Positions 1-64,000 are shown, numbered from the stretch's first letter. The stretch: 64,000 nucleotides of DNA from Nitrospira sp. ND1 (GCF_900170025.1 NZ_FWEX01000005.1:797774-861773), one strand, 5' to 3'. Notes: a model not told the origin generated them from the sequence alone. A program made the numbers and translations.

Positions 1-11
1 GATTGCCTATG

Positions 12-614
12 CTACGGAACGATCACGGTATCTCCCGGACGAAGCATCACATTTTGATTCGTATCTTCTCCTTGAACAAACTTGCTGTAACTGAACGGAA
101 TCCGCTGCTCGTTGCCGCGAGCGGGATTGACGATGAAAATCTTGTTTCGAGAGGCAAACGTGGTGAGCCCCCGCGCCATCGCCAAGGCCTGAATGACGGT
201 CACTGGCCCCTTGAGATCGAAGACGCCAGGCTGCATCACTTCACCCAGGACGAAAATGCGAAAGCTGTGCGTCGCCTCCAAGATCACCGTGACTTGCGGA
301 TCCTGGATGTGCTGCTTGAGCTGCTTGTTGATCCGTTCCTCGATCTCACCCAGCGTGAGCCCCTTGGCCTCGATCTCGCCGATCAACGGATAGTTGATTT
401 TGCCGTCCGGTCGAACGGTGACCATGGTCGACAGTTCTTTGTGCTTCCAGATGAACACATTGAGCACGTCGCCCGCACCCAATCGGAAAGGACCGCTCCA
501 ACCTGCCTCTGGGGATGGAACAGCGACCGGCTCGGTTTCGGATGCCTGCACGGCGGCCGCCAGGCACAGAACCATGAAACATACAGCCCAGCATGTGTAA
601 CGAATTCGTCGCAT
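12..614 (-). CDS. Wza-like polysaccharide export protein (Poly_export + SLBB)
   Basis: Periplasmic/outer-membrane export component for the polysaccharide made by the upstream operon. An N-terminal signal peptide of about 25 residues ends in AxA-type residues (AAAVQA) with no convincing lipobox. A polysaccharide-export domain follows (FRLGAGDVLNVFIWKHKEL, about residues 43-120), then a soluble ligand-binding beta-grasp domain (RIFVLGEVMQPGVFDLKG). At 200 residues it is much shorter than classical Wza (about 380), so it has no room for the C-terminal outer-membrane helix region. The ATG at 614 is chosen over the one at 638 because a GGGAGG ribosome site precedes it. It is the last gene of the EPS run. 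Confidence 0.88.
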   Translation of the reverse strand: MRRIRYTCWAVCFMVLCLAAAVQASETEPVAVPSPEAGWSGPFRLGAGDVLNVFIWKHKELSTMVTVRPDGKINYPLIGEIEAKGLTLGEIEERINKQLKQHIQDPQVTVILEATHSFRIFVLGEVMQPGVFDLKGPVTVIQALAMARGLTTFASRNKIFIVNPARGNEQRIPFSYSKFVQGEDTNQNVMLRPGDTVIVP

Positions 615-643
615 GACTCGCCTCCCTCTCGATAACATGAATC

Positions 644-1648
644 TTAGTTGGTCTTACTCATCAATAACGGCACGGTTCGCATCAACCCAGTTGCCATGAC
701 GGCGGCCCGGCACACCAACAGGAATGGTGCGGCCAGTCGCAATCCCGGATCCTCGCGAGGCAGTTGCCAGAGAAACGGCAACGCTGTGACCGTGAAGAGG
801 CCACCGGCCAGTGCCGCCACATAGCTGGCATGTGGCACCAGCGGAATCAGCGCAAGCGCCCCCACACCGAGCACGACAGAGCCGATCTGAAGCTTGAGTG
901 TTTGTGGAGTGTAGGAATCACGGATGGCCTTGCTCGGAAACCGTTTGTACACCATCACCCGCCAATAGGCCCGGCTATGTTTTTTCCGAAGATACTGTTT
1001 CAGTGTCGCAGGATGTTGATGATAGATAATCGCTGCCGGCTTGAACTTGATCTTGTAGCCGGCGGTCGCGACCCGGTAGGAGAGGTCTGTGTCCTCGTTG
1101 TCGGCGACAGGAAAACTGGTGTCGAACCCGCCGATCGTACGGAACACCTCGCGACGGAACCCCGCCGAGTAGGAAAAGACCACGTCCACATACTCGGCAG
1201 CCGCCAACTGGCGATACCGGGCCTCAAACTCGGCCTGCGCAAAGCGAGCCACAAGGCTGCGTTGTTTTGTCTTGTAGGCCCCTTTCACGGCGGCTATTCC
1301 AGGTGACTGAAACGGCGCCACCATTTCCTTAATCCAGTCAACGTGCGGCACACAGTCGGCGTCAGTGAACAGGAGAAACTCTCCTTGAGCCGCTTCTGCA
1401 CCGAGGTTCCTGGCCGCCGCCGGCCCCCGATGAGCTTGGCGAAGTACGCGCACCCTCGGGTGCGCGCCCCCCCAATCCTTGACGTAGTGTTCGATATACT
1501 CTGGCGTGCCATCCGTCGATTCATCATCGACGATGATCAGCTCGACCTCGTCCGCCGGGAACGATTGCCGCGCAAATGAATCCAATCCGTCGTGAATCGT
1601 CTTCGTGGCGTTGTAAGCCGGTATGACTACTGTTACACGTATTGCCAT
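644..1648 (-). CDS. Family 2 glycosyltransferase with C-terminal membrane segments
   Basis: Transfers a sugar from a nucleotide donor to the growing lipid-linked repeat unit at the cytoplasmic membrane. The GT-A signatures are visible: VTVVIPAYNATKTI at the N terminus, VDDESTDGTPEY, the metal-binding DADC and a later DNEDTDLSYR acceptor/catalytic region. Two hydrophobic stretches near the C terminus would anchor it. The start at 1648 (MAIRVTVV) is preferred over the upstream ATG at 1726 because it has a GAGG site about 8 nt upstream and opens directly on the conserved first strand. Donor and acceptor cannot be read from the sequence. Confidence 0.88.
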   Translation of the reverse strand: MAIRVTVVIPAYNATKTIHDGLDSFARQSFPADEVELIIVDDESTDGTPEYIEHYVKDWGGAHPRVRVLRQAHRGPAAARNLGAEAAQGEFLLFTDADCVPHVDWIKEMVAPFQSPGIAAVKGAYKTKQRSLVARFAQAEFEARYRQLAAAEYVDVVFSYSAGFRREVFRTIGGFDTSFPVADNEDTDLSYRVATAGYKIKFKPAAIIYHQHPATLKQYLRKKHSRAYWRVMVYKRFPSKAIRDSYTPQTLKLQIGSVVLGVGALALIPLVPHASYVAALAGGLFTVTALPFLWQLPREDPGLRLAAPFLLVCRAAVMATGLMRTVPLLMSKTN

Positions 1649-1756
1649 GAGTACCTCATCTCCGTCCCGCCGCCACGCAAGCGGCTTGTACGCGTACGTC
1701 TCCGCACGTGGGACGTCCCCCCGCACCGACCCCCACTGTGCGACTTCGGCCCTATA

Positions 1757-3157
1757 TCACGCCTCCGCCCTCGCCATGCGCCCAATCGCGATGGCCATGG
1801 GTAGCGTCAGCCAAATCTCGCGCACCATCGGTGTGATCATCAAGAATGCCATCTGCCCGAGAATGATGCTGCACATGAGGATGGCATAGGAGCGCAATTC
1901 CGGGTGACGCAGGGCGCGTTTGGCGGAGATCAAGGCCCAGCTCCACATCCCAAGAAATGCGGCGAGCGCAAACATCCCCAGTTCGCTGGCCACCTCCAGA
2001 AAGACGTTGTGAATCGTGGACGGATGGGAGGAATGGTTCGCCCACGCCGGCAAATATTTCGTATAGTGCCAAATCGACTGCCCGAACCCGACACCGAACC
2101 AAGGATTCGCAACAAAGAGCTTCCAGCCTCCGACGATCGACTCCAATCGGAATTGCCAACTCCCGCTCGCTTCATTCACATCGGCTTTTCCGAACAACCC
2201 TCCGCTTTCTACCGCCTGCACCCCTGTCGAGAAGGATTCCGAGATCGCCTGATAACTCAGGAAACCCGTAAAAACAAATACCGCCCCGATAAGCAGCAGT
2301 ACACGGACGGCACGCGAGCGGAACGACAGGGCAACGACGGTCATCAGCGCAAACCCGATCATCGAACTTCGGGCAAACGTGTAAAACCAGGCGTAGCCCA
2401 TCAACGCCAGGATGCCTCCCAGCAGGACCTGTATCGACGGACGTGACTCCGTCAGAAACAGAAAAGCCGTGCAGGGAATGGCCATGAGAAAGAAGCTCGC
2501 TAGCATGATCGGGTGCGAGGTCGTGCCTTCGGCTCGGATCTTGCCCTCCAGGACGGCGCTAAGAGTTCCATCCACGCCGCCTTCGCCAGGTTGCCCGAGA
2601 TTCTTCCGCCAGTCGCCTGGCATCACGAATCCGTAGTGCACCTGCGCGGCAGTAATAAGCGCTTCCACGAGGCCGGTGAATGCGATGACCCAGAGCAGGC
2701 GGCGAAAGTCTTCAGGGGTACGATTGAATGTGAGGGTAAAATAGAAGAGAGCCCCGTAGACAGGAATTTTCGCCGCCTCTCCAGGCAGACCACGCAAGCC
2801 CTCAGCGAGCAGCAGGGACACTATGGACGTCAGAAAAAACATGCCGGCCAGATAACCGGCGGGCCATCGCATAATCACAGGCCAGGGGCCTCGATGAATC
2901 AGCGCATTAAAGGTCACCATCCCGATGGTCAAGGGCGTGATCAGTTTGGTAACGGTGATGCTGCTGAAGAGATCGACCTGCACCGGAATAGTCGCCACCA
3001 AAATGTAATAGGGAAACGCGACCGATGTGGCCATCGTCCCGAAGGCCGTCCCGGCGATCAGAATCGCCAACGCTTTCGTCGAGAGCGCGAGCACCGAAGC
3101 GCCCAGTGCCGCGCCGATAAGCGTGGGCGCCGCAACCGTGCCGAATGCCGGTCTCAT
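1757..3157 (-). CDS. Wzy-type O-antigen/EPS polymerase or ligase
   Basis: Polytopic inner-membrane protein of 466 residues with about 11-12 hydrophobic segments and one large periplasmic loop (roughly residues 170-230 and 310-390). It contains the FARSSMIGF stretch and the NPWFGVGFGQS region typical of the Wzy_C/O-antigen ligase superfamily. It is expected to polymerise flipped repeat units on the periplasmic face. Its start overlaps the stop of the flippase gene by 4 nt (ATGA), so the two are translationally coupled. WaaL-type ligases share the fold; the position between a flippase and a glycosyltransferase, beside a Wzz-like gene, favours polymerase. Confidence 0.82.
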   Translation of the reverse strand: MRPAFGTVAAPTLIGAALGASVLALSTKALAILIAGTAFGTMATSVAFPYYILVATIPVQVDLFSSITVTKLITPLTIGMVTFNALIHRGPWPVIMRWPAGYLAGMFFLTSIVSLLLAEGLRGLPGEAAKIPVYGALFYFTLTFNRTPEDFRRLLWVIAFTGLVEALITAAQVHYGFVMPGDWRKNLGQPGEGGVDGTLSAVLEGKIRAEGTTSHPIMLASFFLMAIPCTAFLFLTESRPSIQVLLGGILALMGYAWFYTFARSSMIGFALMTVVALSFRSRAVRVLLLIGAVFVFTGFLSYQAISESFSTGVQAVESGGLFGKADVNEASGSWQFRLESIVGGWKLFVANPWFGVGFGQSIWHYTKYLPAWANHSSHPSTIHNVFLEVASELGMFALAAFLGMWSWALISAKRALRHPELRSYAILMCSIILGQMAFLMITPMVREIWLTLPMAIAIGRMARAEA

Positions 3158-4464
3158 ATACCTCGTGTCCCTTCCGCCAAGGGGCTGACTCGAGGCTTAG
3201 CTGACCGCAGAAACCCCAGCGCGTGCCTCAGAATGGCGACGATGGCCAGCGATTGGAGCATACGGGCGATCAGGGTGGTCCATGCAGCTCCGAGAGCCCC
3301 GTAACCGGGAATCAAGAACCACCCGGCGATGATCCACCCGAGAAACGCCGATCCTTGGATCAGGCTGAAGAGGTGCGGGCGGTTCATCGTGTACAAGACC
3401 AAATACAAAGGATGCGTCACCAGGGTACCGAGCGTGCCGATGAACAGAATCTGAAATACCGGAATCGTGCTTTCATAAGCCGGGCCGAACAACGCAAGCA
3501 CCAGCGGTCGGGCGAAGTAGAGAAAGGGAAGAAGCGCGACCGCGATGACGGCATAGACAGGGAAGGACCGCTGTACATATGACCGGCATTGTTCGAGTCC
3601 GGTTAACTGGCTGACCTTCGGGAGTAACGTCGTCAAGAGGCTGACCGTCAGGAAATCCACTCCCATCAGCAGAGAGGAACCGGCGCCGTAGAGGCCGGCC
3701 TCCCGGGCATCGGCGACATAATTCAAGACGGGGACACCCAGGTTGACTTGAAGAATGAAGAAAAGGCTGGCCATCGCCGGCCACTTACTAAACCGAAGGA
3801 GTTCGCGCAGCAATTCCTTGTCAAGCTTGAAATTTGATAGGTGGGGGCGCAGCAGCCATAGACCCCATGCGGTACACGCATAATAGAAAAAAACATGGAG
3901 ACCCATAACAGGCCCCAAGGACAGCCACCCAGTCCACAGCAAGATAGGCACACCGATAACGCGTAGGAAATTGACCAACCCCACCATCAGCCCGTAGGTC
4001 CCGAACTCCTCCCTCGCCTGCCAGACCGAAAGATTGAAACTCCACAATGCCGCCCCGAATGAACCGACCATGCCCAACATCACGGGCGAGACGTACGCGT
4101 GGCTGGTAGACGCACGTTCGGCGAAATGAACTCCCACGGCCACACCTAACAACACGATCGGAATGCCGAGCAGAATCCGAAGCGCGAGCGCGTTGGTCAA
4201 CACGGCAGTTGCCCTCGCGGGATCCGTCCGTCTATTCATGGCGTAGAACCGGACGACTCCTGGGTTCAGGCCGTCTCCAAGAACATCGTTGCCGAAGATG
4301 AGGATCACGATAAACAGCGAAAACAGACCGAATTCCTCAGGCCCCATCCAGCGGGCGACGATCAGGCTCATGACAAATCCCAGGCAGGCCCCCGTCATTT
4401 TCCCGGCAAACACGAGGGCGGTCTGCTGCGACAGCGCCTTTAGACCCGTCCATTTGATCTGCAT
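3154..4464 (-). CDS. Wzx-type polysaccharide flippase (MATE/MVF superfamily)
   Basis: Expected to move undecaprenyl-linked repeat units across the inner membrane. The 436-residue protein has about 12 hydrophobic helices and the characteristic start of the family (ALVFAGKMTGACLGFVMSL, then RWMGPEEFGLFSLF). Length and architecture match Wzx/RfbX proteins. It ends 4 nt inside the start of the polymerase gene and begins shortly after the epimerase gene, so it is part of the same transcript. Substrate specificity is not predictable. Confidence 0.87.
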   Translation of the reverse strand: MQIKWTGLKALSQQTALVFAGKMTGACLGFVMSLIVARWMGPEEFGLFSLFIVILIFGNDVLGDGLNPGVVRFYAMNRRTDPARATAVLTNALALRILLGIPIVLLGVAVGVHFAERASTSHAYVSPVMLGMVGSFGAALWSFNLSVWQAREEFGTYGLMVGLVNFLRVIGVPILLWTGWLSLGPVMGLHVFFYYACTAWGLWLLRPHLSNFKLDKELLRELLRFSKWPAMASLFFILQVNLGVPVLNYVADAREAGLYGAGSSLLMGVDFLTVSLLTTLLPKVSQLTGLEQCRSYVQRSFPVYAVIAVALLPFLYFARPLVLALFGPAYESTIPVFQILFIGTLGTLVTHPLYLVLYTMNRPHLFSLIQGSAFLGWIIAGWFLIPGYGALGAAWTTLIARMLQSLAIVAILRHALGFLRSAKPRVSPLAEGTRGI

Positions 4465-4471
4465 GCCCGCT

Positions 4472-5443
4472 CTACACCAGCCCCTTCACCATTGGTTCTC
4501 CAACCCCGCCGCGCATCGCCTTCTCAGCGAATAAGGAGACGTCGGCCGACCAACGGCCCACACAATGTTCCACCCCTCTTGTGATGTCGCCCGGCTGATA
4601 CGATACTAAATCCAGCAACAGCGACGTATCGGCCTGCCAGTGCTTGGGATCGCCCGGTAACTCCTTATTCAACGTCACAATGGCCTTGCGGCTTCCGACC
4701 AGACGAGTGACGATCTCCGCCATGGTTCTGACCGAGGTAGAACTCCCGGACGCTACATTCACCGCCCAGAAACCTTTCGGCTGCCGCTCGGCGATTCCAA
4801 GGAAGTATCGGCAAATATCGTCGATGTGAAGAAAATCACGCGTTTCTGTCCCTGTGCCTTGAATGGTCAGATAGGGATTGTCGTCGATCGCCTGCCGGAA
4901 AAGTTCCCACACCAGCAACCGCTGCTGAGCCGGGCCGATGGTGGAGAACAGTCTGGCGACCACGACATTCAGGCCGAAACATTGCGCATACTCCTGCGCC
5001 AGTTGCTCGCAAATGACCTTGTGAAACCCATAGGGTGATATCGGGCGCAGGCTCGCTCCCTCGGTGACCGGCAACAGGGTCGGATTGCCGTACACGGAGG
5101 CACTGGACGGAAATATGACCAACGGCTTCACGTCGGCCTTTCGAACCGCATCCAGCACCGCGCCCCACGTCTCGACGGCCTTTAAAAAATCCTCGCGGGG
5201 TTCTTGAAACGAATACCCGACCGAGGCGGAGCCGGCGGCATGCGCCACCACGTCCGGGCGGTACGCATTCACAGCGTCGATGAAATCCGGGTGCTCGAGC
5301 GCACATCGCTTGAATGCCATACCTTCGATGGGCATCCCCTGCTCCGAGCGCGCGACGCCCAAGACCTCGTGTCCGCTGCTGAGAGCGTATCGAGCCATAC
5401 TGCTTCCGACGAATCCGTGGCAGCCTGTAACCAATAGTTTCAT
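4472..5443 (-). CDS. NAD(P)-dependent nucleotide-sugar epimerase/dehydratase
   Basis: Extended short-chain dehydrogenase that would modify a nucleotide sugar for the polysaccharide. The Rossmann motif is at the extreme N terminus (MKLLVTGCHGFVGSSMARY), a Ser active-site region follows (IFPSSASVYGNPTLLPVTE) and the catalytic YxxxK is in SPYGFHKVICEQL. About 323 residues is normal for UDP-glucose 4-epimerase or GDP-mannose dehydratase relatives. The start at 5443 places the glycine-rich loop at residue 7 and has an AGGAAG element upstream; the longer 5509 start adds an unconserved leader. The exact sugar is unknown. Confidence 0.85.
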   Translation of the reverse strand: MKLLVTGCHGFVGSSMARYALSSGHEVLGVARSEQGMPIEGMAFKRCALEHPDFIDAVNAYRPDVVAHAAGSASVGYSFQEPREDFLKAVETWGAVLDAVRKADVKPLVIFPSSASVYGNPTLLPVTEGASLRPISPYGFHKVICEQLAQEYAQCFGLNVVVARLFSTIGPAQQRLLVWELFRQAIDDNPYLTIQGTGTETRDFLHIDDICRYFLGIAERQPKGFWAVNVASGSSTSVRTMAEIVTRLVGSRKAIVTLNKELPGDPKHWQADTSLLLDLVSYQPGDITRGVEHCVGRWSADVSLFAEKAMRGGVGEPMVKGLV

Positions 5444-5515
5444 GACCGGTTCACTTCCTGTGACGAAGACCCGTCTTCCGGCGCGATCTTCAAATCGTCG
5501 CCAGACCATTCCCCA

Positions 5516-6304
5516 TCATTTGATGATGAAGCAGCTCCCCATCGGCGTTTCATAAAAGACCGAACAGTCAGTGCCTCGCAAAAATTCATCCACGGCCCTC
5601 TTGGCGCCGGGAAACACGCTATACCCGTAGTCATCGACGACGATGACGCCGCCCGGCAACAGCCTGGGATAGAAAAATTTCAGGCTGTCCAGAGTCGGCT
5701 GGTACAAATCGACATCGACGTGCACGAAGGCAAACTTCTTACTCTCGACTTCTGGAAATCGATCCGGAATCCACCCCTTGTAGATTTCGATGAAATCGAA
5801 ACCAATTAGGGCCTTCTTCAAATCGTCGATGGTGGAGGAAAACCAATTCTTCTCAAATTCGGCTTCTTCCTTGGTCTGCCGGGCATAATCGGAGACGTCT
5901 TCGCTGGTTTTGTCGGAGAGTCCGCCTTCGAACGAGTCGAAGATATGAAACGACTTCGAGAAACCATGCCGGGCGAGAATCGTCGAAATAATATAGGCCG
6001 AATGACCTTTCCAACATCCGCACTCCGCAAACTCCCCGTCGATGTTCTTGCGCGCGGCCGACTCGGCCATCTGTTGCAGGCTATACATGCGGCATTGCAG
6101 GGGGAAATTATCCACCCATTCCATGCCCGACTTGGCGAGTCCTTCCCGGTAAAGCACCATTCGCGGATGATCTTGCTGAAAATATTCCAGCGTGTTCTTG
6201 TCGAAGAAGACGATGTCGGTATCGCGTTTTTTTTTGTGAAACTCGGCTTGGAGCCCCAGCATGGAAAACCCCTTCACGAGCGATGTCTTAATGATCTGCT
6301 TCAC
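5516..6304 (-). CDS. TylF/MycF-type class I methyltransferase
   Basis: Likely O-methylates a sugar of the polysaccharide using S-adenosylmethionine. The TylF-family motif I is seen as EFAECGCWKGHSAYIIST, followed by FHIFDSFEGGLSDKT, a histidine/aspartate motif HVDVDLYQPTLDSLKFFYPR and GGVIVVDDYGYSVFPGAKRA, all typical of macrocin O-methyltransferase relatives that bind Mg2+. The length of 262 residues fits. The start is GTG at 6304, preceded by GGGAGG at 5-nt spacing. It lies between a GT4 enzyme and an epimerase in the EPS operon. Confidence 0.85.
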   Translation of the reverse strand: MKQIIKTSLVKGFSMLGLQAEFHKKKRDTDIVFFDKNTLEYFQQDHPRMVLYREGLAKSGMEWVDNFPLQCRMYSLQQMAESAARKNIDGEFAECGCWKGHSAYIISTILARHGFSKSFHIFDSFEGGLSDKTSEDVSDYARQTKEEAEFEKNWFSSTIDDLKKALIGFDFIEIYKGWIPDRFPEVESKKFAFVHVDVDLYQPTLDSLKFFYPRLLPGGVIVVDDYGYSVFPGAKRAVDEFLRGTDCSVFYETPMGSCFIIK

Positions 6305-6323
6305 AACAACCTCCCACCCTCAT

Positions 6324-7556
6324 TCATAACTTACAGCCGATCTCACCGAGTTGGCGTCTGAAATGTTCCTGGACCGAGCGCGCCTTGTTCCTGTCCGGAC
6401 GCATACGCACTAATCTTTCGTAGACCTGAAACGTTCGCTCAGCCATGGCGGCCAGGCTGAGGTCGTGAACGATTTTGTCTCGAGCACGCAGGCCGACTTC
6501 GGTAAGCTCCTGGGGGCTCTCCCTCAGGCGTAGCAACGTCTCCGTCAGAACCGGCACATCGTCCACAGGCACCAGGTAGCCGGTCCGGCCGTCAGTAATC
6601 ATTTCGGAGGCGCCCCCTACATCCGACGCCACCACAGGCTTCCCCATAGCCATGCCTTCGAGCATCGTAAAACTGAAGCTTTCGGCAAAGGACGGCGCTA
6701 CCAGTACATCCAAAGACGCAAACACGGCGGGGATCTCCGCCAAGGAGACATGCGCCATGAGAACGGCCGAACCCAGACCATGCTCGGCGATCCAATCGAC
6801 AAGCGTTTGCCGATATGATTCGAATCCGGGAAGCACCGTACCGACAATCACAAATCGACTGCGAGGATAGCGATCCAAGATCGTCCTGGCCGCCTTGAGA
6901 AAGTTCAGGTGGCCTTTGACCGGATGAATACGCCCCACCATGCCGAAGACGTAGTCGCCGTCCGCGGCAAAACCGGTCACGGACGAGGGGGCGAGGGAGC
7001 GAGTGGGATCGAACCACGCCGTGTCGATTCCATTGCGAATCGCGACTACTGGGGGGTCCTGCTCGCGTAGTTTTAATTCTGCACCGATGGCCACCGAATC
7101 GGTGATCACCGCATCCAGTCGCCGGAGAATCATCCGATCGATCCAGGGATAGACCGTCGCCCGCCAGGAGCCTCTAGGAAAATTGACCCATCCGAGAAAC
7201 GAGGCCAGCACTGGACGTCCCGTGAGTCGCGCACTGAGTATCCCGATCAGGTCCGAGCGATGGTCCAGAGCATGCACGACGTCGGCTTCATACGCTTTAA
7301 TCAAGGAGGCGGCCTTATAGACATCGCTTAGATCGAAGGGATTCCCGATCGGAATCGTGACGTGCTCAAACCCGGTCTGCTTCAATTCCTTTAGCCAGGA
7401 TGTTTCGCCTAGCGCGGGATTGACGATGCACACCAGGAGGCAGCGAACTTTCTGTGGGTCGAATCCCTTCAAGAGAGAAAGAAGATAGGTTTCCCCTCCC
7501 GTCATGCCGGTAATCCCACGGCAGTTGCGAATGATCACAACTCGAATCGGTTTCAT
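6324..7556 (-). CDS. GT4-family glycosyltransferase
   Basis: Retaining GT-B glycosyltransferase of 410 residues. The N-terminal donor-loop region reads GITGMTGGETYLLSLL. The C-terminal Rossmann domain has MVGRIHPVKGHLNFLKA, and the nucleotide-sugar motif PSFAESFSFTMLEGMAMGKPVVASDVGG carries the usual EX7E glutamates. It acts on the cytoplasmic face during repeat-unit assembly. It belongs to the continuous minus-strand EPS run, 50 nt downstream of the GT39 gene stop and 20 nt upstream of the TylF gene. Acceptor and donor sugars are not predictable. Confidence 0.87.
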   Translation of the reverse strand: MKPIRVVIIRNCRGITGMTGGETYLLSLLKGFDPQKVRCLLVCIVNPALGETSWLKELKQTGFEHVTIPIGNPFDLSDVYKAASLIKAYEADVVHALDHRSDLIGILSARLTGRPVLASFLGWVNFPRGSWRATVYPWIDRMILRRLDAVITDSVAIGAELKLREQDPPVVAIRNGIDTAWFDPTRSLAPSSVTGFAADGDYVFGMVGRIHPVKGHLNFLKAARTILDRYPRSRFVIVGTVLPGFESYRQTLVDWIAEHGLGSAVLMAHVSLAEIPAVFASLDVLVAPSFAESFSFTMLEGMAMGKPVVASDVGGASEMITDGRTGYLVPVDDVPVLTETLLRLRESPQELTEVGLRARDKIVHDLSLAAMAERTFQVYERLVRMRPDRNKARSVQEHFRRQLGEIGCKL

Positions 7557-7602
7557 CAGCGGTTCCTACTCTCGGCACAGCCAGTCAGCATCGCTGGCGC
7601 CG

Positions 7603-8988
7603 TCATAATCGAGTCTCTCGGTACGATCTTGCCGCCGCGCCGACCGGCACAGCCCGCAACCAGCGGACCCAGGACACTCCGAGCGACAAGCCCCATCGTT
7701 CGTTCAGTGTATGCACGATCGCTCGTAAGCCGGCCGCCAGCAGAATGCTCAAGACCGGAATGGTCGGAATGCTGTAGCGAATGGTGGAAAATGTCAGCGC
7801 ATGAACGGCCGCAAGGAATACGACCGGCAGGATCAGCGGGAACACCGTGATCCCCTGCCGCTTCGCCTCCAGCATGCCCAGGACCGCCACGCCCAGGAAG
7901 AAGGTTTGAAACAAGACAATGTACGATTGCGCCCAGCGATTGTCGGGAAGAAAAATCCTGAGCCAGAACCTGAACAGTTTTCGGACCGTCAATAATGCAG
8001 TATCGAACGGATGGGAGCGCATTTCCCGCCAGGCGGCCAGGAAAAATGCATGATCGTCAGGGACCGAAATGTGAACCGGCTGCGTAGCCGATCGGATCGA
8101 CGGATAATTCGCGACAGGAGCGAGAACCCGATCCGCCGGCTCTGTCCCCGTGATTACGGCGCCGCGCCGCTCGAACAGCTGCACCCGGGTCATTTCATCG
8201 ACTTCCCAGTCCTCCTTGCCCTCACTTACCATTTGATTACCGAGCCAGAGGGCGTAGCCTCCCCCGGTTGCCACGGCCACCACTTCGCCCGTCTCGCGAT
8301 AGTTCCGAAGAGCCCAGGGAGCCACCACCATCAGGCAGGCAAGGGTCAGCACAGTCGCCGCGGATAGTGCGCGACCCGGTTCGTCCCGCAACTGATATAC
8401 GACGCATGTCGCAAGCAAGGGCCACAAGCCCAACGCCACCGGCTTCACCAGCGCTGCGACGGCGATCAATGCGCCTACGGCCAGGTAGGCCATGAGACGT
8501 CGGGTGGTCACCGCCGCGATCCAAGCCGCGATGACGGCCGTGAACGCCAGGGTAAAGAGCGGCTCAGACAGGAATCGGAGCGAGTAATAAGCGGAAAGTG
8601 GATGCACCGCAAAGCTCACGGCAGAGAGCAATCCGACGGTCTCACCGAACAAGCGCGTGCCCAAGTAAAAGATCAAAACGGCCGTGACCGCATCCAATGC
8701 GGATTGAGTAAGAAACACCCCTGTTTCATTCTGCTCCCCGAAGAGCGCGTAGACAGCCGCCAAAAAAGCCGGATAGAGCGGAGCGCGCCAAATGATGGGC
8801 TCACCGCCCGCTTCGGCGACAAAACCATGGCCACGCGCCAGATTCACCGCAATGTCCGAGTAAACATCCGCGCGTTTGACGACCGGCACCGTCGCGTCGA
8901 TGACCCCACCGACGCCGATACGCAGGGTGAAACACAGGGCAAAAACCGCACAAAGACACAGCCATTGTGAAGATCGGTTCAGCGCCAT
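7603..8988 (-). CDS. GT39/ArnT-like membrane glycosyltransferase
   Basis: Polytopic protein of about 461 residues with a dozen hydrophobic helices and the first periplasmic loop signature of lipid-linked-sugar-dependent transferases (DVYSDIAVNLARGHGFVAEAG, then IIWRAPLYPAFLAAVYAL). Relatives such as ArnT and protein mannosyltransferases use polyprenyl-phosphate sugars on the outer face of the membrane. It may decorate the polymer or another envelope component after flipping. The start at 8988 avoids overlap with the preceding hydrolase gene and removes an N-terminal extension of low quality; a GGAG element is upstream. Confidence 0.8.
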   Translation of the reverse strand: MALNRSSQWLCLCAVFALCFTLRIGVGGVIDATVPVVKRADVYSDIAVNLARGHGFVAEAGGEPIIWRAPLYPAFLAAVYALFGEQNETGVFLTQSALDAVTAVLIFYLGTRLFGETVGLLSAVSFAVHPLSAYYSLRFLSEPLFTLAFTAVIAAWIAAVTTRRLMAYLAVGALIAVAALVKPVALGLWPLLATCVVYQLRDEPGRALSAATVLTLACLMVVAPWALRNYRETGEVVAVATGGGYALWLGNQMVSEGKEDWEVDEMTRVQLFERRGAVITGTEPADRVLAPVANYPSIRSATQPVHISVPDDHAFFLAAWREMRSHPFDTALLTVRKLFRFWLRIFLPDNRWAQSYIVLFQTFFLGVAVLGMLEAKRQGITVFPLILPVVFLAAVHALTFSTIRYSIPTIPVLSILLAAGLRAIVHTLNERWGLSLGVSWVRWLRAVPVGAAARSYRETRL

Positions 8989-8995
8989 TGCCGGC

Positions 8996-10270
8996 CTACT
9001 CTCCGCCCTTGAAGGAGGCTTGCTTGAGGTAACGAGGGTTCTCACGAACCGCCCGCTTCCAGGCCCCCGTTTCATCCTCGAAGGTGCCAAACCTGGGCAC
9101 TTCGTAGTAATCTTCGGCAATTTTGAAATCAGCGAGCGTGATCGCCTGCACTCGAGGGAACTGCGGCAACACGTCGCGGAACACCTCCTCTATCACCCGG
9201 GCTCGACTACTTGTCTTATCTCCCAACACCCCGAACTCAGGGAGAAATAGAGGCCGATTAGTCACCGCCCCCCAGGCGGCATACCCGGGCCCCAATGCCT
9301 CCGCGACGGACGTGGCGAGTTCCTGCTGTCGAAGTTTAGGAACGGCCAGGGGATCGATGAAATACGCACTCTGCCCCACCCAGTCGATGTAGTCGTCGCC
9401 GGGATAGAAATACTGGGGATGCAGCCATGGGGAATAATCCTCATGACGGGGATTCATATAGTGAGACCCGGCGTACATGAACCAGGTCACGTTTCGCACC
9501 TCTTCTCTTCGAAACCTATCGATGACGTAAATGAAGGCGTCTCTGATGCGCTCCGGCCCGTCCGGCCATGTCGGATCCCCGTACAGCCGGCACACATGAT
9601 CGACATCGTCCAACCGCGTTCCGCCCTGCTTACCGAACCCCATCATCCCCTGGTAGTTGAATTCGCTGAATAGGGTGAGCATGATCGGATGCCCGTACGC
9701 CTTGATCTGACGGGCCACGCTCGTGATGTATGAATCGAAATCACCCCGCAACAGGCGATCGACCGTCACCGTCGGTTTACGGAATCCGTACCAGAACAGG
9801 TGTGACTCCCAATCACAACACTGGATGGCCCAGGCCACCGCCAGCACGCCACCCTCGCTTCTGACCTGCTCGGCCAGCTGGAGCGGACTGAGCAGGGATG
9901 ATTCCAACGGATCCGTGAAGGTCCTGAAATGCGGCGAAGATGCGGTCCAGTCGTCGTCGGAGACCCAATCGTGAAAGGTAAACACAATGGCGGGCCGATG
10001 CCCGCTCTTCGCCGTGAACCGTATCCGGTCTTCCGGGATCGTACCGATGCTGTACAAGCCGATGTAGGCACCGTTCGAGGGCGGAGTCAGGGTGACACCA
10101 TCTACAGCGGAAGCACGATGGTGTTTCGGCGCAGGCGCCTCGGTCCGACAACCGGCCACCGCCTCGGTCGCCGGTGAAGACCGGGCGTCCGTCGCAGCCA
10201 ATAAGAGCCCGGACAGGAGCAACACTCCACAACAAAAGCCCCGTCCGAATTTGGACGGCTTGCTACGCAC
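8996..10270 (-). CDS. Secreted GH26-like glycoside hydrolase
   Basis: Exported (beta/alpha)8 hydrolase resembling family 26 endo-beta-mannanases and related EPS hydrolases. A signal peptide of about 30 residues (GFCCGVLLLSGLLLAA) leads a catalytic domain. The putative acid/base glutamate is E203 in LTLFSEFNYQG and the likely nucleophile is E345 in LFLPEFGV, both in family-typical context. It starts at GTG 10270 with GGAG upstream and overlaps the methyltransferase gene by 8 nt. Inside a polymer operon it probably trims or releases the polymer in the periplasm or outside the cell. Family placement is by motif only. Confidence 0.75.
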   Translation of the reverse strand: MRSKPSKFGRGFCCGVLLLSGLLLAATDARSSPATEAVAGCRTEAPAPKHHRASAVDGVTLTPPSNGAYIGLYSIGTIPEDRIRFTAKSGHRPAIVFTFHDWVSDDDWTASSPHFRTFTDPLESSLLSPLQLAEQVRSEGGVLAVAWAIQCCDWESHLFWYGFRKPTVTVDRLLRGDFDSYITSVARQIKAYGHPIMLTLFSEFNYQGMMGFGKQGGTRLDDVDHVCRLYGDPTWPDGPERIRDAFIYVIDRFRREEVRNVTWFMYAGSHYMNPRHEDYSPWLHPQYFYPGDDYIDWVGQSAYFIDPLAVPKLRQQELATSVAEALGPGYAAWGAVTNRPLFLPEFGVLGDKTSSRARVIEEVFRDVLPQFPRVQAITLADFKIAEDYYEVPRFGTFEDETGAWKRAVRENPRYLKQASFKGGE

Positions 10271-11057
10271 GACCTGCTCCCTTATCCAGCTCGACGATCT
10301 GCAGATAGCCGTATCGACGCACGATCGGAATTGACCCGGCGAGTTGATCGCAATGTCTAAGTAGGGCCGTCATCCGTGACCAACGTTTCTTGAACACGTA
10401 GAAATCGAGCAACCGAAAGAAAAGGAAACTCGGAAAATGAATGGTGCAGGCGCCGGGAAAGACGCTCTGAAGCGTCGCAATATCGCGACGGGTAAGCGGA
10501 TGCTCATGATCATCGCTGTATTGAGGCACGCCGAACCGTCCGCAGACCTTGCTTCTGGCCGCCATGAGCAACGGATTGAGCGCGGAGTTTTCGATGAACA
10601 CCGCTTTCCCCCCCGGCTTCAAGACGCGAGCCAATTGCCGGCTGGCCTTGGGAAGATCCACGTGGTGCAAAACAAATGTGCCGAACACGACGTCGAAACT
10701 CTCGTCCGGAAAATCCAGTTCCTCGAAGGGCTTGCAAAGAAAGGTCACATTCACTCCGTTCGCCTTTGCCAGCCTTCGCGCCGTATCGAGTTGACCGTCC
10801 GCCGTATCGAACGCGGTGACGATCGCGCCACGTTTCGCCAGCATCACAGACGTGTGCCCGGGACCGCAGCCGCAATCCAGCAGCACCTTGTCCTTCACAT
10901 CACCGAGCAGGGCCAACGCATAGGCATAGAGTTCATACAGGCCCCAGAGGGTGAGCCAATAGTCATAGGGCGCATACCAACCGTCTTCTCGAACGAACCC
11001 CTCCACCGGGGACGCCTTCTCATTCATCTGTAGTACTCCCGCGATCGAGTCACTCAT
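10263..11057 (-). CDS. SAM-dependent class I methyltransferase
   Basis: Methyltransferase of the UbiE/Methyltransf_11 type. Motif I is VLLDCGCGPGHTSVMLAKRG (about residues 59-78), followed by an acidic FDTADG strand, FDVVFGTFVLHHVDLPKA and the post-motif LKPGGKAVFIEN. Length is 264 residues. It overlaps the co-polymerase gene by 4 nt and the hydrolase gene by 8 nt, so it is translationally coupled on both sides. A role in methylating a sugar or terminal residue, possibly chain termination, is inferred from position only. Confidence 0.83.
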   Translation of the reverse strand: MSDSIAGVLQMNEKASPVEGFVREDGWYAPYDYWLTLWGLYELYAYALALLGDVKDKVLLDCGCGPGHTSVMLAKRGAIVTAFDTADGQLDTARRLAKANGVNVTFLCKPFEELDFPDESFDVVFGTFVLHHVDLPKASRQLARVLKPGGKAVFIENSALNPLLMAARSKVCGRFGVPQYSDDHEHPLTRRDIATLQSVFPGACTIHFPSFLFFRLLDFYVFKKRWSRMTALLRHCDQLAGSIPIVRRYGYLQIVELDKGAGRA

Positions 11058-13288
11058 ACGCCCTCCCTCCCACCGGCCGCCAACCAGCGCCCGTAAATCC
11101 AGTCCGGAATGATGTATCGACGCTTGTTCAACACGAGTCCCAGCAAGTGCCCTCCTGCGGCCTCGATCGACATAGTGGTCCTGGCCGCCGCCACCGACAC
11201 CGTCCGCTCAGCCTCGATCACCAGAATCGTGCCGTCGATTCCTGCGATGGCCACACGCATCTCAGGAAAGGAGGTCAACGCGGGGCCGTCGATCACGATT
11301 AAATCGAACCGATCGCGCATGGTCTTGGCGACTTCCGCCAGATGCTCGGCAAATTCCAGCGCGGTGCCTTCCTTGTGCCGAACCAGCAAGCGATGGAGGA
11401 GCGGGAGATCGGTCGACTCGGGGTCAGCCTGACGGAGCCGGCCGGCATCCGGCCCTTGCTTGTCGGCGGCAGCGCCATCGTCGGTAGTTGGCTTCCCGGA
11501 ATCGGCCGCTTCAAAGGTGATGAGCAGTACGCGAAACTTCTGCTCGGCCAGCACTCGCGCGAGCGCCCCAGCTACGTGCGACCGGCCTTCACCGCGGAGG
11601 GCGCTCGTGGCAAGCAGTGTTCTCAGACCGCGCTCATGGTACGACCGAATGACCTGCTGCGCGGCCTGCCGTAACTCAAGATCGAAACTGACAGCATCGG
11701 ACGTGCCAGGACGGACGAGCGGTAACGCCGCGAGCACAGGCCGCCTGAGAGCATCCTCCACCTCCTCGCGGGTGACGAAGGTCCGGCGCATGTACTCGGA
11801 CACATAGGCTGAGCCGAATCCTCCGACCAATCCGATCAAGAGTCCAATCACCACGTTGAGCAACTTGCGGGGCCTGATGGGTTTCTGCGGAGCCGTAGCA
11901 TGCTCTATCGCATTCACGTTCGAGATGCCTTTGCGGTCCAACACTTCATTGATACGCGACTCTTCTTCCTTCTTGAGGTAGATGTCGAAGGCTTCTTGCT
12001 TGACCTTGACCTCGCGCATCAGCCCCTGCAATTCCATCTCGCGCTGATCCAGGGTATTGAGAGAATCCCGGTAGGATTTAAATTGCTTGGTCAGCTCCGA
12101 GAGGCGCGGACGCAAGCTCTCGCGACGACCTTCCTCCATGACCAGGTTGCGCTTCAACTCCTGATAGGTTTGGTTAAGACCGGAGGTCGCTGCGCCGGTG
12201 ACCTTCGCACTCTCCGCCTGCAGACGGGCACGCACGGCGGCAATTTCACGCACAAGCTCTCCGGCAGCGGGACTGTCCGGTACATACTGGGAATACTCCA
12301 ACTCCATCTGCATCAACCGGTTCTTCAGTTGATCCAGCATCGGATTCCGCTCTGAGACATTCGTGAGCGGAATCGCCTCCTGTTGCCCTGCCAGCCGTTC
12401 CTTCAGTTTGGTGATGCGCACTTCCGTTTCTGCGACTTGTACCTGACTCTCACGAAGTGCGGCTTCGGTGTGCGTCACTTGCTGCAGGAGATGCCGCTTT
12501 TGATCTTCGATGGAGACGATGTTCCATTTGTCTTTGAAGGCCTGTAGCCGGAGTTCGGCCTGCTGCAACTCGCCGCGCATCTGCTTCGTCTGCTCGTCGA
12601 AGAATTCGCGCGCACCTTTGCCTTTACGGATGGACAGCTGGTGGTCCATGTAGATCCCCACCAATGCGTTGAGGGCATCGGCGGAAAAGTTCGGATCTGG
12701 CGAATCCAGACTGGCCACAAACACATGCGTTTGCCGCACCCCCTCCACATTCAAATGAGCCCGAATCTGCTGCACGGCTTGATAGTGCAAGTTCTCCGGC
12801 TTGGATTCATACCCGATCGTCGCCAGCACTTGAGCGACCGGCGGCAGACCGGCCAGCTGCTTGAAGACGAATTTCGGCAGGTCGGCAACCCAGTCCCAAC
12901 GCCCCCGCATGGACGTCAACACCCGCTCATTCCCGAAGTAGTCGACCAACTTATCTAGTAGAATCGGGCTGGTGAAGATTTGCACCTCGGTCGCCACATC
13001 ATCTTTCTGGGTGATGTCGGAAGGCGTGAATACCTGACCCGTCAACGGGGTGCTCATGCTGAAGGGAGTCCGCGCGTTCTGAATGAGGAGTCGAACCTCG
13101 GCGCTGTAGATATTGGTCATCAGAAACGAGCCCGGACCGGCCACCATGGTCGCCACTCCGATAATTGTGAGCAGCATGCGCTTCTGACGGAACACAGTAA
13201 TCAGATGTTCTCTTAGACCGAACGCGGATCGGTTTGGAACGGCGGCGGATTTCGCTTCGGGGAGCCCAGTCGTGTACGGCACGTTCAT
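11054..13288 (-). CDS. Wzz/GumC-like polysaccharide co-polymerase fused to a degenerate BY-kinase domain
   Basis: Controls chain length and coordinates export. The N-terminal Wzz region has a transmembrane helix near residues 38-58, a long periplasmic coiled-coil region (about 200-440) and a second helix near 470 (LLNVVIGLLIGLVGGFGSAY). The cytoplasmic C-terminal P-loop domain resembles bacterial tyrosine kinases but is altered. Its Walker A reads SALRGEGRSH with Arg where Lys is expected, the Walker A' aspartate is missing (VLLITFEAAD) and there is no Tyr-rich tail. Walker B (DLIVIDGPA) remains. It is probably ATP-inactive. The start is the ATG at 13288, which overlaps the upstream TGA and follows AGGAG. 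Confidence 0.85.
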   Translation of the reverse strand: MNVPYTTGLPEAKSAAVPNRSAFGLREHLITVFRQKRMLLTIIGVATMVAGPGSFLMTNIYSAEVRLLIQNARTPFSMSTPLTGQVFTPSDITQKDDVATEVQIFTSPILLDKLVDYFGNERVLTSMRGRWDWVADLPKFVFKQLAGLPPVAQVLATIGYESKPENLHYQAVQQIRAHLNVEGVRQTHVFVASLDSPDPNFSADALNALVGIYMDHQLSIRKGKGAREFFDEQTKQMRGELQQAELRLQAFKDKWNIVSIEDQKRHLLQQVTHTEAALRESQVQVAETEVRITKLKERLAGQQEAIPLTNVSERNPMLDQLKNRLMQMELEYSQYVPDSPAAGELVREIAAVRARLQAESAKVTGAATSGLNQTYQELKRNLVMEEGRRESLRPRLSELTKQFKSYRDSLNTLDQREMELQGLMREVKVKQEAFDIYLKKEEESRINEVLDRKGISNVNAIEHATAPQKPIRPRKLLNVVIGLLIGLVGGFGSAYVSEYMRRTFVTREEVEDALRRPVLAALPLVRPGTSDAVSFDLELRQAAQQVIRSYHERGLRTLLATSALRGEGRSHVAGALARVLAEQKFRVLLITFEAADSGKPTTDDGAAADKQGPDAGRLRQADPESTDLPLLHRLLVRHKEGTALEFAEHLAEVAKTMRDRFDLIVIDGPALTSFPEMRVAIAGIDGTILVIEAERTVSVAAARTTMSIEAAGGHLLGLVLNKRRYIIPDWIYGRWLAAGGREGV

Positions 13289-15021
13289 CACACTCCTTTC
13301 AGCAACACCCGTGCGGTCCGGATGAGAATGTACAGGTCCAGTAACAGTGAATGCGTGCGGACATATTCAAGGTCGTATCGAATCCACTCCGCGAATCGAT
13401 TCCGATTGCGCGCCTTCACCTGCCAGAGACCCGTCAAGCCGGGGGACACACTCAATCTCGCATCGCGCCATGTCGGGCAGAATTTCATCTCGTCATAGGC
13501 CAGCGGGCGAGGTCCGACAAGACTCATTTCGCCGCGTAAGACATTCAACAGCTGCGGCAACTCGTCGAGGCTCGTTTTGCGGAGAATCTTGCCCATGCGG
13601 GTAATACGGGGATCTTCCTCTAACTTGAACATTGGTCCGTCGACACTGTTTTGTGCCCGCAACTCTTTCTGACGCTTCTCCGCATCCGGCACCATGGTTC
13701 TGAACTTATGCATCCAGAATTCCCTGCCGTTTTTCCCGCACCGCTTTTGGGAGAAAAACACCGGGCCCGGAGAATCCAGTTTGATCGCCAAAGCGATAAG
13801 CGCCATGAGCGGACCTACGAGAACCATCCCGAAAGCGGCGGCCACGAGATCAACGACGGATTTGACTAGGCCATACATCGACCGTTGACCGTTGCCTCTC
13901 TGCGCCTTTCCGGACGACCGTTGAGCACGCCTCGTCCGTTGCGCCGGCTTGCCCGGAGGAGCCTGGGAAGACGGTCCATGCGGCTCATACATGGCTGGCT
14001 TCGCCTTGGTCCAGAATGTGCTCCGAAGGCGCATGCCCTCGGGTACGGCCTCGTCGCCGGCCACCACGGAATATTCCACCCTGGCATTCCCCTGTACCCG
14101 CGTGCCGGACCGGAGCACACTCTCGCGAACGAGACTTCCCTTTTCCAAGTGAGAGGTCGGACCGATCACCGCGGGCCCGATCAGGTGTACATAATCTTCC
14201 ACCACACAATTGGGGCCGATCACCAAGGGGCCCAACAAGAACGAGCGCGGCGAAATATCCGAATTTTCACCGATGACAATGTCGTCCATGCCACCGTGGC
14301 GACTGTCGCCACGCGCGCCGGATTGGATGTCTTTGAACAGAATCTCGCGATTCAACCACAGAAAGTCCTCCGGCCCCGTGATCGTACACACGCCGCCTTG
14401 GATTTGGTGGGCGCGAATCGAGCCGCCACGGCTTCGTAGCAACGGTACCAGTTGCTCGTTCACATCAAAATATTCGTCCCGAGGGATGAGCGGCAGCACC
14501 TCACGGTTGAATACGTATACCCCGCAAGGCGTCAGCTGACTTCGACGGTTCCTCGACCAATGTAGAATATTGACCCGGGAGACGAGCCCGGTCTGGTCCA
14601 CTTCGACACTTTCCAGGTCATCGTCGTTGCCTGCCATGCGCTGAGTGACCAACGTAATGCCAGCATGATGTGATTCATGGGCGTCGAGGGCAGCCTCCAG
14701 GTCCACGTCGCGCAAATACACATTGGCATGAATGGCCAGAAAGGTCGGCGTGTCGAGAAAGTCTTCCACCGCCTGCAAGCCACCAGCGGTTCCTCGATAG
14801 ACGGGCTCTGTCCGCCAGAACACGGTCATGCCGCAGGCACGACCGGCTCGACACACGAGTTCCCGCACATACGGGTCTTGCTCACACGACACAACCGCTA
14901 CCTCGCGGACACCTTGTTGCTTGAGAGCCAGCAGCAGGTGGTCGATCAAGAGCTCGTTTCCGACTGGAAACGCCAGCATTGTTCCGACCCATGGAGCACT
15001 TTCCATGATCACGGCTTTCAT
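13288..15021 (-). CDS. Fusion: nucleotidyltransferase-like + left-handed beta-helix + initiating sugar-phosphate transferase
   Basis: First gene of the EPS operon, about 577 residues. The C-terminal domain (about 385-577) is a polyprenyl-phosphate sugar-1-phosphate transferase: membrane hairpin [20 protein letters not shown], then [36 protein letters not shown] and [14 protein letters not shown]. It starts repeat-unit synthesis on undecaprenyl phosphate. The N-terminal 235 residues resemble sugar nucleotidyltransferases followed by hexapeptide-repeat beta-helix ([20 protein letters not shown]). The usual GGxGTRL loop is absent ([17 protein letters not shown]), so the domain is probably not catalytic. 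A Pro/Arg/Gln-rich linker joins the halves. The start at 15021 is chosen because the longer ORF adds an unconserved leader. Confidence 0.85.
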
Positions 15022-15172
15022 GCGATGGCCCTTGTTATCAAGAGAAACACGCCTGACCCTACATCCCGGGACAAGACCCTCCAAAACGATGAAGAGGCTG
15101 CAAACCAGACTATTCGGCACACACCCTTCACTGCCGGGAGCGGCACAGACACACCCCTAAATACGTGAACCG

Positions 15173-15448
15173 CTAACATTCACTACCTCGGTCGTTGACC
15201 AGTGCGGACCGGAGAATGCTGTAGTCCAGGGACAATTCGGCGACACGATGCTTCAGGCGCCGATTCTCAAGCTGCAAGGACCGCAGGTGCCGGGCAGGAT
15301 CCATGTCGCCGGGGAGGTGTTTGGCGCGCCAGCGATAGAATGTGCTGACCGAGATCCGGTATTTCCTGCACGCACGTGTGACCCCTCCCTCGGCACTTCC
15401 TTCCCTCAGGATCTGCAACTTTTTTTCTTTACTGAATCGAGACGGCAT
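15173..15448 (-). CDS. Orphan IS3-family OrfA-type HTH protein
   Basis: Short helix-turn-helix protein of about 91 residues that looks like the first ORF of an IS3-family element. A basic start (MPSRFSKEKKLQIL) leads the HTH in RACRKYRISVSTFYRWRAKH and a leucine-zipper-like tail (LENRRLKHRVAELSLDYSIL). No DDE integrase ORF follows; the next gene downstream is the EPS initiator. It is either a remnant of an insertion or a retained DNA-binding protein. The longer frame opens with TTG at 15508; the ATG at 15448 is preferred because it matches family starts. No clear terminal repeats were found. Confidence 0.6.
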   Translation of the reverse strand: MPSRFSKEKKLQILREGSAEGGVTRACRKYRISVSTFYRWRAKHLPGDMDPARHLRSLQLENRRLKHRVAELSLDYSILRSALVNDRGSEC

Positions 15449-15508
15449 CCGTCGACGTTTCCCGTGTGCGACCTGCTTGGGTAACCGCGTACATCCTTCC
15501 GTGGACAA

Positions 15509-16061
15509 GACTCGGTTAACTCCTCTTCGTCATATCCGCAGAACGTGCATCCTAACGGGGGACTCTTATACAGCGGGGAAGCCCGGCGCACATCGGCTAT
15601 TGGTGCCGTTTACTCGGCAAGGCGATGGGGGGAATGCTCGTACGTTTGTGCTGGGTCGGATGTGAAAAATAATCCGCAAAACGGAGGGCACAAAATACCC
15701 GCATTAATTCCGCTGTGATTCTGCGGGTCTATACCACGCGATAAAATCGTAACCTCGTAAGCACACGAGCAGAGCCCCTCGTATACCTGGCTGTGCACAC
15801 TTATGTACGCTAGAATTTATCTGTAATAAAATGATCGTCGATCCTCGCAAAATGTTTATCAGCAAGGCTTTTTGACCTATCGATGATTTAAATTTCGCAA
15901 TTGATTGGAGCGGGGCTGGTGTGAGAGTATGCGTCCATGCATGAGCGATCCATCACGTGTTTAACCTAGAACTGAATGCGTAATATTTCGATTAACTCTA
16001 CAGAGACGTATTTGGGCACGTTACATGTCGTTCAGGGAACGTGTATCAGTCGGGAGGATTG
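15509..16061. other. AT-rich intergenic region between EPS operon and LuxR regulator
   Basis: No convincing coding sequence in 550 bp. The right half (about 15780-16000) is clearly richer in A+T than the surroundings and carries many TA-rich hexamers such as TAGAAT and TAATAT, without a pair at proper -35/-10 spacing that could be called with confidence. As the only non-coding space between the divergent regulator and the EPS run, it is the natural place for promoters and operators of both. Confidence 0.4.
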
Positions 16062-16769
16062 ATGAGGGGAATAGAAGAAGGAAGAGCCGCGACCGTGGTG
16101 GCGATCGTGAGCAGCAACTATCTTTTGCGGCTCGGTCTGCAGAAGATCGTCGAAGATGAGAAGTGGATTCGCCTGACCGGGCAGTCTGCGCACGGCGTGA
16201 ATCTCGACGACTTACTGAAGTCCGAGCACCCGCACATCGTGATCTTGGATACGGAGAGTGAGCACACGGTGCAGGACATGATCCGGACCATCAAGGAAGC
16301 CGTCCCGGCAATCAAAATCATCCTCCTGGCCGGTATCGATGAGTCCGAAAGCACCCGTCAGGCATTGGCATGCGGCGTAGATGGCCTGGTACTAAAGATA
16401 CAACCCTCTCCGGTCTTGATCGCCACAATCGATTACCTTGCCCACGCCACAATGCCCGTCACGCTGCCGATCGAGCTCAGCGCTTCGCGAGTGAAAAGAG
16501 GGCTTACGTCCTCCCTGCCGGCTTCACCCCCTCACACTTCTGCCCCAATGAAGTGGCCGGAAGGCTTAACGGAACGAGAGCGCGAGGTTGTGCGCTTGAT
16601 CAGCGAAGGCCTTTCCGATAAAGATATTGCCGACCGACTCTGCATCTCCAGCATCACGGTCCGTCATCACCTCACTAATATTTTTGACAAGCTGGGCGTG
16701 TCCAACCGCCAGAAGTTGCTGATCCGCGCACACCAGCATGGGCTTGTAGGGCCACCGGCTTTAGCATAA
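16062..16769 (+). CDS. NarL/LuxR-type regulator with atypical receiver domain
   Basis: DNA-binding regulator of 235 residues. The receiver-like domain (about 11-130) keeps an aspartate at the phosphorylation position (D63 in VILDTESE) and a lysine (K112 in LVLKIQ). The acidic pair that binds Mg2+ at the end of strand 1 is replaced by serines (AIVSSNYLL, S17-S18). The C-terminal LuxR helix-turn-helix is intact (LTEREREVVRLISEGLSDK to SITVRHHLTNIFDKLGV). The start is the ATG at 16062 behind a strong GGGAGG site rather than the GTG at 16041. It is divergent from the EPS operon and no sensor kinase is adjacent, so phosphorylation-independent control of EPS is plausible. Confidence 0.85.
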   Translation: MRGIEEGRAATVVAIVSSNYLLRLGLQKIVEDEKWIRLTGQSAHGVNLDDLLKSEHPHIVILDTESEHTVQDMIRTIKEAVPAIKIILLAGIDESESTRQALACGVDGLVLKIQPSPVLIATIDYLAHATMPVTLPIELSASRVKRGLTSSLPASPPHTSAPMKWPEGLTEREREVVRLISEGLSDKDIADRLCISSITVRHHLTNIFDKLGVSNRQKLLIRAHQHGLVGPPALA

Positions 16770-16920
16770 TACCCGCACTTAACGCCGAGCACGAGGCTCC
16801 GAAGAGCTGGCATCGCCACTACCCGTAGACCAGACTCCACGGATTCACCTCAACAGACTCGATGCCCTGAAGACAACCCGGAAGTGCAGTTCGTGTGATC
16901 GACACCTGCCCCCTTCGCTT

Positions 16921-17079
16921 TCAGGCCTGCCCTGCAAGCTGCTTCCCGTAGGTAAGTAGCCGTCGATCCGCCGCCCATTTCTCAGTGAACGTCTGCCCAC
17001 CTCGCCAAAAGCGGCATTCAATCCACTCGCATGCCTGCGATGGCTCCACACGAGCCTGGAACAGCGGGGCGCGAAGCAC
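16921..17079 (-). CDS. Possible 52-residue hypothetical protein
   Basis: A GTG-initiated frame with coding-like amino-acid composition (ACEWIECRFW, then GGQTFTEKWAADRRLLTYGK) ending in TGA. It is the most protein-like frame in this stretch and beats the longer overlapping frame, which reads as a random arginine/serine-rich peptide. No Shine-Dalgarno sequence is obvious before the GTG, and an upstream in-frame TAG limits extension. The protein is soluble with two cysteines and a Trp/Arg-rich centre. I recognise no family. It could also be a decayed fragment. Confidence 0.33.
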   Translation of the reverse strand: MLRAPLFQARVEPSQACEWIECRFWRGGQTFTEKWAADRRLLTYGKQLAGQA

Positions 17080-17174
17080 GTCACTGGATGGCTTACCAAC
17101 TAAAACAAAGATGGGTGACAGCCTGAATGGCCACTAGTATCGACAGGACACCAAGAAAGGATTGTTGGACGACC

Positions 17175-17297
17175 ATGTCCGTTCGCCACGAATATGAGGC
17201 TGCCCGAAAAAGGCTTGCGAGGGAAGAAGCGAAGGTAGGAACGGGCCATCACAGCCGTGGTTTATCCGGCGACAAAAATGAGAGAGGCTGCGCCTGA
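17175..17297 (+). CDS. Possible 40-residue basic peptide
   Basis: ATG-initiated frame encoding a charged, helix-prone N-terminal half (MSVRHEYEAARKRLAREEAK) and a Gly/His-rich tail, closed by TGA. The composition looks coding, but only a weak GGA element precedes the ATG and the tail falls inside the local direct repeat. No family is recognised. Listed as a low-confidence small ORF. Confidence 0.2.
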   Translation: MSVRHEYEAARKRLAREEAKVGTGHHSRGLSGDKNERGCA

Positions 17298-17398
17298 AAA
17301 CCCGCCGGTACGCACAAGGACGTAGGAAAGGACTACTGAAGGGGTTTATCCCGTCGCCAAAAACAATGAGAGAAGCTCCGGGTCGGGAAAGATTTGTT

Positions 17399-17473
17399 TG
17401 GAGCGGGCGATGGGATTTGAACCCACGACAACTTGCTTGGGAAGCAAGGACTCTACCACTGAGCTACGCCCGC
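17399..17473 (-). tRNA. tRNA-Gly (CCC)
   Basis: The reverse strand folds as a complete cloverleaf. The 7-bp acceptor stem is GCGGGCG/CGCCCGC with a U discriminator and an encoded CCA (17399-17401). The D arm is GCTC...GAGT, the anticodon stem is CTTGC/GCAAG with loop TTCCCAA giving anticodon CCC, and the T arm is GTGGG-TTCAAAT-CCCAT. It lies just downstream of tyrS but has its own candidate promoter. Confidence 0.95.
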
Positions 17474-17494
17474 CCCTTGCAGAAGAGGAAACGA

Positions 17495-17523
17495 ATCCTA
17501 CGCCGGAGCCGCTGCTAAGTCAA
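17495..17523 (-). promoter_or_regulatory. Sigma-70-type promoter for tRNA-Gly
   Basis: On the minus strand, TTGACT (17518-17523) and TAGGAT (17495-17500) are separated by 17 bp. The predicted start is about 15 nt before the tRNA 5' end. It sits in the 69-bp gap after the tyrS stop. Confidence 0.6.
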
Positions 17524-17542
17524 GGCAACCGGCGAGGGCCAC

Positions 17543-18760
17543 TTACACCGTATACTCAGCCACCGCAAACTTACGGCGGCCGACACGCATATAAAGCGGC
17601 TTCCCGGCCGTTAACGGGATCGCGGCATTGGCATCCGTGAATTTCTGCTCATTGATCTCCACCCCACCCTGCACGATCAAGCGCCTGGCTTCACTTTTAC
17701 TCGGCACCAAGCCGGTTTTCGCAATCAAATCGACCAATCCGATTGAAGGGACGGCGGGATCCTTCACATCGGAGGGCGTGAGGATCACACGGGCGTCCGG
17801 CTGCTCCGGAAATTCCCGCGATTGAAACTTTTGCTGAAACATGGCCTTGGCTTCTCGACCGGCCTCAGCCCCGTGGTAACGGGCCACAATCAGCTCCGCC
17901 AACGACTGTTTGGCATCCATGGGGTGAGCCGTCTTCACGCGTTCCAAATCTTCCGTCGTCAGCAGTTCGTAGTATCGGTGCATCAGCGCATCGCTGATCG
18001 ACATGACCTTGCCGAACATCTCGTCAGGGTTGTCCTCCAACGCAATATAATTGCCGAGGCTCTTGCTCATCTTACGAACGCCGTCGGTTCCCTCCAGGAG
18101 CGGCATGGTGATGACGACCTGCGCGTCTTGCCCATAGTCACGCTGCAGGTCCCGTCCCATCAGAAGGTTGAATTTTTGATCGGTACCGCCCAATTCAACG
18201 TCGGCCTTGAGCGCGACGGAATCATACCCCTGGATCAAAGGATACATGAACTCATGGATGCTGATCGGCTTCCCCTCCGTATACCGCTTGTGAAAGTCTT
18301 CCCGCTCCAGCATGCGAGCCACGGTGTAGTGCGCGCTCAATTCAATCAACCCATCGGCCGTCATCGCACTCATCCAACGACTGTTGAACTCCACCTGTGT
18401 TTTTTGAGGGTCCAGAATCTTGAAGATCTGGCGCTCGTACGTCTTGGCGTTCTCCAACACCTTTTCCTTCGACAGCGCAACACGCGTCTCCGACCGCCCC
18501 GTCGGATCGCCGATCATACCGGTGAAGTCACCGATCAGAAAGATGACCTGATGCCCGAGGTCTTGAAAGTGTTTCAACTTGTGGATCAGGACGGTGTGAC
18601 CGAGATGCAGGTCCGGAGCCGTGGGATCGAAGCCCGCCTTGACCCGCAGCGGTCGCTGTTCCTTGATCGCGCGAGCCAGCTTTGATTCCAGCTCGGTCGG
18701 ATTAATAACCTCAACGATCCCTCGAAGTATAAGGTCCAACTGTTGCGCTACGGAAGTCAC
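17543..18760 (-). CDS. tyrS: Tyrosyl-tRNA synthetase
   Basis: Class I synthetase that charges tRNA-Tyr. The catalytic Rossmann domain carries the HIGH-type motif LHLGH (H52-H55), the tyrosine/tRNA pocket [20 protein letters not shown] and the KMSKS loop in full ([12 protein letters not shown]). A C-terminal S4-like RNA-binding domain (about 340-405) contains [17 protein letters not shown]. At 405 residues it is of normal length for the bacterial TyrRS group with an HLGH signature. It overlaps comEA by 4 nt, so it is translated from the gcvH-lpdA-comEA transcript. Confidence 0.96.
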
Positions 18761-19299
18761 AGAGTTCCTTTGTGTCGAGCCAGTGATCGGGTATTGGTGA
18801 CGAGCACGTGGGGACGAAGCCGGTCGAACTTCTTTCGACCGATGCCTTTCACCTGCTGAAGGTCTTCGATTTTTCCAAATGGTCCACGTGCGGTCCGGTG
18901 ATCGATCACTCGCTGGGCCAACTTGGGGCCAATACCGGGCAGGGCCTGTAAATCCGACGCGGTGGCGTGGTTGAGATCGACTTGCCGCGCCGCCTCGCGA
19001 TGAGCCGGACGCAGGCCGCTTGCCGACCGTTCCTGTCGCACAGGGGTTTCGGATTCCTCGACTGTTGGAGCGACAGTAACATCGGGTAGCTTGACGACAA
19101 GGCTCGACCCGTCGGCCGAAAACACAGCCTGCGGGGGCGCAATCGAAACCTGCCGTACGGTTGCTGGAACCGGAACCTCAGCCGCAGGCCGAACGGGATG
19201 CGACGGTATCTGCCTGACCGGCGTGACTGAACCGATCCAGATCAAGGATCCCAAGGTCACCGCCAACATCGCAACCTTGATGAGAAGTGAGCGCAGCAT
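18757..19299 (-). CDS. ComEA-like helix-hairpin-helix DNA-binding protein
   Basis: Membrane-anchored DNA-binding protein of the natural-transformation type. One N-terminal transmembrane segment ([15 protein letters not shown]), a low-complexity periplasmic linker (about 30-110) and a C-terminal double HhH domain are visible ([20 protein letters not shown], then [20 protein letters not shown]). The family captures incoming DNA outside the membrane. The start codon overlaps the lpdA stop by 1 nt (TAATG), and the stop overlaps tyrS. comEC lies about 9 kb away in the same orientation. ComEA-type HhH proteins can also have other exported roles. Confidence 0.82.
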
Positions 19300-20720
19300 T
19301 ATGACGAGGGTTTCCGTGCGAGATGAATGGCATGGCCATGGACGTCTTCCATGGCCTCCATGAGGCCCTCGGCCAAGGTCGGGTGCGCGTGAATCATTTC
19401 CGCCACCCGCGAGACTGTGGCGTCTAGATGCATCGCCAGCGCGGCTTCATGGACGAGATCGGCTGCATGCGCCCCGAGAATGTGCACACCGAGAATCCGG
19501 TCGCTCTCCGCATCGGCCACCACCTTCAACAACCCTTGAATGTCACCGGTGGCCTGCGCTTTCCCCAACCCGCCGTAACGGAACCGTCCGACCCTCACCC
19601 CCTGTTGCGGATCCTTTTCGGCTGCCAGGCACCGGTCACGGGCCTGTTGCTCCGTGAGCCCCACCCGCCCGATTTCAGGTAACGTAAAGATGCCCGTCGG
19701 GATGACATCGTAGTCGATCGTCCGGGGACGGCCCATAAAATTCTCGACGGCCACCTTTCCCTGCGCCGACGCGACATGCGCCAGCATCGCCTTGCCGACC
19801 ACATCGCCGATCGCATAGACCCCGGGCACATTCGTCTCCATCCGGTCGTTGACCACGATTTCGCCGCGCGTCCCGACCTGTACTCCTGCCTTCTCCAATC
19901 CAATGCCACGTGAATTGAACCCCCGCCCTACCGACACCAGCACCTGCTCAACATTGAGCGACAGGCCGTCGCGAAGATGGGCGGTGACGAGATCCGGCTG
20001 ACGAACGATCTGGTCGACCGTGACGCCGGTCCGGATGTCCACGCCGCGCTTCTTCAGCTCGCGCTCCATCATCTGGCTGATCTCTTCATCCTCCAGTGGC
20101 AACAGGCGTGGCACGAGTTCGACCAGCGTCACCTGCGTACCCAGCCCGCTGTACAGCGAGGCGAATTCACAGCCTTCCACCCCCCCGCCGACGATCAACA
20201 GACTCGTGGGGATCTTGCTGAGGTCCAACGCCTGCTTACTGGTAATGATTTGAGTTCCGTCGATGGGAAATAGGGGGAGATTCGGCCAGGACGAGCCGGT
20301 CGCAATGATCAGGCCGTCGGCCACGACCCGGGTTTCTGTGCCATCCGGTTTCGTCACACGGACCGTACGTGCATCGAGCAACTCACCCGTGCCTTCCACA
20401 TGTTCGATATTCCACGTCTTGAATAACGTGGCGATGCCTTTCACCAGCGTGGCCACGACTTTATTTTTTCTGGCCACCATAACGGCGGGATCGTAGGTGA
20501 CAGGCCCGCCGAGCTGGATACCGAAGTCCTTGGCCTTCTTTGCCTTGTCGCCAAGCTCCACGACCGACAGCAACGCCTTGCTCGGGATACAGCCCCAATT
20601 CAGGCAGACTCCGCCCAAAGCTTGATTTTCGATGACGGTGACTCGCGCACCAAGTTGAGCCGCGCGAATCGCCGCCACATACCCGCCGGGACCGGCGCCA
20701 AGAATTGCAAGGTGGTTCAC
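19299..20720 (-). CDS. lpdA: Dihydrolipoyl dehydrogenase
   Basis: FAD-dependent E3 subunit that reoxidises dihydrolipoamide with NAD+. An N-terminal FAD-binding GxGxxG (LGAGPGGYVAAI) leads to the redox-active disulfide in GGVCLNWGCIPSKALL. The central NAD-binding site is LIVGGGVEGCEFASLYSGLG, followed by the second FAD motif VYAIGDVVGKAMLAH and the dimer-interface histidine in HAHPTLAEGLMEA. Length is 473 residues. It begins with GTG at 20720, 7 nt after gcvH, pairing the lipoyl carrier with its reoxidising enzyme. It may also serve 2-oxoacid dehydrogenase complexes encoded elsewhere. Confidence 0.95.
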   Translation of the reverse strand: MNHLAILGAGPGGYVAAIRAAQLGARVTVIENQALGGVCLNWGCIPSKALLSVVELGDKAKKAKDFGIQLGGPVTYDPAVMVARKNKVVATLVKGIATLFKTWNIEHVEGTGELLDARTVRVTKPDGTETRVVADGLIIATGSSWPNLPLFPIDGTQIITSKQALDLSKIPTSLLIVGGGVEGCEFASLYSGLGTQVTLVELVPRLLPLEDEEISQMMERELKKRGVDIRTGVTVDQIVRQPDLVTAHLRDGLSLNVEQVLVSVGRGFNSRGIGLEKAGVQVGTRGEIVVNDRMETNVPGVYAIGDVVGKAMLAHVASAQGKVAVENFMGRPRTIDYDVIPTGIFTLPEIGRVGLTEQQARDRCLAAEKDPQQGVRVGRFRYGGLGKAQATGDIQGLLKVVADAESDRILGVHILGAHAADLVHEAALAMHLDATVSRVAEMIHAHPTLAEGLMEAMEDVHGHAIHLARKPSS

Positions 20721-20727
20721 GACGCGC

Positions 20728-21114
20728 CTAATGTTTCTGTTTGCTCAGAAACGTTTCGTACTGGGCGGCCGTCATCAACTGATCCACTTCAGCCGGGGCC
20801 GTGAGGTCGATAACCGCCATCCATCCCTTGCCGTACGGATCGGAATTAACCACCTCAGGATGATCCTTGAGGTCGCTATTGATCTTCGCAACGGTTCCGC
20901 TGACCGGGGTATAGATCGTGGACGTGGTTTTGGTCGATTCCACTTCGCCGATCTGTTGGCCGGCGGTGACTTTCGCGCCAACCTTCGGAAGGTCGATAAA
21001 CACAATATCGCCCAGCGCATCCTGGGCAAAATGACTGATGCCGACTGTCGCCTGCGCTCCTTCAGCACGGACCCATTCATGTTCCTGGTGGTAGCGAAGA
21101 TTGGACGGTATCAT
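20728..21114 (-). CDS. gcvH: Glycine cleavage system H protein
   Basis: Lipoyl-carrier protein that shuttles the aminomethyl group between glycine decarboxylase and T protein. The 128-residue domain shows HEWVRAEGAQATVGISHFAQ, the lipoylation lysine in GEVESTKTTSTIYTPVSGTV and the C-terminal NSDPYGKGWMAVIDL. All are typical for GcvH. The start has GAGGAG upstream and follows a good promoter. No gcvT or gcvP lies next to it; its partner here is lpdA. Confidence 0.93.
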   Translation of the reverse strand: MIPSNLRYHQEHEWVRAEGAQATVGISHFAQDALGDIVFIDLPKVGAKVTAGQQIGEVESTKTTSTIYTPVSGTVAKINSDLKDHPEVVNSDPYGKGWMAVIDLTAPAEVDQLMTAAQYETFLSKQKH

Positions 21115-21184
21115 GACTCTCCTCGTGACGGCCGCTGCACGAGCGGCCTACGTGAATAAAAGCGCACAAGAAACGGGCTGCGCG

Positions 21185-21213
21185 ATCGTAAAAGCTGCGA
21201 AAAACTTTGTCAA
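21185..21213 (-). promoter_or_regulatory. Sigma-70-type promoter for gcvH-lpdA-comEA-tyrS
   Basis: On the minus strand, TTGACA (21208-21213) and TACGAT (21185-21190) are 17 bp apart. The -35 box overlaps the stop codon of the upstream lipoprotein gene. The predicted start leaves a leader of about 65 nt before gcvH, too short for a tandem glycine riboswitch. Confidence 0.65.
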
Positions 21214-22748
21214 GGAATCACCACGGGCGCGTCCGGCACAAACACCAGGTGACGAATGTCGGGCGTGCGGAGTTCATCCGCCTGCTGCGCGAGCCCCGTG
21301 AACATGCCGCCCCCGTGCTCTGCGGGTGTGCGGAGCAACACCCATCCCTGTGGAAGGGTTTGTGGCTCGCCCTTTTCCGATTGAATGACATCGCGACTCC
21401 AGCCCTTGAACGCACCGCCAAACGACCGGACATCCGAAGCCTCGCGGGACGGGCCACCCAGTAAGAGATCGAATCCGCGGCGACGCGCTTCGGCCGCATC
21501 TTCCCCGTAGTTCACCAGGGCGGACGTCGGATTCGACAAGGCTTCCGGATGAATTTCGATCACCATCCGCAGACGCGGGACAGCCTTCTGCAAGTATTTC
21601 TTGAACCGGGCCAGCGTATCGAGCTCCTGGCGCGCCTTCCATCCGACCCACCGCCAGAGGGTCTTGTCGGAATTCGGAGCCGGCTCGTTCGGCCGGAGTG
21701 CCATGCGATCGCGAAGGGCCTGGGCCACCTCGGAGGACGGCTGATGGACCTGCGTTTCGAACTGGCGCAACACGCCGTCGCTCACCTCATAGGCAAAACT
21801 ATTCTCGGCGCGGCTGCGGAACACCAGGCCATCGACACCGGTCTTCAGCAGATCCGCCAGCAGCTGCGCCATTTGTTGCTGAACGGCCGGAGCCAGGAGA
21901 TCGAACTGCGTCCAGGGATGCACCTTGCGCCGCGTCGGATCGTAGAGCAGCATCTTGGATTCCGGTCGATGGTCGGACAGCGGCGCATGGTACAGATCGA
22001 GCACGGCATAGACGGAAATCCCCAGCTCATGGGCCTGCGGCACCATGACCCCGTACCAGTCCGTGAGCACGGGCCCACGCGACGTGGCAAACAACGCTCC
22101 ACCGGGCAGAGTCGGCAGCGGGCTGCTCGTGGGTGGGCTCGTGGGGATCAGCGGCCTGGTAAAGGACGACTCCAGACTGGCATCCATCAGGATGGCACTG
22201 ATGCCCTGCGCGCTCAGCTGCCTGATCCAGGCTTCAACCTGGGACATCGGCGGCAGATTGCTGAAGGAGACATACAACGCGGTATGACCGGATCTCGCGC
22301 CGGCCGACGAAGCCGGTTGGTTGCGTAGAGCATCGATTCGATGCTGGGCGCGTTCGGCGTAGGAATTTTGCGCGGAAAGGGGCGCGCCCTCCGGACCGGC
22401 CAACGTCCGGTACTCTTTGATCGCCGCCGTCACTTCACCCATTTGTTCATACGCCTGCCCCAGATCCCAATGGGCCTCCAGCGCGCGACGGGATTTCGGA
22501 TAGTTCGTGAGATATCGTTCGTAGAGATGAATGGCGGCGGAATACCGTCCATCGGAGAACGCGGTGGAGGCTTGGTACCAGAGGCTGGTCTCCGCCGCGA
22601 CTGTCGGGGTTTCCGTCGGAGGCACGACAGCAGGCATCGAGGTCGGCGGCGAACCGGCACAGCCAGCCACGAAAACCATGAGCAGGATAAACGAAAGAAG
22701 TGGCGACCCGGCTCGACGGCCCGGCAAGGACCGTCGAGCAGAGATCAC
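21210..22748 (-). CDS. Putative lipoprotein with TPR-like and PgaB-type glycoside hydrolase-like domains
   Basis: Predicted lipoprotein of about 512 residues. A hydrophobic signal ends in a lipobox (FVAGC). A TPR-like segment follows (YSAAIHLYERYLTNYPKSRR, then QAYEQMGEVTAAIKEYRTLA). The large C-terminal region resembles the hydrolase-like domain of PgaB (GHL/GH153 type): LYVSFSNLPPMSQVEAWIRQ, GISVYAVLDLYHAPLS, PWTQFDLLAP, then GVDGLVFRSRAE and MVIEIHPEAL. A role in processing exopolysaccharide is inferred. The start is uncertain: the open frame extends to 22889 inside ndk, and GTG 22748 (after the ndk stop) gives a normal signal peptide; TTG at 22769 is an alternative. Confidence 0.6.
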   Translation of the reverse strand: MISARRSLPGRRAGSPLLSFILLMVFVAGCAGSPPTSMPAVVPPTETPTVAAETSLWYQASTAFSDGRYSAAIHLYERYLTNYPKSRRALEAHWDLGQAYEQMGEVTAAIKEYRTLAGPEGAPLSAQNSYAERAQHRIDALRNQPASSAGARSGHTALYVSFSNLPPMSQVEAWIRQLSAQGISAILMDASLESSFTRPLIPTSPPTSSPLPTLPGGALFATSRGPVLTDWYGVMVPQAHELGISVYAVLDLYHAPLSDHRPESKMLLYDPTRRKVHPWTQFDLLAPAVQQQMAQLLADLLKTGVDGLVFRSRAENSFAYEVSDGVLRQFETQVHQPSSEVAQALRDRMALRPNEPAPNSDKTLWRWVGWKARQELDTLARFKKYLQKAVPRLRMVIEIHPEALSNPTSALVNYGEDAAEARRRGFDLLLGGPSREASDVRSFGGAFKGWSRDVIQSEKGEPQTLPQGWVLLRTPAEHGGGMFTGLAQQADELRTPDIRHLVFVPDAPVVIP

Positions 22749-22776
22749 ATAAGACTTGGCTGCGCTCAACGTGCGC

Positions 22777-23196
22777 CTACCCGACCAACTCCATTTCGGC
22801 AAAGAAATACCCGATCTCGAACTTGGCCGTCTCCGGCGCATCCGAGCCGTGCACCGCGTTGAATTCAATATTGGCCCCATGGGCCGCACGGATTGTCCCC
22901 TGCTCGGCCTTGGCGGGATCGGTTGCGCCCATCAGCTCGCGATTCTTCTTGATGGCATTGTCGCCTTGCAGCACCAGCACCACGCAGGGGCCGGACGACA
23001 TGAACGTACAGAGGCTGTCGAAGAACGGACGCGCCTTGTGCACGGCATAAAATCCCTGCGCCGTGGCTTTCGACATATGCATCAGCCGCATCGCCACAGG
23101 CCGCAATCCCGCTTTTTCATACCGATTGATAATGTCGCCGATCGCGTTTTTCTTCACGGCATCCGGTTTCACAATGGCAAGCGTTCGTTCACTCAT
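22777..23196 (-). CDS. ndk: Nucleoside diphosphate kinase
   Basis: Transfers the gamma-phosphate between nucleoside di- and triphosphates via a phosphohistidine. The 139-residue protein has the N-terminal [14 protein letters not shown], the conserved arginine region and the active-site H116 in [15 protein letters not shown]. Length and motifs are standard. It is the first gene after a good promoter and precedes the lipoprotein gene by a short gap. Confidence 0.97.
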
Positions 23197-23261
23197 GGAT
23201 CGTCAGGCTCCTTCAGCTAAAAAATCGACATTCATTGAAGCGTCAGACACAGTCTCGGAGC

Positions 23262-23291
23262 ATTATAAAGAAGCGGCGGAAGGGCTGGCAA
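23262..23291 (-). promoter_or_regulatory. Sigma-70-type promoter for ndk
   Basis: On the minus strand, TTGCCA (23286-23291) and a perfect TATAAT (23262-23267) are separated by 18 bp. The predicted transcript has about 60 nt of leader before the ndk start. Confidence 0.65.
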
Positions 23292-23383
23292 GGTAAAGGA
23301 CTACTAGAAATGCCGGATAACCATTCGCAGATCCGACCACCCACTCACGTTCAGCGACGCAAGATACAGGCGCAGCCCGCCTC

Positions 23384-24415
23384 TTACGATCGGAAATGCG
23401 CAGCCAGTTCCCCCGGCTTGAACACGCCCCGCTCGGTGATGATACCGGTAATCAACCCGGCCGGGGTGACGTCGAAGGCAGGGTTGAGCACCGCCACGCC
23501 GGCCGGAGCGATCGGGTGGCTGCCGTGAATGGCAGTGACTTCCAGCGGATTGCGCTCTTCGATGGGAATCTCGGCGCCCGATTGCGTCGTGAGATCGATG
23601 GTGGAGTACGGCGCTGCCACATAGAAGGGAATGTTGTGCGCCCGCGCGAGGACGGCCACGGAATACGTGCCGATCTTATTGGCCACGTCGCCGTTGGCGG
23701 CGATCCGATCCGCTCCGACCACGCAGAGCTGAATCTTCCCCTGGCGCATGAGCGCACCGGCCATGTTGTCCGTGATGAGCGTGACAGGAATGTGATCCTG
23801 CATCAACTCCCATGCCGTCAGCCGCGCACCTTGTAATACCGGCCTGGTTTCATCGGCAATGACCTGGATCTGCTTCCCCTGCTCCCACGCCGCCCGAATA
23901 ACACCCAGGGCCGTTCCATACCCGGCGGTCGCAAGGGCGCCGGCGTTGCAGTGCGTCAGAATCGTCTGACCACTCTGGATCAACGCGGCCCCATGCTGCC
24001 CCATGGCCTTGCAGAGGGCGATATCTTCATCCAGGATCGTCTGCGATTCTGTGATGAGCTCGGCCTTGATCCCTGCGACCGGGTGATTATTGAGCGCCGC
24101 CAGCTTCTGCTTCATCCGGCCGATGGCCCAAAACAGATTGACGGCCGTCGGGCGCGATGCCGCCAGATGGTCGCAGATCTCCCCCACCTGCGTGGCAAAG
24201 TCGCGGTACTCGGTGGCCGTCATTGCCTGCGCACCCAGCGCCACACCCATGGCGGCCGTGACACCGATCGCCGGCGCGCCACGGACTTTCAAGTCCCGGA
24301 TAGCCTGCGCCACCGCGCGATAATCGCGACAGTCGAGGAATTCGACGTGCATCGGGAGGCGGCTTTGATCCAGCAGACGGACCGCTCCGTCTTTCCACTC
24401 GACGGTGGGCACCAT
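23384..24415 (-). CDS. mtnA: Methylthioribose-1-phosphate isomerase
   Basis: Converts 5-methylthioribose-1-phosphate to the ribulose form in the methionine salvage pathway. It belongs to the eIF2B alpha/beta/delta fold. Visible signatures are [19 protein letters not shown], the catalytic cysteine C156 in [20 protein letters not shown] and the catalytic aspartate in [20 protein letters not shown]. Length of 343 residues is normal. The open frame runs on to 24991 across the IS3 element, but a GGAGG eight nt before ATG 24415 and the family N terminus fix the start. No other salvage genes are in the window; related aldose isomerases share the fold. Confidence 0.93.
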
Positions 24416-24485
24416 AGGCATGTCCTCCGGTTGCGTAAGGGGGAAGGAATTTGCCGTCATCTCAGGACGACTGAAAAATCGTGCC

Positions 24486-24514
24486 ATCATGACGATCAGC
24501 AGGGCGCGGGTCAA
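24486..24514 (-). promoter_or_regulatory. Candidate promoter for mtnA
   Basis: On the minus strand, TTGACC (24509-24514) and CATGAT (24486-24491) are separated by 17 bp, about 70 nt before the mtnA start. The IS3 element begins only 16 bp upstream of the -35 box, so the core promoter is intact but upstream contacts were changed by the insertion. Confidence 0.42.
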
Positions 24515-24590
24515 GGGTATGATGGCAGGGTGAGGTAAGCTCGAAAAAGTGGACGCCTTCAACCTACAATAAGAGGGCTGGAGGTGTGAG

Positions 24591-24905
24591 ATGGAACAGG
24601 TCCCGCGACAGCAGTATACGAAGGAGTTCCGGGAGCAGGCCGTGCGGCTGGTCTTGGAACAGCAGGTGACGATTCCGGAGGCCGCCCGACGCCTCGCCAT
24701 GTCGGGCAGGACGCTCGAGCGCTGGGTGGGTCGAGCGCGGCAGGGCCAGCTCACCACGCTGGGGGAGAGCCGACGACCCGTCACGGAGCTGGAAGCAGAG
24801 CTATCCCGGCTCAAGCGGGATCTCGCTGAGGCCCGGATGGAGTGCGACATCTTAAAAAAAGCCACCGCGTACTTTGCGAAGGCGCAGCTGCCCGGTACGC
24901 GCTGA
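24591..24905 (+). CDS. IS3-family OrfA (HTH protein)
   Basis: First ORF of the element, 104 residues. A basic HTH ([15 protein letters not shown], then [20 protein letters not shown]) binds the inverted repeats, and a leucine-zipper segment ([20 protein letters not shown]) is used for multimerisation. The zipper runs into the slippery site that allows a fraction of ribosomes to continue into OrfB. Alone it usually acts as a regulator of transposition. Confidence 0.93.
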
Positions 24906-25765
24906 TGAGGACGCTGCGCCTCCAGTATCCTCTGCGTGTGTTGTGTCAGGTGCTGGAGGTGTCTCGAAGTGGCTACTATGCCTGGCTGCATCGACGTCCG
25001 TCAAAACGAGCGCAGGAGAATGCGCGGCTGGAAGTGGCGATCCAGGCCGCGCATGTGCGCACCCGACAGACCTATGGTCCAGAACGGCTGCAAGCCGAAC
25101 TGCGGGAGGACGGTTTTCCCGCCGGGATCGGCCGCATCAAGCGGCTGCGCAAGAAACTGGGGCTGCGCTGTACACCGGTGCGCCGGTTCACCACCACCAC
25201 GGATTCGACGCACGCCCTGCCGGTCGCGGAGAATGTCTTGGCCCAAACATTTGTTGCCACACGCCCGAATGAGACCTGGGTCACCGACATCACCTATGTG
25301 CCGACTGCGGAAGGCTGGTTGTATCTCGCTGGCATCAAGGATCTGTTCACCTGTGAGGTGGTCGGGCATGCCATGGGAGCCCGGATGACGACGGCGTTGG
25401 TGAGCCAGGCGCTGGGCGCGGCGGTGTGGGCGAAGCGCCCACGCCCGGGACTGATCCACCACTCCGATCGTGGCTCGCAGTATTGTGCCCAGGCCTATCA
25501 GGATCGGCTGCGGGAATTCGGCCTGATTCCGTCCATGAGTCGGAAGGGGAACTGCTATGACAACGCCCCGATGGAGAGTTTCTGGGGGACGCTGAAGAAT
25601 GAACTGGTGCATCATCGTCGCTACGAAACCCGTGAGCAGGCTCAGCGCGAGATCACGGAGTACATCGAGCTGTTTTATAACCGACAGCGGCGGCACTCCC
25701 GACTGGGAAATTGCTCGCCCGCGGCATTTGCCCAGCAGTGGGCCCGTCAGCAGTCGGCGGCGTGA
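24842..25765 (+). CDS. IS3-family OrfB (DDE integrase domain)
   Basis: Catalytic part of the transposase, in the -1 frame relative to OrfA and normally made as an OrfAB fusion. An HTH_21 segment ([20 protein letters not shown]) leads an rve integrase core. The DDE residues lie in [25 protein letters not shown] and [14 protein letters not shown]. The C terminus [16 protein letters not shown] is typical of the family. The reading frame is uninterrupted. Confidence 0.94.
24854..24860 (+). other. Programmed -1 ribosomal frameshift site of IS3 element
   Basis: A run of seven A residues followed by G. In the OrfA frame it reads TTA AAA AAA GCC, so the heptamer A_AAA_AAA permits tandem slippage into the OrfB frame, which is offset by -1. 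The site lies within the OrfA/OrfB overlap, as in other IS3 members. Confidence 0.75.
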
Positions 25766-25874
25766 GGCTGCACTTCATGGCGTCCACTCTTGACAACCGG
25801 GGTCAGGGTGCCCAACCATACGCGGTGCGGGACCACGCGGGTCGGTCGAGAGAGCGATCAATACGAAGGCGGCG

Positions 25875-26942
25875 TTACCGGAGCTCTTCCTGCAGGATCT
25901 GCGATGCCAGCTTCACATCATCGTCACTCAACGATGGATAAATCGGCAGCGAAATGGCGACATCATCGGCCTCGTCACTGGCAGGAAAATCAGCCAACTC
26001 GAGATACCGATGCAAGGGCCGGAAGACGGGCTTGCGGCACTGCAGACCGCGATGCGCCATACGCGAGAGATAGGCCGTGAACTCATCGGACGACTGCAGC
26101 CCTTTCTGCAACCGCACGACAAATCGATAGTAGACATGGGTTCGTCCTGCCGGAACCGAGGGCGGAGTGAAGAGTTCGGCAGGCAGGCTGTCGCGATAGA
26201 CCGCGGCCAACGCTGCTCGCTTCTCGAGAAATTCTCCCAGCTGGTTGAGCTGCGTGACGCCGATCGCGGCTTGCAGATCCGTCATCTTGCAGTTGAACGC
26301 CGCCGCATTGAGTGACGGCGCTTGATCGTACTCGCGAAGTGCCCGCACCCGCTCCAGCAACGCCTCATCGTTCGACAGCACCATGCCGCCCTCGCCGGTG
26401 CAGAGCAGTTTCGTGGCGTAGAACGAGCAGACCGTGAGCAGACCGACGCTGCCGACTGCGCGGCCCTGTTCCATAGCACCGAGGGTCTGCGCACAATCTT
26501 CGATCAGTGGAATCCCGAGGGATTCCAACATCGTCAGATCAGCCGGTAACCCGAACAGGTGCGGCACGATCACCGCCCGAGTGCGTGACGTGCGGGCCTT
26601 GCGGACTTTGTGCGGATCCAGATTGTAGGTAACCGGATCGATATCGACGATCCTGGCTTGTGCACCGACTCGCTGGACCGCCAGCCAGGGCGCCGGACAG
26701 ACATAACTGGGCAGGATGACATTGTCGCCATGCCCGACTCCCATGGCACGCAATGCCAACTCCAGGGCCACCGTGCCTGAGCTGACCGCCACCCCGCCCT
26801 GCACCCCGAGATACGCGGCCATACCACGTTCGAATTGCCCGACGACGGGTCCCCCGGCGATCAGACCGGATCGGAGCAGCTCGGTCGCCGCACGAATGTC
26901 GTCTTGTCCCAGGGAAGGTTTTGAATGCGGAATCATCGTCAT
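25875..26942 (-). CDS. DegT/DnrJ/EryC1/StrS-family PLP aminotransferase
   Basis: PLP enzyme of the sugar aminotransferase family, probably making an amino sugar for a surface glycan. The 355-residue protein has the N-terminal SGLIAGGPVVGQFERGMAAY, VSSGTVALELALRA, the PLP-contacting EDCAQTLG (D149) and the Schiff-base lysine K178 in CSFYATKLLCTGEGGM. A tail with C-terminal substrate-binding residues follows. M1 and M3 are both possible starts; neither has a strong ribosome site. It lies downstream of a GT4 gene in the same orientation, separate from the main EPS cluster. Confidence 0.88.
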   Translation of the reverse strand: MTMIPHSKPSLGQDDIRAATELLRSGLIAGGPVVGQFERGMAAYLGVQGGVAVSSGTVALELALRAMGVGHGDNVILPSYVCPAPWLAVQRVGAQARIVDIDPVTYNLDPHKVRKARTSRTRAVIVPHLFGLPADLTMLESLGIPLIEDCAQTLGAMEQGRAVGSVGLLTVCSFYATKLLCTGEGGMVLSNDEALLERVRALREYDQAPSLNAAAFNCKMTDLQAAIGVTQLNQLGEFLEKRAALAAVYRDSLPAELFTPPSVPAGRTHVYYRFVVRLQKGLQSSDEFTAYLSRMAHRGLQCRKPVFRPLHRYLELADFPASDEADDVAISLPIYPSLSDDDVKLASQILQEELR

Positions 26943-27131
26943 CGCGTCAGGAGCCGCTTGTCGCGCCGGGCCAGCAGGGAGCAGTCAGAGCCTGAAATCG
27001 TGCCGGCAGGAAATTTTACGTGGAGGCTCCGGCACAACACAACAGATTCCTGTCGTGCCGTGCCGAACTGGGGTTATAGCGAGATCGTAGAGCTGTCACC
27101 GGTGTGATTCGCAGCCGCCCGGTGGCAGCGC

Positions 27132-28313
27132 TCAACAGGCCACGGCCTTCGGAATGAGAAGATTCTGATAGAGCGGCTCCAGGGGCCAGAGACAGCGGCT
27201 CCAGTCATACCAGATCTCCGCCATATGGCGCGCCGCATGGCCGAACCGCTCGCGATCGGGCTGACTCATCAGCAAGGTGTGGATCGACTCAATCATGTCG
27301 ACGGGCTGATCGGCCACCAACACATCCCTCCCCGGTTGTACCTTCATCCCTTCGATCCCGACTGACGTGGTGATGATCGGAAGGCCCGCCGCCATGGCCT
27401 CCAGCATTTTTGTCCGGGACCCGGTGCCGGTACAAAGAGGCGCGACATACATCGTCGCGGCTCGCAGATGAAGTTGCATGTCGGGAACCGCGCCGGTCAC
27501 CTCGATGCCGGAGCCTGCCAAGCGGCGCACTCGGGGGTCCGGGTTCCTCCCGACTAATCGCAATTCCGCCTTGGGAAAATCCCGTCGAATCGCAGGAAAC
27601 ACTTCCGTGGCCAGGAAGAGCGCGGCTTCGACATTCGGTTCCGCCCCCATATCACCTGTAAACAGCAACAGAGGCGACGTAGCGGCATGATCCGGCTTGG
27701 GCAGGATCGTCCGGCAATCGACGCCGTTGGGAACCACCAGCACCCGCTGGCCCGGATGGGCACGTTCGCAACGGATTCGGTCCTCTTCGGATACGACCGT
27801 CACACAATGTGCCATGGGCCAGCGGAACCGGTCGAAGATCCCCACCTTGATGAACCGGACCAGTTGTCTCGACCGACCGGTAGCTCCGCCTATGCCCCTG
27901 AGTATCCGCAACGGACTCGTCGAGCTGTAGGACCAGACATCCAGCACCACCGGCACCGACACATGGGGCGGGAGATAGGGAATCATCGCGGGCTTTTCTA
28001 AGTGCACTGCCCCGTATTGGCCGCTCGCCAGGCGTTCACGGACGACGGCAGCCAACGCCCGATCTTTGACATAGGGACTCACCTGGCCGATTCGATCGAG
28101 GAAACCGGGCCCTTGCTGCGGAACAAACATCGTCTCCGCGCAGACATCCTTCAACAGTCGTTGCGCATCCTCCGCGCCGTCGAGCGCCGGAGCAATCAGA
28201 TCCACCTGAAAGCGACTCCCCAGGAACCGCAACAGGTGCAACATGCGCAAGGCTCCCCCACCCTGCCGGTCGGAGGGCGGCGCCGGAGCCAGAAACAAGA
28301 GACGCTTCGTCAT
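27132..28313 (-). CDS. GT4-family glycosyltransferase
   Basis: GT-B glycosyltransferase of about 393 residues. The N terminus MTKRLLFLAPAPPSDRQGGG opens the acceptor domain. The central VLVVPNGVDCRTI and LLFTGDMGAEPNVEAALF lead to the C-terminal donor site MYVAPLCTGTGSRTKMLEAM, which resembles the trehalose/sugar transferase branch with a GTGSRTK motif. The start at 28313 is chosen because the longer frame adds an unstructured leader; the ribosome site is weak. It precedes the DegT aminotransferase gene by 190 bp, so the pair may build an amino-sugar-containing glycan. Confidence 0.85.
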   Translation of the reverse strand: MTKRLLFLAPAPPSDRQGGGALRMLHLLRFLGSRFQVDLIAPALDGAEDAQRLLKDVCAETMFVPQQGPGFLDRIGQVSPYVKDRALAAVVRERLASGQYGAVHLEKPAMIPYLPPHVSVPVVLDVWSYSSTSPLRILRGIGGATGRSRQLVRFIKVGIFDRFRWPMAHCVTVVSEEDRIRCERAHPGQRVLVVPNGVDCRTILPKPDHAATSPLLLFTGDMGAEPNVEAALFLATEVFPAIRRDFPKAELRLVGRNPDPRVRRLAGSGIEVTGAVPDMQLHLRAATMYVAPLCTGTGSRTKMLEAMAAGLPIITTSVGIEGMKVQPGRDVLVADQPVDMIESIHTLLMSQPDRERFGHAARHMAEIWYDWSRCLWPLEPLYQNLLIPKAVAC

Positions 28314-28739
28314 GGTCTTGCTTTTTTTCCCAGAATCATCCGGATCAATCCCCCAGTCTGATGTACCGCCGGCCGGGGACCGCACGGACCATGCTTTTGG
28401 CTGTATAGCCTGACTGCTTCAGCCCATCGAGTCGAGTCTTTGCTGCTTCCGGTATCCGACTCAAGAATACGGATGCCATTCGACCTGCTGTGGCCTGTGA
28501 TAGACAGCATGACCGGACAGTGCAGCACGTCTGCATGTGCTATGCCCTGCCGATGCTCTGGGGGCTCTTACACAATATTGACGACTTACGCGGTATAGGT
28601 ATCCTGCCTGTCGGCAAAATTGACAGCCTGCTGCCATCCAAGACGGCTAAATCTGCACAGGAGGGAGATCGTTGAGCGATGGGAAGATGTTCAGTGACGG
28701 CACGGAGAGCATGAACGGCCGACAGCAAACACGCCTGGG
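28314..28739. other. Spacer between comEC and GT4 gene
   Basis: 426 bp between two minus-strand genes. Apart from the small ORF listed next, I see no gene and no strong terminator. On the plus strand a GGAGGGAG at 28661 precedes a TTG, but the frame runs antisense into comEC and does not look like protein. Confidence 0.35.
28345..28536 (-). CDS. Possible small protein or fragment with SPOR-like segment
   Basis: 63-codon frame whose C-terminal two thirds look protein-like: ASVFLSRIPEAAKTRLDGLK, then QSGYTAKSMVRAVPGRRYIR. The pattern (aromatic strand, helix, Gly-turn, second strand ending YIRLGD) recalls the first half of a SPOR peptidoglycan-binding domain, then stops. The N-terminal part (MQTCCTVRSCC) looks non-coding, so it may be a truncated remnant rather than a gene. 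Position is directly upstream of the GT4 start. Confidence 0.22.
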   Translation of the reverse strand: MQTCCTVRSCCLSQATAGRMASVFLSRIPEAAKTRLDGLKQSGYTAKSMVRAVPGRRYIRLGD

Positions 28740-31271
28740 CTACGTCCAATTCCAACGGCGCCATAAGCGGCGCAGATTGTCCTGCTCCACGGACCATATG
28801 TCCGCCGAGGTCAGGGCGGGTTGCAGTATCCATTCTCTGGTGCTGTGCATGGAGAGTTGCTGTCGAGTGAGATCGAGTTCGGCCCAGATGGCGCCATCCC
28901 GGTCCGTCCTCCAGATCTGCGTCTCGACCGCCTGATAGGCCGCCAAGACCTCTCCGGCCGGATGACCATAGGGATTGCCTCGACCGGCAGACACCACAGC
29001 GACGGCCGGCCTGATCGCTTCAAGCCACCTCCGCTCCAGCGAACTCTTTGCCCCATGATGCGGAACCTTCAAGAGGGCAATGTGAGCGGAATTCCCGGAA
29101 TGGGTGAGACGGGTCAAGGCTTCCCGTTCAATATCTCCTGTAAACAAGACACGCTGCTCGCGACAGACCAATTCAGTGACGACCGACAGGTTGTTCAGCG
29201 ACTCGCTCTTTGCGGAGATCGACGACTCCGGCCTGGGCTGAGGATTGAGCACCACCATGCGGCAGGCAGGCCCTTCGGAAATCAATCGGCCTTCCGTCGC
29301 CACCGTGGCTTCGAGCTTCCGCTGCACCATCGCTCGCTCGATCCTGCGCCAGAATTCTTCCTGCCGCTCCGCCCCGTTGGTCCAGAATTTCTCTACCTGA
29401 AAATGAGCCAGGATCCAGGCCAGCCCTCCGACGTGATCCAATTGCGGGTGTGTCCCGATGACATGATCGATGCGTCGAATCCCTCGATTCCACAGAAAAG
29501 GCGCCACCACACTCCGCCCCATGTCAAACCGCTCATAGGTCGCACCTCCATCGATCAGCGTGACCGTCCCATCGGGCAATTCAATGACCGCACTATCACC
29601 CTGCCCCACGTCGAGGAAGGTCACGCGCACCATCTCCTCACCACCGAAGGGACGTGGAGACCAAAGCCACCAGAGCAGGATACAAGCAAGGCCCGAGGCC
29701 ATGGACCTTCTGAGCAGCGGCGCAGCATGGGCCGGCCACCCCGCCAACAGCGCCCACCCCAGCACATAGAACAGCAGCATCATGGGAATCGTCGGTGCGG
29801 CCACGAACCATTCCGCGCCCGGCAAACCGGCCAGCACATGTGTCGAAGCAATCAGCCCTTGCCCCAACGAATCGATGAACGCAGCGCCAGGGAGCGTGCT
29901 GCTGTGCGTCACAATCACCCAGACGGCCGACAACAAACTAGTCGGCAAGAAGATGAAACCGACGAAGGGCACCATGAGAAGATTCGCGAATAAACCCATC
30001 CATGACACTTGATTGAAGTAACAGGCCACCAGGGGCACGGTGGCAAGCGTCACCAACGCCGTCAGTCGCAGCGACTCGCGAAACCAGTACACCATCCGTC
30101 CGGCAGGGGATTGCTTCGGAAGCGGCAATTCATCGACAGGCGTCTCGCGCGACAGCGCCAGGGCCAGCGCCCAGACCGAGACGTAAGACAGTTGAAAGGA
30201 AATATCGAACAGCGCCGCAGGATGGACCAACAGCGTCAGACCGGCGGCGGCAGCGAGTGCGTGAAGGAGATAGTGCGGTGAGCCGAGCCATACGGTCCAG
30301 AGCGCAACGGCAATCATGATGGCACTACGAATCGTGGCGGTCTCCGCACCGGCCAGCACCGTATAGGCCAGCACCGGAACCAGTGTCAGCAACGCGGCCA
30401 GTCTCGTCGCCGTGAGCCACCGCGAGAGGCTCAGCAGAAGTATGGACGGCAGCAACAGACACGCCTTCCTGACCAATGCGAACGAGAGCAAGGCGATGAG
30501 ACCGAGATGCGAGCCGGAGATCGAGAGAATGTGCACCGTCCCGGTCGTCATGAACCATTCACGGACTTCCGGTGCAAGAAACCCCTGTTCACCGATGGTC
30601 AGACTGAGAAACAGGCCCCGACTGGGCTGGGGAAGCGTCTCGGCGGCGGCTCTGACCCGGCCGCGCCATTCTTCGATGAGGGAGGCGAACAGGTGAAGCG
30701 GCGCCTCCCGGTCTGGATCAAGCACCTCGATGACGCCGGCTCCTGAGACCGATCCGACGGCATCGACACCCAACGCATCCAGATAGGCCGCATAGTCGAA
30801 TCCTCTCGGATTCAGAGTTCCCGAGGGTGCATGGACATGGATGCGAGTACGAATCTGCAACCCGCGGTGGAGATCGCGGTCCGGATCTCGCCACGTAAGA
30901 CGCAAGTGAAACGGTATCGGCAACTGGGGGTCGTCGCTGCCCGTCACCTGCACCATAGCCGTGAGACGGCCCGGCGCATGGCGAACGGCCTCCACAATCG
31001 TTCCGGTCAACCGGACAGGAAGCGCCCGGGCACTATCCTGCAGCAGCACGTGCGGAGTGAACGATGCACACAGGGTCCAATGCAGACATCCGCCGAACAG
31101 ACAGGCCAGGAGCACGTTGCTCTGTTGTGACGTGAGGCGATGCTGACGCTCCAGCCACACGCAGCCGGCAGTACAAGCCAGCAGGACGATCGCGATGCTG
31201 AGTGGAAAATACGTGAGGTAGGAACCGAGAACGAGGCCGAGCACAAAGATGATCGTAAGAGTCGGTAACAT
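28740..31271 (-). CDS. comEC: ComEC/Rec2 DNA uptake channel
   Basis: Inner-membrane channel protein for single-stranded DNA uptake, 843 residues. N-terminal membrane helices flank a DUF4131 OB-fold-like domain (about 70-190). The Competence domain follows (about 240-520) with VHILSISGSHLGLIALLSFAL. The C-terminal metallo-beta-lactamase domain carries VTFLDVGQGDSAVIELPDG, IDHVIGTHPQLDHVGG with the metal-binding H/D/H residues, and LLKVPHHGAKSS. All three domains are present and intact. With the ComEA-like protein it indicates competence capacity; pilus genes are not in the window. Confidence 0.93.
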   Translation of the reverse strand: MLPTLTIIFVLGLVLGSYLTYFPLSIAIVLLACTAGCVWLERQHRLTSQQSNVLLACLFGGCLHWTLCASFTPHVLLQDSARALPVRLTGTIVEAVRHAPGRLTAMVQVTGSDDPQLPIPFHLRLTWRDPDRDLHRGLQIRTRIHVHAPSGTLNPRGFDYAAYLDALGVDAVGSVSGAGVIEVLDPDREAPLHLFASLIEEWRGRVRAAAETLPQPSRGLFLSLTIGEQGFLAPEVREWFMTTGTVHILSISGSHLGLIALLSFALVRKACLLLPSILLLSLSRWLTATRLAALLTLVPVLAYTVLAGAETATIRSAIMIAVALWTVWLGSPHYLLHALAAAAGLTLLVHPAALFDISFQLSYVSVWALALALSRETPVDELPLPKQSPAGRMVYWFRESLRLTALVTLATVPLVACYFNQVSWMGLFANLLMVPFVGFIFLPTSLLSAVWVIVTHSSTLPGAAFIDSLGQGLIASTHVLAGLPGAEWFVAAPTIPMMLLFYVLGWALLAGWPAHAAPLLRRSMASGLACILLWWLWSPRPFGGEEMVRVTFLDVGQGDSAVIELPDGTVTLIDGGATYERFDMGRSVVAPFLWNRGIRRIDHVIGTHPQLDHVGGLAWILAHFQVEKFWTNGAERQEEFWRRIERAMVQRKLEATVATEGRLISEGPACRMVVLNPQPRPESSISAKSESLNNLSVVTELVCREQRVLFTGDIEREALTRLTHSGNSAHIALLKVPHHGAKSSLERRWLEAIRPAVAVVSAGRGNPYGHPAGEVLAAYQAVETQIWRTDRDGAIWAELDLTRQQLSMHSTREWILQPALTSADIWSVEQDNLRRLWRRWNWT

Positions 31272-31297
31272 CCGGCGCCTACGGCATCGGCCCGATG

Positions 31298-32647
31298 CTA
31301 TCCGATGCGGGCACGCACGATCTCCGCAAGATGATCGGCGACCTCACGGATGGTGGAATCACGTTCGCCTTCGACCATGATGCGGAGCAGCGATTCGGTG
31401 CCGGAATACCGCACAAGCACACGGCCGCTCCCGTTCAGGGTCACTTCGGCTGATTTAATGGCCTGCTGGATATCCGGGATTTGGTTGAGATCCGGCTTAT
31501 GCTTCACTTTCACGTTCAACAGAATCTGCGGGACGGCAGTCATCGCCTTCGCCAATTCAGACAGCGGCTTCCCGGTACGTTTCATCAGCGAGAGAATCTG
31601 CAACGCCGAGATCAAGCCATCGCCCGTGGTGTTGTGGTCCAGGAAAATAAAGTGGCCGGATTGTTCTCCTCCGAAGTTGTATCCGTCGGCCAGCATCCGC
31701 TCCATGAGATACCGGTCCCCCACGGGCGTGCGCATCAGCTGGATTCCGGCCTTCTTCATGGCAATTTCCAGCCCGAAATTACTCATGACGGTTCCCACCA
31801 CGGTCGCGCGGGCAAGTTGGCCCTGCGCGTGCGAATCGAGTCCCAGCGCGGCCATGACATGGTCGCCATCGATGATTTTTCCCTGTTCACAGACAAAAAT
31901 GGCCCGGTCGGCGTCCCCGTCCAGCGCAATACCGATATGGGCGCCATGCCGACGCACGGCCTCCTGCAGGCGCTCCGGATGCACGGCTCCGCAGCCGTCA
32001 TTGATGTTCATTCCATCCGGAGTATTTGCGATCACTTCAATTTCTGCGCCGAGTTCGCGGAAAACGGCTGGAGCGACCTTATACGCGGCACCGTTGGCAC
32101 AGTCCACCACCAGCTTGATCCCCTGAAAATCGAGATCTCTGGGAAGCGAGCGTTTGACGAATTCAATATACCGGCCTTCGGCATCATCGATACGATAGGC
32201 CTTTCCGATCGCGTCCGCCGTCGGGCGAAGATGTTTGATCTCGTCGGAAATGATCAGCTGTTCGATGCGCGCCTCTAGCTCATCAGGCAGCTTGAATCCC
32301 TCGTTGGAAAAAAACTTGATCCCGTTGTCCTGATAAGGATTATGCGACGCAGAGATCACGACTCCGGCGTCCGCCCGCAGACTTCGCGTGAGGAAGGCAA
32401 TCGCCGGAGTGGGCAAAGGCCCGACTAGAAGTACGTCGACTCCCATGGAACAGATCCCGGACGTCAGCGCCGATTCCAACATGTATCCCGACAACCGCGT
32501 GTCCTTTCCGATGACCACCTGGTGTCGGCCTGCGCGCCGCATGAAAATATGGGCGGCCGCTCGCCCCAATTGCATGGCGATTTCACTGGTCATCGGTTCG
32601 AGGTTGGCCACCCCGCGAACACCGTCTGTGCCGAACAATTTACGCAT
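31298..32647 (-). CDS. glmM: Phosphoglucosamine mutase
   Basis: Interconverts glucosamine-6-phosphate and glucosamine-1-phosphate for UDP-GlcNAc, peptidoglycan and LPS. The N terminus [15 protein letters not shown] is diagnostic. The phosphorylated serine is S101 in [16 protein letters not shown]. The metal-binding loop is [13 protein letters not shown] and the sugar-binding loop is [20 protein letters not shown]. The C-terminal phosphate-binding [15 protein letters not shown] is intact. Length is 449 residues. The start overlaps the end of folP by 8 nt, the classical folP-glmM arrangement. Confidence 0.97.
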
Positions 32648-33530
32648 TGGATACCCCTACATGAGAACGCGCGTGACAGGAAATGGCTGACACGACGGAT
32701 ACGGTATCTCGCATCGATCGCACGTCGTGGACACGAATGATCCGGGCCCCTTTAAGGACGGCTACTGCCACCGCGCCGGCGGTGCCGTACCCCCGTTCCT
32801 GCACCGGCTGTTGAGTCAGGTTCCCGATAAACTGTTTACGGGAGACCCCTGCCAGAACCGGATAACCGAGCTTCGTGAAGGCGTCAAACTCAGCGAGCAA
32901 TTGAAGATTATGCTCTTGGAGCTTACCAAAACCGAAGCCGGGGTCAAGGACGATCTGACTTCCCTTGATGCCGTGAGCGATCGCGACCTGCACCCGTTCG
33001 CGCAGGAATGCAAGCACCTCTTCCACAACATGGCCGTACCGTGGCGCCTGCTGCATAGATTGCGGAGTCCCCTGCATGTGCATCAACACCACGGCCGCGC
33101 CGGTTTCAGCCACCAGCGAGCCCATCAAGGGGTCACCGCGCAATGCGCTAATGTCATTCACGATGGTGGCACCGGCACGAATCGCTCGACGGGCCACCGC
33201 GGCTTTAGTCGTATCAACGGAAATAGGAAGCGGCACTGCGTCATGGACCGCTTCCAGGACAGGAAGGAGGCGACGTAATTCCTCTGTTTCGTCGATCGGC
33301 TGAGCCCCTGGCCTTGAAGACTCAGCGCCGATGTCGATGATATCGGCACCTTCGGCCTGCATCTGTCTGGCGTGCTGCAGGGCATGCTCGACCGTGAGAT
33401 AGGCACCGCCGTCTGAAAATGAATCGGGGGTGACGTTGAGCACCCCCATGAGGAGTGGACCTGATTCAAAACTGAACGTCCGAGAGCCAGCAGTTAAGAG
33501 GAGAGGGCTTGAGGATGAGGTCGTGGTCAC
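32640..33530 (-). CDS. folP: Dihydropteroate synthase
   Basis: Condenses p-aminobenzoate with hydroxymethyl-dihydropterin diphosphate in folate synthesis; target of sulfonamides. Family motifs are [61 protein letters not shown] and [18 protein letters not shown], ending in the GVSRKQFIG loop and IRVHDV. Length is 296 residues with a short unconserved N-terminal tail. It is coupled to glmM downstream and follows ftsH by about 200 bp. Confidence 0.96.
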
Positions 33531-33678
33531 AATCAGGCAGGTCCTTCTCTCTTCCGGATCAGGAACAGGACATCAGTCTGCGACATAACGCACCTGCGGG
33601 AGGGAAATCAAACCGACGGCGGTCATGTATAGGAGCGGCTTCCCGACCCGTGGCACGAATTGTATAGGAAGCGCCGTC

Positions 33679-33712
33679 GTCGCAGGGGCAACACGAATGA
33701 AGCCCCTGCGAC
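33679..33712 (-). terminator. Hairpin downstream of ftsH
   Basis: Perfect 11-bp inverted repeat (GTCGCAGGGGC at 33679-33689, complement at 33702-33712) with a 12-nt loop, 17 nt past the ftsH stop. No U-tract follows on the minus strand, so it may be a weak or factor-assisted terminator or a 3'-end stabiliser before folP. Confidence 0.45.
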
Positions 33713-33728
33713 AACAGCGATACAGAGC

Positions 33729-35543
<1,815 letters not shown>

Positions 35544-35631
35544 CCACCTCTCCTTTGAGGATATTAGGCAGACCGAAAAATTAGCTAACCCTGCAGAATG
35601 TTACCATACGTTCCGCAGGGGGAACAACCTT

Positions 35632-36183
35632 TCATGCAGACTCCTGCTCCTGTTCATCCCCCTGATCGAGCGCCGCAAGGTACGGCAGGTTGCGATACTC
35701 CTGCCGATAGTCGAGGCCGTACCCGACCACAAATTTATTCGGGATCTTGAATCCCACGTACTCGAGATCCACCTCGACGGTTCGACGATCGGGCTTGCTC
35801 AGCAGCGTGCAGACCTTCAACGATCGGGGCTTTCGACGGGATAATGTCTTCATGAGATATTGCACCGTCAGGCCGGAATCGACGATATCCTCCACCAGCA
35901 ACACGTCTTTGCCCGCAATGGGCTCCGTCAGGTCCGACACCAGCTTGACCTTGCCGGAACTTTTCTTGCCGGCGCCATAACTGGTCACCACGATAAACTC
36001 CACCCGCATCGGAATCCGGATGGCCCGCGCCAGATCGGCATAGAAGGCATATGCGCCCTTGAGCACCCCGACCAGCACGAGATCTTTTCCGGCATAATCA
36101 GACGCAATTTGCCGGCCGAGTTCACGGATGCGAGTCCGCATCTGCTCTTGCGTCACAATGGGGCGACCAAAAATGCGTTCCAT
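35632..36183 (-). CDS. hpt: Hypoxanthine phosphoribosyltransferase
   Basis: Purine salvage enzyme converting hypoxanthine/guanine plus PRPP to nucleotides. It shows the type I phosphoribosyltransferase fold: LVLVGVLKGAYAFYADLAR, the flexible loop region FIVVTSYGAGKKSSGKVK, the PRPP motif VLLVEDIVDSGLTVQYL and the purine-binding region YVGFKIPNKFVVGYGLDY. At 183 residues it is typical. It begins 2 nt after the tilS stop. Confidence 0.96.
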   Translation of the reverse strand: MERIFGRPIVTQEQMRTRIRELGRQIASDYAGKDLVLVGVLKGAYAFYADLARAIRIPMRVEFIVVTSYGAGKKSSGKVKLVSDLTEPIAGKDVLLVEDIVDSGLTVQYLMKTLSRRKPRSLKVCTLLSKPDRRTVEVDLEYVGFKIPNKFVVGYGLDYRQEYRNLPYLAALDQGDEQEQESA

Positions 36184-36185
36184 TC

Positions 36186-37670
36186 CTAGAAGACTCCTTT
36201 CCGGCGTAGAGGCTGCGTGACACGGGCCAGGACAAATCGGATGGTCGAACCGGTGGCGGCAAACCGGGCATCGACCCGCTGCCCGACGATCCAGGCAATG
36301 CCCTCACCCGACAACACCAGTGGGATCCGTTCTCGCATAGACCGACCCAGTTTTGCATCTGTGAAGTAATCTTGCAATTTCTTTCGTCGCCCTGCCATGC
36401 CGGTCGGAAAAAACCAATCCCCGTGGCACCAGGGGCGAATCGTCAGCGGCCACGACAATCGGTCGGCATCCAGCAGAGCCACGGAAGACGATGGCTTCTC
36501 CAGGAGGACCAATCCCCGCTCGCGCGTCACCGCGCGCAGACGAATCACCGCTCCCGTCAATGGCCAGGAAACGGCCGAAGGGAGGGCGGCTATCGTCACA
36601 ACATCGGGGACTGGAGCCGTATGGATCGGTTGAAGAACTGTCCCACCCGCCGGAGGCACTGGGGAGACCGCCGTCAACCTCACCTGATCCAGTTCGCAGG
36701 CCACCGTCGCAGCACCCGCGTTCCAGATGCCTCCCGAATGTGAGGCCAGTGATGCCAACATCGACAGCAGGACATCGCTTCGCGGCGCGCCGGTTGACGG
36801 CGCCACCGCCTGGATCGCCTGACGGAGAATCCGGCGCTGTAGGGCCGGCGGCTGTTTGAGCAACACTGTACGATCGAGCACGATCGTAGCCGAATCGCGG
36901 CTCCGAATGGTCCGCTCGAGACGGTGTGCGGCCAGCGCATCCAGCAGCCGATCATCGTCCCGTAGGAGATCAGCCTGGCGCGCCAGGATGCGGGCTGCAG
37001 CCGGGGCTAACGACTGCATCACCGGGAGCAATTCGTGCCGGACACGATTGCGAAGATAGATCGATTTGGCGTTGCTGGAGTCGGTCCGATAGGACAATCC
37101 CACGGCCTGGAGATAGACCAGGATCTCCTGGCGCGAACGACTGAGGAGCGGCCGAACGAATAGGCTCTCCCGGATATGCGGCATGCCGGCCAATCCTCGC
37201 AAACCGGCCCCGCGCAACATCCGCAAGAGCACGGTTTCGGCCTGGTCATCCGCCGTATGCCCGAGCGCCACACGATCTGCGCCGAGTTCGGCGACCACGT
37301 CACGAAACAGCCGATAGCGAGACTCCCGGGCTCGCGCCTGCAATGAGCTCGACTCCCCTGTTCCACTGCGGTCTACCGTGAGCCGTCTGATATGACACGG
37401 AAGTTCGAGGCGACGGCAGAGTGCCGCGACAAACGAGGCATCCCCGTCGGATTCGGCGCCCCGCAACCCGTAGTTGCAATGGACGACGGTCAGCGAAAAA
37501 TTCCAGGCCGGTGCGAGCTGGTGCAGAATGGAGAGCAGTGCAACCGAGTCTGGCCCCCCGGACACGGCCACAAGGACCTTCTGCCCCGGTTGCAGGAGCC
37601 TCCGCGCACGAATAGCCCGGGCGACCTGCTTATGAAGCGGGTGATGGAGATCTGACTGGGAACCTGTCAT
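36186..37670 (-). CDS. tilS: tRNA(Ile)-lysidine synthetase
   Basis: Modifies C34 of the CAU-anticodon tRNA-Ile to lysidine, allowing it to read AUA. The N-terminal PP-loop ATPase has VLVAVSGGPDSVALLSIL, a HCNYGLRGAESDGD strand, and GHTADDQAETVLLRMLRGAG with further conserved residues in AGMPHIRESLFVRPLL. A TilS substrate-binding domain and the C-terminal domain (FTDAKLGRSMRERIPLVLSG) follow. Length is 494 residues, slightly long. Spacings of 2-3 nt to hpt and ribF mark one operon. Confidence 0.95.
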   Translation of the reverse strand: MTGSQSDLHHPLHKQVARAIRARRLLQPGQKVLVAVSGGPDSVALLSILHQLAPAWNFSLTVVHCNYGLRGAESDGDASFVAALCRRLELPCHIRRLTVDRSGTGESSSLQARARESRYRLFRDVVAELGADRVALGHTADDQAETVLLRMLRGAGLRGLAGMPHIRESLFVRPLLSRSRQEILVYLQAVGLSYRTDSSNAKSIYLRNRVRHELLPVMQSLAPAAARILARQADLLRDDDRLLDALAAHRLERTIRSRDSATIVLDRTVLLKQPPALQRRILRQAIQAVAPSTGAPRSDVLLSMLASLASHSGGIWNAGAATVACELDQVRLTAVSPVPPAGGTVLQPIHTAPVPDVVTIAALPSAVSWPLTGAVIRLRAVTRERGLVLLEKPSSSVALLDADRLSWPLTIRPWCHGDWFFPTGMAGRRKKLQDYFTDAKLGRSMRERIPLVLSGEGIAWIVGQRVDARFAATGSTIRFVLARVTQPLRRKGVF

Positions 37671-37673
37671 GGC

Positions 37674-38639
37674 TCATGACCGGGGCTGGAGGGCCGAGAG
37701 CGACGCGGTGATCCCTGCATCGCGCAACTGTGCACGGGCCGCATCCACATCCAACGCAATTTGCCGGGTCAGGGCTTCCGCTGAGGCAAAGACGCGATCC
37801 TCACGAATGAAACCGAGCAGGTCTACTCGAATCACTTCTCCATACAATTCGAGTCGCTCATCGAGGATCGAGACTTCCAGGAGTCGCTCGCCGGCGCCGA
37901 AGGTCGGCCTGGTCCCGATGTAGACCACCGCATTCAAGCCACTCCCCTTCCAGGAGACCTGTGCCGCATACACGCCATCCGGCGGAATGACACGCCCCTC
38001 AGGGAGGCGGAGATTCGCCGTCGGCCAACCGAGTTCCGTTCCGCGATGGGCGCCTGAAATCACGGTCCCTTCGATGCTGTAGGGACGTCCCAGCAGGCGA
38101 ACGGCCTTCTGCAGCTCCCCCGCCTGGATCAGCTGACGAATACGCGTGGAGCTCACGACCTCGCCGTCGATGGTCACAGGCGCCATCGGATGAACGCGAA
38201 ACCCGAGCTGGGCGCCGAGCTCGAGCAGATCCGCAATGCGTCCGGCACGGCCCTTTCCGAAGGCAAAATGTTCCCCGACATACAACTCCCGCGTACCGAT
38301 CCCGTCGCACAAGACCTGCTTCGCAAACTGAGCCGGGCTCAGCGCGGCAAAGGCCGTCGTGAATTCAAGAAAGACGACCTCATCGATACCGGCGGCCTCG
38401 AACCGGGCCAACTTCTCTTCCGGTGTCGTCAGAAACATGAGATTGACCTGCGGGGCCAGGATCTTGACGGGATGGGGATCGAATGTCAGGACGAGCGCCG
38501 TCCCGGCCTCGCGACGGGCTGTCGCCACCACCCGGTCGAGGAGAGCCCGGTGACCATGATGGTGACCGTCAAAATTTCCGATGGTCACAACCGAATAGGG
38601 TCTGGACGTGGACGGGGTGAGACCGCGGGAAATCTTCAT
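37674..38639 (-). CDS. ribF: Bifunctional riboflavin kinase/FAD synthetase
   Basis: Makes FMN and then FAD. The N-terminal adenylyltransferase domain (about 1-175) has the nucleotidyl-transfer motif [18 protein letters not shown] and [16 protein letters not shown]. The C-terminal riboflavin kinase domain (about 185-310) has [20 protein letters not shown] and the [20 protein letters not shown] strand with the substrate-binding TRPTF. Length is 321 residues. Its start overlaps the hemB stop by 4 nt. Confidence 0.96.
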
Positions 38640-39619
38640 GCGGGCCGTGACTGGAGAAGCCTGGCGGCCTCTTTGGCAAAATAGGTCAAGATGATCTCGG
38701 CGCCCGCTCGCTTGATCGAGAGCAGCGACTCCAGCATCGCGCGGCGCTCATCCAACCAGCCGGCTTGTGCCGCCGCTTTGATCATGCTGTATTCCCCGCT
38801 CACCTGGTAGGCGGCAATCGGCAGAAGCGTCCGTTCGCGCGCGGCGCTGATGATGTCCAAATACGGCATGGCGGGCTTCACCATGATGATGTCGGCCCCC
38901 TCCTCGATATCCAGGTCAATCTCCCGCAAGGCTTCCCGCTTGTTCGCCGGATCCATCTGATAGGACTGGCGATCGCCGAATTGCGGACTGGAATTGGCGG
39001 CATCACGAAACGGTGCGTAAAAACAGGACGCGAACTTGGCCGCATAGGCCATGATGGGTATATCGACAAATCCGGCGCAATCCAACTCATCGCGAATCGC
39101 GGCCACGCGGCCGTCCATCATGTCGGACGGCGCGACCATGTCGGCCCCCGCCTGCGCATGGGTCTTCGCCATGGTCCTCAGACAATCCAGCGTCTCGTCG
39201 TTGAGAATTTTGCCGTCCCGCACGATGCCGCAATGGCCGTGACTCGTGTACTCATCGATGCAGACATCGGTGATCAGCACCAGATCCGGCACCTGCGCCT
39301 TCACTGCACGAATGGCGCGTTGCACGATTCCCTCGGGGTCGAACCCGGAACTGCCGCGCTCGTCCTTTCGATCGGGAATCCCGAAGAGGATCATGGCCGG
39401 AATACCCAAGGCCTTGACCTCGTGCGCTTCCTTGACCAGCAGATCGATCGACAATCGCGATTGTCCCGGCATCGAGACGATCGGTTCACGACGTCCCTGC
39501 CCTTCGGTGACGAACACGGGATAGATGAAATCGTTCGGCGTCAGGCTCGTTTCTCGAACCATCCGCCGAAGCGGCTCCGTCTCCCGCAGACGACGCAGGC
39601 GCTGAATCGGAAATGCCAT
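38636..39619 (-). CDS. hemB: Porphobilinogen synthase (ALA dehydratase)
   Basis: Condenses two 5-aminolevulinate molecules to porphobilinogen. Zinc ligand cysteines are present in the [13 protein letters not shown] region, as in the Zn-dependent type. The two Schiff-base lysines lie in [19 protein letters not shown] and [14 protein letters not shown]. Substrate-binding [18 protein letters not shown] and the C-terminal [18 protein letters not shown] are also intact. Length is 327 residues. It sits downstream of the CBS gene and is coupled to ribF. Confidence 0.97.
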
Positions 39620-39626
39620 GGTCCGC

Positions 39627-40019
39627 TCACTTCCTCGGCAAGTTGGTCAGGAACACCACCAGATCGCGCACCGAAATCATGCCGACCAGCTGCCCGTCCT
39701 TCGTCACGCCGAGGTGGCGAAGATGGGTTTGCGCCATCAAGTCGTTCGCGTCCAGCAGCGTCTTATGTTCTTCGATCGTCACGAGGGGGGCGGACATGAT
39801 CTGCTCAACGGTCGTCTTGGTCATGTCGGCCCCGGTGGCGACCACCCGCCGTACCATGTCCGTGTCTGTCAGAATGCCGATGACATCTTTTCCGTTCGTG
39901 ACGAACAGACTGCCGATGTTGCGATCGCGCATGACCCGCCCTGCAGAGCGCACATCCATGTCACGTTCAACCGTGATGAACTTGTCTTTCGGAACCATGA
40001 ATGACTTGACTGGAACCAT
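39627..40019 (-). CDS. CBS-domain pair protein
   Basis: Stand-alone Bateman module of 130 residues. Two CBS domains are visible: [20 protein letters not shown] (first) and [20 protein letters not shown] (second). Such modules sense adenine nucleotides or act as signalling partners; the ligand cannot be told. A GGGGAGG site precedes the ATG. It is placed between cobA/hemD and hemB, 7 nt from hemB, so it is co-expressed with tetrapyrrole genes. It resembles the CBS protein at 63460-63894. Confidence 0.9.
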
Positions 40020-40070
40020 CAGAATCCTCCCCTCTTGGTAAGAAACATCTTCACGATCACTGCCATCCGG

Positions 40071-41636
40071 TCAATGGATCACCGCTGAAGCGGTTCGGCC
40101 ATCAATCGGATTCACAACAAAATCCACGATAGCGTCGGCGAGCGCTGGAACGGTGTTCTGTCCGGCCATCACCTGAACGGTGAGACCCGCCTCGCGGGCG
40201 GTCGCCGCGGTAATAGGTCCGATGCAGGCTACGGTCGCTTTCCCGACCGACCTCAACAACTCGTCCTTCGTCGGAAACAACTCGACGAAGTTCCTCACCG
40301 TCGAGGAACTCGTGAAGGAAATCACGTCGATCCCTCCGGTACGAAGCTGCTCCATGAGGCGATCCGTCGCGACTGCAGGCCTGATCGTGCGATACACCGG
40401 CACCACATCCACGTCCGCCCCCTGGGTACGTAGCTGATCCGGAAGCAGCTCCCGGGCCACCAATGCACGCGGAATCAACACGCGAGCCCCGCGCATCTGC
40501 CGGGCGGCCAACACCTCCAGGATTCCCTCGGCTTGAAACTGTTCCGGAATCACGTCGGCACGCAAGCCATAGGCGGCCAGAGCCTCAGCGGTGCGCGGCC
40601 CGATGCAACAAATGGTGAGGCCGGACAATGCACGAACGTCACGTTGCGTCTCCAACAGTCTGGTCATGAATGGGGCGACCCCGTTCACACTGGTGAAGAT
40701 CAACCAATTGTAGGTCGACAGACGAGCCAGAGCACGATCCAGCGGAGCCCAGTCCTCGGGGGGCACGATCTCGATGGTCGGACATTCCACCGGTTCTCCA
40801 CCTTGGGCCGCGATCAAATCGGAAAACTCCACCGCTTGAGGCTTCGGCCTCGTCACTAGAATCCGTTTTCCGAACAGAGGCCGGCGCTCGAACCAATTGA
40901 GTTGCTCCCGAAGACGCACCACCTCGCCGACCACGATGACCGTGGGCGGTTCCATATGAGCGGCCGCCGCCTTCTCCACAATATCGTCCAGGCTCCCCAC
41001 CACGGTTCGTTGCGAGGCTCGCGTCCCCCACCGGATGAGGGCGACGGGTGTGGTGCCCTCTTTACCTTCGGCTCGAAGGCATTGAACGATTTTCGGAAGG
41101 TTGGTCATGCCCATGAGAAACACCAGCGTGCCGTGTACGGTCGCCAGGCGCCGCCATTCGACCCCACTTCGATCTTTCGTGGGGTCTTCGTGTCCGGTGA
41201 CGAAGGTCACGGTAGACGCCATCGTGCGATGGGTCACCGGAATACCCGCGTACGCCGGCGCCGCGACGGCGGCCGTCACACCAGGAACAACTTCAAATTC
41301 CAGCCCGGCAGCGGCAACGGCTTCCGCCTCTTCCCCGCCCCGACCAAAGACGAACGGATCGCCGCCTTTCAAGCGGACCACGCGCTTCCCCGCTTGAGCG
41401 TGATCGATCAGCAACCGATTGATCTCCGCCTGATCGCGATACTGGCCGCGCCCGCGCCGGCCGACGTACAGACGTTCAGCCGTTGGAGACACATGCTGCA
41501 AGAGCGCTTCATTTGCGAGATAGTCGTACAGCACCACATCGGCCTGCTCCAGACATTCCTTGCCGCGTATCGTGAGCAACTTAGGATCTCCGGGACCGGC
41601 CCCGACCAAATATACTGTTCCTGCTCGCGTCGTCAT
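40071..41636 (-). CDS. cobA/hemD: Fused uroporphyrinogen-III C-methyltransferase / uroporphyrinogen-III synthase
   Basis: Bifunctional enzyme of 521 residues. The N-terminal SUMT domain (about 1-250) has GTVYLVGAGPGDPKLLT, VVRLKGGDPFVFGRGGEE and GIPVTHRTMASTVTFVTGHE and makes precorrin-2. The C-terminal HemD domain (about 265-505) has ILVTRPKPQAVEFSDLIAAQ, NWLIFTSVNGVAPF and ISFTSSSTVRNFVELF and closes the tetrapyrrole ring. The fusion channels the last common intermediate toward sirohaem, haem d1 or cobalamin. It starts 5 nt after the hemC stop. The oxidase/ferrochelatase for sirohaem may be the protein at 58469-59122. Confidence 0.95.
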   Translation of the reverse strand: MTTRAGTVYLVGAGPGDPKLLTIRGKECLEQADVVLYDYLANEALLQHVSPTAERLYVGRRGRGQYRDQAEINRLLIDHAQAGKRVVRLKGGDPFVFGRGGEEAEAVAAAGLEFEVVPGVTAAVAAPAYAGIPVTHRTMASTVTFVTGHEDPTKDRSGVEWRRLATVHGTLVFLMGMTNLPKIVQCLRAEGKEGTTPVALIRWGTRASQRTVVGSLDDIVEKAAAAHMEPPTVIVVGEVVRLREQLNWFERRPLFGKRILVTRPKPQAVEFSDLIAAQGGEPVECPTIEIVPPEDWAPLDRALARLSTYNWLIFTSVNGVAPFMTRLLETQRDVRALSGLTICCIGPRTAEALAAYGLRADVIPEQFQAEGILEVLAARQMRGARVLIPRALVARELLPDQLRTQGADVDVVPVYRTIRPAVATDRLMEQLRTGGIDVISFTSSSTVRNFVELFPTKDELLRSVGKATVACIGPITAATAREAGLTVQVMAGQNTVPALADAIVDFVVNPIDGRTASAVIH

Positions 41637-41641
41637 ACCAC

Positions 41642-42574
41642 TCAGGCCTGCCCGTAAATCTCCTTGAGGATCACATCACCCCCATCGGCCAACAAACGCT
41701 CCGCAAGCTTCGTCCCCAGAGCCTGGGCTTCACTCGCCGGACCCTGGATTTGATGACGGATCACCCGACGGCCGTCGACGCTGGCTACCAGGCCATCGAC
41801 GGTAAGACGATCTCCGTCAAGCTCGGCATGCGCCGCGATCGGCACTTGGCATCCGCCTTCGAGGCGATGCAACAGCGCACGTTCTGCCGTGACGGTGATC
41901 CGGGTGGGCCGATGCTCAAACCGGCTCAACAGTTCGCGCACAAAGGTGTCGTCGCTGCGGGCTTCGATGCCGAGGGCACCTTGCGCAATAGCCGGCAAAC
42001 TAAGATGCACGGGAAGATATTCGGTAATTTCCGCATCCCAGGCGAGCCGCCGCAATCCTGCCGCGGCCAAGACAATCGCGTCGAATTGCCCCTCACGGAG
42101 TTTCCTCAGGCGTGTATCCAGATTGCCGCGCAACATCTCGATGGTGAAATCAGGGCGGTAATGCAGCAACTGGGCTTGCCGGCGCAGACTGCTGGTGCCG
42201 ATTCTGGCACCGGGCTTCAATTGGTCCAGCCGACAACCGTCGCGCGTAATCAACGCATCCCGCGGATCTTCTCGCGGCGGCACGCACAGAATGTCCAACC
42301 CCTCCGGCAGAGCCGTCGGCACGTCTTTCATGCTGTGCACGGCCAGGTCGATCTCTTTGCTCAACAGCGCGTCTTCGATTTCCTTTACAAACAGTCCTTT
42401 GCCGCCGATTTTTGCCAGCGGAACGTCGAGGATCTTATCGCCCGATGTTTGGATGCGCTGCAGCGAGATGGTCAGGCCAGGCGCGAGTTCCTGGAGACGG
42501 GCCTGCACCCACTGGCTTTGATGCACGGCCAGCTTGCTGCCGCGCGTACCAAGGATAAGTGTTGAACGACTCAT
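41642..42574 (-). CDS. hemC: Hydroxymethylbilane synthase (porphobilinogen deaminase)
   Basis: Polymerises four porphobilinogens into hydroxymethylbilane. The N terminus has LGTRGSKLAVHQSQWVQARL and the active-site aspartate lies in AVHSMKDVPTALPEGL. GTSSLRRQAQLLHYRPDF binds the growing chain, and the cysteine carrying the dipyrromethane cofactor is in RLEGGCQVPIAAHAEL. Length is 310 residues. It lies between hemA and cobA/hemD in pathway order. Confidence 0.97.
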   Translation of the reverse strand: MSRSTLILGTRGSKLAVHQSQWVQARLQELAPGLTISLQRIQTSGDKILDVPLAKIGGKGLFVKEIEDALLSKEIDLAVHSMKDVPTALPEGLDILCVPPREDPRDALITRDGCRLDQLKPGARIGTSSLRRQAQLLHYRPDFTIEMLRGNLDTRLRKLREGQFDAIVLAAAGLRRLAWDAEITEYLPVHLSLPAIAQGALGIEARSDDTFVRELLSRFEHRPTRITVTAERALLHRLEGGCQVPIAAHAELDGDRLTVDGLVASVDGRRVIRHQIQGPASEAQALGTKLAERLLADGGDVILKEIYGQA

Positions 42575-42659
42575 GAGTGACCGTCACTCGCTCGAGCGGC
42601 CACGGATACCCGATCACATGTGGAAACGAATCTGACCATGAAATTTCTCAGCGGCGGTG

Positions 42660-44066
42660 TTAGCTCACCCGCCGGCCTTGCTCCTTGCTCGTGTGCTGGA
42701 CCAGCGACGCCTCGGGCAGGCGACCAACTCCGTTCCCGGCGATGTTCTCGCCCCGAAGCTCCGAGACGTCGGCTTGTCCGGGCGGATACACAGCGGGTGT
42801 CTCTTCCAGATTGAAAAACCGGCGAGCCGCATCGACATACGCCGCGCCGCTCGAGGACTTGGCCTCAGCTTTCAACGTCACCATTGTGCCATGAACCATC
42901 TTATTGACGATGGCGGACGCCAAGGCTTCCACCGCGGCTCGATCCTCGGACGACAGATGCGCCAACCGCGCCAGAATCTTATCGACTTCCCGCCGTTTGA
43001 GTTCTTCGGTCCGGCTGCGAAGTGCCACGATCGTCGGCGTCACCTCCAGTGACTGCAGCCACTGCCCAAGCACCGCGACTTCTTCAACGACCATTTGCTC
43101 GGCCTTCGCCGCTTCCCGCAGACGGTCTTCTCGGTTTTGCTCCACTCGCATGTGCAGGTCGTCGATATCGAACAGGAACGCATCATCGATGGGCCGGACA
43201 GCCGGGTCGATATTGCGCGGCACGGAAATATCGATCAAGAACATGGGACGACTCATCCGCTGTCTCATTGCGCGCTGCACATCGTCGGCCGTCACCAGGT
43301 AATGCGAGGCCCCAGTGGACACCAGCACGATGTCGGCCCCAGCCAGTTCCGTCTTGTAGTCCTCGAACGGCACGGCCGTACCGTTGAACCGTTGAGCCAA
43401 TTCCAACCCATGCTGGAAATTACGGGTGGTAATGCGCACCTGGCGCACGCCGTTGGCGATCAGATGCCGCGCCGCCAGCTTGGCCATTTCCCCGGCCCCG
43501 ATCAGCAACACGGTCTTCTCGGTCAGGTTTGAAAAGATCTTCTTGGCCAACTCCACCGCCGCATAGCTGACCGACACAGCCGTCTCGGCAATCTTGGTTT
43601 CGGTGCGCACGCGTTTGGCCACCGAAATAGCCTTCTTGACGATCTTATTCAGCAACAGGCCGGAGGCTTTATGCGTCAACGCGACTTCGAACGCATCCTT
43701 GATTTGTCCGAGGATCTGAGATTCACCGACAATCATCGAATCGAGGCTGGAGGCCACACGGAACAGATGACCGATGGCGCGATCGCCGGCATGCCAATAG
43801 AGGTGAGGCGTCAGATGTTCGGAGGAAAGGGAGAGATGGGTGTCGGCCAGAAATTCCTGCACGCGACCATACCCAGTTTCCAACTCTTCGACGACCGCGT
43901 AGACTTCCACCCGGTTGCACGTCGAAAGTAACAGCCCTTCGCGCACACCGGGATAAGAACAGAGACGACTGAGGGCTTCCCTGAGCCGGCTTTCAGGCAC
44001 GGCGAGTTTCTCGCGAATCTCGACCGGGGCAGTTTTATGGCTGAGCCCAACAACGATGACATGCAT
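42660..44066 (-). CDS. hemA: Glutamyl-tRNA reductase
   Basis: Reduces glutamyl-tRNA to glutamate-1-semialdehyde, the committed step of the C5 tetrapyrrole route. The N terminus has VVGLSHKTAPVEIREKLAV and the catalytic cysteine is in GLLLSTCNRVEVYAV. RVASSLDSMIVGESQILGQI follows, and the NADPH domain has VLLIGAGEMAKLAARHL. A C-terminal dimerisation helix is present. Length is 468 residues. It follows the hemX-like gene after 1 nt, an arrangement common in bacteria. Confidence 0.97.
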   Translation of the reverse strand: MHVIVVGLSHKTAPVEIREKLAVPESRLREALSRLCSYPGVREGLLLSTCNRVEVYAVVEELETGYGRVQEFLADTHLSLSSEHLTPHLYWHAGDRAIGHLFRVASSLDSMIVGESQILGQIKDAFEVALTHKASGLLLNKIVKKAISVAKRVRTETKIAETAVSVSYAAVELAKKIFSNLTEKTVLLIGAGEMAKLAARHLIANGVRQVRITTRNFQHGLELAQRFNGTAVPFEDYKTELAGADIVLVSTGASHYLVTADDVQRAMRQRMSRPMFLIDISVPRNIDPAVRPIDDAFLFDIDDLHMRVEQNREDRLREAAKAEQMVVEEVAVLGQWLQSLEVTPTIVALRSRTEELKRREVDKILARLAHLSSEDRAAVEALASAIVNKMVHGTMVTLKAEAKSSSGAAYVDAARRFFNLEETPAVYPPGQADVSELRGENIAGNGVGRLPEASLVQHTSKEQGRRVS

Positions 44067-44067
44067 G

Positions 44068-44874
44068 TCAGGACACCGACCCGTGACTTTTCAACACCAC
44101 ACCGATCAGGGTCAGAATCACGCCGGCGAACCCGATGATCGTCAGATACGCGGCTCGTTTGGCCCGCCATCCGATGGTCAAACGTCCGACCAGGACGGCA
44201 AAGTAGAAGCCCCAGGTCACCATGGCCCACGTCTGTTCCGGGTTCCAGTTCACATAGGTGCCACGGACGATCTCCGCCGAGAAGGCGCCGCTGATGATCC
44301 CGAGCGTCAGGAGCGGAAACCCCATCACAATTGACTGCTGATTCAAGTGATCGAGATAATCCAGCGCGGGCAGTTTTGCGTAGAGCACGTTGAAGCGCTT
44401 CGACTTGAGAAGACCATCCTGAATGAGATACATCACCCCGGCGACGAATGCGACGGCAAAGCCGACCGTGCCCAACATGCTGAGGGTGACGTGAACCCAC
44501 AACGTTTTGAAGACCGGCTGAAGACTGGACGCCTCGTCGGAGCGGAACGCCGCGGCGGTGACCAACGACACGAGCGCCAGTGGTACGATGAAGGAACCAA
44601 GGACATGCAACTGGCGGCGAAATTCGACGGCGAGAAACACGAGAATCAGCATCCAGGAGAAAAACGACAGGGCTTCGTGAAATGTCGGTAGCTGCGCCTG
44701 GGCCGTGTCCGTCATCCGGGCGACCAAGGCCACCGTGTGGGTGGCAAACCCGACAGCCGTGATTCCGAGGGACACCTTCGACAGGGTTTCCGCCCGCCGG
44801 AGCAGATAGGCCAGATAGCAAACCGTGCTCACGAAATACAGGCCCATCGTGAGCATGAAAAACACCGAAGACAT
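44068..44874 (-). CDS. HemX/CcsA-like cytochrome c assembly membrane protein
   Basis: Inner-membrane protein of 268 residues with about 8 hydrophobic helices, related to CcsA/CcsB/ResC haem handling proteins and to HemX. The Trp-rich segment RGTYVNWNPEQTWAMVTWGF corresponds to the family's WWD-like region that cradles haem. It begins the haem operon directly before hemA. HemX proteins are thought to affect HemA levels, whereas CcsA homologues act in cytochrome c maturation; the sequence alone does not decide between them. Confidence 0.85.
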   Translation of the reverse strand: MSSVFFMLTMGLYFVSTVCYLAYLLRRAETLSKVSLGITAVGFATHTVALVARMTDTAQAQLPTFHEALSFFSWMLILVFLAVEFRRQLHVLGSFIVPLALVSLVTAAAFRSDEASSLQPVFKTLWVHVTLSMLGTVGFAVAFVAGVMYLIQDGLLKSKRFNVLYAKLPALDYLDHLNQQSIVMGFPLLTLGIISGAFSAEIVRGTYVNWNPEQTWAMVTWGFYFAVLVGRLTIGWRAKRAAYLTIIGFAGVILTLIGVVLKSHGSVS

Positions 44875-44929
44875 TGTGCTCTATCCTCGCAACATTTCAG
44901 CGCAAAGCCACTTTTTCCGGTAACTGGAA

Positions 44930-44959
44930 ATTATATCGATGGGACGAGAACGGAGTCAA
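44930..44959 (-). promoter_or_regulatory. Sigma-70-type promoter of the hemX-hemA-hemC operon
   Basis: On the minus strand, TTGACT (44954-44959) and a perfect TATAAT (44930-44935) are separated by 18 bp, giving a leader of about 50 nt before the hemX-like ATG. The promoter overlaps the first codons of the divergent rsmI-like gene. Confidence 0.68.
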
Positions 44960-45691
44960 GGAAAGCGCGCGCAATCTGCCCCCCCGGCAGGAACGTTATT
45001 CATCGTCGGCGTGCCGATCGGACATCCTGACGATCTGACGGTCCGAGGTCTCGCGACTCTTCGGCAGGTTGATCTCATTGCCGCTAAAAATCCGCAGGCC
45101 ACGCACGCCCTCCTGGCCCACCACGGAATCCACACCACGATCACGACCTATGATCGGAACAATGCCGCCGACAAAGTTCCACTATTGTTGGAACGCTTGC
45201 GACAGGGATGTCGAGTGGCGCTGGTGTCGGATTGCGGAATGCCGGTTGTCTATGATCCGGGTCGATTGCTCATCACAGCCGCATCGAGGGCGCAGATTCC
45301 CGTCAAGGTCATCCCGGGAACTTCCGCTGTGGTGGCGGCAACAGCCCTCGCCGGAATGGACGGCAATGCCTTCGTCTTTGACGGGCGTTGGACCGGTGGC
45401 ACTAAAGCACTCACGGGCCGTCTTCAATTATTACAATCCGAGCCACGCACGATGATTTTCTTCCCACCGGCACAGAGCCTCCGACAATTTCTCACTCTGC
45501 TACGACGGACGCTAGGCAATCGGAAAGTCGTGATGGCCATCGACATGACTCGGAGTACGGAGCAGATCATACGAGGACGAGTTCAGCAACTGCTCTCGAA
45601 CAAGCCGAGCCCCGAAAACGCGTCACACGTCGCTCTAGTGGTAGAAGGCGCCAGATTGAGGAGGAAGAACAGCGTGAAGCAGTCGCGATAA
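44939..45691 (+). CDS. Divergent RsmI-like tetrapyrrole-methylase-fold protein
   Basis: 250-residue SAM methyltransferase of the RsmI branch (16S rRNA C1402 2'-O-methylation in the canonical enzyme). The fold is recognisable from LFIVGVPIGHPDDLTVRG, RVALVSDCGMPVVYDPGR and IPVKVIPGTSAVVAATALAG. Several RsmI landmarks differ: the EDTR motif is replaced by AAKNPQ and the SDAGTP loop by SDCGMP. The C-terminal extension is short and basic. It may be a paralogue with another target. The ATG at 44939 has only a weak GGAA upstream and overlaps the divergent hem promoter. Confidence 0.7.
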   Translation: MGRERSQGKRAQSAPPAGTLFIVGVPIGHPDDLTVRGLATLRQVDLIAAKNPQATHALLAHHGIHTTITTYDRNNAADKVPLLLERLRQGCRVALVSDCGMPVVYDPGRLLITAASRAQIPVKVIPGTSAVVAATALAGMDGNAFVFDGRWTGGTKALTGRLQLLQSEPRTMIFFPPAQSLRQFLTLLRRTLGNRKVVMAIDMTRSTEQIIRGRVQQLLSNKPSPENASHVALVVEGARLRRKNSVKQSR

Positions 45692-45952
45692 CTACTCGTC
45701 GAAGCGCTTACGGATCACAACCCGGTAGGACTGATCGGCACGTTCCTGCGACACCACATCATGCCCGTCGTCGCTCACACTGCGGGGCACATTTCGAATC
45801 GGATCACCATCGTCGAGATGAACTAACAGCAGTTGCCCAGGAGCCATGCTCTCAAGCTTGAGTTTCGTCTTTACGAAATTGTAGGGGCAGATGACACCGC
45901 GAAGATCCAGCTCTTCATCGGGTACATGTATGTTAGACGGCACTTCAGACAT
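45692..45952 (-). CDS. TusA/SirA-family sulfur carrier-like protein
   Basis: Small protein of 86 residues with the TusA fold: ELDLRGVICPYNFVKTKLKL contains the conserved active cysteine C22 followed by Pro, then MAPGQLLLVHLDDGDPIRNV. Family members relay persulfide sulfur for tRNA thiolation, cofactor synthesis or sulfur oxidation. The start at 45952 has GAGG upstream; the longer frame from 46084 runs through the terminator of the next gene and is rejected. It is convergent with the rsmI-like gene, with adjacent stops. Confidence 0.85.
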   Translation of the reverse strand: MSEVPSNIHVPDEELDLRGVICPYNFVKTKLKLESMAPGQLLLVHLDDGDPIRNVPRSVSDDGHDVVSQERADQSYRVVIRKRFDE

Positions 45953-46030
45953 GGCAATCCTCAATTGAGGTGATGACAGATGGTACCAACCGAACCGTTG
46001 CGTTGCAACGGGCGAGCATGAAATCGTGCG

Positions 46031-46071
46031 AACAAAAGAAAAGCGGGGTGCCTCTTCCGAAGCACCCCGCT
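46031..46071 (-). terminator. Rho-independent terminator
   Basis: 10-bp perfect stem AGCGGGGTGC (46042-46051) and its complement (46062-46071) with a 10-nt loop. On the minus strand it is followed by TTTTCTTTTG. It ends the transcript of the exported protein gene at 46101-46883. Confidence 0.88.
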
Positions 46072-46100
46072 CAAAACCTGCCACAGTCGTGGCGTAAGTC

Positions 46101-46883
46101 TTAGTTGCTCAAACCCTTCTGCAAGTTCGGCTTGGCACCATCAGTCCCGTAGTCAGACTTGTTCTGCACTTTGGTTTCCGGAGCGACAGTCTGGTAGCCC
46201 CATCCCGGCTGTGGTTCGCAGTTCCAGCAGGGTGCCTGTCCGGTAAATTCACCGACAGTTGTCGTGACCACACCGCCGGTCACCGTTCCAGGAAACACAC
46301 CACCGACCGGCCCGCCGACCACAGTACCCGAGTTCGTCTCAAGTCCACGCTCGGTCGCAGGGTTCGGACGCTGTCCCAGGCCGCCAAAACCAGCCAATTT
46401 CTCGTTACCGCGGAACAAATACACCTCACGGACGAGCTTGCGTCCGGTTCCGTAGACCCCCTGATCCGCTCTCACATTTGGGGATTCTACGACCTGGACG
46501 GAGATATCGTCACCGGCGTTCAACACTCTTATCTGGTCCATGTTGGTTTGCCCGTCAATATAGAGCGTCAACGAGGACATCGCGCCCGTACCAGCACGAC
46601 CTTCGTCGTGCGAGCTTCCACCTGTTTCCAGGTGCAATTTTTGGCCAGGAACATCAACGGCGAGGACACGACCAAACACGGTTTCTGCCTGAGCAAGCCG
46701 GTCCATGAATGCGGTCCGGTCAAATGCTGCGGTCCGTCCGGAGTTACCCGAGACGTCTCCGACTCCGGTGCCAACACCGAAACCTGATCCCGACGAGGAC
46801 TGTGGCAAACGCTCTTGAGCGCCTGCAACACCAACGGAGCTGATGAAAAGCACCGCAGCTCCAAGTGCCAACACGTTACGCAT
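46101..46883 (-). CDS. Hypothetical exported glycine-rich protein
   Basis: 260-residue secreted protein with a clear signal peptide (VLALGAAVLFISSVGVAGA). A Ser/Gly-rich segment follows (SSSGSGFGVGTGVGDVSG), then a small beta-rich domain (VFGRVLAVDVPGQKLHLETG and LYIDGQTNMDQIRVLNAGDD) resembling an OB-like barrel. A Gly/Thr/Val-rich low-complexity stretch precedes a C-terminal pair of cysteines (APCWNCEPQPGWGY). No family recognised. The start at 46883 is fixed by AGGAGG six nt upstream. It is monocistronic, with a strong promoter and terminator, which suggests high expression. Confidence 0.75.
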   Translation of the reverse strand: MRNVLALGAAVLFISSVGVAGAQERLPQSSSGSGFGVGTGVGDVSGNSGRTAAFDRTAFMDRLAQAETVFGRVLAVDVPGQKLHLETGGSSHDEGRAGTGAMSSLTLYIDGQTNMDQIRVLNAGDDISVQVVESPNVRADQGVYGTGRKLVREVYLFRGNEKLAGFGGLGQRPNPATERGLETNSGTVVGGPVGGVFPGTVTGGVVTTTVGEFTGQAPCWNCEPQPGWGYQTVAPETKVQNKSDYGTDGAKPNLQKGLSN

Positions 46884-46978
46884 GTGCTGCCTCCTTAGTG
46901 AGTTGGAATTGATAAGAGAGTAATGATGAACGGCGATAAACTGAACAGGCCATAGTAGTTCCAAGCAAATTCGGGCGA

Positions 46979-47007
46979 ACTATAGGCTAACACCCACATC
47001 ATGTCAA
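46979..47007 (-). promoter_or_regulatory. Strong sigma-70-type promoter for the exported protein gene
   Basis: On the minus strand, a perfect TTGACA (47002-47007) and TATAGT (46979-46984) are separated by exactly 17 bp. The predicted leader is about 90 nt. Confidence 0.75.
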
Positions 47008-47146
47008 GATGTTTTCGGCCACGACATCCACTATATAGTGTTGTGTCGAAAAGCATCGTCTATTTATTCGCATCGCATCAACACCGGACGGCAATGTCTG
47101 CATGAGCGCACTGGTTGTCGAGACCATGGAAGGGGTGTCGAAATGA

Positions 47147-47233
47147 TGGTGCCCAGAGGGAGGGTCGAACTCCCACTCTCTTGCGAGAACCGGATTTTGA
47201 GTCCGGCGCGTCTGCCAGTTCCGCCATCCGGGC
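47147..47233 (-). tRNA. tRNA-Leu (CAA)
   Basis: The reverse strand folds as a class II tRNA of 87 nt. The acceptor stem is GCCCGGA/TCTGGGC with A discriminator and an encoded CCA (47147-47149). The anticodon stem is CCGGA/TCCGG with loop CTCAAAA giving CAA. A long variable arm (TTCTCGCAAGAGAG) and T arm GGGAG-TTCGACC-CTCCC follow. Confidence 0.95.
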
Positions 47234-47291
47234 ACGTGTGTCATGCGACGTCAATTCCTTGGCTTGCCACTCGGCTCTTTGAAAGGACGCA

Positions 47292-47320
47292 TTTTTAACA
47301 TGAACCCGAGTAGGCGTCAA
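47292..47320 (-). promoter_or_regulatory. Candidate promoter for tRNA-Leu
   Basis: On the minus strand, TTGACG (47315-47320) and TAAAAA (47292-47297) are 17 bp apart, about 50 nt before the tRNA 5' end. Confidence 0.45.
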
Positions 47321-47412
47321 TTGGCACGGCACACTCTTTTTTCTGCTGCAGGCGAATGCTAGAATGCCGCGCGAAGGACAAGTGAAGATCAGGCAGACTT
47401 ACGGAGGCAACC

Positions 47413-47694
47413 ATGGCAGATGTGCAATGTGTCACCTGCGGACAAGCAGGCGAAGCGATTACGGATATGCTGTTCCTCGGAAAACTCGAAGCCGAAATCA
47501 AGGCCAAGGTTTGCAAGCCCTGCTGGAAAAAATGGGAAGGGATGCGGGTCATGGTGATCAACGAGTATCAAGTCAATCTCGGCGACGAGAGCGGCCGCGA
47601 ACTCGTTAAAAAGCAAATGAAGGCGTTCCTCAAACTGGGAGAACAAACCGACACGTCCAAACTGGATCAAAACTTTCGTCCAGCCGGTTCTTAA
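47413..47694 (+). CDS. YggX-like Fe(2+)-trafficking-type protein with two CxxC pairs
   Basis: 93-residue protein. The central and C-terminal part matches the YggX iron-trafficking/oxidative-protection family: LFLGKLEAEIKAKVCKPCWK, MRVMVINEYQVNLGDESGRE and LVKKQMKAFL. Unlike typical YggX it has two cysteine pairs (C6-C9 in QCVTCG and C34-C37 in VCKPCW), which could bind zinc, iron or a cluster. A role in iron handling is inferred from the family. It is a single gene preceded by divergent tRNA-Leu. Confidence 0.72.
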   Translation: MADVQCVTCGQAGEAITDMLFLGKLEAEIKAKVCKPCWKKWEGMRVMVINEYQVNLGDESGRELVKKQMKAFLKLGEQTDTSKLDQNFRPAGS

Positions 47695-47842
47695 GGTTAC
47701 GACTTCCAATCTGACTGTGGTATCAGGCAGAACCGTTTATGATCGGCGCCTGCTCGTCACACAGTTGAGGTCCAGTCGAACCTTGAGGCCTCACAGTGGT
47801 GACCCGTCGGCGTTCTCTTCAACCGGTGCCCGATCGAATTCA

Positions 47843-47872
47843 TTGACACTCTGATTTCGGAAGTGCTAGAGT
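47843..47872 (+). promoter_or_regulatory. Sigma-70-type promoter for the DUF151 pair
   Basis: Perfect TTGACA (47843-47848) and TAGAGT (47867-47872) separated by 18 bp, about 50 nt before the first gene. Transcription may extend into rplM-rpsI, since no terminator is seen until 49811. Confidence 0.58.
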
Positions 47873-47920
47873 GCCCTATTGTTGAGGTTTTTGGCCGACA
47901 TCGGGAAGGATACTCCCGCC

Positions 47921-48376
47921 GTGATTACACAAATGCGGGTAAAGGGTCTGATCTTCGACCCCTACAACAACGCCTATATAGTGGTGTTGCGGGACGAAGA
48001 GAATTCGGACATGCTCCCGATCTGGGTCGGAAAATCAGAAGCCAGTGCCATCGGCCTTGCGCTGGAGAGTGTCACCGCACCGCGTCCCATGACCCACGAC
48101 TTAATGAAGTCGTTCCTGGAAACGTTCGATGCGAAGATTATCAGCGTGGTGATTACAGATTTGAACGAGAACACCTATTTCGCCACGATTCACCTGATGT
48201 ACGAAGACTCGGAATATACGGTCGATTCTCGCCCCAGCGACGCCATCGCGCTGGCGCTTCGGACCAGCGCGCCGATTTTTGCCAGCGAGAAGGTTATTAA
48301 GAAACAGTCTTCCGAAGAACTTGAACAGTGGCTTGAAAATTTGAAGCCGGAAGATTTCGGAAAACTGGACACCTAG
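47921..48376 (+). CDS. DUF151 bifunctional nuclease family protein (copy 1)
   Basis: Protein of 151 residues in the BFN/DUF151 family, some members of which have nuclease activity. Family motifs: MRVKGLIFDPYNNAYIVVLR, MLPIWVGKSEASAIGLALES, RPMTHDLMKSFLETFDAKI and YTVDSRPSDAIALALRTSAP. The annotated frame opens at TTG 47879, but the family begins with V/M-I-T-Q-M, matching GTG at 47921, which has GAAGGA upstream; ATG 47933 is an alternative. It is followed 2 nt later by a second, related DUF151 gene. Confidence 0.85.
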   Translation: MITQMRVKGLIFDPYNNAYIVVLRDEENSDMLPIWVGKSEASAIGLALESVTAPRPMTHDLMKSFLETFDAKIISVVITDLNENTYFATIHLMYEDSEYTVDSRPSDAIALALRTSAPIFASEKVIKKQSSEELEQWLENLKPEDFGKLDT

Positions 48377-48378
48377 CC

Positions 48379-48867
48379 ATGGACTCGGCGAATCAGCAGC
48401 ATGAGCCCTCGGAGCTCGTCGCTTTGACCGTCAAGCAGGTGCTGGACGACGGCAACACCGATACCCGCATCGTCGTGCTGAAAAATGATGACGCGACGGT
48501 CACGCTGCCTATCTGGGTTGGATCTGCGGAAGGTAACGCAATTCGTCTCGCCATGGAGCGGGTGGTGACTCCCCGCCCTATGAGCCACGACCTCATTCGG
48601 AGCTTTGCGGATCATCTTGGCGTGCGGATTGAACGGGTTGTGATTACGGATGTGAAAGGCAGTACCTATTACGCCAGCGTGGCCTTTGCGTCGAAGGGCG
48701 TGCATCGTACCCTGGATGCCAGACCAAGCGACGCGATCGCCCTCGCACTTCGCGCGGACTGCCCGATCTATGCCACGCAAGATGTGCTCAACCGGCGCAC
48801 GGCCGTTCACCTGGATGCGTGGATCAATAAACTCGACACTAAGAATATCGAACCCCAACAGGCGTGA
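48379..48867 (+). CDS. DUF151 bifunctional nuclease family protein (copy 2)
   Basis: 162-residue paralogue of the preceding gene. Shared motifs in the same order: RIVVLKNDDATVTLPIWVGS, AEGNAIRLAMERVVTPRPMS, HDLIRSFADHLGVRIERVVI and TLDARPSDAIALALRADCPI. The proteins have diverged widely outside these, with an acidic/Gln-rich N terminus here. Adjacent placement points to an old tandem duplication. The ribosomal protein operon begins 41 nt downstream. Confidence 0.87.
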   Translation: MDSANQQHEPSELVALTVKQVLDDGNTDTRIVVLKNDDATVTLPIWVGSAEGNAIRLAMERVVTPRPMSHDLIRSFADHLGVRIERVVITDVKGSTYYASVAFASKGVHRTLDARPSDAIALALRADCPIYATQDVLNRRTAVHLDAWINKLDTKNIEPQQA

Positions 48868-48908
48868 GGCCTGATACCTCACATTAGAATCCTTTCGTGC
48901 AGGAGTAG

Positions 48909-49349
48909 ATGGAGACCATGACAAAAACGTATCTTGAGAAGCCAGCTGATGTGAAACGGAAATGGTTCTTGGTGGATGCCGACGGCAAGACGCTCGGTCG
49001 CCTTGCGGCGAAGGTGGCCACCTTGCTTCGAGGCAAGCATAAACCGACGTTTACCCCCCACGTGGATACCGGCGACCATGTCGTCATCGTCAATGCGGAG
49101 AAGATCCGGTTGACCGGCAACAAGATGGAAGACAAGACCTATTCGTACCACACGGGATATCCAGGCGGACTCAAGACCCTCACCGCCGAACATATCCACA
49201 AGAAGGACCCGACGAAGCTCTTGACGCGCGCCATCGAAGGCATGTTGCCCAAGAATCCCCTTGGGAATCAGATGGCCAAGAAACTGCGCGTGTACGCAGG
49301 TTCAACCCATCCACATCACGCGCAGCAACTGGAATCACTTTCGCTGTGA
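48909..49349 (+). CDS. rplM: 50S ribosomal protein L13
   Basis: Large-subunit assembly protein. Typical motifs: [40 protein letters not shown] and [20 protein letters not shown]. Length is 146 residues. Starts at 48909 or 48918 are both possible: AGGAG lies 3 nt before the first and 12 nt before the second. It forms the usual rplM-rpsI pair. Confidence 0.98.
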
Positions 49350-49391
49350 TCATTATTGTTCGGATTCGATCTGTGAAGGAGGCCGCCTGAT

Positions 49392-49784
49392 ATGGCAGCA
49401 ATTACGCAGTACGCAACTGGGAAGAGAAAGAGCGCGATCGCTCGTGCATGGGTGACCGCCGCTGCTGGTGATATCGTCGTCAACGAGAAGCCGCTGGAAA
49501 AAGCGTTTCCTCGCATGACCTTGCGGAATGTCATTCAATTTCCGTTTGAACTGGCCGGCGTGGCCGGTAAGTATTCCGTCCGGGCCACCGTCTATGGTGG
49601 TGGGCCTGCGGGTCAGGCTGGAGCCTTGCGGCATGCCATCTCGAAGGCGCTGGTCGTCATGAGCGCTGCATTCCGAAGCCCGCTCAAGAAGGAAGGTCTT
49701 CTGACCCGTGACTCCCGCGTGAAAGAGCGCAAAAAGTACGGCCAGAAGGGCGCCAGAAAGCGCTTCCAATACTCGAAACGATAA
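49392..49784 (+). CDS. rpsI: 30S ribosomal protein S9
   Basis: Small-subunit protein whose C-terminal tail reaches the P site. Motifs YATGKRKSAIARAWV, GGGPAGQAGALRHAISKALV and the KKYGQKGARKRFQYSKR C terminus ending in the conserved SKR are all present. Length is 130 residues. It follows rplM by 42 nt and is closed by a strong terminator. Confidence 0.98.
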   Translation: MAAITQYATGKRKSAIARAWVTAAAGDIVVNEKPLEKAFPRMTLRNVIQFPFELAGVAGKYSVRATVYGGGPAGQAGALRHAISKALVVMSAAFRSPLKKEGLLTRDSRVKERKKYGQKGARKRFQYSKR

Positions 49785-49810
49785 AGAAACACTGGAGCGA
49801 CAAGGTGTCA

Positions 49811-49842
49811 AAAGGGAAGGCTCCGCAGCCTTCCCTTTTTTT
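49811..49842 (+). terminator. Rho-independent terminator after rpsI
   Basis: 12-bp perfect stem AAAGGGAAGGCT (49811-49822) with complement at 49827-49838, a CCGC loop and a following T run. Separates rplM-rpsI from argC. Confidence 0.92.
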
Positions 49843-49896
49843 ATGTGTGCGCTGAACTGATCGAGCAACAATTCGCGATAGGCCGGGAGGGGTGAC

Positions 49897-50970
49897 ATGA
49901 CGTCGGTACGAGTAGCAGTGGCAGGGGGCAGCGGATACACCGGAGCGGAGTTGCTACGGCTGCTGTCGCAACACCCCAACGTGCAATTGACTGCGGTGAC
50001 TTCCGAAAAGTCAGCAGGAACCCCCGTCTCCGCCGTGTATCCCCATTTGCAGGGCATCGTGCCGCTGACCTTCGAAGCCCTGGCGCCTGAGGCCCTGGCA
50101 GAACGCGCCGATGTACTCTTCCTCGCCCTTCCCCATACAAAATCCATGGGCCCGGTAGCGAGTTGCATGAAAGCCGGCAAGCGCGTGATCGACCTGAGCG
50201 CAGACTTCAGACTCAAAGATGCTCGCACATACGAAACCTGGTATCAGACCACACACGCGCATCCCGACCTGATCGGAAGCGCCGTCTATGGCCTGCCGGA
50301 ACTGCATCGATCCGCCATCGCACAGGCTCGACTTGTCGCCTCCCCCGGCTGCTACCCGACCGCCGCGATTCTGCAACTGGCGCCGTTGATCGCCCATGGC
50401 CTCATCGTGCCGGACACCATTGTGATTGATGCAAAATCTGGCGTGTCGGGCGCAGGAAGAAGTCCTGCCCTGCCCTACCACTTCCCCGAAGCACACGAAT
50501 CACTGGAGCCCTATAAGATCGGCCAGCATCGACACATCCCGGAAATCGAACAGGAACTGAGCGGGCTGGCAGGAACTCGTGGACAGGCAGTCACAGGAGA
50601 GACCGCCGGTGTCACCATTGCGTTCACGCCGCACCTGGTTCCGATGAATCGAGGCATCTTGAGCACCGCCTATGCGCGCATGAAGGGTAAGCTCGATGTC
50701 GTCGAACTGCGGGCGCTCTATCGGGACTTCTACAAGGGAGAACGATTCGTGCGACTGCTCGAAGGCGCGATGCCGAATCCCCGACATGTGCGAGGCGCCA
50801 ACTACTGCGATCTCGCAGTCCACACCGATACGCGAGCCGGCTGGGTCGTGACCGTGTCGGCCATCGACAACCTGATCAAGGGAGCAGCAGGACAAGCGAT
50901 TCAGGCTATGAATCTCATGCTCGGCTATCCGGAAGAGACGGGCCTGGTGGCGCCGGGTATCTATCCATAA
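49897..50970 (+). CDS. argC: N-acetyl-gamma-glutamyl-phosphate reductase
   Basis: NADPH-dependent reductase of arginine synthesis. The Rossmann start has RVAVAGGSGYTGAELLRLLS, the active-site cysteine is in LVASPGCYPTAAILQL, and a catalytic histidine lies in FTPHLVPMNRGILST. Further support: LFLALPHTKSM and DLSADFRLKD. Length is 357 residues. GGGAGG precedes the ATG. It is followed by argJ, making acetylornithine-route genes adjacent. Confidence 0.97.
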   Translation: MTSVRVAVAGGSGYTGAELLRLLSQHPNVQLTAVTSEKSAGTPVSAVYPHLQGIVPLTFEALAPEALAERADVLFLALPHTKSMGPVASCMKAGKRVIDLSADFRLKDARTYETWYQTTHAHPDLIGSAVYGLPELHRSAIAQARLVASPGCYPTAAILQLAPLIAHGLIVPDTIVIDAKSGVSGAGRSPALPYHFPEAHESLEPYKIGQHRHIPEIEQELSGLAGTRGQAVTGETAGVTIAFTPHLVPMNRGILSTAYARMKGKLDVVELRALYRDFYKGERFVRLLEGAMPNPRHVRGANYCDLAVHTDTRAGWVVTVSAIDNLIKGAAGQAIQAMNLMLGYPEETGLVAPGIYP

Positions 50971-51025
50971 TTTGAGTCCTGGGCGACTCCGCGCTACGGA
51001 CCATTTCTCACCACACAGGATCACT

Positions 51026-52237
51026 ATGAAGATCATCACTGGAGGCGTCACTGCACCGATCGGCTTTCGGGCCGCCGGGATGTATTGCGGCATCAAGAAA
51101 AAGCAGAAGAAACAACTCGACTTGGCCCTGCTGGTCTCCGAGCAGGAGGGACCCGTCGCCGGCGTGTTCACCACCAATCAGGTCGTGGCTGCTCCAGTTG
51201 TGCTCGATCGCCTGCATCTGAAGAAGGGCATCGGCCGGGCCATCCTCGTCAACAGCGGGAACGCCAACGCCTGCACCGGACCCGACGGAATGCGAGTGGC
51301 CAAGGAGATGGCGCAGCTGGTTGCCACGGCCGTCGGCAGTGCGCCCCATACTATCTTCATCGGATCGACCGGCGTGATCGGCCAGCCACTTCCGATCGAC
51401 TGCATCAAGAACGCCGTCCCGTCCCTCCTCGCTCGCGTCACGCGCCGCGGCGGAAACGAAGCGGCCCAGGCCATCATGACCACGGACCTCAAACCCAAAC
51501 AGGTGGCGGTGCGCGCCCGCCTCGGAGGGCGGATGGTGACGGTGGGAGGAATGGCCAAGGGTTCCGGGATGATCCATCCCAACATGGCCACCATGCTGGG
51601 CTATCTCACAACCGATGCGGTCATCGGCCGGTCGGCGCTTCAGACAGCACTGAGTCAGGCAGTGGATCAATCGTTTAACTGTATTACCGTCGACGGCGAT
51701 ACGAGCACCAACGACACCGTCCTTTGCCTTGCGAACGGAATGGCAGGCAATCAGACACTCAAGCCAGGCTCTGCGGACTTTCGACGGTTCTGCGCCATGG
51801 TCGAAACAGTCTGTCGCACCCTTGCCTTAAAAATTTGCTGGGACGGCGAAGGCGTGACCAAGGTGGTTCGGGTGGAAGTCACACGCGCTCGATCCACGAC
51901 GGCGGCCAAACAGATTGCCCAAACGATCGCCACCTCCAACCTGGTGAAGACCGCGCTCTTTGGCGGTGACGCCAACTGGGGGCGTGTGATGGCGGCCCTC
52001 GGACGCGCAGGGGTACCCATCGATCCCAGCCGGGTCAGCCTGCAATTCGGGGATGTCCCGATGGTCCGGAACGGTCAAGGACTGGGCCGCGTCGCCGAGC
52101 AGAAGCTGACCAAGGTCTTCCGCGCGAAGGAGTTTACGATTCGTGTCGACCTCGCACAGGGCCAAGCCGAGGCGCACATGTGGACGACCGATTTGTCCTA
52201 CGAATACGTGCGGATCAACGCGAGTTACCGATCGTGA
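51026..52237 (+). CDS. argJ: Glutamate N-acetyltransferase (ornithine acetyltransferase)
   Basis: Transfers acetyl from N-acetylornithine to glutamate, recycling the acetyl group. Self-cleaving Ntn-type enzyme: the cleavage/nucleophile threonine is in MIHPNMATMLGYLTTDA, with the oxyanion region IGSTGVIGQPLPID and C-terminal GGDANWGRVMAALGRAG. Length is 403 residues. The start at ATG 51026 with AGGA upstream is preferred to the TTG at 50972, which adds a leader rich in histidine and arginine. Whether it also uses acetyl-CoA cannot be told. Confidence 0.96.
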   Translation: MKIITGGVTAPIGFRAAGMYCGIKKKQKKQLDLALLVSEQEGPVAGVFTTNQVVAAPVVLDRLHLKKGIGRAILVNSGNANACTGPDGMRVAKEMAQLVATAVGSAPHTIFIGSTGVIGQPLPIDCIKNAVPSLLARVTRRGGNEAAQAIMTTDLKPKQVAVRARLGGRMVTVGGMAKGSGMIHPNMATMLGYLTTDAVIGRSALQTALSQAVDQSFNCITVDGDTSTNDTVLCLANGMAGNQTLKPGSADFRRFCAMVETVCRTLALKICWDGEGVTKVVRVEVTRARSTTAAKQIAQTIATSNLVKTALFGGDANWGRVMAALGRAGVPIDPSRVSLQFGDVPMVRNGQGLGRVAEQKLTKVFRAKEFTIRVDLAQGQAEAHMWTTDLSYEYVRINASYRS

Positions 52238-52466
52238 GCAACCTCGCGAGGTTGCAAAATACTGGGGATTATGCTAGCGTTCGTCCGTTTTCGTGCAGTG
52301 AATGGTCCGTCCCATCGTTCACATGTTCGCATCCAAAATCAGGGACGTCTTATTTAAATCCACACCAGCGTGATGCGCACGCTGCGCAGCCTGAGAATAA
52401 GGGGGACATCCCCCTCGTCGTTGGCGTTCGCCAGGCGCTCTGCAGGCTTCGGAGGGAGGTGAAGGT
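52238..52466 (+). promoter_or_regulatory. rpsB leader with palindromes
   Basis: 229-bp leader between argJ and rpsB. A perfect 18-bp palindrome (52238-52255) starts right after the argJ stop. Further elements are GCTGCGCAGC (52381-52390) and a short hairpin AGGGGG-ACAT-CCCCCT (52400-52415) ahead of the GGAGGGAGG ribosome site. Known rpsB leaders are used for S2 autoregulation in other bacteria; a similar role here is inference. No confident -35/-10 pair was found. Confidence 0.3.
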
Positions 52467-53240
52467 ATGGGAGTAGTTGCGATTAAGGAATTACTGGAAG
52501 CGGGCGTCCACTTCGGACACCAGACGAATCGTTGGAACCCCAAGATGAAGCGATTCCTGTTCGGGGAACGAAACGGCGTCTACATTATCGACCTTCAACA
52601 GACCGTCGAACGCATGGAACAAGCCTATGCCTTCGCGCGCGACACCGTGGCGGCCGGTGACTCCGTCTTGTTCGTCGGTACCAAGCGCCAAGCGGCGGAG
52701 ATTTTAGAGGAAGAGGCCAAGCGGGCCAACCAGTTCTACATCAACCAGCGCTGGTTGGGCGGCATGCTGACCAACTTCCAGACCATCCGCCGTAGCATCG
52801 ACAAAATGAAAAAAATGGAAGCGACCCTCGCTGATCCGGCGCATCAGGGCCATACGAAGAAAGAGCTCGGACAGATGCAGAAGGAAGTCGTCAAGCTGCA
52901 GAAGAACCTGTCGGGCATCCGCAACATGCGCGCCCTGCCCGGCGCGGTGTTTATTCTGGATACCCGCATCGAGCACATTGCGATCCTCGAGGCCAGCCGG
53001 CTGGAAATTCCGGTCATTGCCATCGTCGATTCGAACTGCGATCCCGATCACATTCAATACCCCATCCCGGGCAACGATGACGCCATCCGTTCCATCAAAC
53101 TGATTATTTCCCGGATCGCGGACGCGTGCCTTGAAGGGGCGCACCTCCGTACCCAGCGAGAAGAAACAGAGTTTGCATCGGCACCAGCCGGTGGCGGCGC
53201 TAAACCGTCGGCAAATTTGGCCGGCGTGGCCGCCTCCTGA
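52467..53240 (+). CDS. rpsB: 30S ribosomal protein S2
   Basis: Small-subunit protein of 257 residues. Diagnostic motifs: [76 protein letters not shown] and [21 protein letters not shown] short Ala/Gly-rich tail extends the C terminus. First gene of rpsB-tsf-pyrH-frr, a conserved bacterial order. Confidence 0.98.
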
Positions 53241-53291
53241 CGGCCGCGTCTCGCGTGATGGCATTGTTCTATTCGACCAACTGAGGAACCC

Positions 53292-53888
53292 ATGGCAAGT
53301 TTGAGTGAGCTCGTCAAAGAGTTACGTGAAAAAACAGGGGCCGGCATTCTGGATTGCCAGAAGGCCCTGACTGAGAACGGGAACAGCATCGACAAAGCGA
53401 TCGATTATCTCCGGCAGAAGGGCTTGGCGGCGGCCCAGAAAAAGGCCGGTCGTGAGACCAACCAGGGCTTGATCCATGCCTATATCCATGCCGGTGGAAA
53501 GATCGGTGTGCTCATCGAAGTCAATTGTGAAACCGACTTCGTGGCGCGGAATGAGCAGTTCAAAGCGTTTGTGAACGATCTGGCGCTGCAGGTGGCGGCC
53601 GCCAGCCCGTCCTACGTCCGACGGGAAGAGATTGCCGAAGATGTCGTCGCGAAAGAGCGCAGCATCTACGAAGGGCAAGCCAAGGAACTCGGCAAGCCAC
53701 CGGCCGCCTGGCCGAAAATCATCGAGGGCAAGCTCGAGAAGTTCTACCAGGAAAATTGCTTGCTCGAACAGGCCTTCATCAAGGATCCATCCGTCGTCAT
53801 CAAGGATCTGCTGGCGCAACAAATCGCCAAAATCGGCGAGAACATGAATGTCCGCCGATTCACACGATTCCAACTAGGCCAAGCATGA
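53292..53888 (+). CDS. tsf: Elongation factor Ts (short form)
   Basis: Nucleotide exchange factor for EF-Tu. An N-terminal UBA-like module ([20 protein letters not shown]) is followed by the conserved [20 protein letters not shown]. At 198 residues it lacks one of the repeated core subdomains of the enterobacterial protein (about 283), as in several other phyla. The TGA overlaps the pyrH ATG. Confidence 0.97.
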
Positions 53889-54610
53889 GTTCTGCCCACT
53901 ACCGCCGCATCCTGCTGAAAGTCAGCGGAGAAATGCTGGCCGGTGAGCAGGGCTATGGCGTTCAACCCTCGATTCTCGAAGGGCTGGCAGAAGAAATTGC
54001 CGACGTCGTCGCGATGGACGTCGAAGTGGCCGTTGTCATCGGCGGCGGCAATATCTTCCGCGGCTTGGCCGCCAGTGCGCGCGGCATGGAGCGGGCCTCC
54101 GCCGACTACATGGGCATGCTCGCCACGGTGTTGAATGCACTCGCCCTCCAGAATGCGCTGGAAGGCAAAGGCGTCAGCACCCGCGTCCAGTCGGCGATCG
54201 AGATGCGGCAGCTGGCCGAGGGCTACATTCGCCGCCGCGCAATCCGACATCTGGAAAAAAAGCGCGTTGTGATCTTCGCCGGAGGCACGGGAAACCCCTA
54301 TTTCTCCACCGACACTGCGGCCTCCTTGCGCGCGATGGAAATCGGCGCGCAGGTCATCATGAAGGGCACCAAGGTCGACGGCATTTACGACAGCGACCCG
54401 GTCAAGAATCCACAAGCCAAGAAGTATGCAGAGATTCCGTTCCTGTCGATTCTCACCCAGAACCTCAAGGTAATGGACTCCACGGCCATCAGCTTGTGCA
54501 TGGATAACCGGTTGCCATTGATCGTCTTCAATTTGAAAGAGAAGGGAAACTTTAAACGTGTCGTCCAGGGCGAACCTATCGGGACCCTGGTCACCGTAGA
54601 AAGTCGCTAA
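53885..54610 (+). CDS. pyrH: Uridylate kinase
   Basis: Phosphorylates UMP to UDP; bacterial type of the amino-acid-kinase fold. Motifs: [57 protein letters not shown] and [19 protein letters not shown]. Length is 241 residues from the ATG at 53885, which overlaps the tsf stop (ATGA). The longer open frame upstream lies inside tsf and is rejected. Confidence 0.97.
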
Positions 54611-54621
54611 GGGAGAGGCTG

Positions 54622-55185
54622 ATGTCGACGGCGCAAGAAGTGAAACAACGCGTAACCGAAAAGATGGACCACGCGATCGAACATTTGAAACGCGACCTGG
54701 CTGGACTGCGTACCGGTCGCGCATCCGTGGCACTGGTGGACGGCATTAAAGTCGACTACTACGGAACCATGACACCGCTGAAGCAGGTTGCCAACGTTGC
54801 TACCCCCGAAGCCCGGCTCATTACCATCCAGCCCTGGGAACAGAACCTCATCAGAGAAATCGAGAAGGCGATCCAAACCTCGGACCTCGGCTTGACGCCC
54901 TCTAATGATGGCAAACTCATCCGCATTCCACTTCCACCGCTCACTGAGGAGCGCCGGAAAGAACTTATTAAGGTCTGCAAAAAACACGGCGAAGAAGTGA
55001 AGGTGCAGATTCGCGGCTTCCGCCGGGATGGCAACGAAGAACTCAAGAAGCTGCAGAAAGACACGAAGCTGACCGAAGATGAACTGCGCAAGTCGGAAGC
55101 CGAAATTCAAAAACTCACCGATCAATATGTGCAGAAAATCGACGACGTGATGAAGAAAAAAGAAGGCGAGATCCTGGAAGTCTAG
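54622..55185 (+). CDS. frr: Ribosome recycling factor
   Basis: Splits post-termination ribosomes with EF-G. Typical sequence: HAIEHLKRDLAGLRTGRASV, IKVDYYGTMTPLKQVANVAT and IRIPLPPLTEERRKELIKVC, with the helical VKVQIRGFRRDGNEELKKLQ. Length is 187 residues. It is 11 nt after pyrH. Confidence 0.98.
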   Translation: MSTAQEVKQRVTEKMDHAIEHLKRDLAGLRTGRASVALVDGIKVDYYGTMTPLKQVANVATPEARLITIQPWEQNLIREIEKAIQTSDLGLTPSNDGKLIRIPLPPLTEERRKELIKVCKKHGEEVKVQIRGFRRDGNEELKKLQKDTKLTEDELRKSEAEIQKLTDQYVQKIDDVMKKKEGEILEV

Positions 55186-55211
55186 CGCCCTATTCTGACG
55201 CCACAAGCTGC

Positions 55212-56375
55212 GTGTACACGCCGTCTCAGTTCCCCCCAACCTCCGTCTCAGTCGATCTGAATGCTCTCGCGCAGAATCTCGCTCACGTGCGTCGTCTTGC
55301 GCCGCGTTCCGAGGTACTGGCTATCGTCAAGGCGAATGCCTATGGCCATGGCGCCCTCGAACTCACACGCACGCTGCAACAACTAGCCGTCCATCGGTTC
55401 GGTGTTGCTACAGTGGATGAGGGCATCGCGCTTCGCCAGGCGGGCATTCATGATGCCATTTTGGTCATGGGCCCGACGGTACCGGCACAATTTCCAGACC
55501 TGATCGCGCATCGTCTGACTCCCGTGCTGTACCGGTCCGATATGGTCCAAGTTTTTGCCGCAACCATTTCGCCCAATGCCGCGCCCTACTCCGTGCATGT
55601 CAAAATCGAGACCGGCATGGGTCGCTTGGGCGTCCTCCCTCAAGAGGTGCCCGACCTCGTCGCCATGCCGGCCTTTTGCGCCACGCTACGGCTCGAAGGC
55701 CTCATGACTCACCTGGCTGATGCGGACAATACCGAGACCACACACACGGAGAAGCAACTCGCGGAGTTCCAGCAGACACTCGACACGTTGCGCCAACGCG
55801 GGATCTCCTGTCCCCTGACACACGCCGCCAACAGCGCCGGGATCATCAAGTATCCCGCAAGCCTCTATTCCCTCGTGCGACCCGGAATCATGCTGTATGG
55901 CTACCATACCCTGTCTAACGCAGCCGCCGCGCCTGAATTGAAACCGATCCTCACCTGGAAAGCGACCATCGCACACCTGCACAACATCCAGCCGGGCGAC
56001 AGCGTCAGCTACAACCGGACCTTCGTCGCCTCGCGGCGATCGCGGATCGCGGTCCTCCCGATGGGCTATGCGGACGGCTACAATCGCCTCCTGTCCAATC
56101 GAGGCATGGTGTTGATCGGAGGACGAAGGGTGCCGGTGGTCGGACGTGTCTGCATGGACATGACGATGGTCGATGTGACAGACGTGCCCGGCGTGCAAGT
56201 CGGCCATGAAGCCATCCTCATCGGACAGCAGGGACAAGAGCGCATCACCGCAGCCGATCTCGCCGCCTGGCAGCAGACCATTCCCTATGAAGTGCTCTGC
56301 GCCATCGGCCAGCGTGTGCCTCGCCACTATCTCCCGCTGCTATCAGCCGACAAAACGTCCTCACCGAAGAAGTGA
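55212..56375 (+). CDS. alr: Alanine racemase
   Basis: PLP enzyme making D-alanine for peptidoglycan. The PLP lysine is in LAIVKANAYGHGALEL. The glycine/arginine region is HVKIETGMGRLGVLPQ and the PLP-phosphate region is PGIMLYGYHTL. The second active-site tyrosine lies in SVSYNRTFVA, with PMGYADGYNRLLSNRG and GRVCMDMTMVDVTD downstream. Length is 387 residues. It starts with GTG at 55212, 26 nt after frr, probably at the end of that operon. Confidence 0.96.
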   Translation: MYTPSQFPPTSVSVDLNALAQNLAHVRRLAPRSEVLAIVKANAYGHGALELTRTLQQLAVHRFGVATVDEGIALRQAGIHDAILVMGPTVPAQFPDLIAHRLTPVLYRSDMVQVFAATISPNAAPYSVHVKIETGMGRLGVLPQEVPDLVAMPAFCATLRLEGLMTHLADADNTETTHTEKQLAEFQQTLDTLRQRGISCPLTHAANSAGIIKYPASLYSLVRPGIMLYGYHTLSNAAAAPELKPILTWKATIAHLHNIQPGDSVSYNRTFVASRRSRIAVLPMGYADGYNRLLSNRGMVLIGGRRVPVVGRVCMDMTMVDVTDVPGVQVGHEAILIGQQGQERITAADLAAWQQTIPYEVLCAIGQRVPRHYLPLLSADKTSSPKK

Positions 56376-56476
56376 CGGCTTGCCTTCCGTTTTTGCTTCC
56401 CCCATAGTCGACCGATATGTTCAAAGTAAGTTCGGGTGGCGGCCACCCTCTGTGCCACCAGCATGAGGATAAGACG

Positions 56477-57898
56477 ATGGGCGGACGACGCCGGTTCGAT
56501 CGAAATAGCCTGGTTTGCTTCTCTGCGGCCATTCTGAGTCTCTGCGCCACAGCACCCGCGGCAGCGGCAGGAACCGGCACGGCCCGGCACCAGCAGATGG
56601 AAGCCTCCAGCATGACGATTCATGTGCCGATTCCCATGACCGCCCTGGCCGAGCAGTATGCGAGCATTCACCAGTCACTCGCCGCACATCGACACACACA
56701 CCGCGACTGGGTAACGCTGGGCGGAGGTACCGGATTTTTGAAGTACCGGATCTGGCCGGGAGAGCAGAGTTCGACGACGACCGAAGGTCGCCTGCTGTCC
56801 CAATCCAGCTTTCCATTCGGCGTGGAATACGCGAAGCAAATCAAAGGCACGGTGACGAAAATCGCCGACTGCGGCCAACAGGATGCCACAACCGGCACAG
56901 GCCGGTTATCGGTGACGCTGGCAACCACCTTCAGCCAGGCCCGCGCCTATACCCTATTGCCCATCAGTAGCGTTACCGCGGTGGAAGCGAACCGACCCTG
57001 CCTGCTGTCCGAACAAGGCGTCGATACGGCACCCCTGATGGCGCAGGTCTATCGAAGTGAGTTGCAAGAGATGCTGCCGACGGTTGATCGTAAGGCTGCC
57101 ACCCTCGTGACGCTGAAGCCCGCCGTCACTCACATCTGGAACGATCTGCAGGAACCCTTGCTGTTGGATGAAGCGGAAGGCCTCTGGCTCCAACTGAATC
57201 CTGAAGCCATCGGTCCCGCCGGAGTCGAGTCGCTGTCAGGCACACCGGCTGCCGGATACGGCGTCAGGGCCAGACCGACCGTCGTGCGTGGCACCAAGCC
57301 CTTGTCACGACATCTCCCCCTCCCCGAGCTGCAGTCTCAGTTTCATGACGAGGGCTTTCATGTCGCCTTCGCGCTCCAGGTCCCCATCGAGGAAGCGAAT
57401 CAGCGATTGCGCGAAGCAGTGGTCGGGCAGGAATGGTCGCTGGGCGTCGGCACGATCAAGATCGTGGGGGCAACATTGTACCCCCTGGGCAATCAAGTGG
57501 GAGTGGAACTCACCCTGAGGGGGCTGCTCCCGCTCACACTCCGTTTAAAGGGAACACCGGCGTACGACGAAGCGGCGGGGCGGATTCTGTTTCGGGATGT
57601 CGACTACACGATCAAGGAGCGCACGCCGGCCACCGACTTGGCTGAAGAATGGTTACATGAACCGCTACGTGATGAGTTGGCCGGAAGATTGGTGCTCCCC
57701 ATTCGAGAGGAACTGGACCTGATGCGACAGGCGCTGGAGAAGGGACTGAACAGAAACCTGACAGGAGGGCGCTTGCGCGGCAGGGTTCACAAGCTGTCCC
57801 TCGAAGCGCTGACGGTGCAGACCGCCAACCTCTCGGTGCGATTCAAAACCGAGGGAACACTTCACTACGACGCCCATGCGGACATCGGAGCCCCGTAA
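56477..57898 (+). CDS. DUF4403-family exported protein
   Basis: 473-residue secreted protein with an N-terminal signal peptide (SLVCFSAAILSLCATAPAAA). The rest is beta-rich and fits DUF4403: SSMTIHVPIPMTALAEQYAS, an early Gly-rich strand, FHVAFALQVPIEEANQRLRE and the repeat-like C-terminal half with LPLTLRLKGTPAYDEAAGRI. DUF4403 has no established function; the fold recalls lipid-binding tubular proteins, which is only a suggestion. The start at 56477 has GAGG about 8 nt upstream. A palindromic repeat follows the stop. Confidence 0.75.
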   Translation: MGGRRRFDRNSLVCFSAAILSLCATAPAAAAGTGTARHQQMEASSMTIHVPIPMTALAEQYASIHQSLAAHRHTHRDWVTLGGGTGFLKYRIWPGEQSSTTTEGRLLSQSSFPFGVEYAKQIKGTVTKIADCGQQDATTGTGRLSVTLATTFSQARAYTLLPISSVTAVEANRPCLLSEQGVDTAPLMAQVYRSELQEMLPTVDRKAATLVTLKPAVTHIWNDLQEPLLLDEAEGLWLQLNPEAIGPAGVESLSGTPAAGYGVRARPTVVRGTKPLSRHLPLPELQSQFHDEGFHVAFALQVPIEEANQRLREAVVGQEWSLGVGTIKIVGATLYPLGNQVGVELTLRGLLPLTLRLKGTPAYDEAAGRILFRDVDYTIKERTPATDLAEEWLHEPLRDELAGRLVLPIREELDLMRQALEKGLNRNLTGGRLRGRVHKLSLEALTVQTANLSVRFKTEGTLHYDAHADIGAP

Positions 57899-57909
57899 CG
57901 CGCACCTTA

Positions 57910-58034
57910 GCAGGATGCGAAAAAAGTCCGCCAGCGGCGTTCTCGCGTCGCTTCGAGGCTCACCGTACCGCATGAGTACGATTCGCCTCTTCGCTCGCTG
58001 CGGCCTTGCTGGACGGCCGTTTTGCACATCCTGC
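57910..58034 (-). repeat. Palindromic intergenic repeat, copy A (inverted)
   Basis: About 125 bp flanked by perfect 8-bp terminal inverted repeats GCAGGATG (57910-57917) and CATCCTGC (58027-58034). The arms are imperfectly complementary over about 25 nt. A central palindrome CGTAC...GTACG lies at 57964-57980. On the minus strand it carries the same 27-nt block (57998-58024) as the copy at 63213-63239. It fills the gap between two convergent genes. Confidence 0.82.
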
Positions 58035-58110
58035 GGGTTATGGTGATACCGACACGGCACATAAGTTAATTGTAGCGTACTGCGCAACAATCGAGCTTTT
58101 CCGCAGCCTG

Positions 58111-58419
58111 TTAGACCTTCAGCTTTCGTTTCAGCTGTGATTCCACACTCGACACTTTGCTCGACAAGCGCCCCTTCGGTCCCTTGCGGTAGTCGATCTT
58201 GATGCTGCAGGACACGCGATTGCAGTCTTTGCGCATGCGCATGTAGCACTTCTTGACCACCGCCATGACCTCGTCCCATTCCCCTTCGAGTACCGTGCCC
58301 ATCGGATTCAGCCGATAGTCCACACCGCTCTTGTCGATAATATCCAACGAGCGTGACACGTATTTGCTCACGCTCTCTCCCTTGCCCAGGGGCGACATAC
58401 TGAATTCCAGCAACACCAT
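58111..58419 (-). CDS. MTH1187/YkoF-family (thiamine-binding-like) protein
   Basis: 102-residue protein of the MTH1187 family (DUF77): VLLEFSMSPLGKGESVSKYV, then YRLNPMGTVLEGEWDEVMAV and RVSCSIKIDYRKG. These form ferredoxin-like folds; related YkoF proteins bind hydroxymethylpyrimidine/thiamine, but the role of single-domain members is unclear. The start at 58419 has AGGAG nine nt upstream. It lies downstream of the precorrin-2 dehydrogenase gene on the same strand and converges with the DUF4403 gene. Confidence 0.82.
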   Translation of the reverse strand: MVLLEFSMSPLGKGESVSKYVSRSLDIIDKSGVDYRLNPMGTVLEGEWDEVMAVVKKCYMRMRKDCNRVSCSIKIDYRKGPKGRLSSKVSSVESQLKRKLKV

Positions 58420-58468
58420 AGTGGGAATCTCCTGCTGATAACTGTCGGCCGATAACGAACGACCGGTC

Positions 58469-59122
58469 CTACGATCCGCGCTTTTCCCCTGCCCCAACGG
58501 CCGCCCGTTGATCCAGCCACACCTTCGGGTACTGCACTTTTCCCAGAAGTCGGAATCCATCCAGCGCCTCACGCAACAGCGCGCGACGTTTCTCCGCGTC
58601 CGGTTCGTTGGCCTTGGCCTGCTCGCGAAGCTGCCCGAGCCAATCGACGAACGCGACAAACTCGTTGTCCAAAATACGCTCGAGATCTTCCTTCATGAAT
58701 CCGGAAAGCGCCGGCGCCTGCCCGCTCGAGCTGATCGCCACACGAACATGACCGGAGCTGACGACGGCCGGCATCACCACGTTCGACACGTCGGGCTGGT
58801 CGACGGACCAGATCAAAAATTTCTGTTCGCGAGCCAATCGCATGAGTGAGTGGGAGAGTTCACGATCATCGCGAATCGTGTTCAAGACCAGGATGACCGC
58901 CTCCAGATCGTTCGCGCGGAAATGCCGCCCACGATGAATGATTTTCGCCGAGGCCGCCAGTTTACGAAGCACTTCATGCAGGGTGGGACTGATCACCGTG
59001 ACCTTCGCGCCTGCCTCTAGGAGCCGCTGCACTTTATCTGCCGCTTCCTCATCACCACCGATCACCAGGACCGGCCACCCACGCACATCGAGTGAAATTT
59101 GAAACCCGGGATTTGCAGCCAT
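58469..59122 (-). CDS. Precorrin-2 dehydrogenase/sirohydrochlorin ferrochelatase (CysG N-terminal type)
   Basis: NAD-dependent enzyme converting precorrin-2 to sirohydrochlorin, and in many members inserting iron. The N terminus ISLDVRGWPVLVIGGDEEAA has the Rossmann Gly-loop, followed by FLIWSVDQPDVSNVVMPAVV and VRVAISSSGQAPALSGFMKE, the usual Met8p/CysG signatures. Length is about 217 residues with no methyltransferase domain; that activity is in the CobA-HemD fusion at 40071. The start at 59122 is fixed by GGAGG nine nt upstream. Confidence 0.92.
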   Translation of the reverse strand: MAANPGFQISLDVRGWPVLVIGGDEEAADKVQRLLEAGAKVTVISPTLHEVLRKLAASAKIIHRGRHFRANDLEAVILVLNTIRDDRELSHSLMRLAREQKFLIWSVDQPDVSNVVMPAVVSSGHVRVAISSSGQAPALSGFMKEDLERILDNEFVAFVDWLGQLREQAKANEPDAEKRRALLREALDGFRLLGKVQYPKVWLDQRAAVGAGEKRGS

Positions 59123-59296
59123 TGAGTTCATCCTCCAACAAATCGACAACGACGTGAACGCGTATCATACAACAGCCGATTTGACAGGGTAAACCCGCTC
59201 CGCCATTCCCCTTTCTGGCAGGAGCTGGGTATAATGCGCCCGCTGGATGACGGGCGAGCCCGTCGCACACACCGCGAGTCAACAAAGGAGTCTATT

Positions 59297-59749
59297 GTGG
59301 CTGGATATACAGGACGATCCCTGGCGATGGCCGGAGGGATCATCGGCATTGCGGCCGTCGCGGCCTATTTCGGCATCGCCCACATCGGGGAGCCGGATCA
59401 AGGCGGCGGATCGATTGCCGGGCAAGTGCAGATCGCGCCCAACCTGGCCGACCAGGTCAAACCGACCGATGTGCTGTTCGTCATCGTGCGGCGTCCGACC
59501 GGACCACCGAGACCCATCGCGGCCAAACGGATCGACGCGCCGAAATTTCCGGTGCAGTTTGAGATTACGAGTGCCGATGTCATGGTCCAGGGCACCGAAT
59601 TGAAAGGCATGGTGGATGTGATTGCGCGTCTGGATCGAGATGGCCAGGCCGGCCAGGCGCAACCGGGTGACATGGAGGGACGCTACCCGAAGAATCCGAC
59701 GTTACCGGGCGGGAAAGACGTGAACATTACCATCGACAAGGTGTATTAG
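59297..59749 (+). CDS. CcmI-like periplasmic domain protein
   Basis: 150-residue protein with one N-terminal membrane helix (LAMAGGIIGIAAVAAYFGIA). The periplasmic domain resembles the C-terminal Ig-like domain of CcmI/CycH cytochrome c assembly proteins: SIAGQVQIAPNLADQVKPTD, VLFVIVRRPTGPPRPIAAKR and GQAQPGDMEGRYP. The TPR part of full CcmI is absent. It may bind apocytochrome or stabilise complexes. The start is GTG at 59297 with AAAGGAG six nt upstream; the longer ATG frame has no ribosome site. Confidence 0.78.
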   Translation: MAGYTGRSLAMAGGIIGIAAVAAYFGIAHIGEPDQGGGSIAGQVQIAPNLADQVKPTDVLFVIVRRPTGPPRPIAAKRIDAPKFPVQFEITSADVMVQGTELKGMVDVIARLDRDGQAGQAQPGDMEGRYPKNPTLPGGKDVNITIDKVY

Positions 59750-59877
59750 CTGCGGCAGGCTGTCTGAATCGGTGATTCGGTAAGGCTGCAACCAGCGAGA
59801 GGCCGGGCGCACTTGGCTTGTGCGTTGAAGTGGTGAGCACCGCGAGTGCGACGCCGAGAACCCGTTTCAACAGCCGG

Positions 59878-60423
59878 CTAGGTTTCAGCCGGGTCCGCGT
59901 CCAGCTCGAGGTTCCAGTACAGATAGTCCCGCCAACTTTCCGGCGTGTTCCGGATCCCGATGGTAATCGTGACGGTGGGACTCCAGCGCGGCTTTACGGG
60001 CCTCTTGATCAAACGCATGTTGGCTTCTTCCGGGGTCCGGCCGCTCTTCCGGTTGTTGCACCGCCAGCAGGCCGTCACGATGTTCTCCCAGGTCTTCCGA
60101 CCGCCTTTCGCGATCGGCACGACATGGTCGAACGTCAGTTCCTCCGTGCGGAACTTGTGCTTGCAGTACTGGCAGCAGTAGCCGTCACGCGTAAAAATGT
60201 TGATGCGGGAAAACTTCACCGCGCGATGGCTATCCTTGAGCTTCACCAGCTTCAGGAGGCGCATCACCGAGGGGAGCTTGATCGAGATCGAGATACCGTG
60301 GATTTGGCGATCGTAGACTTCGAGGACTTCGACCTTCCCCTGCCAGAGCAGAGTAATGGCCTTTTGCCAATGCAGGACACGGAGCGGTTCATAGGTGGAG
60401 TTGAGCAACAAGGTCATTTCCAT
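59878..60423 (-). CDS. HNH endonuclease-domain protein
   Basis: 181 residues. A family-typical N-terminal domain (LLNSTYEPLRVLHWQKAITL) leads an HNH nuclease with zinc-binding CxxC pairs: FTRDGYCCQYCKHKF, then LTFDHVVPIAKGGRKTWEN and TACWRCNNRKSGRTPEEANM. The DH and N residues of the ββα-metal site are intact. This subfamily is widespread on bacterial chromosomes and its role is unknown. GGAG precedes the ATG at 60423. Confidence 0.9.
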   Translation of the reverse strand: MEMTLLLNSTYEPLRVLHWQKAITLLWQGKVEVLEVYDRQIHGISISIKLPSVMRLLKLVKLKDSHRAVKFSRINIFTRDGYCCQYCKHKFRTEELTFDHVVPIAKGGRKTWENIVTACWRCNNRKSGRTPEEANMRLIKRPVKPRWSPTVTITIGIRNTPESWRDYLYWNLELDADPAET

Positions 60424-60621
60424 AGTGGCTCCGGCGATCTCCTATGAGTGCACTATTTACAGAATAGCAAATGACGGCGCTGTTGTGACCCTTCCCTGAA
60501 AAATGCCTGCTCAATCTATGCCATATGCGGCCAATGAAATCAAGCGCTTAGGCAATACCGCACACAATGTCACGCAATATTGAGACGACCTGTACCCCGC
60601 TGTAACTTGCAGAGGACGCTT

Positions 60622-60948
60622 ATGGATTCGAAGCCCGACTATATCACCGTCGCCCAGGTGGACCAGGTTCCTCCTGGCACCTGCCGCACCGTTGAAGTCG
60701 AGGGAATTTTTCTCGCCCTCTGTAATGTCGACGGAACCTTTCATGTCGTCGATAATACATGCCCGCACGCAGGGGGACCGCTCGGCGAAGGATGCATGGA
60801 TGGTGAACTGGTCGAATGCCCCTGGCACGGGTGGCGATTCAACGTCCGTACCGGTGAGCGGCCTGAAAATCCGGAGATCCGCGTGGCTTGCGTGGAAGTG
60901 AGGGTGCAAGGCACAAACGTGCAGGTGAAAACGCCCCTTACATTGTAG
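60622..60948 (+). CDS. Rieske [2Fe-2S] ferredoxin-type protein
   Basis: 108-residue soluble Rieske protein. Cluster ligands are C47-H49 (DNTCPHAGGPL) and C66-H69 (ECPWHGWRF), as in NirD and dioxygenase ferredoxins. No signal peptide is visible, so it is probably a cytoplasmic electron carrier. The start at 60622 has AGAGGA upstream; the longer frame is rejected. It converges with, and overlaps by 11 nt, the gene on the opposite strand. Confidence 0.92.
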   Translation: MDSKPDYITVAQVDQVPPGTCRTVEVEGIFLALCNVDGTFHVVDNTCPHAGGPLGEGCMDGELVECPWHGWRFNVRTGERPENPEIRVACVEVRVQGTNVQVKTPLTL

Positions 60949-61393
60949 GCGGGAACGAAGGGACTTCGCCGCCCGGTGCGCGCGGTCGTCCACTCTCCGG
61001 GCCTTCCGGCATCAACCCGTCGGCCGGCAACGAGGCCGCGTTGACGCGCTTCGTCGCCAGATCCACGTGCCAGATGAAATCCCGTTCGAACCACTGGGTT
61101 GTCCCCTGCTCGCGCATGTAGATCCGGACCTCATAGCGTTGACCGTCCTGCTTGATCACTTTCCACTCTCCCAAGCGCAAGCCCAACTTGCGGGCTTCCT
61201 GAATGCGGGCCCGTTCGTTGAACGCCTGAAGAATCGTCGGATAACCGGCGGCCCGATGGGTTTGCACCAGCGCGAGGGCCTCGGCAGCCTGCGAGTCGAG
61301 CATCGGGTTGAGGCCGGGCGGTTTCATCCACCAATAGGCCAACCCTCCGGCCAGGAGAAGCGCAAGCACCGTGTAATGGATCACTTTACTCAT
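60938..61393 (-). CDS. Hypothetical membrane-anchored protein
   Basis: 151 residues with one N-terminal transmembrane segment (VIHYTVLALLLAGGLAYWWM), followed by a helical region (SQAAEALALVQTHRAAGYPT) and a small beta-rich domain (LGEWKVIKQDGQRYEVRIYM, then ERDFIWHVDLATKRVNAAS). The C terminus is Pro/Gly-rich. I recognise no named family; the strand pattern is NTF2- or SH3-like at most. The domain would face the periplasm. Confidence 0.72.
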   Translation of the reverse strand: MSKVIHYTVLALLLAGGLAYWWMKPPGLNPMLDSQAAEALALVQTHRAAGYPTILQAFNERARIQEARKLGLRLGEWKVIKQDGQRYEVRIYMREQGTTQWFERDFIWHVDLATKRVNAASLPADGLMPEGPESGRPRAPGGEVPSFPPTM

Positions 61394-61583
61394 AGGTCGT
61401 CACAATAAACTGGGGTGGATGATTGATCAGCTCGTCATCATAGGTGGCGTGTGAATTCACTGTCAATCGTCGCATGCGTTGAAACCGGCGACGCGCAGGA
61501 GCCCCCGCGCTTGACAAGGTCGCGCAACGCTATGGTACAAGTACCGGTCAACCTTCGCGACATAATCGGAGTCTCACTGTTCA

Positions 61584-62027
61584 ATGAAGTTCTTCTTTTA
61601 CGCGGACAATTTGAACCCGTCTCAACTCAAGCGTCGCGCCCCGGAACACAAGTTTCTTTTCACGGCGTACCTCCCCGACCATAGCATTCAGTTCTGCCGC
61701 TGGTCGACGCAATGGCGATGCGGCCTGGCGAGCGTGATTCCGTCGCCGGGGGAAAAAGTCTGGGGAGCCGTCTTCGAAATCACCGACGAAGATCTCAAGA
61801 TCCTCGACGAATTCGAAGGTGACGTGCCGCAGGGCGCCTACCGCCACCTGCCGGTGACAGTGATCACGGAAGAAGGCGAAAAGTTATTAGTCACCACCCA
61901 TGCGGCCAATCCCATCGGCAAATTCAAGCCGAAGGAACATTACATCGATTGGGTCCTCAAAGGCGTCAAGCAGTGGAAGTTGCCTGAGGAATCCACCGAG
62001 CAGTGGAAGGCGTATAAACCAGCCTGA
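61584..62027 (+). CDS. Gamma-glutamylcyclotransferase-like (AIG2/GGCT fold) protein
   Basis: 147-residue GGCT-like protein. The N terminus MKFFFYADNLNPSQLKRRAP replaces the usual YGSN start, GEKVWGAVFEITDEDLKILD leads the catalytic glutamate in DEFEGDV, and YRHLPVTVITEEGEKLLVTT completes the barrel. Family members cleave gamma-glutamyl peptides or glutamyl amines; the substrate here is unknown because the N-terminal loop is altered. It precedes a ferredoxin gene by 43 nt on the same strand. Confidence 0.8.
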   Translation: MKFFFYADNLNPSQLKRRAPEHKFLFTAYLPDHSIQFCRWSTQWRCGLASVIPSPGEKVWGAVFEITDEDLKILDEFEGDVPQGAYRHLPVTVITEEGEKLLVTTHAANPIGKFKPKEHYIDWVLKGVKQWKLPEESTEQWKAYKPA

Positions 62028-62070
62028 CGAACTCACGCAGTCGTCACTCACCCCATACATTGAGGTCACG

Positions 62071-62397
62071 ATGCCAAAACCGAAATATCATATCCTTGTC
62101 TGCACAAACGCCCGTCCGCCGGGCCACCCGAAACCCTCCTGCGGCGGCCAGGGCTCTGCGCAACTGCTGATGTCCTTTAACATGGGCCTCATGCAGCGCG
62201 GCATCATGCCTGGCGAAGTCCTCGTCACCGGCTCCTCCTGCCTCGGCCCCTGCGAGCAGGGACCGACCGTCGTGGTGTACCCGGACAACACCTGGTATTC
62301 GAAAGTCACTGAAGCCGATGTCGCTACGATTCTCGATGAGCACATCAAGGGCGGCAAACCGGCGGCGAAGCTGAACCCGGATTCGGTCTGGAAGTAG
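62071..62397 (+). CDS. Thioredoxin-like [2Fe-2S] ferredoxin
   Basis: 108-residue ferredoxin of the Shethna/thioredoxin-like type. Four cluster cysteines are in place: C11 (LVCTNARPPGHPKPSC, which also holds C24), C57 and C61 (GSSCLGPCEQGPTVVVYPDN). The fold matches NuoE-like ferredoxins. The start at 62071 has GAGG six nt upstream and lies outside the preceding gene; the longer frame overlaps it. A strong terminator follows. Confidence 0.9.
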   Translation: MPKPKYHILVCTNARPPGHPKPSCGGQGSAQLLMSFNMGLMQRGIMPGEVLVTGSSCLGPCEQGPTVVVYPDNTWYSKVTEADVATILDEHIKGGKPAAKLNPDSVWK

Positions 62398-62425
62398 CGC
62401 GCGAACGCCAGCGCGGAGATGAATC

Positions 62426-62470
62426 AAAAAGGCCGCCCAGCGAAACGAGTTCGATGCTGGCGGCCTTTTT
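62426..62470 (+). terminator. Rho-independent terminator after ferredoxin gene
   Basis: Long stem AAAAAGGCCGCC...AGC paired with GCTGGCGGCCTTTTT (one bulged C), 14-nt loop, ending in a T run. The stem has A and T tracts on both sides and could work in both directions. Confidence 0.9.
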
Positions 62471-62490
62471 AACCTTCAGCGGATATCGAT

Positions 62491-63003
62491 GTGAGTAGCC
62501 CCACAGCCCACGAACATAAACACCACGCACCCCGCTCCATCGGATGCATGGTTATCACCTGCAGCGACACCCGCACGCCTGAGACCGACACCAGCGGCCA
62601 ATTGATCCAGCAGTTGCTCAAGGACAAGGGCCATCACATCGCCGCCTACCACCTCGTCAAAGACGAACCGGCAGAGATCAAGGCGCGGATCGCCGAAGCC
62701 ATCACCAATGAGTCCGTGCAGGCCATCGTGATCAATGGCGGAACAGGGATCTCCCGGCGGGACTCGACGTTTGAGGCGGTGGATGCGATGCTGGAAAAAC
62801 GGCTGGATGGATTCGGCGAAGTGTTTCGCTATCTGACCTATCAGGACATCGGCTCACCGGCCATCATGAGCCGGGCCACCGCCGGCATCATCAAGGGCCG
62901 TATCCTCTTTTCGACTCCGGGATCAGAAAACGCCGTCCGCCTGGCGATGGAAAAACTGATCCTCCCCGAACTGGGCCACCTCGTCAAAGAACTCACGAAG
63001 TAA
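62491..63003 (+). CDS. moaB: MoaB-type molybdenum cofactor biosynthesis protein
   Basis: 170-residue MoaB/MogA-fold protein that adenylylates or binds molybdopterin. Motifs: IGCMVITCSDTRTPETDTSG, VQAIVINGGTGISRRDSTFE and GFGEVFRYLTYQDIGSPAIM, then SRATAGIIKGRILFSTPGSE. A short His-rich N-terminal tail precedes the domain. The start is GTG at 62491 right after the terminator, with only a weak GCGGA upstream. Molybdoenzymes are presumably encoded elsewhere. Confidence 0.92.
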   Translation: MSSPTAHEHKHHAPRSIGCMVITCSDTRTPETDTSGQLIQQLLKDKGHHIAAYHLVKDEPAEIKARIAEAITNESVQAIVINGGTGISRRDSTFEAVDAMLEKRLDGFGEVFRYLTYQDIGSPAIMSRATAGIIKGRILFSTPGSENAVRLAMEKLILPELGHLVKELTK

Positions 63004-63080
63004 GAACGACACGTGAGAGGTGAAACGATCACCTCTTCACATCCTACGTTTGACGCTCTATCCCCGGCCAGTCACGAGTG

Positions 63081-63200
63081 CTCCAAACGGTCATCCAATG
63101 AGGCCGCAGGGACCACGGCGACTGAGGCCTACCCTTAGGGGTACGTTGAAGATTTGATGAGCCGAGAACAAAGTTGGGGACCGTTTTCAGCATCCGCAGG
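63081..63200 (+). repeat. Palindromic intergenic repeat, copy B (diverged)
   Basis: First of three head-to-tail copies after moaB, the most diverged. It has the GGCC-rich left arm (AATGAGGCCGCAGG near 63108), a central palindromic core TACCC...GGGTACG (63131-63145) and the right arm with ACCGTTTTCAGCATCC (63180-63195). Confidence 0.68.
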
Positions 63201-63330
63201 GTGAAGGATGTTCAAAACGGCCGTCCAGCAAGGCCGCAGGCGAAACAAAACCGGAAGCGTACCCTCAGGGGTACGTTGAGGATTTTGACGAGCCGAGAAC
63301 GCTGCTGGAGGCCGTTTTCAGCATCCGCAG
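63201..63330 (+). repeat. Palindromic intergenic repeat, copy C
   Basis: Unit of about 130 bp. The left arm includes the 27-nt block (63213-63239) identical to the complement of copy A. A central 7-bp stem CGTACCC/GGGTACG lies at 63258-63275. The right arm GGAGGCCGTTTTCAGCATCC (63307-63326) is complementary to the left. Confidence 0.8.
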
Positions 63331-63459
63331 GGTGAAGGATGTTCAAAATGGCCGCCCAGCAAGGCCGCAGAAAGAAGGGCGACTGAGGCGTACCCTTGCG
63401 GTACGTCGCAGGGAGCCGTGCGACTGAGAACGATGCTGGAGGCCATTTTCAACATCCGC
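63331..63459 (+). repeat. Palindromic intergenic repeat, copy D
   Basis: Third tandem unit, with AAAATGGCCGCCCAGC in the left arm, a central GCGTACCC...GGTACG core (63389-63405) and the right arm GGAGGCCATTTTCAACATCC (63438-63457). Compensatory changes (C to T in the left arm matched by G to A in the right) keep the arms paired. It abuts the stop codon of the convergent CBS gene. Confidence 0.78.
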
Positions 63460-63894
63460 CTAGTCTTGCCCGATTTTCGGTTCAGAGTACACCTGCTTAT
63501 CCGCCAGTCTCGATTGCGCGTACCGTTTGTAATGCATCAAGAGATCGCGCACCGACACCACGCCGACGATCGAGCCCCCCTTGGTCACCGCGAGGTGGCG
63601 CACCCCGAGATCGCCCATCATATCCTGCGCGTCATCGACCGCCTGATTGCTCTCAATGGTGCAGAGCGGAGTGGTCATGATCTTTTCCACCGTGAGTTTC
63701 GATACGTCCTGGCTGGTCGCCAGACCCTTGCGGACGAGATCCGTATCGGTCACGATCCCCACAAAGTTCTTCCCCTTCTTAATCAGGAGTGAACCGACCC
63801 GCAAGTCACGCATCTTCTTCGCCGCACCGCGAATCGACGTCGTCGGACCAATGCTCTGGGGTTTCTTGTTCATGATCTGCGCAATACTCGCCAT
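63460..63894 (-). CDS. CBS-domain pair protein
   Basis: 144-residue stand-alone Bateman module. The first CBS domain has KMRDLRVGSLLIKKGKNFVG and IVTDTDLVRKGLAT, and the second has LGVRHLAVTKGGSIVGVVSV ending in RDLLMHYKRYAQSRL. Order and wording closely follow the CBS protein at 39627-40019, so the two are paralogues. An AGG about 9 nt before the ATG serves as ribosome site. Ligand and partner are unknown. The 106 bp upstream to the window edge show no clear promoter. Confidence 0.9.
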   Translation of the reverse strand: MASIAQIMNKKPQSIGPTTSIRGAAKKMRDLRVGSLLIKKGKNFVGIVTDTDLVRKGLATSQDVSKLTVEKIMTTPLCTIESNQAVDDAQDMMGDLGVRHLAVTKGGSIVGVVSVRDLLMHYKRYAQSRLADKQVYSEPKIGQD

Positions 63895-64000
63895 GTCACA
63901 TACCTTTCTGCCCGTTGGGACAAGAGAGCCACTAATGAAACCGGTTATGAAACGCTCAGCACGATCTTACCAAAAAATTTTCGATTCAGAAGATATTCTT

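Follow-up and report, generated by a model that had tools for sequence, protein, structure and literature searches.

A catalytically dead nucleotidyltransferase fold joined to a phosphoglycosyl transferase at the head of a Nitrospira exopolysaccharide operon

A gene of Nitrospira sp. ND1, located in the 64,000-nucleotide stretch of DNA analyzed here (the window; NZ_FWEX01000005.1:797774-861773), joins a catalytically dead nucleotidyltransferase (NTase) fold to a phosphoglycosyl transferase (PGT) with intact motifs. Judged by its gene content, the locus is a Wzx/Wzy exopolysaccharide (EPS) operon, of which the fusion is the head gene, encoding the committed step of EPS synthesis. The same fusion recurs in several phyla under strong selection, so that it probably serves as an inherent control or assembly element in this first step of slime production.

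The open reading frame has the coordinates given in the original prediction of an EPS initiating transferase fused to an NTase and lies on the minus strand, with M1 at 15021 and the stop codon at 13288-13290 (Table 1). Pfam recognizes both halves: PF00483 (NTP_transferase) matches residues 17-178 (E 4.5e-9), Hexapep residues 267-298, and PF02397 (Bac_transf) residues 387-574 (E 4.5e-66; 222 bits vs. a curated cut-off of 27). A sequence search of solved structures places the N-terminal part nearest to UDP-glucose and GDP-mannose pyrophosphorylases, and the C-terminal part nearest to WbaP-type PGTs and PglC. The predicted completeness of the C-terminal transferase holds, with Bac_transf above the cut-off and the Asp-Glu dyad and Lys/Arg/Pro motifs of a monotopic PGT all in place; D486-E487, K439, R441 and R505 show no variation among 41 members of the fusion family. 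Neither the window protein nor any of six further fused proteins searched with Pfam has the PF13727 DUF that marks large monotopic PGTs, a domain present in three large PGTs of relatives.

Table 1. Features of the fusion gene and its operon (window coordinates)
Feature	Position	Strand	Basis
Complete fusion gene (577 aa), at the head of the EPS operon	13288..15021	(-)	ORF, Pfam, genus copies
GT-A NTase fold without catalytic residues, residues 1-240	14302..15021	(-)	Pfam, profile alignment, AF2, structure match
Replaced, shortened phosphate loop, PKP Lys deleted; residues 7-23 (17 letters)	14953..15003	(-)	Alignment, AF2
Base-binding loop GTAG kept, residues 77-80; G77 and G80 invariant in 43 rows	14782..14793	(-)	Alignment; VTC1 Gly85 (PMC9168903)
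E137 (Glu in 41/43), aligned with the sugar-binding Gly146 of VTC1	14611..14613	(-)	Profile alignment
HWSRNRR, residues 154-160; signature H-x-[SA]-x-[DEN]-R-R replaces EKP	14542..14562	(-)	Alignment
E189-Q190, invariant; E189 at the catalytic Lys196 position of VTC1	14452..14457	(-)	Profile alignment
Left-handed beta-helix (hexapeptide repeats), residues 246-338	14008..14286	(-)	Pfam, AF2, dN/dS
Disordered basic linker, residues 341-380; 9 K/R, 1 D/E	13882..14001	(-)	Full-length AF2, sequence
Monotopic PGT (Bac_transf), residues 381-577	13291..13881	(-)	Pfam, solved-structure search
Catalytic dyad of the PGT, D486-E487	13561..13566	(-)	Invariant in 41 members
Wzc/GumC-like co-polymerase with pseudo BY-kinase domain	11054..13291	(-)	Next gene; Pfam, sequence
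Degenerate Walker A GEGRSH (canonical GEGKST) in the Wzc-like neighbor	11576..11593	(-)	Sequence, profile
Rest of the Wzx/Wzy operon	12..11057	(-)	Pfam, sequence

The stop codon of the fusion overlaps the start of the Wzc/GumC-like gene (TGATG), which is followed on the minus strand by genes for a methyltransferase, an unassigned protein, PMT_2, GT4, TylF, an epimerase-like protein, Wzx, Wzy, a GT2-like protein and Wza-like export; the epimerase-like and GT2-like genes are named by sequence only. A Wza-like or Wzc-like gene was also read after the fusion in several other loci. A 424-aa protein encoded within the operon (8996-10270, minus) has no Pfam match and looks by eye like a secreted, glycoside-hydrolase-like protein, and an isolated transposase-like HTH gene (PF01527; 15173-15508, minus) lies just upstream of the operon.

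Residues 1-345 were modeled with AF2 from 43 sequences (pLDDT 87.6, pTM 0.85), and the model matches VTC1 (7x8j_A) over its whole length (Z 33.2, rmsd 3.5, 326 aligned residues) and also resembles human GMPPB (7d74_G, Z 31.8), tlr0611 (Z 30.2) and eIF2B epsilon (Z about 29). This end-to-end match to GDP-mannose pyrophosphorylases upholds the NTase/beta-helix architecture originally proposed. The nearest solved relative is tlr0611 (8x7s; profile E 2.6e-58, Foldseek 8.9e-21), a UTP--glucose-1-phosphate uridylyltransferase which, unlike the window protein, keeps canonical GKGTR, PKP, GD and EKP motifs and has no PGT fused to it. The eIF2B gamma and epsilon proteins, likewise at Z about 29, are translation factor subunits with an unrelated partner; in them the NTase-like plus beta-helix fold serves regulation and assembly, not sugar activation. 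In the AF2 model, a short helix at residues 12-17 is predicted to occupy the phosphate-loop position of active enzymes. A full-length model recovers both domains and a disordered linker (341-379), with a pTM of 0.58 and a domain arrangement that is not reliable.

Active-site positions were transferred from VTC1 to the window protein by profile alignment, and the pocket mapping is an alignment, not a ligand-bound model. In VTC1, Gly9, Thr12, Arg13 and Lys23 serve the phosphate, Gly85 the base, Asn173 and Gly146 the sugar, and Asp111, Asp219 and Glu195-Lys196 catalysis (PMC9168903). The equivalents of the phosphate loop and Lys23 are deleted in the window protein, leaving neither a GGxGTR loop nor the PKP Lys; the metal Asp pair has become N100 (Asp111) and I214 (Asp219), Glu195-Lys196 corresponds to N188-E189 ([KN]-E in the family), and the EKP Lys and WxD Asp are also missing. 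Replacement of the loop, which the original prediction had described, is confirmed at residues 7-23, but the loss was understated, as the Lys of PKP, the GD Asp, the EKP Lys, Glu-Lys and the WxD Asp are gone too. Across 43 aligned rows, position 214 is I, V or L, position 189 is always E, position 188 is K, N or R, and position 100 can be N, D, S or E. The second metal Asp has been lost throughout and the first in most members; in one clade, from records that bear the titles Deltaproteobacteria or Syntrophobacterales, GD or GE remains at the position-100 site, but the EKP Lys and WxD Asp are absent. A complete catalytic set was found in no family member whose region was readable (45 recovered), in agreement with the prediction of a catalytically dead domain. 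According to the alignment and the model, the window protein shares with GMPPA a GT-A NTase plus left-handed beta-helix fold devoid of catalytic residues.

The phosphate-loop region is heterogeneous across the fusion family. Some deep relatives (L083-L085, L091 and L092) retain a phosphate loop, AGGQKTRLSPL, yet lack the catalytic Lys and Asp and the other catalytic residues, which suggests that catalysis was lost before the loop and that the loop was probably the last part to go. Besides the base-binding loop, the old active site holds residues that are new and near-invariant: E137 (41/43), H154 (41/43), R160 (39/43) and E189 (43/43). The sugar-binding N173 of VTC1 is not conserved in the family. 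D186, Q190 and H115 are ancestral, since tlr0611, an active relative, has the same residues at these alignment positions.

Within the genus, 11 of 29 genomes carry the fusion, the 10 besides the window's own having full-length copies at 75-90% identity; the aligned copies have a common start Met and all are without the loop. One genus copy (L002, G028:C235) contains an in-frame TAA, either a draft assembly error or a broken copy. Among 395 genomes of the phylum, all 17 matches with E < 1e-40 are open frames of 589-669 aa, while the next match (1e-17) is unfused, in frames of ~250 aa. Down to this degree of similarity, the N-terminal domain was found only as a fusion. The search for the same fusion in other genomes, advised in the original prediction, recovered 45 strong members from several phyla (one genome per species, the canonical L135 not counted), 42 of them fused in frame and the other three truncated by the sequence end. 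Their records are titled Nitrospira, Nitrospirae, Thermodesulfovibrionales, Deltaproteobacteria, Syntrophobacterales, Schekmanbacteria, Acidobacteria, Thermoanaerobaculales and Nitrospinae. Viral contigs contained no relatives of the fusion. L135 (Chloroflexota), which is unfused and keeps the canonical motifs, was used as an active reference rather than a member, and L137-L146, which resemble relatives but are unfused, were also excluded from membership.

The main clades agree between the N-domain and PGT trees, and the fused PGTs form one group relative to 23 unfused PGTs with a support of 92, which favors a single fusion event without proving it. Pairwise dN/dS within the genus, computed region by region, is 0.08-0.24 for the NTase part, 0.02-0.06 for the beta-helix (the most constrained part), 0.05-0.10 for the PGT and 0.24-1.6 for the linker. 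The low values in the dead half indicate that it is maintained, and full-length conservation at 75-90% together with purifying selection rules out chance or an annotation artifact as the origin of the fusion.

The function we favor, to which we would give an even chance, is that of a pseudoenzyme accessory domain, in which the N-terminal half would oligomerize the PGT and bind a nucleotide or NDP-sugar to tune it. From the observed anatomy, conservation and selection we infer binding, oligomerization and an effect on the PGT as follows. The beta-helix would dimerize or oligomerize the protein, as in GDP-mannose pyrophosphorylases, and set the oligomeric state of the PGT; the kept base-binding loop and the new E137, H154, R160 and E189 would hold a nucleotide or NDP-sugar without turnover; and the flexible linker would pass occupancy on to the membrane-bound PGT, tuning its use of scarce undecaprenyl phosphate. 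The NTase domain would then stand in for the transmembrane bundle and PF13727 DUF of large PGTs. A sensor fits the invariance of the base-binding loop and the strong purifying selection; the loss of the VTC1 N173 equivalent counts against ligand binding, as does the tighter constraint on the beta-helix than on the NTase half, which would be expected under pure oligomerization.

Two precedents combine here, and for this reason we prefer a ligand-binding, oligomerizing domain to a pure scaffold. Large monotopic PGTs with PF13727 (WbaP, CpsE, EpsZ) likewise have an active C-terminal Bac_transf core, initiate Wzx/Wzy pathways and carry an N-terminal accessory domain related to nucleotide-sugar enzymes, whereas the fusion family has a pseudo-NTase and beta-helix and no PF13727. 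Their accessory DUF resembles UDP-sugar dehydratases; that of WbaP is stabilized by UMP, UDP and UTP, and UMP inhibits WbaP with an apparent IC50 of 4.1 uM (PMC10942596). GMPPA and plant KJC have the same two-domain fold as the fusion's N-terminal half. GMPPA is a dead, regulatory paralog that binds GDP-mannose and inhibits GMPPB (PMC11228364); it is a separate subunit regulating a pyrophosphorylase paralog, while the dead domain of the fusion is covalently tied to a PGT.

It is possible, though we would not expect it, that the dead domain binds no small molecule and is purely structural, the beta-helix dimerizing the PGT and docking a Wzc-like co-polymerase or glycosyltransferases. The lowest dN/dS (0.02-0.06) is in the helix, such domains are dimerization elements in GDP-mannose pyrophosphorylases (PMC9168903), and WbaP is a dimer stabilized with help of its accessory domain (PMC10942596). 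The adjacent gene encodes a pseudo BY-kinase in several clades, and the pseudokinase EcpK has been proposed to be a scaffold (PMC12004946). Across phyla, however, the base-binding glycines never vary and a coordinated set of new residues has appeared within and close to the former active site, which surface scaffolding alone would hardly account for.

The neighboring co-polymerase gene bears on a further possibility. Its Walker A motif lacks the Lys expected of a BY-kinase, having Arg instead in the window and in Nitrospira relatives. A BY-kinase-like gene is visible within the flank examined in 19 of 46 loci, and in 17 of these 19 genes, from several phyla, the Lys is gone (replaced by R, A, S, T or C), compared with its retention in 25/25 control BY-kinase paralogs from related genomes scored with the same profile. 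The rows are related, so the 17 losses are not 17 independent events; different replacement letters in separate clades nevertheless suggest that the Lys was lost more than once beside the fusion. The two loci that retain it are L097 and L105. The L105 locus (L105:2058-2903 and L105:722-1489) further carries a second PGT in a 282-aa frame of its own and, upstream, a BY-kinase with the canonical GEGKT. Like the BY pseudokinases EcpK and HfsB, the neighbor has a BY-kinase fold with Walker A lost, but EcpK has none of the three Walker motifs and no Tyr tail, whereas the neighbor keeps a recognizable Lys-less P-loop.

These losses would be explained if the NTase domain acts together with the pseudo BY-kinase, control of the PGT by Tyr phosphorylation having been lost and the pseudo-NTase having become the new input, an idea that may add to either the ligand-binding or the scaffolding function and that we regard as rather doubtful. 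CapM-dependent lipid I synthesis rises 4-fold on phosphorylation by CapAB (PMC6441080), a precedent for the control supposed lost; on the other side stand the phylogenetic non-independence of the rows, the visibility of the gene in only 19/46 loci, the Lys kept in L097 and L105, and BY pseudokinases that accompany other PGTs as well (M. xanthus, PMC12004946). A more ambitious form, unlikely on present evidence, is an initiation switch made from two dead nucleotide enzymes in several phyla: a pseudo-NTase, coupled to the PGT, that senses a nucleotide or NDP-sugar, and a pseudo BY-kinase on the co-polymerase, with ligand-driven assembly replacing phosphorylation control.

It is improbable that the N-terminal half is still an enzyme, with altered chemistry, whose remodeled pocket (His, Arg, Glu) converts a nucleotide sugar or sugar phosphate in some other way and supplies the PGT. 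The near-invariant polar H154, R160, E137 and E189 do suggest a selected site rather than decay, but no member has the second metal Asp and most lack the first, the phosphate loop that a nucleotide-phosphate enzyme should retain is heterogeneous, and the genome has 11 other PF00483 matches. That the N-terminal half is a functionless, decaying leftover of a bifunctional synthase-transferase is very improbable: different catalytic subsets are lost in different clades and one genus copy (G028) has an internal stop, but dN/dS is 0.08-0.24 in the NTase and 0.02-0.06 in the helix vs. 0.24-1.6 in the linker, and 42 of 45 loci, spread over several phyla, keep the fusion in frame, with the remaining three truncated.

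Few controls of initiating PGTs are known, namely UMP sensing by the WbaP DUF, CapAB acting on CapM and EpsW acting on EpsZ. The pseudoenzyme accessory domain favored here touches on the open question of when bacteria commit scarce undecaprenyl phosphate to exopolysaccharide. In floc- and biofilm-forming nitrifiers and many uncultured groups, the family provides a conserved domain that is well folded and has a defined candidate pocket, and sensor vs. scaffold becomes testable on a 340-residue construct. Pseudo-NTase regulators, PGT accessory sensors and BY pseudokinases (EcpK, PMC12004946) are each already known; what is new is their combination and the conserved, remodeled pocket. The original wording of a "new type of control" was therefore too strong, because a non-catalytic, nucleotide-sensing domain on a PGT has a described example in the DUF of WbaP (PMC10942596), as has a dead NTase with a regulatory role in GMPPA (PMC11228364). 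Its statement that no example had been described stands for the fusion itself, for which we found no paper in the open literature, although a PGT network survey (O'Toole 2021) may list the architecture; it does not stand for related sensors and pseudo-NTases, which are known separately. Bifunctional monotopic PGTs (Bi-PGT, PMC10942596) also carry an extra domain on the PGT core, but that of the window fusion is not expected to be catalytic. Another PGT fusion was seen in Nitrospira relatives (L163:2259-5045, ~929 aa), in which Bac_transf is followed in one frame by PF13727 and a PF02719 dehydratase.
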